Origin: Dysidea avara
Taxonomy: Eukaryota > Porifera > Demospongiae > Dictyoceratida > Dysideidae
Reading direction: 5' to 3'
DNA length: 64,000 nucleotides
NCBI RefSeq assembly: GCF_963678975.1
Contig: NC_089274.1
Location: forward strand, 17,253,633 to 17,317,632
Shown here: positions 1 through 64,000 of the stretch, piece by piece
Position numbering within the stretch: position 1 is the first letter of the stretch
Layout of the letters: each line of letters begins with the position of its first letter
Translations under genes and position numbers: made by a program
Notes under the pieces: generated by a model
Told to the model about the DNA's origin: nothing
Databases searched by the model: none
Seen by the model: only the letters and a program-made list of their open reading frames with translations

Positions 1-61
1 GTTCCTTTTGCTTCTACAACCACTAACGTGTAACACTCACACTCACTACAAACCACGCTAC

Positions 62-382
62 CTTCTTGGCTTCTGCCAAAACTCTAAAGAACGGCTGAGC
101 TTTTTTAAGCTGAGACTCATATCTTCTTTTAAATGCTTTAAACGACTTCTCTAATGCCGAAACTTCAGTCTTACGTACCTGTTAATATAATATAGTAAAG
201 GCCTACACCCTAGGTATAAATGAACGCACATCTAGTCCTCTCTCTATCTCGTTAATCTTCGCTGCTTGTGTATTTAGTGTGTCTAACTCTTTGAATATCT
301 TGTCCTGTAATTCCTTACTAATAGACAACTGTCGCTGTAAGCCATTCTCGGAACCTGTAGTACCAACTCCGCTGTCGGCCAT
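62..382 (-). CDS. SH3BP5-like protein, first two exons (gene runs off the left edge)
   Basis: Two exons join in phase: 230-382 (ATG at 382, 51 codons) and 62-178 (39 codons), with GT donors after 230 and 62 and an AG acceptor before 178. The peptide begins MADSGVGTTG and is helical and charged, with KELDTLNTQAAKINEIE followed by a stretch ending in KAQPFFRVLAEAKK. This resembles the first coiled-coil helices of SH3BP5/SH3BP5L, where a Leu-Asn-x-Ala-x-x-x-Ile-Asn segment and a Lys-x-x-Pro-Tyr/Phe segment occur in the same order. Vertebrate SH3BP5 proteins are coiled-coil guanine nucleotide exchange factors for RAB11. The rest of the gene lies outside the window. The match is by memory of the family pattern, so another coiled-coil protein is possible. 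Confidence 0.55.
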
Positions 383-499
383 TTTTATTTTACCCCCTTA
401 GTCCCGCCTTCTTTACTCACGTGACAATTCTTAATTCCTCTTTTATTGGTGAATTTCTAAAACTATATCAAATGCTTTAGCAGTTAACAAAAAATAGTA

Positions 500-2804
500 T
501 CATAATTTATTAAAGGCAGCTATATCCATACTTTGGATCTGTGAACAACAAAATTATTAGGGTAGCAACCATCTATGAGTTTTCTCACCAAATCTTCAAA
601 TTTACATATTTCTTCTTCCAGAAAATCTGTACTAACTTTATCATCTTCAACAATACACGATATTTGCAGCTTCTGAATTCCATATCCCACCGGTACTAGT
701 TTGGCTGTATGAAGAAAATCATTAATTTTTATACAATACACAGGTTAACGTAGTGTGTACATACAAGCTCCCCAGAGTAAACCATCTGTGGCGACACTTC
801 TAACTTTTGTCTCCAATTCCTTCATGTCTAGACAGCAGATTTTGCACACTTCACAATACAAACACAAAGCAATTTATTTACCAGTTTCATCGTCCCACTG
901 AAATAAAATAACAGCCATGTGATAAATGCTAAATATTTCAGTATAAATTCTTACCGGCTTTACTTCCAACACTAAGCTAGACTTTGCTACAGGTTTTTCT
1001 GTAACATCAACGACAATTTAAACACTTCTATTGAACAATATCCTTACTCTTAGCTGCCTTAGGAGGTTGAACAGGTTTCTGCTTGCTGGCAGAAGTATCA
1101 TCATCCTGCACAAGTGTATACACATGAGCTGACAAGGGACCAAGTACACTACATATGAACATATGTATTGATTTGATCTATTGTCAAGAACAACAGCCTA
1201 AAAGGAATGAGCGGTACAACCGCATGCCAGGTTAATTACACACTACATACACACTTCAATTTATCATTAATAAACTGTCTATGCTTTAGTGTCCAACTCT
1301 CCAACACCTAAATACATGCGTCATTCCTTAGTCATACAAATCTACAATAGATCCAAAGTTTTAGCTGTAATTAAGGTCTGCTATCACAGTTTATGGTACA
1401 ATTGTTAACACTGTGACTGCCTGTGCTACAATAAATTAGGCCTTTAATCATTGTTTAATTGAAGTTAATCAAGTGTCGATGATATTGCTCTAACAAGTTA
1501 ACAATAAGGCAAAGAGAACGTGCTTGAATGAACCATGACCCATGGACTATTTGGATGGAAGCTACCACTTTGCAGTCACTTGTAGCTGGCCTTATGTTAG
1601 GTGCCCATGGCCATTTCGTATTTATACAAGTAGCAAAAAAAGCAACCACAGCAAACTACATACATCAAAATTTATCATCATCGTATATTGGGACACATGA
1701 CACAGGTATTCGGTCTTTCAAGCTAACAATAATGGCAAAGAAGTCTTGTGAAGGTTCTGGGATGGATGTGATATGATCCATGGATTACTCATACCAAGGT
1801 GCTGGGATTGGACAAACATTTTTGAGACCATAACTAAGATGTATGTCTAATCTCCTCTGACACAAGCTACACGTTTTATAAAACAGACCAGTTATAACGT
1901 TTTCATTAATGATGAAAATACTCAAAATAGCCATTAGGAAACTTCGTAGGAACTGTCCATTTTGATTAGCTAAATTGCACATGGGTCCCAACATTTTAGT
2001 ACACTGACAACCAACACAACAAAATTCTGCATTCTGTAACCTTTGTTTTTTTAATTTAATAGTTACATATATACAATGTTGTTCAGTACCTCATCATCTG
2101 AACCAAATAGATCAAAATCATCGTCATCATCTTCCACCTTCTTACCACTACTACTGGGACCATCCTGACTGTCTGCCATGTTGATTTCTCCTGACTAAGC
2201 ACTCAGCCATGACTAATACTAATAACACAAAGGCTTACTGAAACTTCCAGTGCAGAAAGACGCTCCTCTATCTGTCTGATGATCGCTTTTAGTACTTTAT
2301 TTTCTTCTTCTAATGCCTTCACACGTCTTTCTAATTCAGGTGACCCTTTAGCCTAATAACAACAATGATTATATAGTGTAGTAGTAAAGTTGGTACAATC
2401 TAACCCCAGGCCTGGGCAATGAAGCTGTTTTTAGAGATTCCTCAATAAAGTTTGACATTTTCTTGATACTGTCGACACCACGAGTTGGCTTCTGTGGGTA
2501 TGACAAGTGCAAAGAGTAAAAAAAACAGTTGGTATGCTGACAAATACGTCAATGCTTGAATTAGAAATACATATGAATGACTTCATCAAGCATTTTACTA
2601 ACCTGGGCTGAGACTGCATCCCGTTGTAAACCGACGCCCTTGATAAATTACAACAAAAGGCTATACATGCTAAATGGAAACATAGCTTACCTCCACAACT
2701 AAGGATTCGTGTTGGCTGGCCACGTGTTCAACCAGTTTACGCTCAGCATCTTCAAACTTCCTCTGGTCGAACCATATTCTTTCCATGGAGTTTAGATTTG
2801 CCAT
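500..2804 (-). CDS. EEF1D: Translation elongation factor eEF1B delta subunit, 11 coding exons
   Basis: Nucleotide exchange subunit of the cytoplasmic eEF1 complex, recharging eEF1A with GTP. Eleven exons join in phase: 2691-2804, 2603-2638, 2405-2491, 2239-2352, 2090-2164, 1048-1105, 955-998, 882-897, 765-827, 589-704 and 500-538, predicting about 253 residues. The N-terminus [20 protein letters not shown] matches the family start. Exon 4 is a heptad leucine zipper, the delta hallmark. Exon 5 has the acidic [13 protein letters not shown] motif of the central acidic region. The C-terminal GEF domain contains [14 protein letters not shown], then [16 protein letters not shown], then [10 protein letters not shown] at the stop. 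The last intron is 50 bases; reading through it gives a false C-terminus. Exon 8 is only 16 bases and encodes the invariant WDDET. The exon 5 acceptor (before 2164) was chosen for phase and has a weak pyrimidine tract. The 985-base intron 1106-2089 holds no recognisable gene. Confidence 0.93.
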
Positions 2805-3025
2805 TGTTTAACGTGGATATTTCTTAGTTCTAAGACGAATTAAGAGCGCGGCACAAACTTGTCACTGGCTTGGCGCGTGATAAAAATAATTCTCTAGTCA
2901 TAATGAAGAGTAGCAAAATACCGCAAAAAGTCGTACACAACTGCACAGACACTACATCTGTCTGTTTAAAACAATAAATAATACACCACCTGACATATGT
3001 ACAGGAATATAGTAAAAACAAAATG

Positions 3026-3799
3026 CTAATTAATATCGTCCAAGTTTGCTATTTCATCTAAGAACTGGTCTATGTCACTTGATGCTACAGGGGGTACTGG
3101 TGATGATGTGTGACTATTAAATCCACTATCCCGTGATGACCCCTCACTCCCTGATGGTGACAAAACACTCTGCTCTTGCTCCACCGAAGTCATAAATGAC
3201 TGAAATTTCTTTGGCTTAGCATTTAGTTTAACAGACGATGGAACAGGTATGTAATATGGAAAGCTGCGACATGTTGTATAAGAACAATTCCTCCTAATGA
3301 CAGTTTGTGTGTTATAATTACTGACCACAGCTGGTCCCTTCTGTGACGGTGTGTTATCAGCAGGAGAATCAGTGTTCAAATCTGGGCTAGAGTTGGATGG
3401 CTGTCTAACAAGAGTATGGGGTTGTCCCTCACAACTGCTGTCACTCCTAAATAAATTAAAACTGTTCGTCATTGTACTTGGGGTTGCTTTAGACCGCATT
3501 ATCAGAGAACTGCAACTAGATTTCCTTGGATACTTCACAATCGCCTCAACCAACGGCAATACTTCATTTGGATACGCACACTACATAAGAAAAAAGCAAA
3601 TATTTAAGGTTTTATACCATGCTGTAAAGTAACGTCATAAATCAATGTACATTGCGCGTAAAATCTTTCGATTCTAGCTTACCTCTTTCTTTGAGCACAA
3701 ATAAATCCCATCCGTGTCATTTATCTTGTATAAAATTAGCTTGTTTTGCTCTGTTCTCTTCGTGCACAGCGGACAAAATTTCTCTTCCGTGAACGCCAT
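3026..3799 (-). CDS. Small protein with USPL1-like N-terminal zinc-binding domain, function unknown
   Basis: Two exons, 3683-3799 (39 codons from the ATG at 3799) and 3026-3580, join in phase 0 to give 223 residues. The N-terminus has Cys-x2-Cys (FCPLC), then KLILYKINDTDGIYLC and CAYP, i.e. a paired-cysteine zinc site followed by Tyr-Pro. This pattern resembles the N-terminal domain of the SUMO isopeptidase USPL1 (YCPxC ... IFLCEDxxCxYP). No protease domain follows: the remainder is low-complexity, Ser/Pro/Asn-rich, with a serine cluster near residues 190-205, and ends in an acidic helix, DIDQFLDEIANLDDIN, that could be a docking or activation motif. The USPL1 relation is tentative and the protein may be a separate family. 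It lies head to head with NUP88. Confidence 0.6.
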
Positions 3800-3876
3800 G
3801 CAACCGTTTTGATGGTGTGCGCCGACTAGAAAACTTTAACCCACAATCGAACATATAATAGCCTGCAAGTGACGGA
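3800..3876. promoter_or_regulatory. Shared bidirectional promoter of the zinc-domain gene and NUP88
   Basis: Only 77 bases separate the two divergent start codons (ATG at 3799 on minus, ATG at 3877 on plus). Both 5' UTRs and both core promoters must fit here unless upstream noncoding exons exist. The stretch is AT-biased with one TATA-like run (ACATATAATA near 3851) and no long repeat. Confidence 0.6.
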
Positions 3877-6800
3877 ATGGACTTGGAAGAAGCTCAAGAG
3901 AAGGGTTGGAGTGGGGTACTTGTATACCATGAAATGTTTAATGAGTTAAGACAACATGAAATCGCTGTGGATGAAAAAGTAAGCTGCTGTTTTTCTTTGC
4001 TTTTTAAAATAGTATTTTGACACTTATTATGGCAGGTCTAGTGGACTCTGTAGTGTATGTATTCTTGTTGGTCTTGTTTTGCTTGTAGAACTGGCTAAAC
4101 CTGATGTGTGAGATGAGGGGGGACCTGTTAATCTGGTGTCCTGATCGTCAACTGCTCTACACAACAAATCTGAAATGTCTACACTCTAATCCTGAACGAT
4201 ACAGAGTAACCTTTCAGGTAACTGTTATACAAACACCATGCACACACTTTCTCTCCTATGTTTTTATTAGGAGCTCACTTGTACCAACACTCCATTTGGT
4301 GTGCACCGTTTATTACCGTCTCCAAGTGACAAACATGTGGCATTAATTGGAGATGATGGGGTTAACATACTAGAGTTACAGAGACACAGGGGACCTTGTG
4401 GAGAGTTTGGTGGTGGATATAAGACTGTGAACTGCAAGTGTACACCAATTGACCAAGATTACTTTGTAGCAAGGAAACAAGCCGATACAAAGATTGTCCT
4501 TCATGCAGAATGGATTAACGAATGTCAACTAGCAATGCTAATGTCTGATGAATCAATAAGGTATACTTCAACTATAGATTTTCGCTTAGGCTCCTTAGCT
4601 ATGGGTAAACACCTCGTACAGGCTCTGCCTTCTGTGTACGCCCTCCAGTGCCAAACTGGTAAAGAGGATAAGAATAGCACAAGCATTTAGTGTTATGTTC
4701 ATTGCTTTTTGTTTTATGTTGAATTCTGCAAATACACTAAACAAATTTGCTAGCTTATTCTGGAAGCCATAGTTTATTCAGGCACACTAAAGACAATTTG
4801 GACAGAATCCATATAGTTTTGTCTCACTAAAACACAAAGCTGAGCTATTATGCAGGGAATTCTCATCCACCTCTTTAATAAGACCACTTCCTTCATGGCC
4901 TCATTAATTTGGTCACCTCGCTGTTGTGGCCATATACACCATATATCATTTGCAATGGCTTCTACTCCCACTATAACATCTAGTGTTACACTCATCTGCA
5001 GTTGATGTAATACTGTAGGGCTTACAGTGTCTTTGACTTAAACTATCCAATGTTTACTATTCCATTGGAGAAGGATCGACCATCTTTGTCCCTCCGAGAC
5101 AAGTTTGTCACCTTTGGTGTGCTACCTGCTCCACTGAGGGAAGAAGATGATGTAACATTGTTACTGATCAAGTCTAATGGAGATGTACACTTACTCAGCA
5201 TCAGACAGAATAAGGAGTAAGGGATGTAATATTGTATGGGTATAATTTTAAGAAACATCTGTTCTAGATTTTTCCCAATAGTTTACAAACTCAGTTCTGC
5301 TCTTCCAATGCTGCCAGCTTCAGATGACAATTATGAAATGTCTGTGCATGATGTACTGGTGTTATCCTGTACTCCACCTGTGGTCGTCATATCAACCAAC
5401 GATAGCACCTGTTATCATTGTATACTACTACCTTCAGAAGATCAGGTGAGCAGCTGTTTTGCAGGGAGTGGGTGGGGCTCAATAGCATTTATTTAGCAAC
5501 AAGATGGTGCTGGCCCAGAATGCCAACTACTGGTGTATGATGGGCTGCAGCAAGAAAAGGGTTTGGAGCTTGAGGAGCAAGATGAGGGGGCAGGTCTCCT
5601 GCATCAGGGGGCGGAGCTGCTTGTAGATACATCTTGCAACTACCAGTATTACATAATTGATGGGTCTGGTATTCAACGGATAACACTTCTGTGGGCAATG
5701 AACGTTAACAGGCATCTGCAAAATTCTAACATCAGCTGTAAGTTGATTATAATATGGTGGTTAAGATTAAGGCAAAGTAATGAATGACTTTAGTCTCAAA
5801 GAATCTATCTCCTCTCTGAAAGGTGAATTCCTATATTGCAACTAAAGGTTCTTAATGCTTAAGGTGCAAGTTAATATACAATGATTCCATCTCAAATTTT
5901 TTTTCTTTCTCTTGATTTAATCTTAAAATCTCATCTCAGGAGATCTCAAAAGAATCTCTCCACTTTATGAGAAAGCCTGGCTACAAGCCTGGCTACATAC
6001 ATTTAGGTATAGTATATATCTTTGTCCGAAAGTCCACATTAATTTTTTTTTGCTGTTATCAACCTTTTGATTCCTTTTAAAATGTTTCTTTGTAAAAGTA
6101 TGATTATAAACTGTTTATTTTTCCTTCACACAGTAAAGTCAGTGTTTGAAGGTAGCTCCGAGGTGCAGCATTTGGTAGTTACACACCCCCTTGTGCAGGA
6201 CAGGTATGCCCCGCCCATCCATAGAAACTTGTAACACACATGTGTACACACAGTCCCATGGCTGGACAACTAGTGTGTGGAATCTGCTGTGTCTCCAGCC
6301 GAATGCTTGGCCATGTACTGGTTGCCATAACAACAGAAGGAGAATGTATCACTCTTCCGTTGAGGTTAGTGTGTGGAGTTTGTAATTGATGTGAAGTGGA
6401 AAGAACTACTATGACTGTAGGATGCCTTACATCTTGTATGTGGTACTCTAATTTTATATAAGCAATATAAAGGGAAAATTTGTAATTGTTGCATCCCTTA
6501 AATATTGTATCTATGTACAATGTCTATGTCTATCTAACTTACTTTATAGTCTTCATATTACATCTCACCTTCCAGGCAGCCACACCCACCTTCAGAGCTG
6601 CACAACAATGACATGACACCATACAGCCACGCCCCCTCCCAACCCAGCCTCTTGGAGGAGCAAGTTAAGGCAGAGCTATCTCGTAGCAGGGGTGTGCCAA
6701 TCATTAGGTGATTTAACCAATCACATTGCTCTGATAGTGGTTCCTAATGTTCTATTGCTATAGTAACAGGGATGGAGCTAAATTAGATCTGCAGCAATGT

Positions 6801-7771
6801 TACGAGATGTTGTGTGAGTCAACAAAGAATTTACGAGACCAACACATGGTACAGCAAGGAAAAGCCAAGCAGTTACTGACTAAAAGGTAAATAAAATTTT
6901 TATCATAATATGTCCTTGAACTACACACATGCTACAACCAAGAGTTCATAATATAGATGAAGTCTTGCTACAACTGTTGGCACAAGCTTCCTTTGTTTAT
7001 GCAATCCTATAAGAAGACGCAATGCCACATTCTAACCCTATGTCTTTCAAAGAAAAATGGTCTTGTTGGACCAATGTTTTCCTTATCATGCCCATAGTCA
7101 TAGTTTCCCTCTATGGTCCACAAGTGATTGTGGGTTTGTATTATCAGGATGGAGTCACTGCTGCGACAGCGACGCAAGCAGGAAGAGGACCTACAGAAGT
7201 TTGCCCAACAAAGCCGAGCCATGTCACAAGCAGCACACAACATCAAAGACAGGGTGGAAGTGTTGCAGCAGAAAAATGAGAAGTTCTGCAACAGGTATGA
7301 AGCCCCACCCACTAAATACATCGTGTAATGTAATAGTGTGTCATGTAGGTTGAGGGCTATCTTGTGCCATTTGGAGATGGCCAGTCCGGAGTTGTCGGAA
7401 ATGGAGTGTAATGCACGGAAAGAGTTGAAAGAAATGACTAACAAATTAAAACGACTTCAAAATGAAATAAAAGTGGTATGGCTATCTTGGGGCAGGGCGG
7501 GCACGCTACACACACACACACACACGTTACAACAAAACTCATTCACATTTAGTGTACAGTGAGGTTAGATAAGAGTACACCAGGACAAGACCTATTCACC
7601 TTATCCATCCCATCGTTGGCTAGTCATCAATTAACAACTGTACACCAGCTCCTTGGAGATGAGTAAGTGTAGCTACTCCATAACTGACATGTTCACCATC
7701 TCACCCTTAACAGGAGCAGCAGACTAACTAACTTGGTGAAGAATGTGAAAGAGCTTGAAAAACAATTGTAA
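3877..7771 (+). CDS. NUP88: Nucleoporin NUP88, 14 exons
   Basis: Cytoplasmic-face nuclear pore component that partners NUP214 in mRNA and CRM1-cargo export. Fourteen exons join in phase: 3877-3978, 4089-4217, 4271-4560, 5019-5216, 5268-5445, 5497-5737, 6134-6203, 6254-6364, 6576-6707, 6770-6886, 7148-7294, 7349-7475, 7553-7662 and 7714-7771, predicting about 669 residues (human about 741). The N-terminal beta-propeller carries the family blocks SPSDKHVALIG, YKTVNC and SDESIRAYSVF across the exon 3/4 junction, then ALPMLPASDDNYEM and CYHCILL. The C-terminal third (exons 9-14) is a charged coiled coil (LLTKRMESLLRQRRKQEEDL, MTNKLKRLQNEIK), ending LTNLVKNVKELEKQL like the family's C-terminus. 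Most introns are 45-110 bases. The 458-base intron 3 holds a decayed copy of a repeat also seen near 11.0 and 32.0 kb. The acceptor at 5267 was preferred over one at 5278 for phase. Confidence 0.93.
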
Positions 7772-8050
7772 TTGTGAATTAGTATTTAATGTTATTTTAC
7801 GGATAGCACTGAAATCTGCTTTCTACCTTATTCTAATGAAACACTGCCATAATTTCTTGACATTTGCAACACTAGATACTATTGCTAATTTGCTAAAGGA
7901 AATCCCTGTCTTTGTATTGATACACCACTTGATTGCAGGGTGTTCGGCTAAAGGTTATAGATGAGTAGACCATCAACAGACCAATTCCCATTACTTTATA
8001 TGGTATTGATTTGATATATTAACACTATACTAAATTAGTACATGATAGTA
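7772..8050. other. Convergent 3' region between NUP88 and INTS9
   Basis: 279 bases between the two convergent stop codons. AT-rich; it must hold both 3' UTRs and poly(A) sites. No other feature is visible. Confidence 0.6.
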
Positions 8051-13485
<5,435 letters not shown>

Positions 13486-13575
13486 GTCAAATTAAAACCC
13501 ACAATCAATAGCTTTACTTTAATAAAACTCAAACCCATAATTGATTCATTCATTATATCTTTTGTGGTAAACAAC
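13486..13575. promoter_or_regulatory. Shared bidirectional promoter of INTS9 and the Pygopus-like gene
   Basis: 90 bases separate the INTS9 ATG (13485, minus) from the next ATG (13576, plus). AT-rich, with a short imperfect duplication of a TCAAACCCA/TTAAAACCCA-like motif. No TATA box stands out. Confidence 0.55.
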
Positions 13576-15038
13576 ATGCCAAGGTTGAGGTCTAGAAGAG
13601 GAAAGAAAACTGGCCCGTTACAGCGACCAAAAGAGAAGGCCACTTATCCGAGTGAGTGAGAGGATTTGATGTAGATCTCATATCTAACTGTAATGTGTTT
13701 AAGTCTCATTTGTTATTGGTGCAAGTAATATTCTTTTTCTTTGTATAACTGTTTCGTGTACTTTTGTATTATGTAGTTGTTACCTCTATAGGCCTAGCCT
13801 TTACTAATCACCTTGTCATTGTTGTGACTAAACAAGTAATTCACCTATCAAATATTTTGCCTCACTAGTACGAGCATGGACAGAGGTGGGGGTTAAGTGG
13901 GGATTAGTGGGGGAATCAACTGCTAACCTTGCCCCAGGTAGTGGGGCATGAGCTGTCTACTAGATCACATGTAAACGCAAGCTGTTTATTTAGTTACTAT
14001 TCCACTAAGTTGTGGCCTCATGGTCTTTCACTGGGGATTTGGCATGCAAAAGGGCCCCAGGTAGTGGTGTTCAAATCTCCACCTCTGCCTGTGTGTGGGC
14101 AAAACATTGACCAATGTATTATATAAGACTGAAATATTAGAGTTTGGCATATTTGTGTTCTAGTGGGATACAGATATTACATTAGAATTTTGAATCTATG
14201 CTAGCACAAAATTATATTCTTGTCTGTGATCATTATTCTTATTATTATTAAAGGCTTTACAGCACATGCACATACAAGCACATGCACATACAAGCACATG
14301 CACATACAAGCACATGCACATACAAGCAATCATGGCCGTGTAGTTTTGGTAGCCTTATCAGTGAAGTCACCATTCAATCAGTTGTGAAATTCACAACTTG
14401 AATTTTGTTTGTAGTGTGATAGTGTTAAGAACACAGTCAGCAATTTTAGCATCCAAAATCCTGACAATTTTTACTGCACTATTTTGTTAACTCCAGCAAA
14501 GTATTACATACTCCACAATCACTAAACAATTAATACTTTTAGCTGATGATGGATCTTCTCCCAGTTCAGAAGAGGAGGAGGAGGAGGAGGAAGAAGAAGT
14601 AGCTGAGGAATCAAGTGAAGATGAAGGCTACAAACCTTCCGCAGGGAAGAAGCCTCGTGTTGGATCAGTACGTAACCACCCTGTTTGACTTTATAATAAT
14701 ACACGTGTGTACTTGCAGAGCAGCAAAGAGGAGAGCAAAAAGAACAATGAAGTCTACCCATGTGGGGCTTGTTGTGATGTAAGTTAAGTCGGGCCATGCC
14801 TTTTATACTAGCAGTATACATAGTTGCACAATGAATATGCTCCATTGTATAGGAGGTTAATGATGAGGATGAAGGTATCTATTGTGAGAGTGGCTGTGAG
14901 AGATGGTTCCACAGAACTTGTGTAGGCCTCACCAAACTAGCCTTCCAGCTACTGAACAATGAAGACTATGCTGAGTGGGCGTGTGATCAGTGTATAGAGA
15001 CTAAAATGGTCCCTAGTGTTAAAATGGCAACCACATGA
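13576..15038 (+). CDS. Pygopus-type PHD finger protein, short form
   Basis: Four exons in phase (13576-13651, 14543-14667, 14719-14778, 14853-15038) give 148 residues. A basic N-terminus (MPRLRSRRGKK) and a glutamate run (about residues 35-45) lead to a C-terminal PHD: YPCGACCDEVNDEDEG, YCESGCERWFHRTCVG, then EWACDQC. Spacing and the Tyr-Pro-Cys-Gly start match the PHD of Pygopus, which binds methylated H3K4 and BCL9/Legless as a Wnt co-activator. The Pygopus N-terminal homology domain with its NPF motif is not visible, so the protein is a PHD-only relative or has missed exons. The 891-base first intron carries a 16-base tandem repeat. The stop lies 61 bases before the next gene's ATG on the same strand. 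Confidence 0.75.
14263..14328. repeat. 16-base tandem repeat, about four copies
   Basis: Unit CACATGCACATACAAG repeated head to tail, next to a poly-TTA tract and the phrase AGGCTTTACAGCACA, which recurs near 30136. Lies in intron 1 of the Pygopus-like gene. Confidence 0.9.
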
Positions 15039-15099
15039 ATTATACATGATATACGGAAATATACTGAAATATACTAACAAAATACGGTGATAAGTTATA

Positions 15100-18000
15100 A
15101 TGGCGACAGCAAGAGCGGCAGGGAACGTATGCATGTTTTGTACGAAGCAGGAGCAGACTGTTTGTGGAGAATTGATCAATAAGAATTCGTGTTGTGCTCA
15201 TATTAACTGTCTGGTATGATCGTTGCCCGTTTGTGGTTACTGTTTACTCGTTGCTATAGTACTTCGCCTCCGGTCTGGCTCAGGACGGCAGCGAAAGTGA
15301 AGGGATCGTGGGATTTTTTGAAAAGGATGTCGAAAAAGAAGTTCGTCGTTGCAGAAGATTGGTAAGAATCGATTTCCGTGTACCTTCGTATACCTAATTT
15401 GTTTTCTCAGAAATGTAATTTTTGTGGATTATTCGGGGCAAGTGTAGGGTGCGCGGTCACTAGTTGCCGCGTGTCTGCCCATTTCCCTTGTGCTGAGCAA
15501 AATGGATTTCTCTTTCAGTATACCGGAACCTTCAAGTAAGTCTGTGGATTTATACACACTGAAACCTGAGCCAGATTATTATTAAAGCCATCACTTAGTT
15601 CTCAAGGCCAGGCACACTTGATTACTTGTTTCTCATCCACAAAGTTGTGGAATCGCATTTGAGTGGAGTCATTATTGAAGGAAAGCTCAAAAAACTGATA
15701 CCACTTTTTCTGTGGTGCACTTAGACAGACATTTGCTGTAAAATGATAGTCAGCCTTCTCAGCATCAATATATGTGTGTACATGAGTGATAACAGCAATA
15801 ATGAAATTAGAAGTAGCAGAGTGAAATGAGAAACAATCAAGTTTGCCTGGCCTATGCAGGTGGCTGTGTGCATTTCACAGGTTACTTTGCATATTTCATA
15901 ATGGCCAGTTTATAGAGGTGAATTATTGTACAGTAACCTGATTAGCTGTATTTATGCTATACCAAATTAAGCTTCTGTTTGTGTAAGCAATAGTATTATT
16001 ATTTTTAAAATGGATACGATGTATAGGACAACAATTATAGAAACAATATTGTTAAGTGAAGGCCTTTGATGGTATCCAATAATATTGAGTAAACTTAGCA
16101 GGTTGATGTTCTTAGATCCCTGAACTCTGCATGGAGAGAGAAATACAACTTCTAAAAAATAATAATTGTAATATGGGTGACCATGTAACCATCACCCTTA
16201 GAAGGGAACAGAACCTGGCTTCATTGTTTAATTGTACTAAATGATTTCTCTAGGGCTTATTGTTTGAATCACAGTCCAAAGCAGCAGCGGATGAGACTGA
16301 AAGGAAATTGCATAATTTGTTTGACTAACAAAGACCGAGAGCGAGGCAGTAGATTATATACTCCGTGTTGTAGGAATGGCTGGTTCCACCGTGCTTGTAT
16401 CCAGGTATGCTAGGCCTCTACTGTGCATATTTGGCATGTACGTATGAAATGATACTATTATTGAATGCTGCACTGTGTTGAGTGTGTTGATAGTTGGTTG
16501 ACTTCTAACCACTATTTGCCTATCTTGTATATCTCTCTCGTATACGTTATTCACCTTAGACCACTGAACAATCTTTAGGTGCTTCTTTTCTATCGCAATT
16601 GTTTATATTCTCGCCTGAGACTCTCAAAGGCAATATTTGTGGGTGTGTTTAAAGACTGTAATGCAGGGATTTTTCTAGGGGGGGGCAAAGGGGGCATTTT
16701 GCCCCCCCCTGAAAATGATTTTTTTCCTGAACTCTGCCTCAACCAGCCCAATGATGAAACAATGATAAATTGATTTGAAATCATAAAATTTAGTCGATGG
16801 CTAGCTAGCTACAATAAAACAAATTTAGCCTAATTTAAGTTCTGCCCCCCCCCTCAATTTCTGAAAAACTCGGATTGCTTCTAGAAAAATCCCTCCTGTA
16901 ATGTAATACCAATTGGTAACACAGATGCATATTATGGTGATGCACATGGCTGGCCACATTGTTTGTAAGTCAAATCACTCAATTATTTCTAAGGTGATAG
17001 TTCGATTACCATATGCAAGGAGGTTTTGACATAAGAAAAATTTGACGAATTCACACTTCAGCAGATTTGACGAATAAAATGTTGGCAAAAATCAAGAAAT
17101 TGTAGGCAAAACCTGTACTTTTAAGTGTGCTTATAAACATTTGACGAATTTAAATTTGATGAATTTAACCGATTTGTCAAATTTTTTTGATGTCAAAATT
17201 TCCTTTCGTACGGTAAAGTATTGTGTTGGCAGTGTGTGTTGTATTAGAGTAATTGAACAGTTTTGGAGTACTTCAATGGGATGAACAAATACACTAATCT
17301 GAGCACTACCCCAACTCTAGGAAATCCAACATTCTTTCTAATCTCTGTCACAATGAATGCTATATTACAGGGATTTCACTCTTCTGTTTCCCAACTGGTA
17401 CGGAAACATACTTTTTTTTAAACCTGTGTATATACCACTTTAGCGTGGGCGTTCAAAGGTGCCGCTCGAGGTTTAACTCGCATATTGCCCGGGAAATATC
17501 ATGGGAAAGCGGTTTGCCAATGATTTTGATACCCAGCCAGTTCAAAGAAACAATGCACTTTGACTCGTTATATTGAGCTACATAGAACTTTGTATTGTGG
17601 GACTTGTTTTTGTAGTGGTTGCTAAGCTGAGTATATTTGCTAATTTAGACTAGTTGCTTGTTAGTAAAGGATAATGAAGGCACAAAATAATTGTTTGGAC
17701 GATCGTGGATGCGTATTTTTACCCACCGCATATCAGCCTTTGAACAGACCATGGAACAGCAAAGCTACTACTGCTATGCTGAAATAGGTTAGTAACTTAC
17801 AGTCCTAAGTACTTAACTTAATATAATAACTTGCTGTCCCAATAGCGAAGTTAGTTGGCTTAACTTAGTACAAGAATGGCAATATAAATTCCATCCCACA
17901 ATCGCAAATTTTCTAACATTGCGTGTTGAAACATAGTAATGTATTAATGACGTTTTAATATATGGACAACGTTTTGATGGCTATTAGCCCACGCTATTAA

Positions 18001-21000
18001 AACCACGATTGATCTTCAGATTCTACTGTATAAAACAAACGGGATGAGTTCTCGTTAGTTCTTTCACCTATTAGGTGAGTGAGCCCCAAGTGATATATAT
18101 CACTTATACCATATATCAAGACACATGGTAGTGTGTCGTGCGGCCCAAGAAGCCGGCGCATAACACCCGTGAGTGTATTGACAGGAAGAAAGAAAATGCA
18201 ATTTTCGCACCTCTGTAGCTCTGTGCTGCCTTGATGAAACAAGACAAATTTTGATGTGGACACTCCCTCCACCTTCAGCACTCCACATTCCAAATTAGAG
18301 CGAAATCGCTTCAAGCGTTTCCGAGATATGCGACTTCAAAAATTGGCTTAGTTTCTTCGGGTTTTTTTCTTCCTCTTTTCGCACACTTACAAAAACTGCT
18401 ATAAAATGCAAACGCTATATCCGATTGCCTTGAAATTTGGCACACAGAAGCAGGGTTTAAAGGCGCATCTCTGTACCAACTTTGGCTAGGATACGATAAA
18501 CAGGAAAAGAGTTATGATCGATTATTCACGAAAAATAACACCAATATGTTGTCACGCCTACGGGGTAAACCGCGTATGGGAAGAAGCTGAAAATTGGTGG
18601 GTGAATAGGTTAACTATTGAACCTCAAACTTTTTGTGGTTTGAAAGAAATCGAGCTAAAAACCAGGAAGATACAACGAAAAAACCAACAGTGTGTAACAA
18701 TTACGCAATCGAGATTAGCTAATAAAAAAAAAACGACTACTTGCCACGCCTACCAGATAAACCGCTAGGGGGAATGCTTTGAAAATCGCTGTATAGAAGG
18801 AGTAATCATCTTAGAAAGGCTCTTCAATGGTGTAGAAGAATCAGACTTAAAGCCACGGAGTTATAACATGAAATCCAACTTGGTGCAGCAAGTGCGAGAT
18901 CAAGATACTCTAATAGAGCAGTCATCCTAATAGAACAGTCACCCTGAAGAGAATTCAAGAGATCAGCTAGAAACAAGTAACCTGTATAGAGATCAGCTAG
19001 AAACAAGTCACCCTGTAGAGAGTTCAGCTAGAAAAATTTACGTTATAGGGAGTTCATGCAACTACGGAAAGGGATAGTTCAGCTAGAAGAAATCACCTTG
19101 TAGAGTTCAGCTACATAGGAACTACCATGTAGAGAGTTCAACTACAAACAAATCGCCCTGTAGAGAGATCAGTAGAAGAAGTTACCTTGTAGAGAGGTCA
19201 GCTACAAACAAATCACCCTGTAGAAAGATCAGCTAGAAGGAGTCACCTTGTAGAGAGTTCAGTTACAAAGAAACCATCATGTAGAGAATTCAGCTACAAA
19301 CTAGTGACCTTGTAGAGACATCAGCTAAAAGAAATTACCTTGTAGAGAGTTCGGCTACAAAGAAACCACCATATAGAGAGTTCAGCTGCAAACAAATCAC
19401 CTGTAGAGAGGTCAGCTACAAACAAATCTCCCTGTAGAGAGATCAGCTAGAAGAAGTTTCCTTGTAGAGAGTTCAGCTACAAACAAATCACCCTGTAGAA
19501 AGATCAGCTAGAAGAAGTTACCTTGTGGAGAGTTCAGCTACAAAGAAACCATATTGTAGAGAGTTCAGCTGCAAACAAATCACCTATAGCGAGTTCAGCT
19601 ACAAACAAATCTCCCTGTAGAGAGATCAGCTAGAAGAAGTTACCTTGTAGAGAGTTCAGCTACAAAGAAACCATCATGTAGAGAGTTCAGCTGCAAACAA
19701 ATCACCTGTAAAGAGTTCAGCTACAAACAAATCTCCCTGTAGAGAGATCAGCTAGAAGAAGTTACCTTGTGGAGAGTTCAGCTTCAAAGAAACCATCATG
19801 TAGAGAGTTCAGCTGCAAACAAATCACCTGTATAGAGTTCAGTTACAAACAAATCTCCCTGTAGAGAGATCAGCTAGAAGAAGTTTCCTTGTAGAGAGTT
19901 CAGCTACAAACAAATCACCCTCTAGAAAGATCAGCTAGAAGAAGTCACCTTGTAGAGAGTTAAGTTACAAAGAAACCACCATATAGAGAGTTCAGCTGCA
20001 AACAAATCACCTGTAGAGAGTTAAGCTACAAACAAATCACCCTGTAGAGAGATCAGCTAGAAGAAGTTACCTTGTAGATTGTTCAGCTACTAACAATTCA
20101 CCCTGTAGAGAGGGCAGCAAGAAGAAGTCACCTTGTAGAGTGTTCAGTTACAAAGAAACCACCATGGAAAGTTCTGTAATAAATATATGTATTATATATA
20201 TATAATTTGTACATTTACTGATAAAATCAGAACTATTTAAAGTGCATCTGCTTCATCTTTTCTTCTTCCTGTGGTAAAGAAAAAAAAGACAGGTTAAAAA
20301 AGTGCCAAGGCCGGCCGTATACAAATACAAAAAGAAATGAAATATAATCCAAAACAGCCAAGCTGTAAAAAAACAGTGCGGCCCTCAAAAAGGCTATGGT
20401 GAAAAAGGATGTGAAATCCAAGGTGGCGGCCAAGAAATGGCTGTGATGGTAGGTTAATGGTGAAAATTTTAATAACGGCAATTTAGGTGAATTTTTGCCA
20501 AGACCAAGCAGCACAAAAATTCACCTGAATTGTCGTTATTAAAATTTTTACCATTAACCTACCATCACAGCCATTTCTTGGCCGCCACCTTGGATTTCAC
20601 ATCTTTTTTCACCATAGCCTTTTTGAGGGCCGCACTGTTTTTTTACAGCTTGGCTGTTTTGGATTAGATATATATATCAGCAAAATCCCTCACAGCCGTG
20701 GTATAACTATTATATAGCTGCTACTATACAGTTTCAATAAAGTACTGTATCTGTATGTATTTAGTAGTTTAAGCCATGTTTACCACTAGTGTAATCTCAT
20801 TTCATGTGCTTTTCCCTAGCAATATGCACTGAGTGCTGGTATTTACCACTTCAAGTGTCCACTGTGTGCAAACACTGAACGATTTGTACGTGACCTTATG
20901 CACTATGGTATCCAAGTGCCATTCAGGTTAGCAGTAGACACGAGTTATAAAGGTATTAGATGTAATCATTTTTCAGGGATGCATCTTGGGAATTGGGAGG

Positions 21001-21430
21001 CCTGTATCAAGATTTACTGGAAGAACACAAGCATTGTGATGCTGCCAAGTGTTCTTGTCCGAGTGGTCGTGATTTTGTGTCTGTCGATGGGTGAGTAGAG
21101 CCTTCGCACTATTTTAGTAGTACTGATTACATGTTGGTGTGTAGGGGTTCATGGTCTATGATTCTGTGTTCCAGCTGTAGCATACAGGGCACTCATTTGA
21201 TGTGCTGCATGCCTGAAGCTGAAGCAGCAATGGTTCCTGATAGCTGGGAGTGTGACATTTGTGTGCGTATTTCTCAGAGGCAGTTAGAGAAGCAGCTCGA
21301 TGGCAAGGTCAAAAAAGGAAGAGTGATCTTACCACCAGACGTATATCAAAATGCAGTAGAGCAATGTAAAAGAGTGGATAATGTATCAATCTGTTTACGA
21401 GACTGTAAAGTGTCAGCTTTCTTGGTATAA
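15100..21430 (+). CDS. PHF7/G2E3-like extended PHD protein
   Basis: Seven exons join in phase: 15100-15213, 15260-15361, 15411-15535, 16254-16404, 20820-20926, 20977-21090 and 21145-21430, predicting 332 residues. The extended PHD runs through VCMFCTKQEQ, GIVGFFEKDVEKEVRRC, KCNFCGLFGASVGC and SAHFPCAEQNGFLFQYTGTF. A second zinc module follows (CIICLTNKDR ... CCRNGWFHRACIQ ... YHFKCPLC), then CDAAKCSCPSGRDF and a last treble-clef CSSCSIQGTHLMCC ... WECDIC. This order is that of PHF7 and the N-terminal half of G2E3, nuclear proteins with E3 ubiquitin ligase activity on histones (PHF7) or other targets. No HECT domain follows, which favours the PHF7 form. Intron 4 is 4.4 kb against 45-720 bases for the others and is packed with repeats. 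The very short gap to the upstream gene is unusual. Confidence 0.88.
16664..16895. mobile_element. hAT-type MITE with 8-base target duplication
   Basis: Ends are inverted (CAGGGATTTTTCTAG on the left, CTAGAAAAATCCCT on the right) and flanked by the direct repeat CTGTAATG at 16656-16663 and 16896-16903. Interior has G and C homopolymer runs. No coding capacity. Eight-base duplications are typical of hAT transposons. Confidence 0.85.
17008..17216. mobile_element. MITE with imperfect terminal inverted repeats
   Basis: Left end TTACCATATGCAAGGAGG pairs with the complement of the right end (CCTTTCGTACGGTAA). TTTGACGAATT-like motifs repeat internally. Non-coding; family not assigned. Confidence 0.6.
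17441..17996. mobile_element. Short inverted-repeat element
   Basis: TAGCGTGGGC at 17441 is mirrored by GCCCACGCTA ending at 17996. The terminal repeat is only about 10 bases, so the call is weak. No ORF inside looks coding. Confidence 0.4.
17997..18899. other. Intronic stretch without recognised gene
   Basis: Part of intron 4 of the PHF7-like gene. Short ORFs on both strands have no recognisable motif and no splice context. Probably degraded mobile DNA. Confidence 0.5.
18900..20165. repeat. Composite minisatellite, unit about 30-32 bases
   Basis: About 40 diverged copies of a unit of the form GTAGAGAGTTCAGCTACAAA followed by CAAATCACCCT, alternating with variants carrying GATCAGCTAGAAGAAGTTACC and GAAACCATCATG. 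The variants recur in a regular order (higher-order repeat). The left edge contains a GATACTCTAATAGAGCAGTC motif. Non-coding. Confidence 0.93.
20345..20666. mobile_element. Foldback MITE, arms about 150 bases
   Basis: Left arm 20345-20500 and right arm 20515-20666 are near-perfect inverted copies (for example CCAAAACAGCCAAGCTGTAA against TTACAGCTTGGCTGTTTTGG), with only about 15 bases between them. A diverged relative of one arm is seen at about 35630-35720. Confidence 0.88.
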
Positions 21431-21867
21431 ATAACATATATGCTAGATAAGGAGGCAATCAGTGAATATTCATAATATATATATACACAGAAATATTTAT
21501 ATCATTTTTTTTTATTCCATTAAGCAATGCCACAACAACTTGGCAGTCTGCATACATCAATGTATACTTACACGAGAATGTTTTGTATTTATTATTGTAA
21601 AGCGTAACAACGTAACTGTATGGATCATGAAATATATATATTATATTGTATAATTTGAAACACATAATCAAGTCGGAGATCATAACATGATAATTATACT
21701 GGTAGTTCTCTGTATGGTACATAAAAATAAAGAGCCTTTAAATACAACAAGTAGGAGTGCCATTTATCTACATGTGTATTTTCATCACAAAATTAACAGC
21801 CATGTCTAGCCTGAATTCTATAAAGTATGTCTATATGAATTTAAAATATTATGCTGCTGAGGAAATA
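21431..21867. other. AT-rich convergent 3' region
   Basis: Between the PHF7-like stop and the stop of the kinase-Roc-COR-caspase gene. Very AT-rich; no gene visible. Confidence 0.6.
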
Positions 21868-24800
21868 TCAAAAGAACCACACTTGTTTGCGAAGCAGAGA
21901 TACTGGGGCAGGACACTGCTTGTAGCCTTGAGTGGTGTAGGCTTCAGACACCCTTTCATTGACAACTGTTAACATGCTAAGGAGGTCTTCTTGTGGTGCA
22001 AAGTCCACAAGAACTTCACACAATTTGGAGATATACCAAGAACCATATTGAGGGCTCCTCCAGGATATGTTCCCTGGCGGTGTGGCATAGCCATACAAGA
22101 AATCAGCTTCACTTGGCAATGAATGACGAAATTTATCTTCAGTAGAATCCCTGTCATCACTTTGGAAAGCATACCCTACATCTTCCTCATCTCCACGACA
22201 AGCTTGGATGAAGAATAATTTTGGTTTGTTTGCAAGAGATGGGCAGAAACTGCCTGTAAACAAACTAGCAATATCCCTCATCTTCACTGGTTGGCTGTCT
22301 GTACCATATACACCATCGATGTAGCCATGGCTGAGGATACAACACACAAAACTATCAAATTGTTCATGACTTGCTAAGGAAATTTGCATTAGTTTACGAA
22401 GGAGTTCTGAAGCAGTGAGATTTCTCAATATTTTCACATCGTAACGGAGGTACATCCAAGTGGCACAAAGGTTCTGTTCGTCAACATCTGAGCCACTGCG
22501 ATTAGATAATGTTAGATTGGTAGAATCATCTGGGGAAAAATCAGAATTGTTAATGATGATAGCTATACCATGAGGGTATCTGTCCATTGGGTACCTCTGT
22601 GCTGTCAAACTAGATTGGTTCTGTAGCTTAGTGGTTCCCCTTACTGAAGTATCAATATTATGTTGTTGAGTCATTGTGTTGTATTTTAGTTTGTGATGTT
22701 TCTGTAAGTTTGTTTTGGTGCCTGGCTGTTGATACTGTTGTATAGCCTGCTGTTTCTCCCGTGGTTGTTGCGATGATGTTTCTTGTTTCAATTCTTTTCT
22801 GGTTGAAAACAAATCCTCACTGTGTTGTGATCTTTTCTGATAAGTCAAATCATCTAGTGATGCTCTCAATGGCTCAACACTTCCACATTGCTCATCCAGT
22901 CTTGTGGTCCCCTCTTCTGTAGTACTCCGTCTCATGAAGTATTGATCTTCTGGATAACTCCTATGGCTTGAATAAACTGCAGTCACTCTGTGAGGATGCT
23001 GTGTTGACTCATAGTCCAGTTGTTGTAGTTGATGTGGATCACCGAGAGATGGTGTTGCTGCAAAAGACGATAAGGATCATTAAAACATGAGTATAAATCC
23101 TGATACATGCAGACACACATGGGTAGCACTCCCCCAGTAATAATTACATGATGTCCAACTAGCCACAGGCTGGCATGTGCCCCCCCTCCTCCCAATCTTA
23201 TAAAATCAATAACAGAACAAAATACTCTAATAGAGCATTCAGCTAACAGTCAGGTGTATGTAAGATTGTACTGAATAATGAACCGACTGTTCACATTAAC
23301 TTTCCTGATATGAAACATTAACAATAAGTGGCCTTAATGGGTAATTCAGTATCATCTCTTCCAAAAATTACATACAATCTGATGAGTTACCTGTTAAACT
23401 GGCAGGATCTAGGAGGTCATCATAGTAATTACGAGGCAACCGAGTATCATTAGAAGTAGCACAGAAGATGGAGTTACCACTGGATATGTCACTAAGGGTA
23501 ACATGGAGTATTGGGCAGTGTGGACAGGGGACAAATCTTATTGGACGTTTCTTTACTACTAGCAGGAACTCCTTCAAGATATCATTCAGCAATCTAGTTA
23601 TATCATTGATCAGTTCCCTTCTCTCTTGAGCACTAGATAAATCATCTTTATCTGGCATAGTGATAGTTAACTGGATACTTCCCTTCTCCTCACAATGACT
23701 GATGTAGTATATCTGATGAGCTCCCAAGTGCAGTCCCACCTTGCCATACCTCATCCTGTAACAGATAAGTTTTGACATTTAAGTTTGCAACACAGAACGT
23801 ACCATAACAATTTACATCTTTTCATCATGCTATGACAAATACACTTAGCTATCAGCTTGTTCAGAAGACCAATGGGGACAAAACCATCGTCGAATTTGAA
23901 GTAGATAATTCTCTGCTGTAGAGTATTGGGAGGATTTTTCCCATCATCACGTGGAACATGAAAAGGAACAATGATTGCATCTTCATGGTTTGGCAATAAA
24001 GAGTAGCCCTCCTCACTAAACCAAGTAGTTTCACAACCCAGCAGGTGAAGAATGCCCTTGACCTGTTTCTCCGTCACACGTACTTCACTAGAATAATCCA
24101 AGTGGAATGCTTCTAACCTCTTAAGAAGACTCTCGTGGAGAACACTATATTTATCAAAGCAACTAGCCTTACTGCAGTCAACTACAACATAGTAGTACGC
24201 AGCAACAGTGTAGCTTAAGAGTTTGGAAAGCCACCAAGGGGACAATATCACAAGATCTTTCAGAGACTTAATCTGGCTGAAGTATGAAATGGTACACCTT
24301 TCATGTAGGTATCTCAACAGGTCTTCAAACTCTGAGCTGTTCTCAGCCATTGGAATGGTGCATTTTGTAACCAAGTCAAGCATATTGGATTTTGAAATAG
24401 CATGCTCTTTGCATTGCAAAAGTTCCGCCTCAATGTTAAGGATATAGATTGGTTGGCCTTTCTTCACTAGAGTAGAAGCTTCAATGGCAGTATTTTTCAA
24501 ACGTTCTATCTCTTCATCATGACATTTGTTGCTGATAAAAAAGCAAAATTGTTGTAGAGCATTCTTAAGACCTTTGCTATAGCCAGCTAAATGCCGAGCA
24601 TAATGCTTTTCAAATAGCTCTTTCTCAAGCTGAGGTAAGATCTTATCTCTGGCAATCTCTCTAGCCACCTTAAGGTCAGGATGCAGTTTGTCAATATGAG
24701 TACCAGCTAGTATTGCAGTTGGTCGTAAGTGATCATCCTCTCCTTCCACTGAACAAACAGAATCAACAACCTTTAGCCAGTAGTGGATACCAGAAATAGA

Positions 24801-26232
24801 ATTGTGACACTCTGGTGGCTGGTAAGAGCCTTCATCTGGAACAATCTCTTCTGTTAGCTCCTTGGAAGCATCAAATGTGATCACAGGTACAGTATGCTCT
24901 GAAATGAAGGCAGAGGAAACATTGTGAAGGATTGCATCACCTGTGAAGTCCAAAATAGTAGCACAGAGATTGTCTATTGCTTGTGAGTGAAGCTCAGAGG
25001 GACTGTCAATGGCACAAGAAGGAGCTGTTGATTTAGAGACAAAACCGAGGTTCAAGGAAGACATACATTTGGTTTTGATGTGTTGTGTAACCTGGTCAAT
25101 AAACAGATCATGGAGATCGCTGGCCTTGTCAATTCTTTTCCAATCTTTGCAGAAAACTTTTTGTGCAGCCACATCAACTTCCTTACTGGTTCCCTCCAAA
25201 AATTCCTCATTGATTAATGATGCAACAAGACTGGTCTTCCCGCAATTCTTTGCTCCTACTACTAGCAACTGTAGATCTCTGGTCTGAACTTGTTGTTCCT
25301 TTAGAACATGCAAATAGTCCATCTTGATATCACTGTCCTTGTAGTGGCATTCTGTAATGGAACAATGACCTCATAATAAATGAGACAATATACAACTGAC
25401 CTGTTATCATACTGGTGATCTCCTCACAGATCTGTGATATTGTGGGACGTCTTTCTGGATCATCACTTAAACACTTCCTTGTTAGTTGCTTTAATGGCTC
25501 TGTACTGAACTGATCAATGTAGTGTTGACGTCTCTCAACTTCACTTTCTTTCTTGTAAGTTTGGGAGGCTGGTTTGGGCCATTGCTGACTACCAACATGA
25601 CAGATAACACAACCAAATGAGAACACGTCATACGGCAGTCCATAGTGACCCTTGAGTGCCTCTGGTGGCATAAAGCCAACAGTTCCTGGAGCTGCTTGAA
25701 CACTCTTTACAAATGGTGCCTCCTTTGCAGCTACAAAATCACTGATCTTGGCAACTTTACTCTTTGTCAACAGAATGTTATCACAAGTCAGGTCACGATG
25801 TATCACAGGAGGGTTTAGAGTGTGGAGGTACCTCAATCCTTTACTAACATCTCGTAATACAGATAGCTTAAAATACATGTGAAGGTTCTGGGAGCTCTCC
25901 AGTAAAGAGGTAAGGCTACAATCCATCAGTTCCATCACTAGAACTGGTAGTACAGCTTGTTCACTAGCATAATACACTCCTAACATCTTCACTATGTTTG
26001 GATGATCGAGTTTGCTGTGCTGAACACACTCGTGTAGGAAATCACGTTTGACCTGTTTAACGTTGCCCTCAACATACACCGAATTTAGTTCTTTACCAGC
26101 ACACACAGTACCATTGTATTCAACCTTGAATATCCTACCATAGGCCCCACAGGCTATTTCACAACTGCTCAGTTTTACGCCAGTAAGTTTCACGTCCTTT
26201 AACTCGCCAGCCATCGATTTTGAGTCGTCCAT
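21868..26232 (-). CDS. Kinase-Roc-COR-caspase fusion protein
   Basis: Exons 25401-26232, 23803-25351, 23391-23755 and 21868-23057 join in phase (1, 2, 1) to 1311 residues. Residues about 20-275 are a protein kinase: Gly loop GAYGRIFKV, Lys47, Glu68, HRDLTCDN at 145-152, DFV at 165-167 in place of DFG, and a PPEAL segment. Residues about 300-500 are a Roc GTPase with P-loop GAKNCGKTS (310-318). A COR region follows (YLHERCTISYF, ILSPWWLSKLL), and exon 3 continues it with PCPHC. A Gln-rich linker leads to a caspase domain (about 1070-1311) with catalytic His in ILSHG (H1159), Cys in QACRG (C1202) and the GSWYI substrate-pocket motif. Roc-COR proteins are GTPase scaffolds (LRRK, DAPK1, MASL1); here the kinase precedes Roc as in DAPK1. 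The splice joins are predicted from GT/AG sites and phase, not from transcripts. Three adjacent genes are the alternative, but in-phase junctions argue against it. Confidence 0.87.
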
Positions 26233-26404
26233 TTTCTAATTCAGTAACTATTGCGGGGCTTCGCGGGCGCACTACGGATGTTCAATCACAGATCGACAGC
26301 ATTACTGATGTTTTAACTTTAAAGGGGTCTGAGAGCTCAAACATTATAGGAAAACACACCCCAATACCCCTCCTTCTGTCTCAGCGGCAGCTTTGGATGT
26401 AGTA

Positions 26405-29400
26405 TGGTATTTCGTCTAAGAAGATTAAGTTCTGTACCACATATTGAAAATTTACCTATCCCACTAATGGAACCTATCAGTATTAATCCAGAAGGTGTTA
26501 AAAACTTATTAGAAAACCTGGAGGTAAACAAAGCTCCAGGTCCAGACCAAATTCCACCCCGATTTTTAAAAACCTTTGCAAACTACATTACGGCCTTTCT
26601 TGTGCTGATCTTTAGGGCCTCTTTGCATCAAGGTCACCTTCCATCTGAATGGAAACATGCTACTGTTGTGCCTGTTTTTAAAAAGGGAGATCGTAAATTA
26701 CCATTAGTGCAGTACATAAGCCCTTAAAATTGACATAATCGTTCACTTTTTGATAAAAGCACCAATTTTTTTACAGGGTATATGGAGCGTGCACTAAGTG
26801 TTTTAAGAAGGGGAGGCACGTAAAAAGTCCTCAGGAACACCCCTATTTGCACCCTGGCAAGAAAACCATTTGTTACTATTAAAAATCAATCATGTTTCTA
26901 TCAAGTTAACTGCTGGGCCTAGTATCATAGTAGTACAAAGCATACAGCTGGAACATATTAGCCTATTAGTAATCTATAAAAAAACAAATAGTTTTCCCAC
27001 CTAGGCAGTAAACAAAATCACTAAAATTTCCATTTGCGGGGATTCTGTTAAAGTTTTGGACCTTCAATGCTGACGATTGTGTAGTACTATGTACAAGGAT
27101 CATCCTGATGTGTATCATTTCTTTATTAAAGGGGTATAACAAAAGCTATTTAATGCTAAAGTCACAGGTGGATAGCTCAACAAAAAACCATGAACTACAG
27201 CAGTTCAATTATCAAGCACAGAGCTTGAACAAAAGGTCTCTTGTCCTTATACTGGGCACCATATGAAAGGTAATTAAATTTATAATTTAATGAAGGCAGT
27301 TGCAAGTTGTTTCAACATCTTGCTCTCAAGTTACAGCGCTTTCAATTCAGTGTAATATAGTATAAGCAAGAAAGCACACAGATGAGTATTAAGGTATTTC
27401 TTAGTGCTGTGATAATGCTCAAAATAAGCATAAAGGAGCTAGGTTCCAATGAAGTGAGATTTTGAGCACTAAGAAGTACCTTATGACACATCCATGTACT
27501 TTTCTTGCTTATACTATATTACACTGAATTGAAAGCGCTGTAACTTCAGAACAAGATGTTGAAACAACTTGCAACTGCCTTCATTAAACTATAAATTTAA
27601 TTACCTTTCATATGGTGCCCAGTATAAGGACAAGGGACCTTTTTGTTCAAGCTTTGTACTTGATAATTGAACTGCTGTAGTTCATGGTTTTTTGTTGAGA
27701 TATCCACCTGTGACTTTAGCATTAAATAACTTTTGTTATACCCCTTTAATAAAGAAACGATACACATCAGGATGATCCTTGTACATAGTACTACACAATC
27801 GTCAGCATTGAAGGTCCAAAACTTTAACAGAATCCCTGCAAATGGAAATTTTAGTGATTTTGTTTACTGCCTAGGTGAGAAAACTATTGTTTTTTTATAG
27901 ATTACTAATAGGCTATTATGTTCCAGCTGTATGCTTTGTACTACTATGATACTAGGCCCAGCAGTTAACTTGATAGAAACATGATTGATTTTTAATAGTA
28001 ACAAATAGTTTTCTTGTCAGGGTGCAAAAAGGGGTGTTCCTGAGGACTTTTTATGTGCCTCCCCTTCTTAAAACACTTAGTGCACGCTCCATATACTCTG
28101 TAAAAAAATTGGTGCTTTTATCAAAAAGTGAACGAATATTTGGCTTAGGCGCTGGACTAATCTAACTACCGCCCAATATCCTTAACATCAATCTGTTGTA
28201 AAGTTCTAGAGCACATCATCTATTCTTCCATCAGCTCTCATTTGGAAAATCATCAACTTATTCGAGAAGAACAGCATGGTTTTCAGAAAAATAAGTCCTG
28301 TGAAACACAACTGATCTACACAATTCATGAATTTGCAACAATACTTAATAATGGTGGAGAAGTGGATGCTTTATTTCTTGACTTTAGCAAAGCTTTCGAT
28401 AAAGTTCCACATGTAAGACTTCTTCAAAAACTTGAGCATTACAGAATTTGTCCACAACTTATCAATTGGATAAAAGATTTTCTTGGAAAAAGACAACAGC
28501 AAGTAGTTCTGAATGGTGTAACTAGTGAGCAGTGTGAGGTTATCTCTGGCGTACCGCAAGGTACAGTACTTGGCCCTTTACTATTTACTTGTTTTATTAA
28601 CGACCTACCAGCTCTAGTGAACTCTCAGATATGACTCTACGCTGATGATATACTTATTTTTAGACCGATTTATTCAAATGAAGACACTTTAGTATTGCAG
28701 AGAGACCTTGATGCCATACTGAGGTGGAGTGAAGACTGGCAAATGTTTTTCAACCTTAGCAAATGTGTACACCTCAAGATCACTAACAGGATATTAACAA
28801 CTAACTCAACATATTTTCTGAAACAACATCAAATTTGCAGATCTACCAGTGCCACTTACCTGGGGGTAACAATAGATAAACACCTGAAATGGACAAACCA
28901 TATCCAACATGTTACCTGTAAAGCAAACTCAGCCAATGCCTTTTTGCGACGTAATATTAGCTCTTGCACTCAACAAACTAAGAAGCTTTGTTATCTAGCA
29001 ATGGTACGTCCTATCTTAGAGTATGCATCAACTGTCTGGTCTCCATACACTAACAGTAGCATCTACAAGTTAGAAATGGTCCAACGAAGAGCTGCAAGGT
29101 TTATTACAAACAATTATTCACCCTGGGCTAGTGTAACTGAGATACTAGATCACCTGAATCTACCAACTCTTGAACAGCGACGGAACAATTTGAAGCTTGT
29201 TATGATGTATAAAATGGTGCATAGACTAGTTCACATTGATAATGGAACCTATTTAATCCCAACAGCAAGCCAAACACGAGGTCACGATCAACGATTTTTG
29301 CAGCCACACTCCAGAATTGATTCTTACCTCTACTCTTATTACCCCTCTACAATTAAATTATGGAATAACCTATCTAGCAGTACTGTGGAATCACCTACCT

Positions 29401-29484
29401 TAAACACATTTAAACAATGTATTAATTATAGCTAAGTACAATCACTACAATTTATTCTTAATTTAATCTGTTGTATACTATATA
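26405..29484 (+). mobile_element. 5'-truncated non-LTR retrotransposon (LINE, CR1/Jockey-like), interrupted
   Basis: Reverse transcriptase fragments read in one direction: NKAPGPDQIP and PVFKKGDR upstream; then, after a 1.4 kb insertion, LFLDFSKAFDKVPH, SGVPQGTVLGPLL and YADD, and a C-terminal thumb region VQRRAARFITNNYS ... LEQRRNNLKLVMMYKMVHRL. The endonuclease half is missing, as expected of 5' truncation on target-primed insertion. A stop codon precedes the YADD motif, so the copy is dead. Its 3' tail ends against a hAT MITE. The truncated 5' end lies about 170 bases upstream of the kinase-Roc-COR-caspase start codon on the opposite strand. Confidence 0.88.
26709..28154. mobile_element. 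1.4 kb palindromic (foldback) element inside the LINE
   Basis: The sequence from about 26742 (CGTTCACTTTTTGATAAAAG) is repeated in inverse almost to 28135, with arms of about 650-690 bases meeting near 27440. Ends resemble CAGnnCnTAAGCC. No ORF of note. It separates the KKGDR block of the reverse transcriptase from the YRPIS block. No clear target duplication could be fixed by eye. Confidence 0.85.
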
Positions 29485-29846
29485 CAGGGCCACTCAGAGA
29501 AATTAAGGGGCCCAGGGCAAAGAGTTAAAGTGGGGCCCTTGACCCAAGTTGTAAGGTGAAGACCAAAAAAAAAAAAAAAAGGTCACAACCTGCTGGCAAT
29601 GACAATAACTACCCATCACCAACCATATCTCCTTATCTATAAGCTTGCTACACTGCTCCTCTGAAGAATACTGTGACTGCTCTATTAGAGTATTTAGATC
29701 TGACTGCTCTATTAGAGTATATCGATCTTTTAAACAAGTATTCAGGGGGCCCTTCATGGGGCCTCCTGGGGCCCCTTTCAGGCTGGGGCCCGGGGCAAAA
29801 TGCCCCAGTTGCCCCCCCCCCCCCCCCCCCCCTGTGGGCGGCCCTG
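29485..29846. mobile_element. hAT-type MITE, copy 1, with perfect 8-base target duplication
   Basis: Starts CAGGGCCACTCAGAGAAATT and ends GGGCGGCCCTG. Flanked by ACTATATA at 29477-29484 and 29847-29854. The interior has a poly-A run, two CTCTATTAGAG palindromes and G/C homopolymers. Same family as 36067-36411. Gly/Pro-rich ORFs here are not genes. Confidence 0.9.
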
Positions 29847-29854
29847 ACTATATA

Positions 29855-31107
29855 CTCCATATGGAGGTTTCTGTACAGTAAACAAATAATAATAATAATA
29901 CCGGTAGTAAACATGTGCAGAGCATGCGCAAACATACGAGGACTTGTTTTTTAACTGAAGGTTGAAACAATAGATAGAAGGCAAAATAGAAGGATACTTT
30001 AGAACAATACTACAAAGATGCCTTAGTGAGTCCTACCATATGAGAATAGCTGTGATGCCGATGATGCAATTGTTCCTTTATAGTGATGAAATGTTTTGGA
30101 GCCTGAATCTCTCTTTTTTTTAAATTTATTTATTAAGGCTTTACAGCACAAGTGCTGAAGATCTGTAGGACACCTGGTCCTACAGCCTGTTTAAAGTTGT
30201 TACAGAAAGTGTGTTTGAAAAGGTGGAGAAAGGAGAAAAAATCCATGACTGGACCTTTTTGTTTCAGTTAAGGCTTTCACACAATTAATTTCCTACCGTA
30301 CCACTCCCAGTAGAGGTATTCCTCCTAAACTTGCAAGGAAGAACCAATGCCAGCATGATCCTGAGATATTGGGCACTTCAGGGTACTGATATTGCATCAG
30401 TGATGATAATCCTCTCCTAGCTCCCTTATAATTCCCTGTATGTAATAGCTAGCAGTAGTTATGTAGTTGCAATTGTAATTTATGGTGTAAGTTATGTTTA
30501 ATAGCTAATACTTTTATATATTGTTTGTTAGCCTTAATTACCTTGATTGCATCAGTGTTCATGCATTTGGCGTATGTCAGTGTTCAGAAAATATAGAGAT
30601 GAAGGCTATATAGGTTTGCATGTCAACCATAGATTTTATATAGCTAGTATAAATATCTATAGTATACACTATACTCAGGGGCAGCAGAGGAGGAAGGCCG
30701 TATAGTCCCTGTCAAAGAGATTAATATAATGGAGGGGCTAACAAAATTAGCTATTTCTGTCTGTCACCGACAACATAAGCACTATATATATGATGGTGTA
30801 TTATAGTATTGTGAAGTTGCACCAATGCTAGAAACTACATGTTTAGCATTATTTATTGATTAAATTTAAGCATCAAGCATAATGTTATAGCATACAAGAC
30901 TTACCTGAGAAAAACTATGCATATCACGAAATATAACTCTAATATACAAACAATCAGCTAGTATATCAAGGTGCATGACATTATAGTATAATTAAATTCT
31001 TTATAAACACTTTGACAGCTATAAAAACATTTTTTAGCATCTGCATGGAGAAGACTGGAACCTTATGAACGTACACAAAAATGATCAGCTTGTGGCACTA
31101 CTGATAG
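29855..31107. other. Intergenic stretch, no gene recognised
   Basis: AT-rich. Near 30120-30260 it holds a copy of a dispersed repeat (AAGGCTTTACAGCACAAGTG ...) also seen near 14250 and 62210. Confidence 0.5.
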
Positions 31108-31448
31108 CAGTGGCGGATCTAGGAATTTATAAAGGGGGTTTCCAGTTTAGAAGGTGGAGATATATATTGACATGAGATACGCAAACGTTTGCACTACATC
31201 GTCTGGTTTGGTAAGGTGAGACCAAAAAAAAAAAAAAAAAAAAAAAAAAAAGGTCACAGCCTAGTAATAGTACATAAAATATATTAAAAACTTCCTACAC
31301 ACTACTTTAGTAGCTACTGTGACTGCTCTAATTACAGTATCTCGATCGAGACGCACGCCGCGATAATTAAAACATTTAATTGTTACGCAATCATTTTTCA
31401 AAGGGGGTTTCCGTGGAAACCAATGAAACCCCCCTGGATCCGCCACTG
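31108..31448. mobile_element. hAT-type MITE, CAGTGGCGGATC family
   Basis: Left end CAGTGGCGGATCTAGG and right end CCTGGATCCGCCACTG are inverted copies. A partial flanking duplication (GATAG) is visible. The interior contains a 30-base A run and a CTCTAATTACAG motif related to the dispersed CTCTAATAGAG motif. Confidence 0.8.
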
Positions 31449-31989
31449 GATAGCTAAGGCTAAGCAATTCTTTTTGCAATTACCATACCTCCTTCAGTGT
31501 GACAACCAGCAACTACACAACGTCTTGGCATAGCGTCTTCGCTTCTAATATCGTCAGGCGTTAAAGTGAACTTGAATTTAACCTAGATTTTGATAGTTAT
31601 AGGTATGCCGTTTTATGCAATACGCGTACCGGAACTCTTCTTGTGACGATTTATGATGTCACAAAATTACCAAACTTTATGGGTTAATATCTCGCAATAT
31701 CAGCATAATTGAATTATTACAATGATGTTTTTGTGCATTGCTTGATACAAACAATACATTCATACAATAAAATCATACATGAATTTTCCATTTCAGTTGA
31801 CCTTTAAAAATGAGGTTTTCAGGAGGGACAAGCAATTATATTCAATAATTTATAGCAGCTGCATGCGTGAAACATGCACTTCTCAGAGGTAAAATATCAG
31901 GAGAGAAAGCATAGACATATTTTTACTAGGAAAATTTGAGATACTCTAATAGAGCAGTCAAGTATATGCTCCAACTAAAAGAGTATTTA

Positions 31990-32600
31990 TTATACAGTGA
32001 AACCTCACTTAATGCCAGTTAGTGGCCACCTCATGCATTATAGTGGCCAGGTCCAGTAAGTCCAAACATATTTTCCATTATATTACATCTATTTAATTTT
32101 TATTAATAGGGCCACCTCATTATTAAGGCCAGTGGCCACATACTACAGGACCAAACTGGTAAAACTAATACAATTTTCCCTCAGTAAAGAGGCCAAAATG
32201 AGGAGGCAGTCAAGGTATCACTGCAAAAGTTGCTGCTCTTAAAGGTATATTTTCACTATTATATATACCGAAAGCTGTACCCATTGTTCTGGCAGTATAC
32301 TTTTCTAACCATTATGTCTCAAGTAATGCTGGAATAATTAGTACAATGGATAAACTCTACATAGTGTATAGGAAAATAGAAAACTCCCATAGGTGGCCCT
32401 ATCAATTGTAAATATTGCTGTTATACAGCTAGGCAGTGGCTGGTTTGCTCGTAATATGTTTGTTGAAAACCTCACGATAATAAGACCATTTGTTTTATGG
32501 CCGCGTTAATGAGGTTTTCGGTAATAGGGCCACCTCAGCAATAGGGCCACTTATCATGAGTCCCATAGGTGGCCCTATTAACGAGGTAGTTACTTAGTCT
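31990..32600. repeat. Dispersed repeat with 'GTGGCC / CACCTCATTA' motifs
   Basis: Begins near ACAGTGAAACCTCACTTAAT and carries several versions of GGCCACCTCATTA. Diverged relatives lie in NUP88 intron 3 (about 4840-4930) and INTS9 (about 11008-11170). Likely transposon-derived; family not assigned. Confidence 0.55.
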
Positions 32601-34841
32601 CATGTGGTCTACATTATGCTTTTGTTGTTAACAAAATGTACTCATTATTCTCAAAAATTAACAAAAATTTGCTTAACTTTGCTATTATAATGTACAACAA
32701 AATCTTGAGGTAGCAAATTAAACACTGCAAGGAACCTATTTTTTAGCTTACAAGATGCTTAGTGGCTATTGCAGAAGAGTAAAGATTTAATTGTTTTAGC
32801 CTATCTTTATTCCCAAATTATTCAGGCATAATTGCCTCATGCAGTGAGACCTACAGTTTTTTTTGAAAATTTGAAAGAAAGAGCCACACAAACTATATCA
32901 CTGCATGACAGAACATTATTTTTTACATTATTTTCAGTATTAGTACAGAGAGTACACTGGGGGGGTACATTCACCTGTATGCATATTGCATGGTCTTAGT
33001 AGCACCACATAAAGTATTACAAAACTTACAACAATTTATATGTAGTACAATTTAAATGTTTAAGGTGGTGAAAGCTGAGGTACAGTTGGACTCTGAGCAA
33101 CTGCTTCAGAAGCTGGCTACACAGTCAAGTACTGGCTATATAATCAGCATTCTTTCAATGCCTACGTTCTGACAATTCAGAGTACAGTAATAACTAGCAA
33201 GTAGATGTATTGAAGAAAACCATAAAAATTTGAACACTGATCATATACAATATAGCTATCACATCAACTTTTTATAGTACGTTTTTGAGTAGGAGGGAAG
33301 GGGTAATTGTTATTGTTATATTACTTGTATAAAAATGTTGAAAATTATAGATGATCCCTAATCAAACATGAAGTTCACATGCTCAGTTGGAAAAGATTCT
33401 TCACAGATATGTGGATACACACACAATGAGATAGAAGTTTCCTGGCATGCATGCATGGGGTACTGCATACGCATGCACCATATAAGATATTGTATGCATG
33501 TTTGTGTGTAGGATGCATCCAATTACACTAATATATAATATCTTGTATAGCTAACTATATATGATATTAATAATATTGTTTATTCTGAATCTATATATAT
33601 ACTGCCATTTTAGTGTATACAAGGGCTCATGCGTATATACTGCATACAGTACAGGCTGAAATTGATCATGGATTATATAGTGTTAACAATGGAACATACA
33701 AATACTAGCTACGTACTTGTGGCCACACCTTGTGACATGTTTTATAGCATAAACAGTTGATGACTTCTAATAGCAATGATACACACACAACATGTAGTGA
33801 AGTATCATTGACAACTCAAGCACAGCAAATCCTATACAGCACTTATGCTATGTATTATATTATTTCAATGGCAAATTTTTGTCGTGTGAGCTGTTAAATC
33901 ATGGGATCTTGCTGAATGCTGATTTTACTAACCAAATACCAAAACTTTAATGATAATATGTTTTTAATCCTATACTGCTTGCAGTGCATGCATGACACTG
34001 TAGTCACCTGTATGCACAAAAATATATAATTGCAAGCATAACGAATGCATACAAATTTATATATATGAGGAGAGCAAAATTATGCATGTCATTTGTGACA
34101 TATCTGCATGCAGCTATGTTAGTTCAGTTGACCTGACTGTGTTCATGCATCTGAACATCAATAAATGAGCATCAATTTGAACTACAAAAAAAAGGTTATA
34201 TTGCATGTACACAAATCTGATACCTAACAATTGTTAACAATCACACAATATGTAGTCGTAATAGTGTAGATAATTTGTAAACATCATTTACTGTAGGATG
34301 AGATAACAATGATAAATAATCTAGTGGTACACATACCGGTGATTACATACCTCATTTTTCTTAACTATATAGCTACTCTTCTATACGACTGGTGACGGTC
34401 AATACTGGAAATGCTATAGCAAGCCAAGCAAGTATGAAGAATATTGTTTTACAATCCAAGTTCAGCATGTATTCCAACAAGTATATTGCTGCTTTATAAA
34501 TGACTTAGATGCATACACATAAATTATAGGTTCTGAACGGCTTTAAAATAAGCAATTGTATTAATATAATGCAAAAGTCAAAATCAATATTTTTGTCCAG
34601 GTAGATATCTATGAGGACACAATTCATGCATCATTATATTAGCAAAACCCCATGCACACATTGCATCAAAGAAAACTAGACATGATGAAAAGCATCCTTA
34701 ATTCTATAATTATTACTGGCAAGCTTAGTTTTCAGCTGTATTTACATATATATGTAGAACAACACATCAAGCATACCTACAATCAATTTGTTCACCACCT
34801 CTAGGAGGCATGGTGTAAAAATTACTGTATGATTCATGAAA
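32601..34841. other. AT-rich intergenic stretch, no gene recognised
   Basis: No ORF above about 60 codons with a recognisable motif on either strand. Many TA dinucleotide runs. No clear element boundaries. Confidence 0.5.
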
Positions 34842-34889
34842 CCATTGACATGCTACCCATTGACATGCTACCCATTGACATGCTACCCA
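34842..34889. repeat. Three-copy 15-base tandem repeat
   Basis: CATTGACATGCTACC repeated three times head to tail, just 3' of the CARD-like reading frame. Confidence 0.9.
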
Positions 34890-34971
34890 TAAATCAACAC
34901 CACACAACATATGTTGGGCCACTGATACATCAAATTGTGTCCAGCTGGTAGTTTACTTGTCTGTTGTTAGT

Positions 34972-35450
34972 TCAGCCAGTCATAAAAGTTTTGTAGAAAC
35001 TCACTGAGGTTGCTTTAAATGTGCATTTGTTGGCTTGACTGTATCCAACCAATGTTGCCAAGTCGCTGTGAATATAATGTGAGGCTATAGTTTTTTTTTT
35101 GTTTTTTTTGGTTAACATTTTGGCAAGAAAACTTAAACCTTCATGGTTGATCTGTACTAAATGATAAGCATTTAAATTTATCGCAAACTCACCAAGTTCA
35201 TTAGTTCTTCCATCATCATCATCACAGTTCTCCAGTGCTGAAAGAAATCTGTTGTACTTGGAGCCAACACCAATCTTCAAGCTACGGATTATCACGTCAT
35301 CCAGGAAATATATCATCCTATCCTTCTCCAATGGTTTGCTCTCCATTATCTTCTTATCATCCATGGTGATCACCCGCTTAGCAAGTAGACCTGGCAAATG
35401 CTTATTAATTGGAAAATTTGTCAACTGTACAAACTGGTCTATGAGTTTAT
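34972..35450 (-). CDS. CARD-like death-fold domain protein, partial
   Basis: An open frame of about 150 codons ends at 34972 and can be read upstream to about 35450. The stretch LPGLLAKRVITMDDKKIMES, then DRMIYFLDDVIIRS and YNRFLSALENC ... LGEFAINL, has the spacing of a CARD: helix, Leu-Leu, hydrophobic-x-Thr-x-x-Asp/Glu, a charged helix, Phe-x-x-Leu, and a final Leu-x-x-x-Leu/Ala. CARDs recruit caspases and kinases in apoptotic and immune complexes. A stop in frame lies at about 35470, so the start is either the internal ATG at 35424 or an upstream exon joined at an AG near 35450. The tail after residue about 90 is basic and featureless. Whether it is a live gene, or the surviving 3' end of the decayed kinase paralogue 1.6 kb upstream on this strand, is open. 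Confidence 0.5.
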
Positions 35451-36066
35451 GAAGTGTATGGGGTAGTCACTGTAGTGGCCTAACAAGACATTACAAACCA
35501 TTCATTACCGATGTAAATTTCTAGCATCACATATAGCAGCTTTACTAAGTAGTCCTCTAACAGTAGTGTTACTAGGCAACTTTATATATATACACAGCTA
35601 TACATGCATGGCATGCCTGGCTGTATCCATGTAAAACAGTCAAACTGTAAAAACGGGTGTAGCCTTCAAAAGCTTTGGTGAAAAAAGTTGCTAATGTAAT
35701 CAAAGGTGATGATATTAATGCCAATCATGGTGCCTGTAATTTTTTCACCCAGGCATTTAAAAGTCTACCCCTTTAAAGCTTGTATGTTTTGCATGGATTT
35801 CACTTCTTTTTGTATTTTATATATCTCAAAGCTGGCCATGAGCTGGTTTAAGGAATTGTTTCTACCCACACTTGCTATCTAAACAATGATGATTATGGAA
35901 GACAGAAGTTATAATTGTATTAATCTATTTGACTACTTTTGTTTTTGCTCAGTTGCTCTGAATACACATTTGGGTTTCTAAACAGTATAACAATGTTTTG
36001 AACACAAATCTACTTGATCCCTACTAACAGTACTCAGAGCCAGAGACGGTCTGCCAATGCTGGACC

Positions 36067-36411
36067 CAGGGCCGCCCAGAGAAATTAAGGGGCCCAGGGC
36101 AAAGAGTTAAAGTGCATGGGGTCCTTGGCCCAAATTGTAAGGTGAAGACCAAAAAAAAAAAAAAAAAAAGGTCACAACCTGCTGGCAATGACAATAACTA
36201 CCCATCACCAACCATATCTCCTTATCTATAAGCTTGCTACACTGCTCCTCTGAAGAATACTGTGACTGCTCTATTAGAGTATTTAGATCTGACTGCTCTA
36301 TTAGAGTATATCGATCTTTTAAACAGGTATTCAGGGGGCCCTTCATGGGGCCCCTTTCAGGCTGGGGCCCGGGGCAAAATGCCCCAGTTGCCCCCCCTGT
36401 GGGCGGTCCTG
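36067..36411. mobile_element. hAT-type MITE, copy 2, with perfect 8-base target duplication
   Basis: Starts CAGGGCCGCCCAGAGAAATT and ends GGGCGGTCCTGG. Flanked by GCTGGACC at 36059-36066 and 36412-36419. Nearly identical inside to the copy at 29485-29846 but with shorter homopolymers and one deleted segment near the right end. Confidence 0.92.
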
Positions 36412-37037
36412 GCTGGACCTCTACTTGAATTTTGAAACAAAATCAAGATACTCTAATAGAGCAGTCATCGTGGTACATTCAAGAGTTGATTCTAATATAT
36501 TATGAACTATTGGTAGAATATAGCCACTAATCTAATTAATTGTCTGGTACATGTACTTTTCAAAAGTTCCAGTGAGCCATCTGCATTTAATTGCAGTGAT
36601 TATGCATGCCTTGCACTAGCAATTTCAATCAAAATCACGTACTTTCAAATCTAAATTTTTGTATCACAGATGCTAATACTGTAGCTGCTAGATATAAATT
36701 AAATTAATTGGTAGCTACTGTAGTACAAAATTACCAGGATATACGCACCCATGATGTTAACAAATAGTATAAAAAGACCTTGCATGTAAAAATAGCCTCC
36801 AGATACCATTTCAGAGCATCTATTTTCCCTAGGGGAAGCATGCTCTTAGCTTACATGCAACTGTGTATCAGATAAAAGTGAGCATGACTATGACCTGTAG
36901 TCCATGGATGGTCTGACCACTCCCTGACAGTACTTAGTGACCAATTTGAAAATTCAAGTGAATATATATGGTTATTTTACAAGCACATTTAAAATAAATA
37001 TAAATAATTATATAAATAATTGTGTACAGTCATGCAA

Positions 37038-37384
37038 GGAAGGTTCTGTGAGGACTTCAGTGATGAGGTAAGGCTACAATCCATCAGCTCCATCACTAGA
37101 ACTGGTAGTAGCTACAGCTTGTTCACAAAGATACTGAATGCACTCCTAACATCTTCACTATGTTTGGATGATCGAGTTTACTGTGCTGAAGATACTCGTG
37201 TAGGAAATCATGTTTGACTTGTTTAACATTGCCCTCCACGTACATGTCATGTAGTCGTTTCAGCAGCACACGCTGTACCATCGTATATCACTTTAAATAC
37301 AGTCCCATATGCTCCACAGGCTAGTTCACTACTATCAACCGGCTCAACTCCGGTAAATTTCAAATGCTTTACGCTATCGGTCAT
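37038..37384 (-). pseudogene. Truncated, frame-broken copy of the kinase exon of the fusion gene
   Basis: From an ATG at 37384 the minus strand encodes MTDSVKHLKFTGVEPVD and ELACGAYGTVFKVIYDGTAC, closely parallel to the start of the kinase-Roc-COR-caspase protein (KLTGVKLSSCEIACGAYGRI). The frame is lost after about 50 codons, around where the ATP-binding lysine would lie, by a net gain of one base. DNA similarity continues to about 37038 (residue about 115 of the kinase) and then stops. No Roc, COR or caspase sequence follows. It is a partial duplicate, now dead. Its 5' flank was hit by the nested foldback at 37454-41474. Confidence 0.85.
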
Positions 37385-37453
37385 CTTACAGTGATTTTTA
37401 GGCCGCAGCAAACGTTTTTATTGTCAAATTTATGACGTTATCATCATTATAGG

Positions 37454-40400
37454 TAGGGTCCGCAATCCGAAAAATCAACTTTCACAAATCAATCCCCCTA
37501 CCATTGTGGGATGTTCATTGTAGTATCGATATCCCATTGCTAGATCCACCATGAAACCGGAGGCACGATTGTTGTCTTCACAGAACTATCGATTTTAGTA
37601 TTTCGTGAGGTGGGGACTATTCTACGGAACGGAACGGAACGGAACGGAACGGAATGATGGACTAAACCACGGAACGGAACGCTTTCTCAAACTGAAGCTT
37701 GCAACTTACCATTGCTGAAACTTCCCTTATAAGTTAGCAGTGGCATCTCCAGTGGGTGGTTAAACATAAGATAAAAAGAATTAACGGATCGATTGTGGGT
37801 TTTTGTTGGTTGTCATTAGTAACGAAGTATTATTGTGGGATGAGCTGTATCAGTGATGTTCATCCATACGGAAGGGAACTTTATGTGAGCTGTTTTTCTT
37901 ATTTAGACTTTACAAAACAGTCTGGGCCGGTCTTTCAAGTCATAAGTCAGTGTATAAATAAAGCAAGCAGGAAGATACTGGTAACAGGAAAGAGCCAGCT
38001 GAATTAAAACTTGAAGAATTTTGTGCAGTGTGTGAGGAGCAAATATTTTGGCAGACTGCAAGGAGGGTATATTCTGCAAACATCACTGATTCAGTGTATG
38101 CATGGAGTTATTTATATATTAACAGCTGGTGCAGTGGACTAATGCCGTATTCAATAGTGAGCTGATTTTATCTGTTGCACAATTCAAGGATGTGTCTGAC
38201 TGCTAGCCTTGAATCAGGCTAAATGTCAAAACTCCAAGATCAGCCAAATCTCTATTATAAGCCGCATGTGAAACCATGCCCGTAGCCACCAGGCAAACGT
38301 GATTTGGACCAGGATGTGTGTGTAATTTCAATGTATCTAGTCAGACCTGAAATGGAACACTTACATTAATTACATACCACCTAAGAATCCTAGGATTTCT
38401 TAAGTGTAACATTTCACATGCTTCACTTCAAACAAAACAGGTTAAATTTGTTCGTCTATTTTCAAGTGATTCCCAGTCCAGCTGGTCCATGAAATTACAA
38501 TGGGATCACATGTATTTGTTACAGTGCAGGCTGTCCTGTGTTGGATCTACTCTAGAGTTGAGATTTCAAGGTAGACTCACTGCCAATTTGCTGACAGTAG
38601 TACTGTTGTAGCATGTTTAAGTGGAGGACAAATGAAATAGTAATGCTAGATTATTTATGTATACAAATTTTTCATAATGAAATTGATATCCCATTTTGAT
38701 TTGTACTTCCACTTTGCAACATATTCAAGAGCAAGAAGCTACCACACTTAATCTCCAACCACTGTCATTAATTAACCAAGATCTCACTAGTCTGTAATTC
38801 ACCTTACTGTAGTGATTTTATTGATTCATCTGTATGCTTTCTTCATTTCCTTTGAAGTTGTACCAAGAGTTCATAATAAGGTGGGGAGTGTCTAACTTGA
38901 ATGCATTCACCAAACACCCTGCTTAAAGTAACACCTCGGCCTTATTTCAGAACAAAGGCTTTACCTTCTTCAGCAACTCTAATCAACAGTTTTCTATCCC
39001 CCAGTAAAGGTGTTGATTTGATGAAAGGTGAACTTTACACAGGGTGTTTGTACAGGCCATACTGAGAGTTAGACACTCTCCCCCATACAAATCAGTATTA
39101 CGAATTCTTGGTTGTACAGTATAGGTAAACAAAGATAAGTTTCTCTCCCATCTTATTCTAGGATTTCTATTGACAAGGAAAATTCAATTATTTGTATACA
39201 GGCTCAAAATTGAGAAAATATAAAGAAAGTGAATTAATATTATACAGTCAGTTCGCTTTTGGATATTTAATGTCTCCAACCACAACAAAAATTCAATGAA
39301 TCCATGCATCTCATCACTGGTCGTCTGATCATTCTGAAAGTGATACCTCACTCAATCAACCATATATTCTGTTTATTAGACTGAATAAAGTCATGATTAC
39401 CTAAACAATCACTTAATTAATGTTTTATAATTATCCTATTCCATTTTCCTGGAGGTTCCACTGATAAAATGCAATTTCAGCAATGATAGCAGTTAGCCAA
39501 GCTGCAAGTTGATTCAGAAAGCACTCCATTCTGTAAAATAAACCCATCCAGAATTCAACTCATTACTCAGGCTGAGATATCTGACAATAGTCCACTACTC
39601 TGTTAATGAATCATTGATGTTCACACAATATAGCCTCCTTGAGGTATCTGAATGTTTGCTCCTCACACACTGCACAAAATTCCACTTAGACTGAGTTGAT
39701 TCAGCTTGTCACCATACTTGTTTCCTTTGTAGTGTAGCTATACACATACTGATTTATGCCGATTAGAAAGGCTGGGCCTCAGACTGTACATTCTAAAGTC
39801 AAGTAAGGAAAAAGAACTCACATACTAGTAAAAAAAAGTCATGCATTAAGTTCCCTACTTGATATATCCGAAGATGAAATTACTGAGTCAGCTATTCCCA
39901 CAATTAGTACTTCGTTACTAATGACAACCAACAAGAACCCACAATCGATCCTTAAATTCGTTTTATCTTTCTTGGAGTACGTTTGATTACCTGCTGGAAG
40001 TGCCACTGATAACTTGTACAGCAATGGTAAGCTGCAAGCTTCAATCTGAGAAAGCATTCCGTTCCGCAGTTTAGTCCATCATTCCGTTCCGTTCCGTTCC
40101 GTTCCGTTCCGTAGAATAGTCCCCACCTTTCGTGAGATGCAAAAATTATTTTTAAAATTTTGTGCTCCACACAAAGAACAGGATAGAACCTGCTGCTTAG
40201 CTAGGTATTATGTAGAGTTAATGTAGTTAAAAAGTACGCACAGTAATAAGCAAATGATTCACTGGGTTACCGACACAGGGTTGCTTTCTCTCAAAAAGTA
40301 GAAAACAAAATACGAATTTTCAAATTCAAACTGCCCTACCAGCCAAGATAAGAAAAGCCAACTCTTCCTCATAGTGATGTGATAAGGTTGGATGCATAGT

Positions 40401-41474
40401 CTGTCTATGCTGTTAGTCTGGAAAGGATCTGAGATTTCTCACCATCTGGGTGAAGAACGTCAAAATTTTCGTGCATCATTTCAATGGATTCTCTCAATGG
40501 TACCAAAGTGCTTTCCAGTACTTCTGATGCCACACTGGTCACTTAATTTTGTTTACAATGATGATAAAAGATGGTTCATAACGTTTGGTAGTAGTAATAG
40601 TTGGTATTTCTGTGATTTCATATGATGCAGTATACCAGCAGCTCACCAGGAGCTCCACCCAGCTCGAATAAAAATGAAAGATTTTGTGCATTTTTCGGTT
40701 TGTTTTGGGATGTTTTGCAGCATAATGGTGATGTAGGGTGATCTAGTAAAGATTTGAAGCTGCTGTGGAGCGTGAGAGGTGAAGTCAATTTTGGACGATT
40801 TTGCTGCCTCCCTTGATGCATAGCTTAGAGCGAGACGTGGAAGCCGTGGATGAAGCAATAATTGACAACCGCTATTATCAGACGTTCAGGGACATCTTTT
40901 GCCATAGTTTTAGTCTATAATTGATAATTGTTGAGGCTGCAGAAGCGCTGGAAATGGCTAGAAAGCGCGACACAATTCTTTGATGCTGCAGAAAATTTTG
41001 ACGCTCGTCACCCAGATGGTGAGAAGTCTCAGATCTTTTCCAAACTAACAATATAGACGGACTATGCACCCAACCGTATCGAAACACTATGAGGAATAGT
41101 TGGCTTCTCTTGCCCTGGGTGGTAGGGCAGTTTGAATTCGAAACTTCGTATTTCTTTGTCTGTTTTTTCAAAGAAAGCAACCCTGTGCCGGGCACCCAGC
41201 AAATCATTTACTTATTTCTGTACGTAGTTTTCAACTACAGCAACTCTGGATACGATGTGGCTAAGTAGCAAGTTTCATCCGGTCCTTTGTGTGGAGTACG
41301 AAATTTTAAAAATAAATCTTGCATCTTGTGAGATACTGAAAATAATATTTCTGTGAAGACAACAATCGTGCCTCCGGTTTCATGGTGGATCAAGCAATGG
41401 GATACTACAATGAACATCCCACAATGGTAGGGGGGTTGATTTGTAGAAGTTGATTTTTCGGATTGCGGACCCTA
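37454..41474. mobile_element. Outer foldback element (about 1.5 kb before insertion) with target duplication
   Basis: Begins TAGGGTCCGCAATCCGAAAA and ends with its inverse. TTATAGG flanks both sides (37447-37453 and 41475-41481), extendable to ATTATAGG on one reading. Left arm: 37454-37609 plus 40137 to about 40510. Right arm: about 40930-41474. The loop between about 40510 and 40930 is unpaired. The left arm is split by a second element (37610-40127). A 7-8 base duplication and a TAGGG terminus fit a hAT-like non-autonomous element, but the family is not certain. Confidence 0.85.
37610..40127. mobile_element. Inner foldback element with GGAAC repeats and 9-base target duplication
   Basis: Starts GTGGGGACTATTCTACGG followed by five GGAAC units, and ends with the inverse. 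TTTCGTGAG flanks it at 37601-37609 and 40128-40136. The arms run inward, with rising divergence, to a centre near 38975. No transposase is seen. A 9-base duplication fits Mutator-like elements among others. The run of GGAAC near the ends is shared with the element at 53458-56881. Confidence 0.88.
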
Positions 41475-41481
41475 TTATAGG

Positions 41482-42347
41482 CACGTGACCTCATGCGTAT
41501 AATATTATATTGTTATAATATTATTTATCTACTTTACCAGTTAGGCACTGGAGGGTGTACACAGAAGGCAGAGCAATAAGTAATTCCTCAATATATATGT
41601 GTAATAAGTAATTCCTCAAGACCGGCTGTGACCGAGGATGTGACACGCTGTTTGTTTATGAAGATTATTAGCTAAGCAGCCACTGGTAGTTACTGTCTTA
41701 CAGACTTACTGAGTTATAAACACAGATTTTTTTTGGATTCTGCTCCTGTACTTACGTCAGTGTTCACTGACTAGCTGTAGTTATGTATTCTGGCTTTTGC
41801 ATACTAATGACTAGTTAGTATACGTCAGAAGCACAGGGAGTTGGTGCGAGAATCGAAGCAAAGGAGACAATTTAAGGGGGTGAGAAAAATCTAACAATAC
41901 TTAATGGTGAAATCGTACTAAGAAGATATAGTTCAACTGATGCAACTAATGCCCCCTCTGCTGGAGAAGCGAGGTTCCTGAAAATATGACTGAGCTCAGC
42001 ATACCAAGGATGGTTGTGAATTTGTGGATAGTGACACTTTTGAACTGAATCTAATCTAGTCTCGCCCCCCAGACCTTGTGGTCTGGTGGCGAGACTAATG
42101 CTAATCATGATGTACGTGTGTATAATTGATTTTTCTTGGGACGCATCAGTAATTACTGACTATCCAGTACAATAAAATAATAATACTTACAATACTATCC
42201 AAAATCACTTAATTGGTTGGGTACAGTATGTCCTTTTGATTCAGAACATCACGTTGAATCAGGAAGCAGAATAGCCATATGCAAGTATTAGCTAAGGTGC
42301 ATCATTTGAGTATTGCATTGTTACTCAACTATATTGAGATCAGTTAG
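41482..42347. other. Intergenic stretch, no gene recognised
   Basis: Contains a short inverted repeat, TAGTCTCGCC ... GGCGAGACTA, near 42056-42097. Otherwise featureless and AT-rich. Confidence 0.5.
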
Positions 42348-42465
42348 TCTCGCCAGCCAGCCTGTATTTTTTCTTATGTCATTTGGTCAAGAAAAATGAC
42401 TCGGACTTTTTTTCCCAACCAAATGACAAAAGAAAAAATACAGGCTAACTGGCAGGACCAGAGAT
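42348..42465. repeat. Small inverted repeat (about 45-base arms)
   Basis: GCCTGTATTTTTTCTTATGT and CCAAATGACAAAAGAAAAAA pair across a short loop. A hairpin-type MITE remnant. Confidence 0.75.
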
Positions 42466-43505
42466 CAGTGTCCTGGGTCATTTACAGTCTCATTCCATCA
42501 AGGCAATCAAAGATGTTACTAGTTTTGTACAGCCAGATCCACAGCCACTGTTAAATGAGCTTCAATTTGTGCTTCTGACTGACTGAAAGAATTTTCTTTA
42601 GCAGGATAAGGAATGGACAGTTAGTCCAGACTAACTATATACAATTCTGTACATAGCTTGATACACACATTTTATTATTTTATTTTGTCCTTTCCATGCC
42701 CACTATAGTCCTACGATTGTAAGTTTTTTAGTGGTTGCATGTTGTCCGAGGATTTCACATGCTCATGATTGTTTTTGTTTTTTTTCTCATCTCATCATCT
42801 TAAAAACAAGTTGATGTTGTGCTACTTCTAAAAACCAGGCGCCATGCAGCTAGCTAACTCATCTGGAATAACTATAGACAGTATATACTACTATGAATTA
42901 ACCAACTATGTATTACTACTTTACAATATGGTAGTTTGGGTTGTGCAATAATATAATTAGCTGTTTCTCGTAATTCATGAAATATTCGTAATTCATTCAA
43001 TTACGTTGCTATGCACTGCTAAGGAAGCGTTTGTTAAATAAACCGCTTTTACCAACATATTACGCACAAAACTATCTTCTAAACGGTTTTATAGTGTGAC
43101 TAACGTGTTTTTTCCCACAAATTCTCTCGACAAAGCCTCAAAGCTGCTCTTCATTTTCGTTCGCGTACGTAAGGGATACGCCCCCTTTCAACTCGAAGCG
43201 ATAGGCTATTCCTGGCAGTGTACGAGGCCTGCACCGTTGTTTTTCAGTTGCTAAATGTCTGAAAACCTCAAGGGGAAGGTAGTCTGAGGAAAGTCACCAC
43301 ACCCGTATTTCAGTCCGCCGAAAAGAAACCACCTCAGAGCAAAGTTCACCTGTGCAGAAGTTTAATACAGACTTCATTTCACTTTTACTTCTTACGTAAA
43401 AGCTGCTTTCACCGTTATTAAACGATTTTGCTCACGTGGGTGCGTACGGACAAACATAGGTAGATAGATAGGTACACACACACACTTTTACGGAAACAAT
43501 TACAG
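42466..43505. other. Intergenic stretch, no gene recognised
   Basis: No ORF with a recognisable motif. Slightly more CpG around 43100-43450, which could be a degraded promoter or element end. Confidence 0.4.
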
Positions 43506-43564
43506 TAAACCAGGCGCACGCCCACAGCCGGCCTTCGGCCGGCTGTGGGCGTGCGCCTGGTTTA
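43506..43564. repeat. Perfect 59-base GC-rich hairpin with TTC loop
   Basis: TAAACCAGGCGCACGCCCAC ... is followed by its exact complement. The stem is 28 base pairs and the apex is GGCC-TTC-GGCC, which in RNA or single-stranded DNA can close as a C(UUCG)G tetraloop. It is far richer in GC than the surroundings. Confidence 0.95.
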
Positions 43565-45155
43565 ATAATACCATCTAATAGCTTAGTGTTCTTACAAGTG
43601 AGTCAGAACCAATAACTTGCGGAGAGAATTCATTATTGTTCTAGGGAAGTAGCATGTAGATATATATAGCACGATATATGTATTAAAGCACAAATACTGC
43701 ATAGCCACTTGTGACATAAGCTACTGACATGTCAAGATGATTGTGGAATTCGAAACAGACCAGATCCTTTTTCTCCCTACCCAATAAAAAAAGCACGAGA
43801 CCTTTTTGGAATACTTCTGTTAAATTTGCAGTAGTGTGTTATGGCCTCCCTGTGACTGCACTGAATAGCTATCATGGTTATCAAATTTGTTAAAAATCAA
43901 GAATTCAAGTACAAGAAAAAATAATGTTCAGTTGATAATTTATACCTACAGATATACCATTGAAATCAGTCTTGGTATATCTGTACTGTGGGTGCATAGA
44001 CAGCCTCCCTTGTTTCACTACTTTTTATTATTCCAAAGTTGAACCAAAAATTCCTAATTATTTATTCCTTATGCTTGTTTGTTTACTTTTTTTTGTAACA
44101 ATTATGACTGGTAAACCCATGGCACAAACTACATCAAAAGAAAGAGTGCCATAAAATTAATCTTGTGTTTGAATGGAATTACTGAGAAGTAAAGAGGACA
44201 GCCAGTATGCTTTGTTTTCAGCTATGTTCAGCCTGTTACACAGTGTTATAAGCGAAGAAACAGTACAAGAAGCGTCTCTGCAATTAATCCAGTCACTATG
44301 GAAATGGCAGAGACACCTCGAAGTGGTTATTATAGCTGTACATAAAGCCTGGCATGATCTCAGGCTACTAGTGCGGGCCCGGCATCACAATATAACATGT
44401 TTGGATAGCTAAATGGTTGAGAACAGGTGATATTGACATGATAAATAAATAACATTATAAGGCTATCATAATAATGCAGTGTAATGCTTTTGCAAGTACA
44501 GATGTTGACCATGCAGCTAACTAGCTATATAGCTGCAGTGGCTTGGTCAGGTATCAGTAAACAAGCATTGCATGACAATATATTGGATACCCTGCAAAAT
44601 ATAGATATAGCAGAGATTAAATATATAATCCCTGCATTAAGAAATTAATGTAGGCTGATTTCCTGAAGTGATTTCCTTGTTCAGTTTGACTTGATTCAGA
44701 GAGGAAAGCTGTCAAGTTAGGTTTCTGTTTTTCAATCACATGCATATGTGTTGCTAGGAGATAAATAAGCTATGAGGAACTACAGAAAGCACCTTCCTCA
44801 TACACCAATACCTCTTCCTCATATCTGGTAAGAATACAAGCTACTGACACAAAGTTCAGGAGATCTGGATTTGTTATTGCAATTACAACTCCTTGCATGC
44901 ATGAGAAAATGCATGGCAATGAATCACAAACATTTGGCAAGCCTTTAGTTAAGTGACACAAACTGTATGCAAACATCAATACATCAATACATAAACCTCA
45001 CTAACAAGCTATTATTTTTGTGGATGATACTTCATACCAGTTTGCTCACCAAATACTACAGTTTAAAAATAAGTACAAGAGCATTTACTATTATTATAAT
45101 AAGATAAAATATAGCAAAACAGACAGACAATTTATTCAATTTTTGCACATATATA
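43565..45155. other. Intergenic stretch, only short ORFs of unknown status
   Basis: Two plus-strand frames (43960-44154 and 44173-44412) are open for 64-79 codons, the second with a helical composition (FSAMFSLLHSVISEETVQEA). No domain, splice partner or codon signal could be established, so they are not called as genes. Confidence 0.4.
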
Positions 45156-48100
45156 TTATTCCAATATTGCACTGGTAACTCCTTGATCAATACCACAACG
45201 TGACTTTCCTCGGATCATCCTAAAGTATCCATCTTCACCCCACTTCTCACCCCAACTGTTCTTGATCACCTGTAAGTTATTGATGTAAGTATACCATTCA
45301 CTGATCACTAAAAGCAGTGTAGTATAAAGTATATAGCATTACAGATACATACTTGACTTAATGTGACAATTCTCTCATTGTGTACTGAAATTTTTACATA
45401 GTATCTACTGTATGGTAGTACTGTATAGTAGGAATGTTTGCCCAAAAACACCAACTTCATATTTCAGCTTGGCACTATTGGTTATAGGCATAATCAAGAC
45501 TATGGTTACAGCTATGCACACACTTGACTTTCAATGCATGCATCATGGATTTACTTTTGTCCTCCTGCGTGTCCCATTTCTTTCTCCACTACTTACGGGT
45601 ATTGATCTGTGGGGTAGTGTGCCATGGCTTCAGTTATTATCAAAAGAATCACCTGTATTCTTCATAGTGAGTGGATTGGTACTGTTCTTCATTTGTAACA
45701 ATGTATAAAAGGTGGAACATGAAATGTAACTCACTTTCAGTAATTGATAGTTGGGGTGCAATTATAATATTGGTTGGTATGTCTGAAGCCATTCTTTATT
45801 TTGATACAGTACATGTGCTGGTTCACCGCACAAGTAAAGCAGTTGCTCTTCTACTTTGTCTTCTACTATAGCCGCAGGTATAGATGACTTTCCTTGTTAC
45901 ATTGCTTTTATTTCTATGATCCCCAACACTTATGGGCTTACTAGGTCATAGCCATGGGAATTAAGCCTTAACAACACCGTCTCTAAAGTTGGCAGGAGTT
46001 AAAATTCTAACATGATAATTAGTTTAGGTACTGGAGAAGTAATTTTGCGTGATAATTAATCAAGTTATTTATAAGGTGTGACCATCTTAAATGTACAATA
46101 AGTGATCTGCTAGCCCTAGAAAAAATTTTTGGCTTCAGATAACTCTGACTATACTACTAATCTTTTATTATCATTCCGTGGTTGACTATACATGTGCATT
46201 GTATGTACAATGTTATAATAATGAACAATGAAGTGGAGCTAGCCACAAATGAGTATAGATCTGAGTTAGAATTGACTCATAACAACAAAATTTCCATGTG
46301 AATGCTTCTACAAGTATTAATAATATACCTGCTATCTCCGTTACAGCTACTGTCCACTCAATTTAGTATGGAAATGCAATGACATCCAGTTTTTGGATAA
46401 TACTAACATAAATTGTACAATAGTATGTTTAACCAAAATTACCAACAGTTCTGTACTATGCTATAATACAGGAAGGCTCAGGTATTAAAGGATGCACTTT
46501 GCAGCCTTCACTTGTACCATTATCTCTTCTTTAAAGCACTTGCATCGGAGAAGATCAAACAAATAAGAGGGCTATTATTTCCATACAGCACTGAAAGGAA
46601 ATAAAGTACTGTGTACAGAAAATACAGCATTGCTGATCATACGCATAACATTTTAAATTGCCAGAAGTAGCCAAAACGATGCTATTTGTTTGTAACTTGT
46701 ACTATAGGCACTTACCGATAGTCAAAACCGACATGGTTCGAGTCTACAAAATGAACACTCTGAACAAAGACAACCAGAAAGCACAGTTAAAGCACTGTCG
46801 CGCTTGTGTAATATGAAAAAATAGCACTCTGGTGTGGTCTTGAGCCAAATACAGCACTTAGGTAACTATTTCAAGACATGCTAGAAATATAACAATGCAG
46901 TCCACCCACACAATGTTTAGTCATGTACATTGTGTAGACCCGTCCTCTAAACAACTCACCCAATATGGTTTATCCTTAAACAAAGATGATTCAGTTCCAT
47001 ATCCAACTAGCAGAACAGCTACATGTGGGTATGACACAATATAACAACTGACAGTATACAAGTATATTTACCGTGATCCAAATCAGATGGGCTACAAGCA
47101 AGCAATGGATCCCAGACACCTTTGTGATAGAACTGTAGTGTTATGGCATTAATGAGCACTGATAATGGTCCCCTCTGATACAATTCAGTCAACATTACTG
47201 TTTCATTCTAAATAACAACAATATAAAAACTCACATGCATTGTTAGAATGAGATGTAATAGCAGACCTTTCCTATACTGATATAAGACTTTACTTTCAGT
47301 CCAGGAACAAATTTGTTTTTCTTCAGTCCAGCTGCACAGCTCTGACTCATATTACAGTAAGGGGTGGGAGGACCACACAGTGTCTTGTTATAACCATGTG
47401 CAGGACAAGGAAAACATTTACCATTTCCTGAACAGTAGCTGTAATCATCCCATGATGCCAGACCTCCCTGTACAGCACACAAACAATAATCATTTTCAGG
47501 GAGAGGAGAAGTGGGAACATACAAGGTGGCCATGTAACAACAACCAATATGCTAAAATAGGTGTTACAATTATTGCTGATTTCTGACCACACATTTACTT
47601 CTACTTACAGCTTTTGAGATGTACTGGAAAGCAAGATATGGCCACCCTCCAAACACACCACAATCAGCATTTCCACTACAAATATGATCAGTTAAGATAG
47701 CTATAGATGTGTTAACAGTTGCACAAACTTGACTGTGTCTTGTGAACCATCACAATCAACTAGTTGTTCAACTGAAAAAGACATCAGCTTGTTGCCTTTT
47801 AATGCCCATTGGCCCTCAATGTTTGCACAAGTGCTAAAGGGAAATGCAGAGGTTAGCAATAAATACACGGAGTTCCAACACCTTACCTAAAAGCCCAACA
47901 AGAGCCCACACTTCCTGCAGGAAGAAATGATGTCTTATTGAGCAATCAACTCATGAACATACCTTGATTTTTAATTTCTGTTACCACACCATGATCACGC
48001 CAGTCATATGCATTTGGGATATCTTGTGGTTGTATCTTTGACATCCTTACCAATAGAAACAAATGTTCATTACCTTGAAATGGTATGGATTTGGCTGGTA

Positions 48101-51100
48101 TAGGCTTGGGTTGGGACCCAAGAAACAGTTAACTGATGGATGCATGTTTTTTTTTTCTTTGTGCGGCTATATAGTATGCAATGGACTCCTAATGTATGGC
48201 CTTTGACATTTTTTCTTTTACTTCATGCACCTAGCTACCACATGTAAAAGTGTCACCAATTTTTTTATGCATTAGATTATTGCTCTCTATATAGAGAGCA
48301 TTTTCAACACGTGATCTACATTACATAACTTCAAATATCGCCTACGCGTCCGCCATACTGGTGAACCAAGCACTGGTGAACCGTATAATAGTTCGCTCAG
48401 TATTGCGTGTTTACAGTATTCTTCTGGCAGTGCAGAGAGAAGTCATGGTTGCTGTTGAAGAGAATTGCATCTTTGGCAGTGCTTTAGAAGGCTAGGAGGG
48501 TGATTAATAAGCACGAAAGGTGCCGGCGGGACTGAACTGAAAGAAGCCATTCTTTATAAAGAATCTCGAGGGAATTTCTCCGTGTTAAACACCCGTTTCT
48601 TGGTATCCCTGACAAGAGTGATCATTCCAGTGTGTAGTGGCTCAATGTCAAAGGACTGGGATGGTACTTGAAGGCTGTTCAACATTTCCGTGTACGGGAG
48701 GGCACTAGCTAGTTGTTATATTGTAGTTGTTCAGCGAAACAACTCGCAACAACCTTGTTGGCCTTCTCTGCTCCATCTCTAGTTTGTAAGTGTTTTGTTC
48801 ATGGTATGGAGACCAGACTGTATACAGGCATATTCAAGAATGGGAAGAACACATGTATTAAAACAATAGCATTTAGCTAACTGCTCAAACCAGACATTTT
48901 GCTATGTTCAGTTACATTGTAAAAGGCCCCTTACTGAATCTGCCTTTGCAGTGATCATGTTGATACCTGTATGCTGTGCCCATTTTAGGTTGTTGTCCAG
49001 CAATAACAACACCCAGGTACAGCACTTAGTATGGCTTAATAGGTGTTGGATAGGCTTGGGTTGTCAGAACTAACATGAAAGTGAGACAACTGTAATTATG
49101 ACTGCTCCAGCAAATGCAAATCTCAATAAGCCGGATTTTACTGAGTGCCACATGTGTTCTGTTCTTGATAGCTATGCCGTGATGGTATAACTTACTAGAC
49201 ACTTGGTCTTATTGGACAATCTACAGATAATATAGTAGTTGTTTCTCCATGGCGAGTGCTGCACACAAACAGAGTTGCGTGAAGATCTTCTGCACACCTG
49301 CATGTAAACTCAAGTGTCATGATCAACTACATGCAAATTTTGAGTAGTAGACTAGATAGTACAGTGGAACCTCTCTTAACAAACTCCCCGAATTAAGGAC
49401 ACAATAGAAAAAACCTCCATAATGACAAAAATTTTGGTCCCAACAGGTCTGGTCAATACATTTTTACTTCTAAAAGAGGAAAACCTCTATATTACAGCAA
49501 AAAGTGGCCAAAAATTCTCGGTAGCAAAATGTCCATAATAGAGAGGTTCCACTGTAGATGCCCAGAAAATGTTTATACAACAGATGGATCAGTCCACACA
49601 TTTGTGTCGTTTGTAAGATTTGTTGTTTTGTTATAGAAAAACAGCCATATTCTTGGACTCCATGCATGCACTGTTTACCAGAAAACTAGTAGCTATCTGC
49701 AATTTAATAACGTAAATAGTACACACATCAGGGAAATCGATCACTTCTGATTAAATGTTGTCATGTCTGTCCATGTGTACCATCAGCAGTAGTTTAACTT
49801 CTCACATCTACGTATACTGGATAAGCCACAGTTATGACAGTCATGTCAGAATGGCTTATTGCATTAACCACCACTGAGACTCACCACTTTACAGTTGTGA
49901 AGTGGATCACCCAAAACTATAATTTTCATGAAGTTCTTGCATTTAGTATAATGATTATTGTACATGTTTGGTTTTATAAGTTTTTGGATTTGTATACGTC
50001 TGAGGGGCAGAGACAATTAGTATAGTGACCCATCTATTATCCGAACCCAGAGTGTGTTCAGTTATAATTGAACTGAAATTGAAGTTCATTCATTTCTGTA
50101 CAGAACTGTTCAATTAGTCTAATAGAATGCTTACTTATTCTAACAAAACAATCATTTCTACAGTTCATGTATGGCCGTAGGACCACTAATAAGTCATCAA
50201 ACATAAAGACACTTTAACATACTCAGTCTCATCACCTCAGCAGTAATACTTAAAAGTATAGCATTGATTGCAAGGTCTGTGAAAGACACCTCCCAGAGTC
50301 TTCCTTTCAGCAATCCCATTTGCAATATGTGCACTGAGTATTTCTAGGTGACAGCTGGCTACATATACAATGGACCAAAGAATCATAGAACATCATAGCT
50401 AAGCATTTTCTATCATGGAACAATTAGTATAACATTTACAAAGACATAAAGAGCTTATGTCTCACTAAAAATCAGACTGAGCCTGAACCATGCATACTCA
50501 GTAGCTCGAACTCAGCTACAGTGGATCTGCTGAGTTAAATCCGGAGCGTTACTCCAGCCAGTAGCCAATACCTTTAGTAACAACAGCAAACAGAGTAACG
50601 AAACTTGTCCGGAATAGCCTTTAAGAGAAATTCTGACTTGTTGAACGGCGGCTCTATTTTTAGTCCACCCCTTCGTGCAGTTACTAATCAACCTTGTAAA
50701 GAATTACCAGAGGTGTACTTCTCTTCCACTTCTAGTACGAGTTCTCTTCACCGCCAGAAGAATTCTGTAAACACGATACACTGAGCGAGCTATTACACGG
50801 TTCACCAGTAGTGGTTCACCAATATGGTGGACGCGTAGGCGAAACTTTAAATTACGTAATGAAGATCACGTGTTGAAAATGCTCTATAGGGTGGTATATA
50901 CAGGGTACTAATGTTTGGGAAGAAAATAACTAGTGCGATAGCACTAGCCATTAAGAACTTAATTGATCCTGTAATACTCAAAATAGCAGTGTGAATTTAA
51001 GTAAAATAATAAATAGCTAGCTAAAATGACTCAGAATGCAGTTTTCTTAGATTGCTCTAACTAAATACCAACTTCACAAGGTGCACTCTACCATACTGAT

Positions 51101-51645
51101 GCATAGAGAAAAATGGTGATGCAGGCAGGGATGAGAAACTAATAATTATAATTAGTGGCCTAACTCACTTCACAATGTTCTGGACATGTTCAGGTGCTGG
51201 TCGTGGTCTCATCAGTACATTCCTCCTGAACTCGTCCTCACTGAGATCAGCAAACTGGTTGAGCTTAAACTCCACGTTTCTGTATGTACGTAGTTACGAT
51301 TATGCATTTATGATTTAACGCTTGCGTGAAATACCTCGATTTGTACTGTTCGTTAAGCACCCTCACGTGCTCCACGTTTTCCAAATAAGTTTTGTAAGCA
51401 GCCTCTTCGTCATGTTTACTTGCATACACCTTGTTATGCTCTCTAGTCCACTCCATGAACCTGTACAAGCTAAATAACATCGTTTTATCATGTGTTTAAA
51501 ACGTGCTTACTCATCATTGATCGCATTGCTTTCTGACCTAACAAACGTTTAAAATATTGTGTACCACAGCCATGTGATAATTTGTAGCAACTTACAGCAC
51601 AAGTAGCAGTAACCATGCGGTACCCACTGATCGATAGCGTAACAT
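45156..51645 (-). CDS. Papain-family (C1A) cysteine protease, complete gene
   Basis: Lysosomal or secreted cysteine endopeptidase. Exon 1 (51596-51645) encodes a signal peptide, [17 protein letters not shown]. Exons at about 51513-51538, 51335-51460 and 51169-51279 give an I29 inhibitor propeptide ([33 protein letters not shown]). After a 3.1 kb intron, 47963-48045 starts the mature enzyme ([19 protein letters not shown]). Short exons follow with the catalytic Cys (GSCWAF, near 47905), TCANIEGQW and [12 protein letters not shown], then [17 protein letters not shown] (about 47610-47675). 47267-47466 carries a Cys-rich insertion ([17 protein letters not shown]). Two exons near 47070-47210 and 46965-47020 carry the catalytic His ([12 protein letters not shown]), and the last (about 45156-45269) the catalytic Asn (KNSWGEKWG). 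Predicted length is about 368 residues. The Cys-rich loop is longer than in cathepsin L and points to the subgroup with an extended disulphide loop. Confidence 0.9.
48297..50889. mobile_element. 2.6 kb terminal-inverted-repeat element in the protease intron
   Basis: Left end (about 48297-48490) and right end (about 50720-50889) are inverted copies, about 170 bases or more, sharing AGAGCATTTTCAACACGTGA and TGGTGAACC blocks. No transposase frame is recognised inside. It contains a nested mariner-type MITE at 49362-49554. It occupies most of the large intron between the propeptide and mature-enzyme exons. Confidence 0.8.
49362..49554. mobile_element. Tc1/mariner-type MITE, TA target site
   Basis: CAGTGGAACCTCTCTTAAC at the left pairs with ATAGAGAGGTTCCACTG at the right, flanked by TA on both sides. 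193 bases, non-coding, nested inside the element at 48297-50889. Confidence 0.9.
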
Positions 51646-52031
51646 GATAACGCTGGGCGGCAAAACAGAGCGCCTCTAAATACAATTCTGTGTAGCTACA
51701 TTATCATTTTTCGTATTTTTCCCCAGGGGCTAGATGTAATGCCCTTGCCTAACATCCCAGCACAAAAGGCAAATGTGCTGGAACACATATGAAAAAATAA
51801 AATAAATTGTTAACCAAGTATTGTAAAATCACTGCCACTGGTGATACTGCTACAAAATAGTTACAGACACACATGTGGTTATGTGTGTATGTGTGTGGCG
51901 TGTTCATGTGTACATGTACAAATCACATGGTCATGTGTCTTGGTAACTTTAATAATGATGACGACTGATCAACAACTACAGTGGACAAGAATGGATACAA
52001 CAACAATCAGATACACGCAACTCTTGCTACA

Positions 52032-52824
52032 CTAACCTGTTTTATTGGTTACATAAAGTGTCTGCTTCTTTGTACTCTCAGCTTTGGTGAGTTTATTTTT
52101 GGTCCCACTTTTTGCTGGTGGTAAAAGATCTGTGCAAATGAACACAGTGAGTAAGCTGCCATAGTTCAGTATATAGCTACAGAAGACCTATAGGGGGGTA
52201 CTTATAACAAAGTGACCAATATACAGACTGGAAGCATGCAGACAATGAGTTACAAATTGTAAGAAAGATATAATACAACACATATCACAATGTAGTACAA
52301 AACATAAACTCAATCTTCAAGCTAAGCTGTATGACTTGTAAATATGTGTATATGTCAGAAGTTTTACATGGTTATTAGCCATTTTAATGCACAGGGGCAT
52401 GCGGAGGGGGGTTTCCAGGGGTTCAGGAAACCCCTTTGGATTTTAGACAGTACCTGAAAATGCTGAAACATTCAGAAATTGAAATTTCAAGTTTGCAGAA
52501 TCTGGAATCTGTCATGGAACAGGACACATTTTAAACTTTTATTTAGTTAAATAATAGTTTCTATAGCAACACCTATAGCATTGTTCTGAATTATGTGTTT
52601 GGTGAAAAGATCGAGATACTCTAATAAAGCAGTCAGGCAATATAATATAACAGCCACTTAGCTGTAGAGGAAACCCCTTTTCAAAATTCCTGCGTACACC
52701 CCTGATACACAATGAAAATGCTGATCACCTCTGTCTGTGTCTTGGCTACATCCAGCTACTACAGCAGTTGCTCCATGATCCCTACCAACTGGTCCCACAG
52801 GAGGTCCCGTTGCCTGATATGCAT
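52032..52824 (-). CDS. C-terminal two exons of an unrecognised protein
   Basis: Exon 52729-52824 (AYQATGPPVGPVGRDHGATA ...) joins in phase 1 to 52032-52129 (LLPPAKSGTKNKLTKAESTK ...) and stops at TAG. Both sites have normal GT/AG borders and the junction is in frame. No upstream exon was found: from 53.45 kb onward the sequence is transposon. The peptide is Pro/Gly-rich then Lys-rich, without a known motif. The intron is occupied by a hAT-like MITE. It could be a chance pairing of open frames. Confidence 0.3.
52392..52704. mobile_element. hAT-like MITE with diverged ends
   Basis: Left end CAGGGGCATGCGGAGGGGG and right end TGCGTACACCCCTG are imperfect inverses. Internal GAGATACTCTAATAAAGCAG belongs to the dispersed motif. 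No target duplication is visible, so it is probably old. Confidence 0.6.
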
Positions 52825-53457
52825 CTAAACGAGAAACAATATAAAATACCATAGCCATGACCATGGCAAAAAGAGCCTTAAGAATATATCAGAGACTGAA
52901 TTGATACAATCTTAACACCATGTGAGCATCATCATGCAGTATGGTAGGATAATGGAGGTTTGGGTTTTTCTGGCCAAAAATAATACCATCCTGGTGCCTT
53001 GGCAATATTGATTAGGTATAAACCAAGTGTGCCTTCAGTACAACCCTAAATGATTCCAATAAGTAGCTACAAAGTTTTTTTTTCAATAAAATTTTTTGCT
53101 AACTGCCTGCCTGCCTGATGCCTTCAGACAGGCAGGCAAAAACTCGATAACGGCTAAGGCTATGGGCTTAATTTCTTCACTGTTCGACATTGCTTTGTCC
53201 CGAAATGTACCTGCAGTATGTAAAATATATGCATCATGTTTTTGTAGTGTAATATCTAAATAATGTAAAGTAATGTAATGTTGTACTTATAATTAGGTAG
53301 TAATATAGTGTGATGTAATTCCACGTGTATTCTAATACTTTAAGACTATATTGTTATCCTTGCCATCGCGGTTAGCACATGGTGACGGACTGGGATCTCT
53401 ACGAAAAAGAGAGTATTAGATTGTTCTTTTGCTAATAGTTCATATCAAGTGGCTAGG
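52825..53457. other. Stretch without gene, ahead of the GGAAC element
   Basis: AT-rich. Contains a small inverted repeat (GCCTGCCTGATGCCTTCAGACAGGCAGGC, near 53108). The segment just before 53457 shares CATATCAAGTGGCT with the beginning of the retroelement body at 56902. Confidence 0.4.
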
Positions 53458-53665
53458 GGTTCGTTATTATACGGAACGGAGCGGAATGGAACAGTTCCGT
53501 TACATTATTTTATGGAACGGAACATTCATGTACTTACTTTTTAACATAAAATTTAATGTGTGCCTGTATAGTAGCTAGTAAACTAATAACGCATCCCAAG
53601 GATGAAACCACAGTTACCTGTTAGTTCTTCACGTTATCGGTCTAAAACAGCAAAGTACCTAGCAC

Positions 53666-54423
53666 TAGTCTGGCACTGCCCGCCCCTTCGCAAAAAGTAA
53701 GGGTCTGGTGAAATACAAATACTGAATCATTTCTACCGCCCAGATTCGGCAGTAGTCAATTAATGCGTGCCAATGACATTCACACAGAAATTGCCTTGGC
53801 AACACAAATTCCATAATAAGGCTTTATAGCATATAGAAATAACTGTTGCCCCTAGCAACCTGAATTTCCCAGTATTATTAGGTGATGATGCCTAAAGTAA
53901 CTTCTCCAAATTTTGAAAGGATAGCATATATATGTCATAAGATATGACATTTAAAATTTGTGGTTTTCTCATACATATCACATATATCTCAATATTACAG
54001 AATTTGTAGGTGTGAATGTCAACAATAAACTTTCCAAGTTTTAAATGGATAGTGTATATAGGTCATAAGATATGACATTACTTGAATCCCATGATTTGTG
54101 TGATTACTGAGAAGGGGCAACTGTCGTCGACAATGTATGGGAAAATTGCAACTTCAACATGTCATATCTTCATGACTTATTTATGCTATCCTTTTAAAAC
54201 TTGGAGAAGTGACTTAAGACATTGACACCTACAAATAATGTAAAATTTAAGTTGCTAGGGGCAACGGTTGAAGTTTTCATTATGAAATTTGTCTATTGAA
54301 GTGCAATCATCTGACGTAACAAGCATTACGTGCGCTGTCTAATTGAATTCCTTTTGAAATGATTTGGTATTTGTATTTCACCACACCCTTACTTTTTGCG
54401 AAGGGGCGGGCAGCACCAGACTA
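53666..54423. mobile_element. Foldback element nested in the GGAAC element
   Basis: Outer ends TAGTCTGGCACTGCCCGCCC and its inverse. Inner arms share GTTGCCCCTAGCAAC and three copies of a motif of the form TTGAAAGGATAGCATATATA in both orientations. Non-coding. Confidence 0.8.
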
Positions 54424-55699
54424 AGCTAGTACGTGAGTAACATGAGGCAGTTACTGGCAAGATCATATTGATGTGTGTATCGAGTTTGTAAGAATCCCTG
54501 TCGGTTCCTGAAGTTGTCAAGATATTAAGAACAAACTATGAATTGACAACAAATGTTCCTTTTTTATAGAGACAGAAGTCTGAGTTGTTGTTGAGGTATG
54601 AAAGTCTGGATTTATACACTGTATGGCTGGAAGTGTGAGAATCCTGTGGAAGGACAACTCTTCAGAGAATGGGAAATTATGTCTTAGCAAGTTCTTCAGA
54701 TAGACAAGTGTTTGATAAATTTAGAGAATCTTCTTTTTGTCAAAACTACTGAGGGTCTTTGGTGGTGACTTACCTGCTACTCACAGAATTCATGAAGATA
54801 CAAAACTTGCTTGTTCAGTAAGTGGGAAACATTACATTAGTTTTCCAAGCAAACATTTTCATGACCTCTGTCAACAGACCAGGAACACTCTTTATGGGCC
54901 AAGCCCATCAGGTATGTATAGATAGTGTTTACTTTATTTTGTGATAGAAGACAAGCCCAACTTTTTTTACATAAATGAATAATGGCTGACATAGCCTTGC
55001 TGCCTACTACATGGTAATTGTGATTGCAGGGGCTCGTGATGTGATGTGCAATTAATTTTCTGCTATACTATACAGTATATCCTCAAGCTCTAGTAATCTA
55101 AACATTTGCTAATCTGAACAGCAGAAATAACTGTTCTGTTATGAATATTTTGTCAGCAGATGCATGTTCTATTAGAGTAATTAAACTAAGCTCTGTACAT
55201 ATCAATGGGTCACAAATGTAAACAAATTCACTAGTCTGAACAAACTTTTGTCAATTTGACAACACAGTTGTTGAAGGTCCACTGTATATGCCACTGTATA
55301 ATACTGCTCTTGTTTGAGAAGCATAGTTATATTGCTTGGTGAGTAATACTCACTACTGTACACACACACACACGCACGCACGCACACACACACAAAGAAG
55401 CCACTCATTTGACCAGGAGATACTGACTAGCCCATTTGCAGGTGAGCTAACTTTCAGTACAGCACTAGGGCCTCAAGAGAGTAGCAATGCCTGGATCAGC
55501 GATCTGGTCCATATCTCTTTCAAAAAGCATGATGTGCATGCATGATATAGTTGGCTTACAAGGCAAGGCAGTGGAACTTGACTTAACAGTACACGCACCC
55601 ATCGGTGACAAATAATTTTGCATGAATCATCATTTTTACTTTTTGTGCTCCACATCTGTGTGACAATTGCTTCTTTTTACAGTCACAGCAATGGACAGT

Positions 55700-55790
55700 A
55701 ATCAGTTGTGGGATGGTGTACCATTATGGGATGATGTACCATTATGGGATGGTGTACCATTATGGGATGATGTACCATTCACTGATTCTA
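55700..55790. repeat. 18-base tandem repeat, about five copies
   Basis: GGGATGGTGTACCATTAT and its A-variant (GGGATGATGTACCATTAT) alternate. In the plus frame it would read as alternating WDGVPL and WDDVPL. Whether it is translated is unknown. Confidence 0.85.
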
Positions 55791-56149
55791 GTGCAAGTAC
55801 AAGAAGAAGTAACCCAACACAAAGAATGATGTTCTAGATACATACAAATCCTCAACCTCCACCACAGCATGGTGGATGGAAAATCTAAAACTTGCTAAAC
55901 TCAGACAAAACAACTATAATTACTGGGGCTTGGCTAAGTGCTTCTGGTGCAGGATTCTTAACTATGGATTTTGAAATTGAGTCAAGCAAATAATCCACGA
56001 ATCACTGGATAACTGTAGCCAATATTGGAAGTGATGAGCCAGAAGAAATCTGTGCTTGTGTATTTAAACAGCATTTTACATTTGATCAGATGTCTAGAAT
56101 CTCAGAAGTTTACTGCTTTCCCTGTTAGAAGCAAATGACACCATGGCCT

Positions 56150-56345
56150 GAAGATTGTGAGCAAGGAAGATGTGAAAGTGTTTTGCATATGCCAAATGCC
56201 AACAGCTCCAAAGCAGCCAGAGATGATATGTTGCACAATATGTGAATCATGGTTCCATTCAGAAGTCTGCCTGCTTTACAAATGTACCCAACACTGCTGT
56301 CTTGAATATTGGTCATGTCCTAAATGTAGTGACAAACAAATTTAG
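56150..56345 (+). CDS. PHD-like zinc finger frame carried by the GGAAC element
   Basis: A frame of about 65 codons ending at TAG reads VFCICQMPTAPKQPEMICC, then CCTICESWFHSEVC and WSCPKCSDKQI. This is the Cys4-His-Cys3 order of a PHD finger (C-x-C ... C-x2-C ... WFH-x3-C ... C-x2-C), with extra cysteines in the loop. It sits near the 3' end of the element, about 500 bases from the inverted repeat. PHD fingers at the C-terminus of transposon-encoded proteins are known in several animal DNA transposons. The 5' exons could not be assembled and upstream frames are closed, so it may be a decayed gene. Confidence 0.55.
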
Positions 56346-56894
56346 TTGTACAATTTAATTAATTTTGCCAGGTTGATGTTAGCTATACATAGAAGCATCT
56401 GTATTAATTTACTTGGACTGAACTGTTTGTGTACAGAGAATATTATCGTTTTGTATCTGGGGTGGCGTTGTCTAGGTAAGCATACCATGTATAGACCATG
56501 AGTATTGGCTACCAATGAATACTGCATGCTCTATAAGCTGCACGTTTTACCCATTCTATGTTTACCAATTCTATGCTGACCCTTACCTTATGTGAAGGGC
56601 AATTTAAACATTTCTAAAGTCTAAGTTTTTAGTTAATTGTGTATGTATGTAATTGGTGTTTCAAGTTGTTATGTATAGGGCACTGCTATGTAGTAGTAGT
56701 TTTCTACTGATGCAGTCTTCCCTAACAAAAAGGGTTGTGCACTGCCAAACTAGCTTAAGCACAACCGTAGATTATACATTCTTTACCCGTAAAATATCTA
56801 TGGCACATGATCAAAAAATAGTTCCGTTCTGTAAAATAATGTAACGGAACTGTTCCGTTCCATTCTGTATAATAATGAACTATTGGCTAGACTA

Positions 56895-59800
56895 ATGGTG
56901 TCATATCAAGTGGCTCCCCCAAGTGCCTTCAACTTCTCCAACCCTGAGGAATGGCCGAAATGGATTCGCCAGTTCCAGAGATTTCATCAGGCATCTGGTT
57001 TGAGTGAAAAGAGCTCCAAGAACCAAGTAAACACGCTTGTTTATACTATGGGCGATGCAGCCAACGATATCCTTTCTTCATTTGGTCTATCAGACAACAA
57101 CAAGAAGATGTATGAGACAGTGGTGGTGAAGTCACTTCATTAAGAAACGTTAACCAGAGAAAGCAAGAAGAGGGTGAGTCAGTTGATGAATTTATTACAG
57201 ACCTGCATTGCCTGTCTGAACATTGTAATTACGGTGGACTGCGAGAGGAGATGATTCGTGATAGAATTGTTGTTGGGCTACGCGATTCTACCTTGGCTGA
57301 GAGGTTGCAACTAGTAGCGGATCTAACTCTTGAAAAAGCCATAACAGCAGCCCGCCAGGTGGAATCTGTAAAGAAGCAACAGAAAGTAGTTAGAGCTGCA
57401 GAAGGTAGCCACTCTACACAGTTGAAGATTGACGTTATAGGCACCACAAAGTCTAGTGGCAAATCAGTTGGAACTAAAGCAGCTGTTAAGCAACCAGTCA
57501 AGCCAGTCCCTCCTACTGTTTCAAAGATATGTACCAGATGTGGAAAGCGTCAGCATCTTGGTAAGCAGCAGTGTCCAGCTTGTGATGCAACATGTCGAAA
57601 GTGTCACAAACGTGGCCATTTTTAAGCTATGTGCCGAACTAAAGCACTGAAAGTTGTTTCAACTGAGGAGCAGGGAGACTCAGACACAGCAGACTCATTT
57701 GTGGGAGTAATTACAGAATCTGAATCTCTGCAATCAGTACTGGAACTGAGCCATGAATGGTTACTAATTCGTTGAACACATTTCTGCAGATTGATACAGG
57801 GGCTGATGTCAGTGTCATTCCAGAGAAGCTTTATAAGAAGCTACAGGCACCACTACTAGAATCTACCAAGAGATCCCTCATTGGACCTAGTCAAGATAAG
57901 CTACAAGTACGAGGACAGTTTACTGGTACTCTTGTACACAATAGTAAAACAGTGCAAGACGTAGTCTACGTGGTCAAAGGATTACATAAAGCCTTTATTG
58001 GACGTCCAGCAATCACTGTATTGCAGTTGGTCTCTCATATCAATGCTATTGACTCTGTTTGACAGGGAATAGTTTTCAAATTTCCAATGTTGTTCAAAGG
58101 TCTTGGTACCATTGACAGTGAGTACAACATAGTACTGAAACATGATGCAAGACCATACGCCCTTGTAACACCCCGAAAAATTCCTTTACCTCTGAAATCT
58201 CAAGTTGAAAAGGGGCTCCAACGTATGGAGAAATTGGGTGTTACCCATAGAGTTAATACTCCAACTGAGTGGTGTGCAGGGATGGTCGTTGTCTCCAAGG
58301 GCAACAACAAGGTACGCATATGTGTTGACTTAACTAAACTTAATAGGAGTGTGTGTTGTGAACACCATATTCTCCCTTATGTGGAGCAGACTCTAGCACA
58401 GCTAAATGGGGCCAAGGTGTTTAGTAAATTAGATGCCAATTCAGGTTTTTAGCAAATAAGATTGTCAGAAAAGTCTGCATTATTGACCACTTTTATTACA
58501 CCTATGGAAAGATTTTGCTTTAACCATTTGCCATTTGGCAAAACATGTGCTCCAGAGTTTTACCATGCAGAAGAGGATGTCCCATATTTTGTCTGGCTTG
58601 CCAGGTGTGGTCAGTATGATTGATGACATTTTAGTATTTGGCCAGTCCCAGGAAGAGCATGACCACAGACTAGAATTAGCTCTTGATAGAATTAACAAGG
58701 CTGGCATTACTCTCAATTCTGAGAAGTGCGAATTTTCAAAGAAATGTGTAATTTTTTTGGGCCATATGATTGATGATTCAGGTATTCACCCAGACCCAGA
58801 GAAAATTCTGGCTATTCAGCAGATGAAAACACCAACCAGTGTTTCTGAGTTGCGTCGTTTTTTGGGCATGGTGACCTACTTGAGTAAATTCTCTCCCAAT
58901 TTGTCCCAAAAGGTCAAAGATTTGTGTGATCTTTTAAGTACCAAGAATGAGTGGTTTTGGAACACATGCCAGCAAGAAGCTTTTGACCAGATTAAGTAAG
59001 GGCTTAGTAGTACTCCTGTTCTGGCACTTTATGATCCTGGTAAGGAGACCATGGTCTCAGCCAATGCCTCCAGTTTCGGCATAGGTACAGTTTTGGCACA
59101 AAAACAGAGTAACCACCAGTGGCAGCCAGTTGCATGTGCCTCCAAATCACTGACTTCAACTGAAGAAAAGTACGCCCAAATTGAAAAAGAGGCATTGGGC
59201 ATAACTTGGGCATGTGAGAGGTTTAGTGAGTACTTGCTTGGTATGTTATTTAAGATTGAAACAGACCACAAGCCTTTGGTGTCACTCTTGGGTGTTAAGA
59301 ATTTGGAAGAGTTACCAGTTCGAATCCAACATTTTCGAATGAGACTAATGAGATTCACCTTTACTATCTCACATGTCCCAGGCAAAGACCTGACAATTGC
59401 CGACACTCTGTCCCGTGCCCCTGCAACAACAGCGTCAGATGCTGATGTTTGTTTCTGTCAGGACGCTGACATGTTTGTTAATGTTTTGTTTATCAACTAC
59501 AGAAAAGCGACTTGCTGAGGTGAACTGACAGAAACAAGCAGAAGATGAAGTTTTCCAGCAGTTGAAGAAATACTGTAAGTCAGGATGGCCCAACAAACAT
59601 GACGTGCCTGTTGTACTTAGACCATACTTCTCAGTATCAGCTGAGGTACATGACATCCTGATGCGTAATAACCGAATTCTGGTTCCATTTTCTATGTGTC
59701 AAGACATTCTAGCCAGATTGCACACAGGACACCAGGGGATCACAAAGTGTCGCAGAAGAGCTTTACAATCTGTTTAGTGGCCTGGCCTCAGTAAGCAGTT

Positions 59801-60332
59801 AGTGTCGACCTGTGTGGAGTGTTGTAGAAACAAGTACCAGAATGCTGAACCTTTACTACCAGCTTCATTTCCCAAGCTTCCATGGCAAAAAGTTGCCAGT
59901 GATTTGTTTGTGTGGAAGAATTCACACTATCTCTTGGTCATTGACTACTTCTCTAGATATATTGAGATAGCGAAGTTGACTCCTGAAAGTACAGGTTATG
60001 TCATTAAACACATGAAATCAATTTTTGCGAGGCATGGGATACCACAAGAGTTGATCTCGGACAATGGTCCACAGTATTCCTCGAGGGAATTACTAACTTT
60101 GCTAAGGAGTATGGATTTGTACACACTACTAGTAGTCCTCAGTATCCACAGGCAAATGGTAAAGCTGAGCGGGCGGTGAGAATGGTGAAAGCATTTCTTG
60201 AGAAGTCAAGGGATCTATACCTTGCTTTGTTGACATATCAGGCTACACCGATCACGGACACTGGCTATAGTCCTGCAGAATTACTAATGAACAGAAAGAT
60301 TAGAACCACCTTACTAATTTTACCGCAGGATC
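56895..60332 (+). mobile_element. Old, broken Ty3/gypsy-type LTR retroelement, main body
   Basis: A fossil gag-pol element, recognised by family blocks in the usual order: gag-like start (about 56900-57150) and zinc knuckle region (about 57530-57620); aspartic protease (about 57760-58050, DTGADVSVIP); reverse transcriptase (about 58090-58960), RNase H (about 59040-59410) and integrase (about 59560-60330). It carries several breaks (roughly half a dozen or more) and cannot be active. No LTR pair could be defined inside the window. The 3' part is displaced by an insertion and resumes at 63775. The similarity of the blocks to intact relatives suggests moderate age. Confidence 0.9.
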
Positions 60333-60743
60333 TTAAAGGTTACGGTATAGTCGCGGGAAGTCATTCAAATTTTTGAATGCCTATCGATACTTTTTGAGAA
60401 GCCCATAAAGCCAGTCTAGTAGCGTGAAAAGTTTTAAATGAAGCGAGGGGTCCGACACTCTTGAAATCTCGTACGCTTCGTCAGAAATCACATTTGAAAT
60501 CATGAAATCACACACTCAAAAGAAATCAGAAATCACACTTTTGAAAATGAAAATCGTAAAACTCCGTATATTTCCGTAAATTACGGACGCATTGAATTAT
60601 GCGATATTGATTATTAATTGGAACATAACAGAAGTGATTTAAGGCCCGAATCACTTGATCTGGTACTGGTTCGGCTGCCAATCTCTAGAATTTTACAGCC
60701 CAAGCTGAGTCCACTAATGGTCAAAAGCTTCCATCACTGGAGC

Positions 60744-60783
60744 CATAGATTTTAGAGGCGCGTAAGCGCCTCTAAAATCTATG
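60744..60783. repeat. Perfect 40-base hairpin with GTAA loop
   Basis: CATAGATTTTAGAGGCGC is followed by GTAA and its exact complement: an 18 base-pair stem. It resembles the GC-rich hairpin at 43506 in being perfect and isolated. Confidence 0.93.
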
Positions 60784-62283
60784 CTGGAGCCACACGAGTG
60801 ATCTGAGAATCCATCTCGGAATCTTATTCAGTTTTAACTAGCAATTTAGGCTCTACTCGCAGCCACAAGTGACAGTACATCATAGTGACTGCATGGGTTA
60901 ATGATGAAACGGGTAAACCATGTAGAAGGGCTGCAAACTATAAGCACACTTTTGCAAAGAAAGTAGTTCCCAGCATTAGCTTCAGGACAAATAATTATGC
61001 AGCTTGTCTAGAAAATATGTATGTCAGTACTGGTTAGTAACTAGCTACTAGGTGTAACTTTTCAAAGATTAGCTCACATAATATGATTCTGCTTGTTCAG
61101 CTGACCCACTAAACATCTTTACATAACTCGCAAGCAAACATTTCATATAAAACAATCCTGGCATACACAATGAAGACCATGGATGTATCCAGATCAGTTG
61201 ACTGTGTAATTAGGTGTTTCCTGTCACTGTGGTTGTTAGTCAATATGAAATGAGATCAGGGTTGTTAACAGAGAGCCATTCCAGTTTTCAATACCATTGT
61301 GAAGGAAGGGATGTGCACGTTACTGATGTTAGCAGAGATATTGTTTATGTCAACTTTCAGGTGTGATTTAATCTATTGTGTATTATAAAACTGGTAGGTA
61401 ATACATATAAGTAGCTATCTTTCTGCATATAGCTAAGTCAGCTTCATGCAGATTAAATACATCACATATTGATCAGATAAGGTTTATAAGTTCTGCTAAA
61501 TTTTGCAGGTATGTTCATTGCTGGCAATGCATCATACTGGTTTGCATTATATTATCTGAAGAACTGATAATGCAGGATGCATTGGAGCTAACAGTGTATA
61601 GCACACAAATTTTACGGAGAACGATTACCTAATCAGTGACTTTATGGAAATACAATGCTAAAATGGTCCTCAGACACTATGTTCTTTGCTTGGAGGACAT
61701 TACAGATTTTGTTTAGGTTTTATAATGTAGTTAAGTAGGTGTAGCTTGTAAGTAGTTTAGTTTATTGTAATTAGTGTGGTAGTTTGTAATTTGCTAGTCT
61801 TTGTATTCTTTTGTGCTTAACTTTTCTGTGTACTTGTTTGTTATCTATTTTTGTAAATAATTTTACACCTTTTTCATTACCTGATCATTACTGATTGAGT
61901 CCAAGTCTATCTCCTACCAAAGATACTGTTTTAAATTCATCATAACTCAGTGATAAAAGTGTAACTGAAATCATGTGGACCCACTGATGACACACAACCA
62001 TGTAATAGTAACCAATTCCAATATACTTAATTAATCACATGTATCACCATCAGCTACTTTTATTATTATTATTGCTGGGCATGCCGATGTGCCAAGGGGA
62101 CGTGAGTAATGCTCCAAGGAAAAAATACACAAGATAACAACAGTACTGCTTTATTATATCTACCGGTAAAGACGATACTCGACAATGCCTAACATTGCCT
62201 ATACCATTTTTACTTTACAGCACAAGTATGTAGTAGCTTTTTGATAATGCATGCTTTCTGACTCAATCACTGAAGTTGGCAAA

Positions 62284-62647
62284 TATAGCTAGCCGCCGGC
62301 ATTTTTACGAGGCAATCCACGACTTATCTGCAGCCTATCAATACCATTATCCTCTTAGCCACACAATGTTCAACTAGACACCACTACCCTTACCACTTCA
62401 TCCAGGTACTTAGCTACATGAACCGGCATTCCTTCTTTCCAAGAGCTGTCAACCGGCATTCCTTCTTTCCAAGAATTGATGACAGCTCTTGGAAAGAAGG
62501 AATGCCGGTTCATGTAGCTAAGTACCTGGATGAAGTGGTAAGGGTAGTGGTGTCTAGTTGAACATTGTGTGGCTAAGAGGATAATGGTATTGATAGGCTG
62601 CAGATAAGTCGTGGATTGCCTCGTAAAAATGCCGGCGGCTAGCTATA
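62284..62647. mobile_element. Near-perfect 364-base palindrome
   Basis: Left arm TATAGCTAGCCGCCGGCATT ... is mirrored exactly at the right over about 165 bases. At the centre an extra partial copy of CCGGCATTCCTTCTTTCCAA (about 62454-62481) separates the arms. Lack of divergence implies recent formation or gene conversion between arms. Confidence 0.9.
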
Positions 62648-63359
62648 ACTAGGCCAGTGCGGCATTCCTTGATCCATGCCTATTATTTTTTTACCCTTGT
62701 TAGAATATAACTTATGCACGAAGTTCTGGGACAGCTTCTATTCATTTTTAGACAGCCTCTTTACACTGTTAGCTTGCCTGTTAATTATCAGCACTACCGT
62801 ACGACCACAACCACAAACCATCACCGCTACTGGTGCCTGGAATCATGTACTCTAATATCTATGCTGGAATCATCTCAGCCAGACGGCTTTGGCCCCAGAA
62901 TCTTTGCTTACGAACTAGACTCTAGTGAAGATATAACTTTTACCATCCAGTTTACTGATGACGAAGCTTCTGGACCTGTTCTAGCTCCATGAGAGTCAAC
63001 AATGGTGAAATCACGAAATCAAAATTGAAATCACGAAATCACAATTGAAATCATGAAATCACTAATGAAATCATTGATTTCAGAGAAATCACTGTGATTT
63101 CAAAATCTCGTACGCCCTTCGAGAAAGTGGCGGACCCCCAAAATTAAGGTGAAGCCCTTCATATTTAATGTTTTTATGTAGCTACAGTGTAGTTTGAGGC
63201 AGGTGGAACACTACAATTTGTTGTAGTAACACAAGTAAGCCAGCCCTACACCGCTCAGCTCCAGCTGTCACTACCATGTTTTTCCGCCACCAAATACAGC
63301 AAAAGCTGTAGGCTCTATTGGCTTTTCTGGGGCATAGCGACACTGTATATTAAATTTAT

Positions 63360-63508
63360 TAGGTCCTGTGGAAGCGTTTTTGGCGTGTTTCTTCCCAGTG
63401 ACTCAGACACAAGCCTTCAAAGAGCTTGTTTCACTCGAAAAAACTGCTAAAAATTCAATAAAACGTCTATACAACCAGTAACTTAAAAAATTGCTTCCAC
63501 AGGACCTA
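63360..63508. repeat. Short inverted repeat
   Basis: TAGGTCCTGTGGAAGC at 63360-63375 and its exact inverse at 63493-63508, with about 117 bases between. Probably a small MITE nested in the TTAA element. Confidence 0.75.
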
Positions 63509-63774
63509 GATATTTTAGTTGTTTAGCCACTTGTGTTGAAATTATAAGGATTTAGTAATCTGTTAATCTGGTTTTTGGCGGGCGCAGTTTTATAAAACAT
63601 CGTTCTATTGTAGACCACACACCCAAGAACAGTCGTTGTTCTGTAGTAAAAACAAACAAGCACAATTAGTTGTATTGCTAACACAACACAGTTGTTGAAA
63701 TTATTTATCCCTGCTTGGTTTAAAGCAGGTTTTGTAATTTGTTCTGCCCACGCATTTAAAACTATTCCGTAACC

Positions 63775-64000
63775 TTAAGCCAAAAATTCCAGACTACTGT
63801 GAGCTGCAGTTCTTTGAAGAACAACTGAGACACAGGTGGAACAGAAGTTTGATGGGCGTCATGCAGCTCACAGTTTAACCCCGTTAAAGGAGGGAATGAC
63901 GGTCTGGATTCCTGATCACAACTACTCAGGCAAGGTTATATCCCAAGTAGGACCCCAATCTTACTGGGTATCTGTACCATCTGGAACACTTAGACATAAT
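63775..64000 (+). mobile_element. 3' continuation of the Ty3/gypsy-type element, runs off the right edge
   Basis: After the TTAA insertion, family blocks from the end of the integrase region resume (for example VWIPDHNYSGKVISQ and YWVSVPSGTL). Same orientation and family as 56895-60332. A fossil fragment. Confidence 0.75.

Follow-up and report, generated by a model that had tools for sequence, protein, structure and literature searches.

The question raised by this locus is whether a protein kinase, a Roc-COR GTPase and a caspase are encoded there as a single protein. The window, i.e. the whole stretch of 64,000 nucleotides of Dysidea avara DNA that was analysed, carries a gene model of four minus-strand exons that together span 4.4 kb on a contig of 50 Mb (Table 1). 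The original prediction of four exons with GT/AG borders, phases 1-2-1 and 1311 residues was reproduced, and the introns shared with relatives agree with it. Splicing in silico yielded a product of 1311 residues with a single terminal stop; retention of any single intron led to truncated proteins of 300, 810 or 922 amino acids. Exon 4 by itself is open for ~396 codons, with a chance probability of about 6e-9 assuming equal codon use. The place and phase of introns 2 and 3 are common to all seven relatives examined (L029, L032-L037), and those of intron 1 match in six (L029, L032-L035, L037), the donor exon of L036 not being seen. The predicted gene structure is fixed far better by this homology than by arguments from chance. 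The two AATAAA motifs listed are the only such signals on the minus strand from the caspase stop to 21301.

Table 1. Features of the predicted kinase-Roc-COR-caspase gene in window coordinates.
Feature	Position	Strand	Description
Exon 1	25401..26232	-	start codon and protein kinase domain; 77% identical to the paralog kinase at C3:17328 kb
Kinase domain	about 25423-26151	-	residues 28-270
Intron 1	25352..25400	-	49 bp, GT-AG, phase 1
Exon 2	23803..25351	-	Roc GTPase (from about 25268), COR-A, start of COR-B
COR-A	about 24087-24437	-	residues 583-699
Intron 2	23756..23802	-	47 bp, GT-AG, phase 2
Exon 3	23391..23755	-	end of COR region; phase-1 donor at its end
Intron 3	23058..23390	-	333 bp, GT-AG, phase 1; join of two source families
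Dispersed-repeat copy in intron 3	23204..23345 (approximate limits)	-	repeat matches elsewhere in the genome
Exon 4	21868..23057	-	linker and caspase, through the stop codon
Exon 4, 5' part (linker)	22570..23055	-	homologous to the linker of DED-caspase L001
Caspase domain	21883..22569	-	residues 1079-1307; 75% identical to DED-caspase L001
Two AATAAA poly(A)-type signals	21511..21593 (at 21593 and 21516)	-	3' of the caspase stop

All motifs named in the prediction were present, namely K47 and HRD (145-147) of the kinase, GAKNCGKTS (310-318) of Roc, and ILSHG (1156-1160), QACRG (1200-1204) and GSWYI (1254-1258) of the caspase. The Pfam check of the domains succeeded in part. Kinase (E 6e-37) and caspase (PF00656, 192 bits against a cut-off of 21.4, E 1.6e-56) were far above their cut-offs, but Roc and COR-A of the window protein alone remained slightly below theirs, with 24.4-26.9 bits vs 27 for Roc (E 4e-5) and 30.9-31.4 bits vs 35.3 for COR-A (E 3e-7). 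Among the six aligned family members, window included, Roc and COR-A were matched in every one (E up to 0.01; best 3e-11 and 1.6e-11, respectively) and COR-B in three. With these family-level matches the window protein has Roc followed by COR in one chain, the arrangement of a Roco protein. Besides the P-loop, Roc contains DxxG as DFTG (412-415) and THxD as THID (495-498). The top PDB chain for the family profile was 4wnr, a 'Leucine-rich-repeat protein' that we take to be an archaeal Roc-COR, with 8.8e-8 over the P-loop stretch; the COR region of LRRK2 was matched at 0.0013. The same profile also matches ordinary small GTPases, the second best chain being a mitochondrial Rho GTPase (2.4e-4). 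An AlphaFold2 single-sequence model of exon 2 (residues 279-793) had a pLDDT of 32 and was discarded.

The kinase exon matched the roco4 kinase at 1.6e-19. The kinase retains K47, E68, D147 of the HRD motif, N152 and D165, and carries DFV in place of DFG (D165-F166-V167), i.e. the glycine is exchanged for valine. In the caspase domain, which contains SHG and QACRG, the His/Cys dyad of the C14 fold and two arginines align with caspase-3; the arginines are presumably those of the S1-pocket, and we assume the catalytic roles of the aligned residues to be the same. PDB sequence matches were 3.6e-52 for caspase-3 and 1.1e-45 for caspase-8. The prediction of kinase, Roc-COR and caspase in one phase-consistent open gene is thus supported by the predicted gene structure.

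The 550.8 Mb assembly containing the window was searched for relatives of both halves of the gene. Paralogs of the kinase-Roc-COR half were located at C3:17.326 Mb, C9:26.236, C14:10.340, C8:32.096, C13:2.429, C2:54.301 and C11:0.471. They share exons 1-3 of the window gene with their introns and phases; the kinase exon was seen in six and not in the C2 stretch. Identity of the Roc-COR exon to that of the window was 52-67%. The window gene has the family's exon order of kinase, Roc-COR and exon 3 with phases 1, 2 and 1. Yet in 7/7 relatives examined the phase-1 donor of exon 3 leads to a CARD-like exon, whose place is occupied in the window by the linker and caspase exon. The CARD-like exons do not reach the Pfam cut-off for CARD; five of eight gave matches with E no higher than 1, of which 3.4e-4 was the best. 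When a profile of these exons was run against the PDB, the best chain (0.04) was an unrelated protein and none was a CARD, so that the exon is taken as CARD from its position and from weak Pfam matches. Of the two catalytic Asp, one was missing from the alignment in five out of six relatives whose kinase exon could be read, and only L032 retained both HRD Asp and DFG Asp. The C14 and C8 copies are broken, with stops in L033 and L034. Exon 3 was 89% identical to the nearest paralog with a Ks of 0.18, vs 0.44 for exon 1 and 0.57 for exon 2; gene conversion is a possible cause of this low value. Among the matches listed, the window's is the only kinase-Roc-COR-caspase gene of the genome.

The relatives of exon 4 are DED-caspases, which form a tandem cluster at C9:3.1-3.5 Mb and include L001, the nearest to the window caspase. 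Their DED was recognised by Pfam at 5.7e-13. Exon 4 is homologous to the second exon of the DED-caspases right from its start (A|TPSLGDPHQ in the window vs A|PPFGDHHQ), and the acceptor phase is 1 in both. The linkers of the window and of L001 aligned with a score of 132, while the top of 500 shuffles reached 72. In the caspase tree the window caspase is not part of any starred clade. The 200 kb of the cluster that were examined contain nothing related to the kinase, Roc or COR of the window protein. Conversely, the Pfam scan of the window protein detected no DED or CARD prodomain as in initiator caspases; in the whole window there was no credible CARD (the best match, at E 1.7, fell on kinase sequence) and no DED match at E 0.001 (best E 7.2).

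Because the relatives carry a CARD-like exon, exon 4 matches DED-caspases and the window is without CARD and DED, a docking exon appears to have given way to a caspase exon; that the swap ran from CARD-like to caspase is our inference. We consider it probable that the locus encodes one protein of the order protein kinase, Roc GTPase, COR, linker and caspase that arose by exon replacement and whose caspase would be fired by controlled dimerisation. In an ancestral kinase-Roc-COR-CARD gene the CARD-like exon after the phase-1 intron would have been swapped for the linker and caspase exon of a DED-caspase. With GTP, and perhaps the kinase, as its gate, the Roc-COR core would then join two chains, whereupon the two attached caspase domains would pair, activate themselves and cut themselves loose at Asp sites. 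Neither a CARD or DED adaptor nor a separate pro-caspase would be needed, and the gene could be a death switch complete in itself. Predicted here from sequence are the transcript across intron 3, the activity of the kinase, the binding of GTP, the dimerisation of the chains, the self-activation of the caspase and a function in immunity or cell death; an order of events from kinase to protease, as in the earlier proposal, would be a further step. The earlier proposal that a built-in protease stands in for a separate adaptor step gained support, because the CARD-like exon of the paralogs occupies the place of the window's caspase exon.

Two adjacent genes, i.e. a kinase-Roc-COR gene ending in intron 3 and a prodomain-less caspase with its promoter in the same intron, are an unlikely alternative. 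Read-through of intron 3 does stop after residue 922, and exon 4 offers in-frame ATGs, the first being M957 in FMRRS (956-960). But the 333 bp of intron 3 contain no AATAAA or ATTAAA and no CARD or DED match, and its donor is the one that precedes the CARD-like exon in all seven relatives examined, the DED-caspase exon has a homologous acceptor, and donor and acceptor are both of phase 1. Furthermore, the entire linker aligns with the DED-caspase linker. Its first 40 residues precede the first in-frame ATG, so an internal start in exon 4 would leave part of the linker untranslated. The lack of a DED match at E 0.001 anywhere in the window also speaks against separate genes.

We regard it as improbable that the fused protein is made with a caspase serving as regulator or decoy instead of a self-activating protease, or with a pseudokinase in a scaffold-only chain. 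The DFV motif and the kinases of the relatives would suit such a protein, but the window kinase has its five key residues, the caspase His, Cys and both arginines are in place, and the branch to the window caspase domain, with a Ka/Ks of 0.17, shows purifying selection. Some of this constrained branch (Ks 0.75) may be older than the fusion. The branch Ka/Ks was 0.27 for the kinase and 0.34 for the Roc-COR exon. The estimate for the exon 3 branch had a negative Ks and was unusable. These ratios, well under 1, together with four open in-phase exons with canonical splice sites on one contig, make a chimera of assembly or annotation, or a recent non-functional fusion, very improbable, even though the gene is a single copy among the matches listed, the family includes broken members and a dispersed repeat lies within the joining intron. 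Of 105 candidates for this repeat in the genome 40 were scored, with 39 matches besides the copy in the window. The DED-caspase stretch shared with it five pieces only, of 25-61 bases, and no clear shared repeat copy was found at any caspase exon within that stretch. A contribution of the repeat to the fusion is no more than possible.

A second link between the two families was found at C6:86246-88909, where an 888-codon frame joins a caspase-gene linker to COR in the order opposite to that of the window. The frame had no match to the kinase or Roc-COR exons of the window at E 0.01. As far as sequence can tell, it supports a functional tie between Roc-COR and caspases. The caspase at C6:75634, with a COR-A match 11 kb upstream, was considered as a second kinase-Roc-COR-caspase gene and rejected, the COR-A being in the separate 888-codon frame.

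Domain fusions serve to infer cooperating separate proteins. A family with CARD-like docking exons, a protease-bearing member and the C6 fusion of reverse order lead to the prediction that caspases may in the past have been under the direct control of Roc-COR kinases, a class to which LRRK2 and DAPK1, both disease proteins, belong. Caspase-activating platforms include the STAND-ATPases (Apaf-1, NLR) and the DED complexes of death receptors. It is possible, if rather doubtful, that Roc-COR is a third such platform in early animals, acting in this genome through CARD in the family of kinase-Roc-COR-CARD adaptors and, in the window gene, as a one-chain self-activating caspase gated by GTP and kinase. 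With kinase, GTPase and caspase in a single chain, such a protein would offer a compact natural system in which to ask whether GTP-driven dimerisation is enough to fire a caspase.

By domain layout the window protein is neither a DAPK nor an LRRK protein. DAPK proteins have the layout kinase, ankyrin, Roc-COR and death domain; the N-terminal kinase of DAPK1 is shared with the window protein, in which the Pfam scan found no ankyrin and no death domain. The LRRK layout is LRR, Roc-COR, kinase and WD40, while the window kinase is ahead of Roc-COR and the same scan found neither LRR nor WD40. With caspase-3 and the DED-caspase caspase-8 it has the catalytic fold and residues in common, but kinase-Roc-COR is located where a DED or CARD prodomain would be. 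Within the genome, the kinase-Roc-COR-CARD paralogs differ by their CARD-like C-terminal exon and mostly degenerate kinases, and the DED-caspases of the C9 cluster, alike in linker, caspase exon, phase-1 acceptor and active-site motifs, by the DED exon upstream.

Roco proteins such as DAPK1, LRRK2, Dictyostelium Roco4, those of Trichoplax with CARD or death domains (PMC4104024) and the TLR-Roc-COR of Aplysia (PMC9334734) combine Roc-COR with a kinase or with death-fold or TIR domains, as in part does the window protein; none named in the passages on them in these two papers carries a caspase. The claim that no Roc-COR protein with a built-in caspase is known held insofar as the kinase-Roc-COR-caspase architecture was absent from the top-ranked open-access full texts, but other fusions of receptors or scaffolds with caspases have been published (PMC2575513). 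In Amphimedon there are proteins that combine Death-like domains and TRADD-N with variable C-termini, caspase or kinase among them (PMC8195603). They are a similar case, in which death and immune domains were joined to caspases by shuffling specific to the sponge lineage, although the basis is TRADD-N and the section concerned describes no Roc-COR-caspase. The closest precedent are the shortcut genes of amphioxus, TNFR-caspase, LRR-caspase and death-caspase, of which the first and the last are supported by cDNA (PMC2575513). They belong to another animal group, and the corresponding sections name no kinase or Roc-COR among them; yet they bypass adaptor domains by joining a sensor or scaffold directly to a caspase, as is predicted for the window gene.

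The original prediction of a single minus-strand gene joining a protein kinase, a Roc-COR GTPase and a caspase in four exons was borne out as a gene model. The gene encodes 1311 residues with a single terminal stop, and its introns of 49, 47 and 333 bases all start with GT and end with AG and have matching phases of 1, 2 and 1. Retention of intron 1, 2 or 3 alone ends the frame at 300, 810 or 922 residues, respectively. In a Pfam-type check of the window protein the kinase (residues 28-270; 6e-37) and the caspase (residues 1079-1307; 1.6e-56) scored far over the cut-off, while COR-A (residues 583-699; 30.9 bits vs a cut-off of 35.3) and Roc (residues 306-347; 24.4 bits vs 27) were slightly under it with this protein alone. 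An alignment of the window protein with five relatives from the same genome, which omitted L033 and L034, two relatives with stops or broken frames, gave Pfam matches at E values up to 0.01 to COR-A and Roc in all six members and to COR-B in three. The top PDB match of the family profile was 4wnr (chain name 'Leucine-rich-repeat protein'; 8.8e-8), which we take to be an archaeal Roc-COR protein, over the P-loop stretch; mitochondrial Rho, an ordinary GTPase, came second (2.4e-4). The COR stretch of the profile matched LRRK2 (0.0013).

Coordinates of the window gene and of a linker-COR-A gene on contig C6 (L048, C6:85001-92500)
Feature	Position	Strand	Remark
Exon 1, window gene	25401-26232	minus	
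Exon 2, window gene	23803-25351	minus	
Exon 3, window gene	23391-23755	minus	
Exon 4, window gene	21868-23057	minus	
Linker-COR-A gene	C6:86246-88909 (L048)	minus	one 888-codon open frame

The window spans C3:17253633-17317632. The host genome (550.8 Mb, 108 contigs) is that of an animal, judging from the genes in it, and contains a very large expansion of Roco and kinase sequences, with at least 150 COR-A matches (a lower bound, as 150 of 365 candidates were scored) and about 140 matches to the window kinase at 44% identity or more. The closest relative of exons 1-3 is a paralog at C3:17326347-17329227, about 9 kb past the window end, with identities of 77% in the kinase, 63-67% in the Roc-COR exon and 89% in exon 3. 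All seven relatives read (L029+L031 and L032-L037, stretches with kinase-Roc-COR-CARD genes) possess the Roc-COR exon, exon 3 and a CARD-like exon; the kinase exon was found in six, with none within the 3.8 kb fetched for L036. According to the printed junctions introns 2 and 3 agree with those of the window gene in place and phase in 7 of 7 relatives, and intron 1 does so in the six where the kinase exon was found. Genome-wide at least 19 of 63 Roc-COR starts (18 genes; drawn from 92 match rows, pieces of the same genes excluded) are followed within 4 kb on the same strand by a CARD-like match, a lower bound with 43 of 150 CARD-like matches considered; among the 15 top-scoring Roc-COR relatives 13 have such a match downstream. 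We name the terminal exon of the relatives CARD-like, an assignment that is weak by score: five of eight exons match Pfam CARD at E values up to 1, the best (3.4e-4) being below the curated cut-off, and none of these sequences matched a CARD chain in the PDB.

A second CARD-like exon (C3:17321032-17321313; L029 frame 1993-2388, minus strand) follows the paralog's own some 5 kb downstream. It had no Pfam CARD match, and L029 contained no further kinase or Roc-COR match. A broken fragment of kinase exon 1 at window 37040-37384, minus strand, consists of pieces of 77% and 42% identity, the latter with stops, and is the remnant of another copy in the local array.

The caspase points to a different gene family. 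Among the 89 caspase-domain matches listed genome-wide, 31, including pieces of single genes, fall in one cluster at C9:3.1-3.5 Mb. This tandem DED-caspase cluster (C9:3.10-3.50 Mb; stretches L001-L028) is a large caspase expansion, in which some caspase matches carry stops. In 200 kb of the cluster there were 14 DED matches 1-3 kb upstream of caspase matches, the remaining caspase matches being without one, and no kinase, Roc or COR relatives of the window protein at E 1e-4. Pfam DED gave 5.7e-13 (over the cut-off) and 1.8e-8 (one bit under) for two of the DED exons. In the caspase tree the shortest path from the window caspase leads to the DED-caspase L001 (75% identity, 240 columns), followed by C9:3389668 and L042; the window caspase belongs to no starred clade. 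In L001 an upstream exon has a phase-1 donor and the following exon begins A/PPFGDHHQ; likewise, window exon 4 begins A/TPSLGDPHQ in phase 1. The linkers of both genes up to the caspase aligned with a score of 132 compared to 72 for the top of 500 shuffles.

The window held neither a CARD-like exon (best E 1.7, falling on kinase sequence) nor a DED (best E 7.2; four DED queries gave no match at E 0.001). Thus, the donor that precedes the CARD-like exon in the sister genes here joins the acceptor of a caspase exon, both in phase 1. Because CARD is the commoner state of the terminal exon, we infer that it is the older one. Intron 3 has no AATAAA or ATTAAA; on the minus strand from 26300 down to 21301 the only such motifs are one inside exon 1 (25495) and two past the caspase stop (21593 and 21516). 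Part of the intron is a dispersed repeat that has at least 39 further matches in the genome and no clear counterpart in the caspase cluster. A 61-base tandem repeat (window 18958-20163; about 20 copies, 75% matches) is found 1.7 kb past the caspase stop. Plus-strand retroelement frame pieces at 28161-29432 and 58487-60176 both contain a reverse transcriptase, the latter also RNase H and integrase (Pfam).

Among the matches listed, the only other neighbourhood of caspase and COR within 20 kb on one strand was on C6, where COR-A is matched 11 kb upstream of a caspase. This COR-A is not part of that caspase gene, but sits in a separate frame. The N-terminal part of this frame is a DED-caspase linker (score 245 vs 81 for the top of 1000 shuffles; 42% identity and 1.1e-16 in the genome search), and COR-A follows over the Pfam cut-off with 46.2 bits and without a caspase. 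By eye the stretch ahead of COR-A looks Roc-like, in that it has a DxGGQ motif and a P-loop, albeit a degenerate one; it gave no Pfam match to Roc and none to the window Roc-COR at E 0.01. The linker here precedes COR-A, the reverse of the order in the window gene. COR and this module of DED-caspase genes have thus undergone at least two fusions, one in each order.

The caspase aligns with caspase-3 at its His and Cys motifs and at the two arginines of the substrate pocket. A three-sequence estimate with L001 and C9:3389668 yielded a Ks of 0.75 and a Ka/Ks of 0.17 for the branch to the window caspase domain. The branch Ka/Ks was 0.27 for the kinase and 0.34 for exon 2 (vs the paralog, with relative L037 as third sequence); the estimate for exon 3 was unusable due to a negative Ks. 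Pairwise Ks to the paralog was 0.18 in exon 3, 0.44 in exon 1 and 0.57 in exon 2, where it varied from 0.16 to 1.16 per 60 codons. The low Ks of exon 3 and the patchy Ks of exon 2 suggest possible gene conversion between CARD-type and caspase-type genes (window 23391-23755 and C3:17326347-17326751). The window kinase retains K47, E68, D147, N152 and D165, with DFV at the DFG position. As read from alignments, L032 is the only one of the six relatives whose kinase exon could be read to have both catalytic Asp residues. Thus the family drifts to pseudokinases, which several of the Roc-COR-linked kinases read resemble, and the window kinase is the best preserved among those read.

Initiator-type caspases fire once brought together, and Roco proteins form dimers under nucleotide control. 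COR itself has been termed a dimerisation domain (PMC7159879). A partner would be recruited by the CARD-like exon in the sister genes and by the DED in DED-caspases; the window gene has neither, and its Roc-COR module may take their place. A signal would change the kinase and Roc-COR, the chains would then pair, and the paired caspases would fire and subsequently be set free. Asp-containing stretches past QACRG, e.g. DDRD/ST at 1219, could be candidate self-cleavage sites. The simplest reading of the sequence is that the gene encodes a one-chain switch, every step past the gene structure being our inference.

No kinase-Roc-COR-caspase protein was found among the top-ranked matches of a search of the main text of open-access papers. 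An NLR figure legend of the D. avara genome paper has CASc and COR among its abbreviations, so related architectures absent from the text description may exist there. Amphioxus TNFR-caspase and LRR-caspase genes have been termed shortcuts, and there is cDNA evidence for the TNFR-caspase as well as for a death-caspase gene (PMC2575513). Death-like/TRADD-N proteins of Amphimedon have caspase or kinase C-termini (PMC8195603), Roco proteins of Trichoplax carry CARD and death domains (PMC4104024), and Toll-like receptors of Aplysia contain ROC-COR (PMC9334734). Fusions of a sensor or scaffold with a caspase are a known kind of protein.
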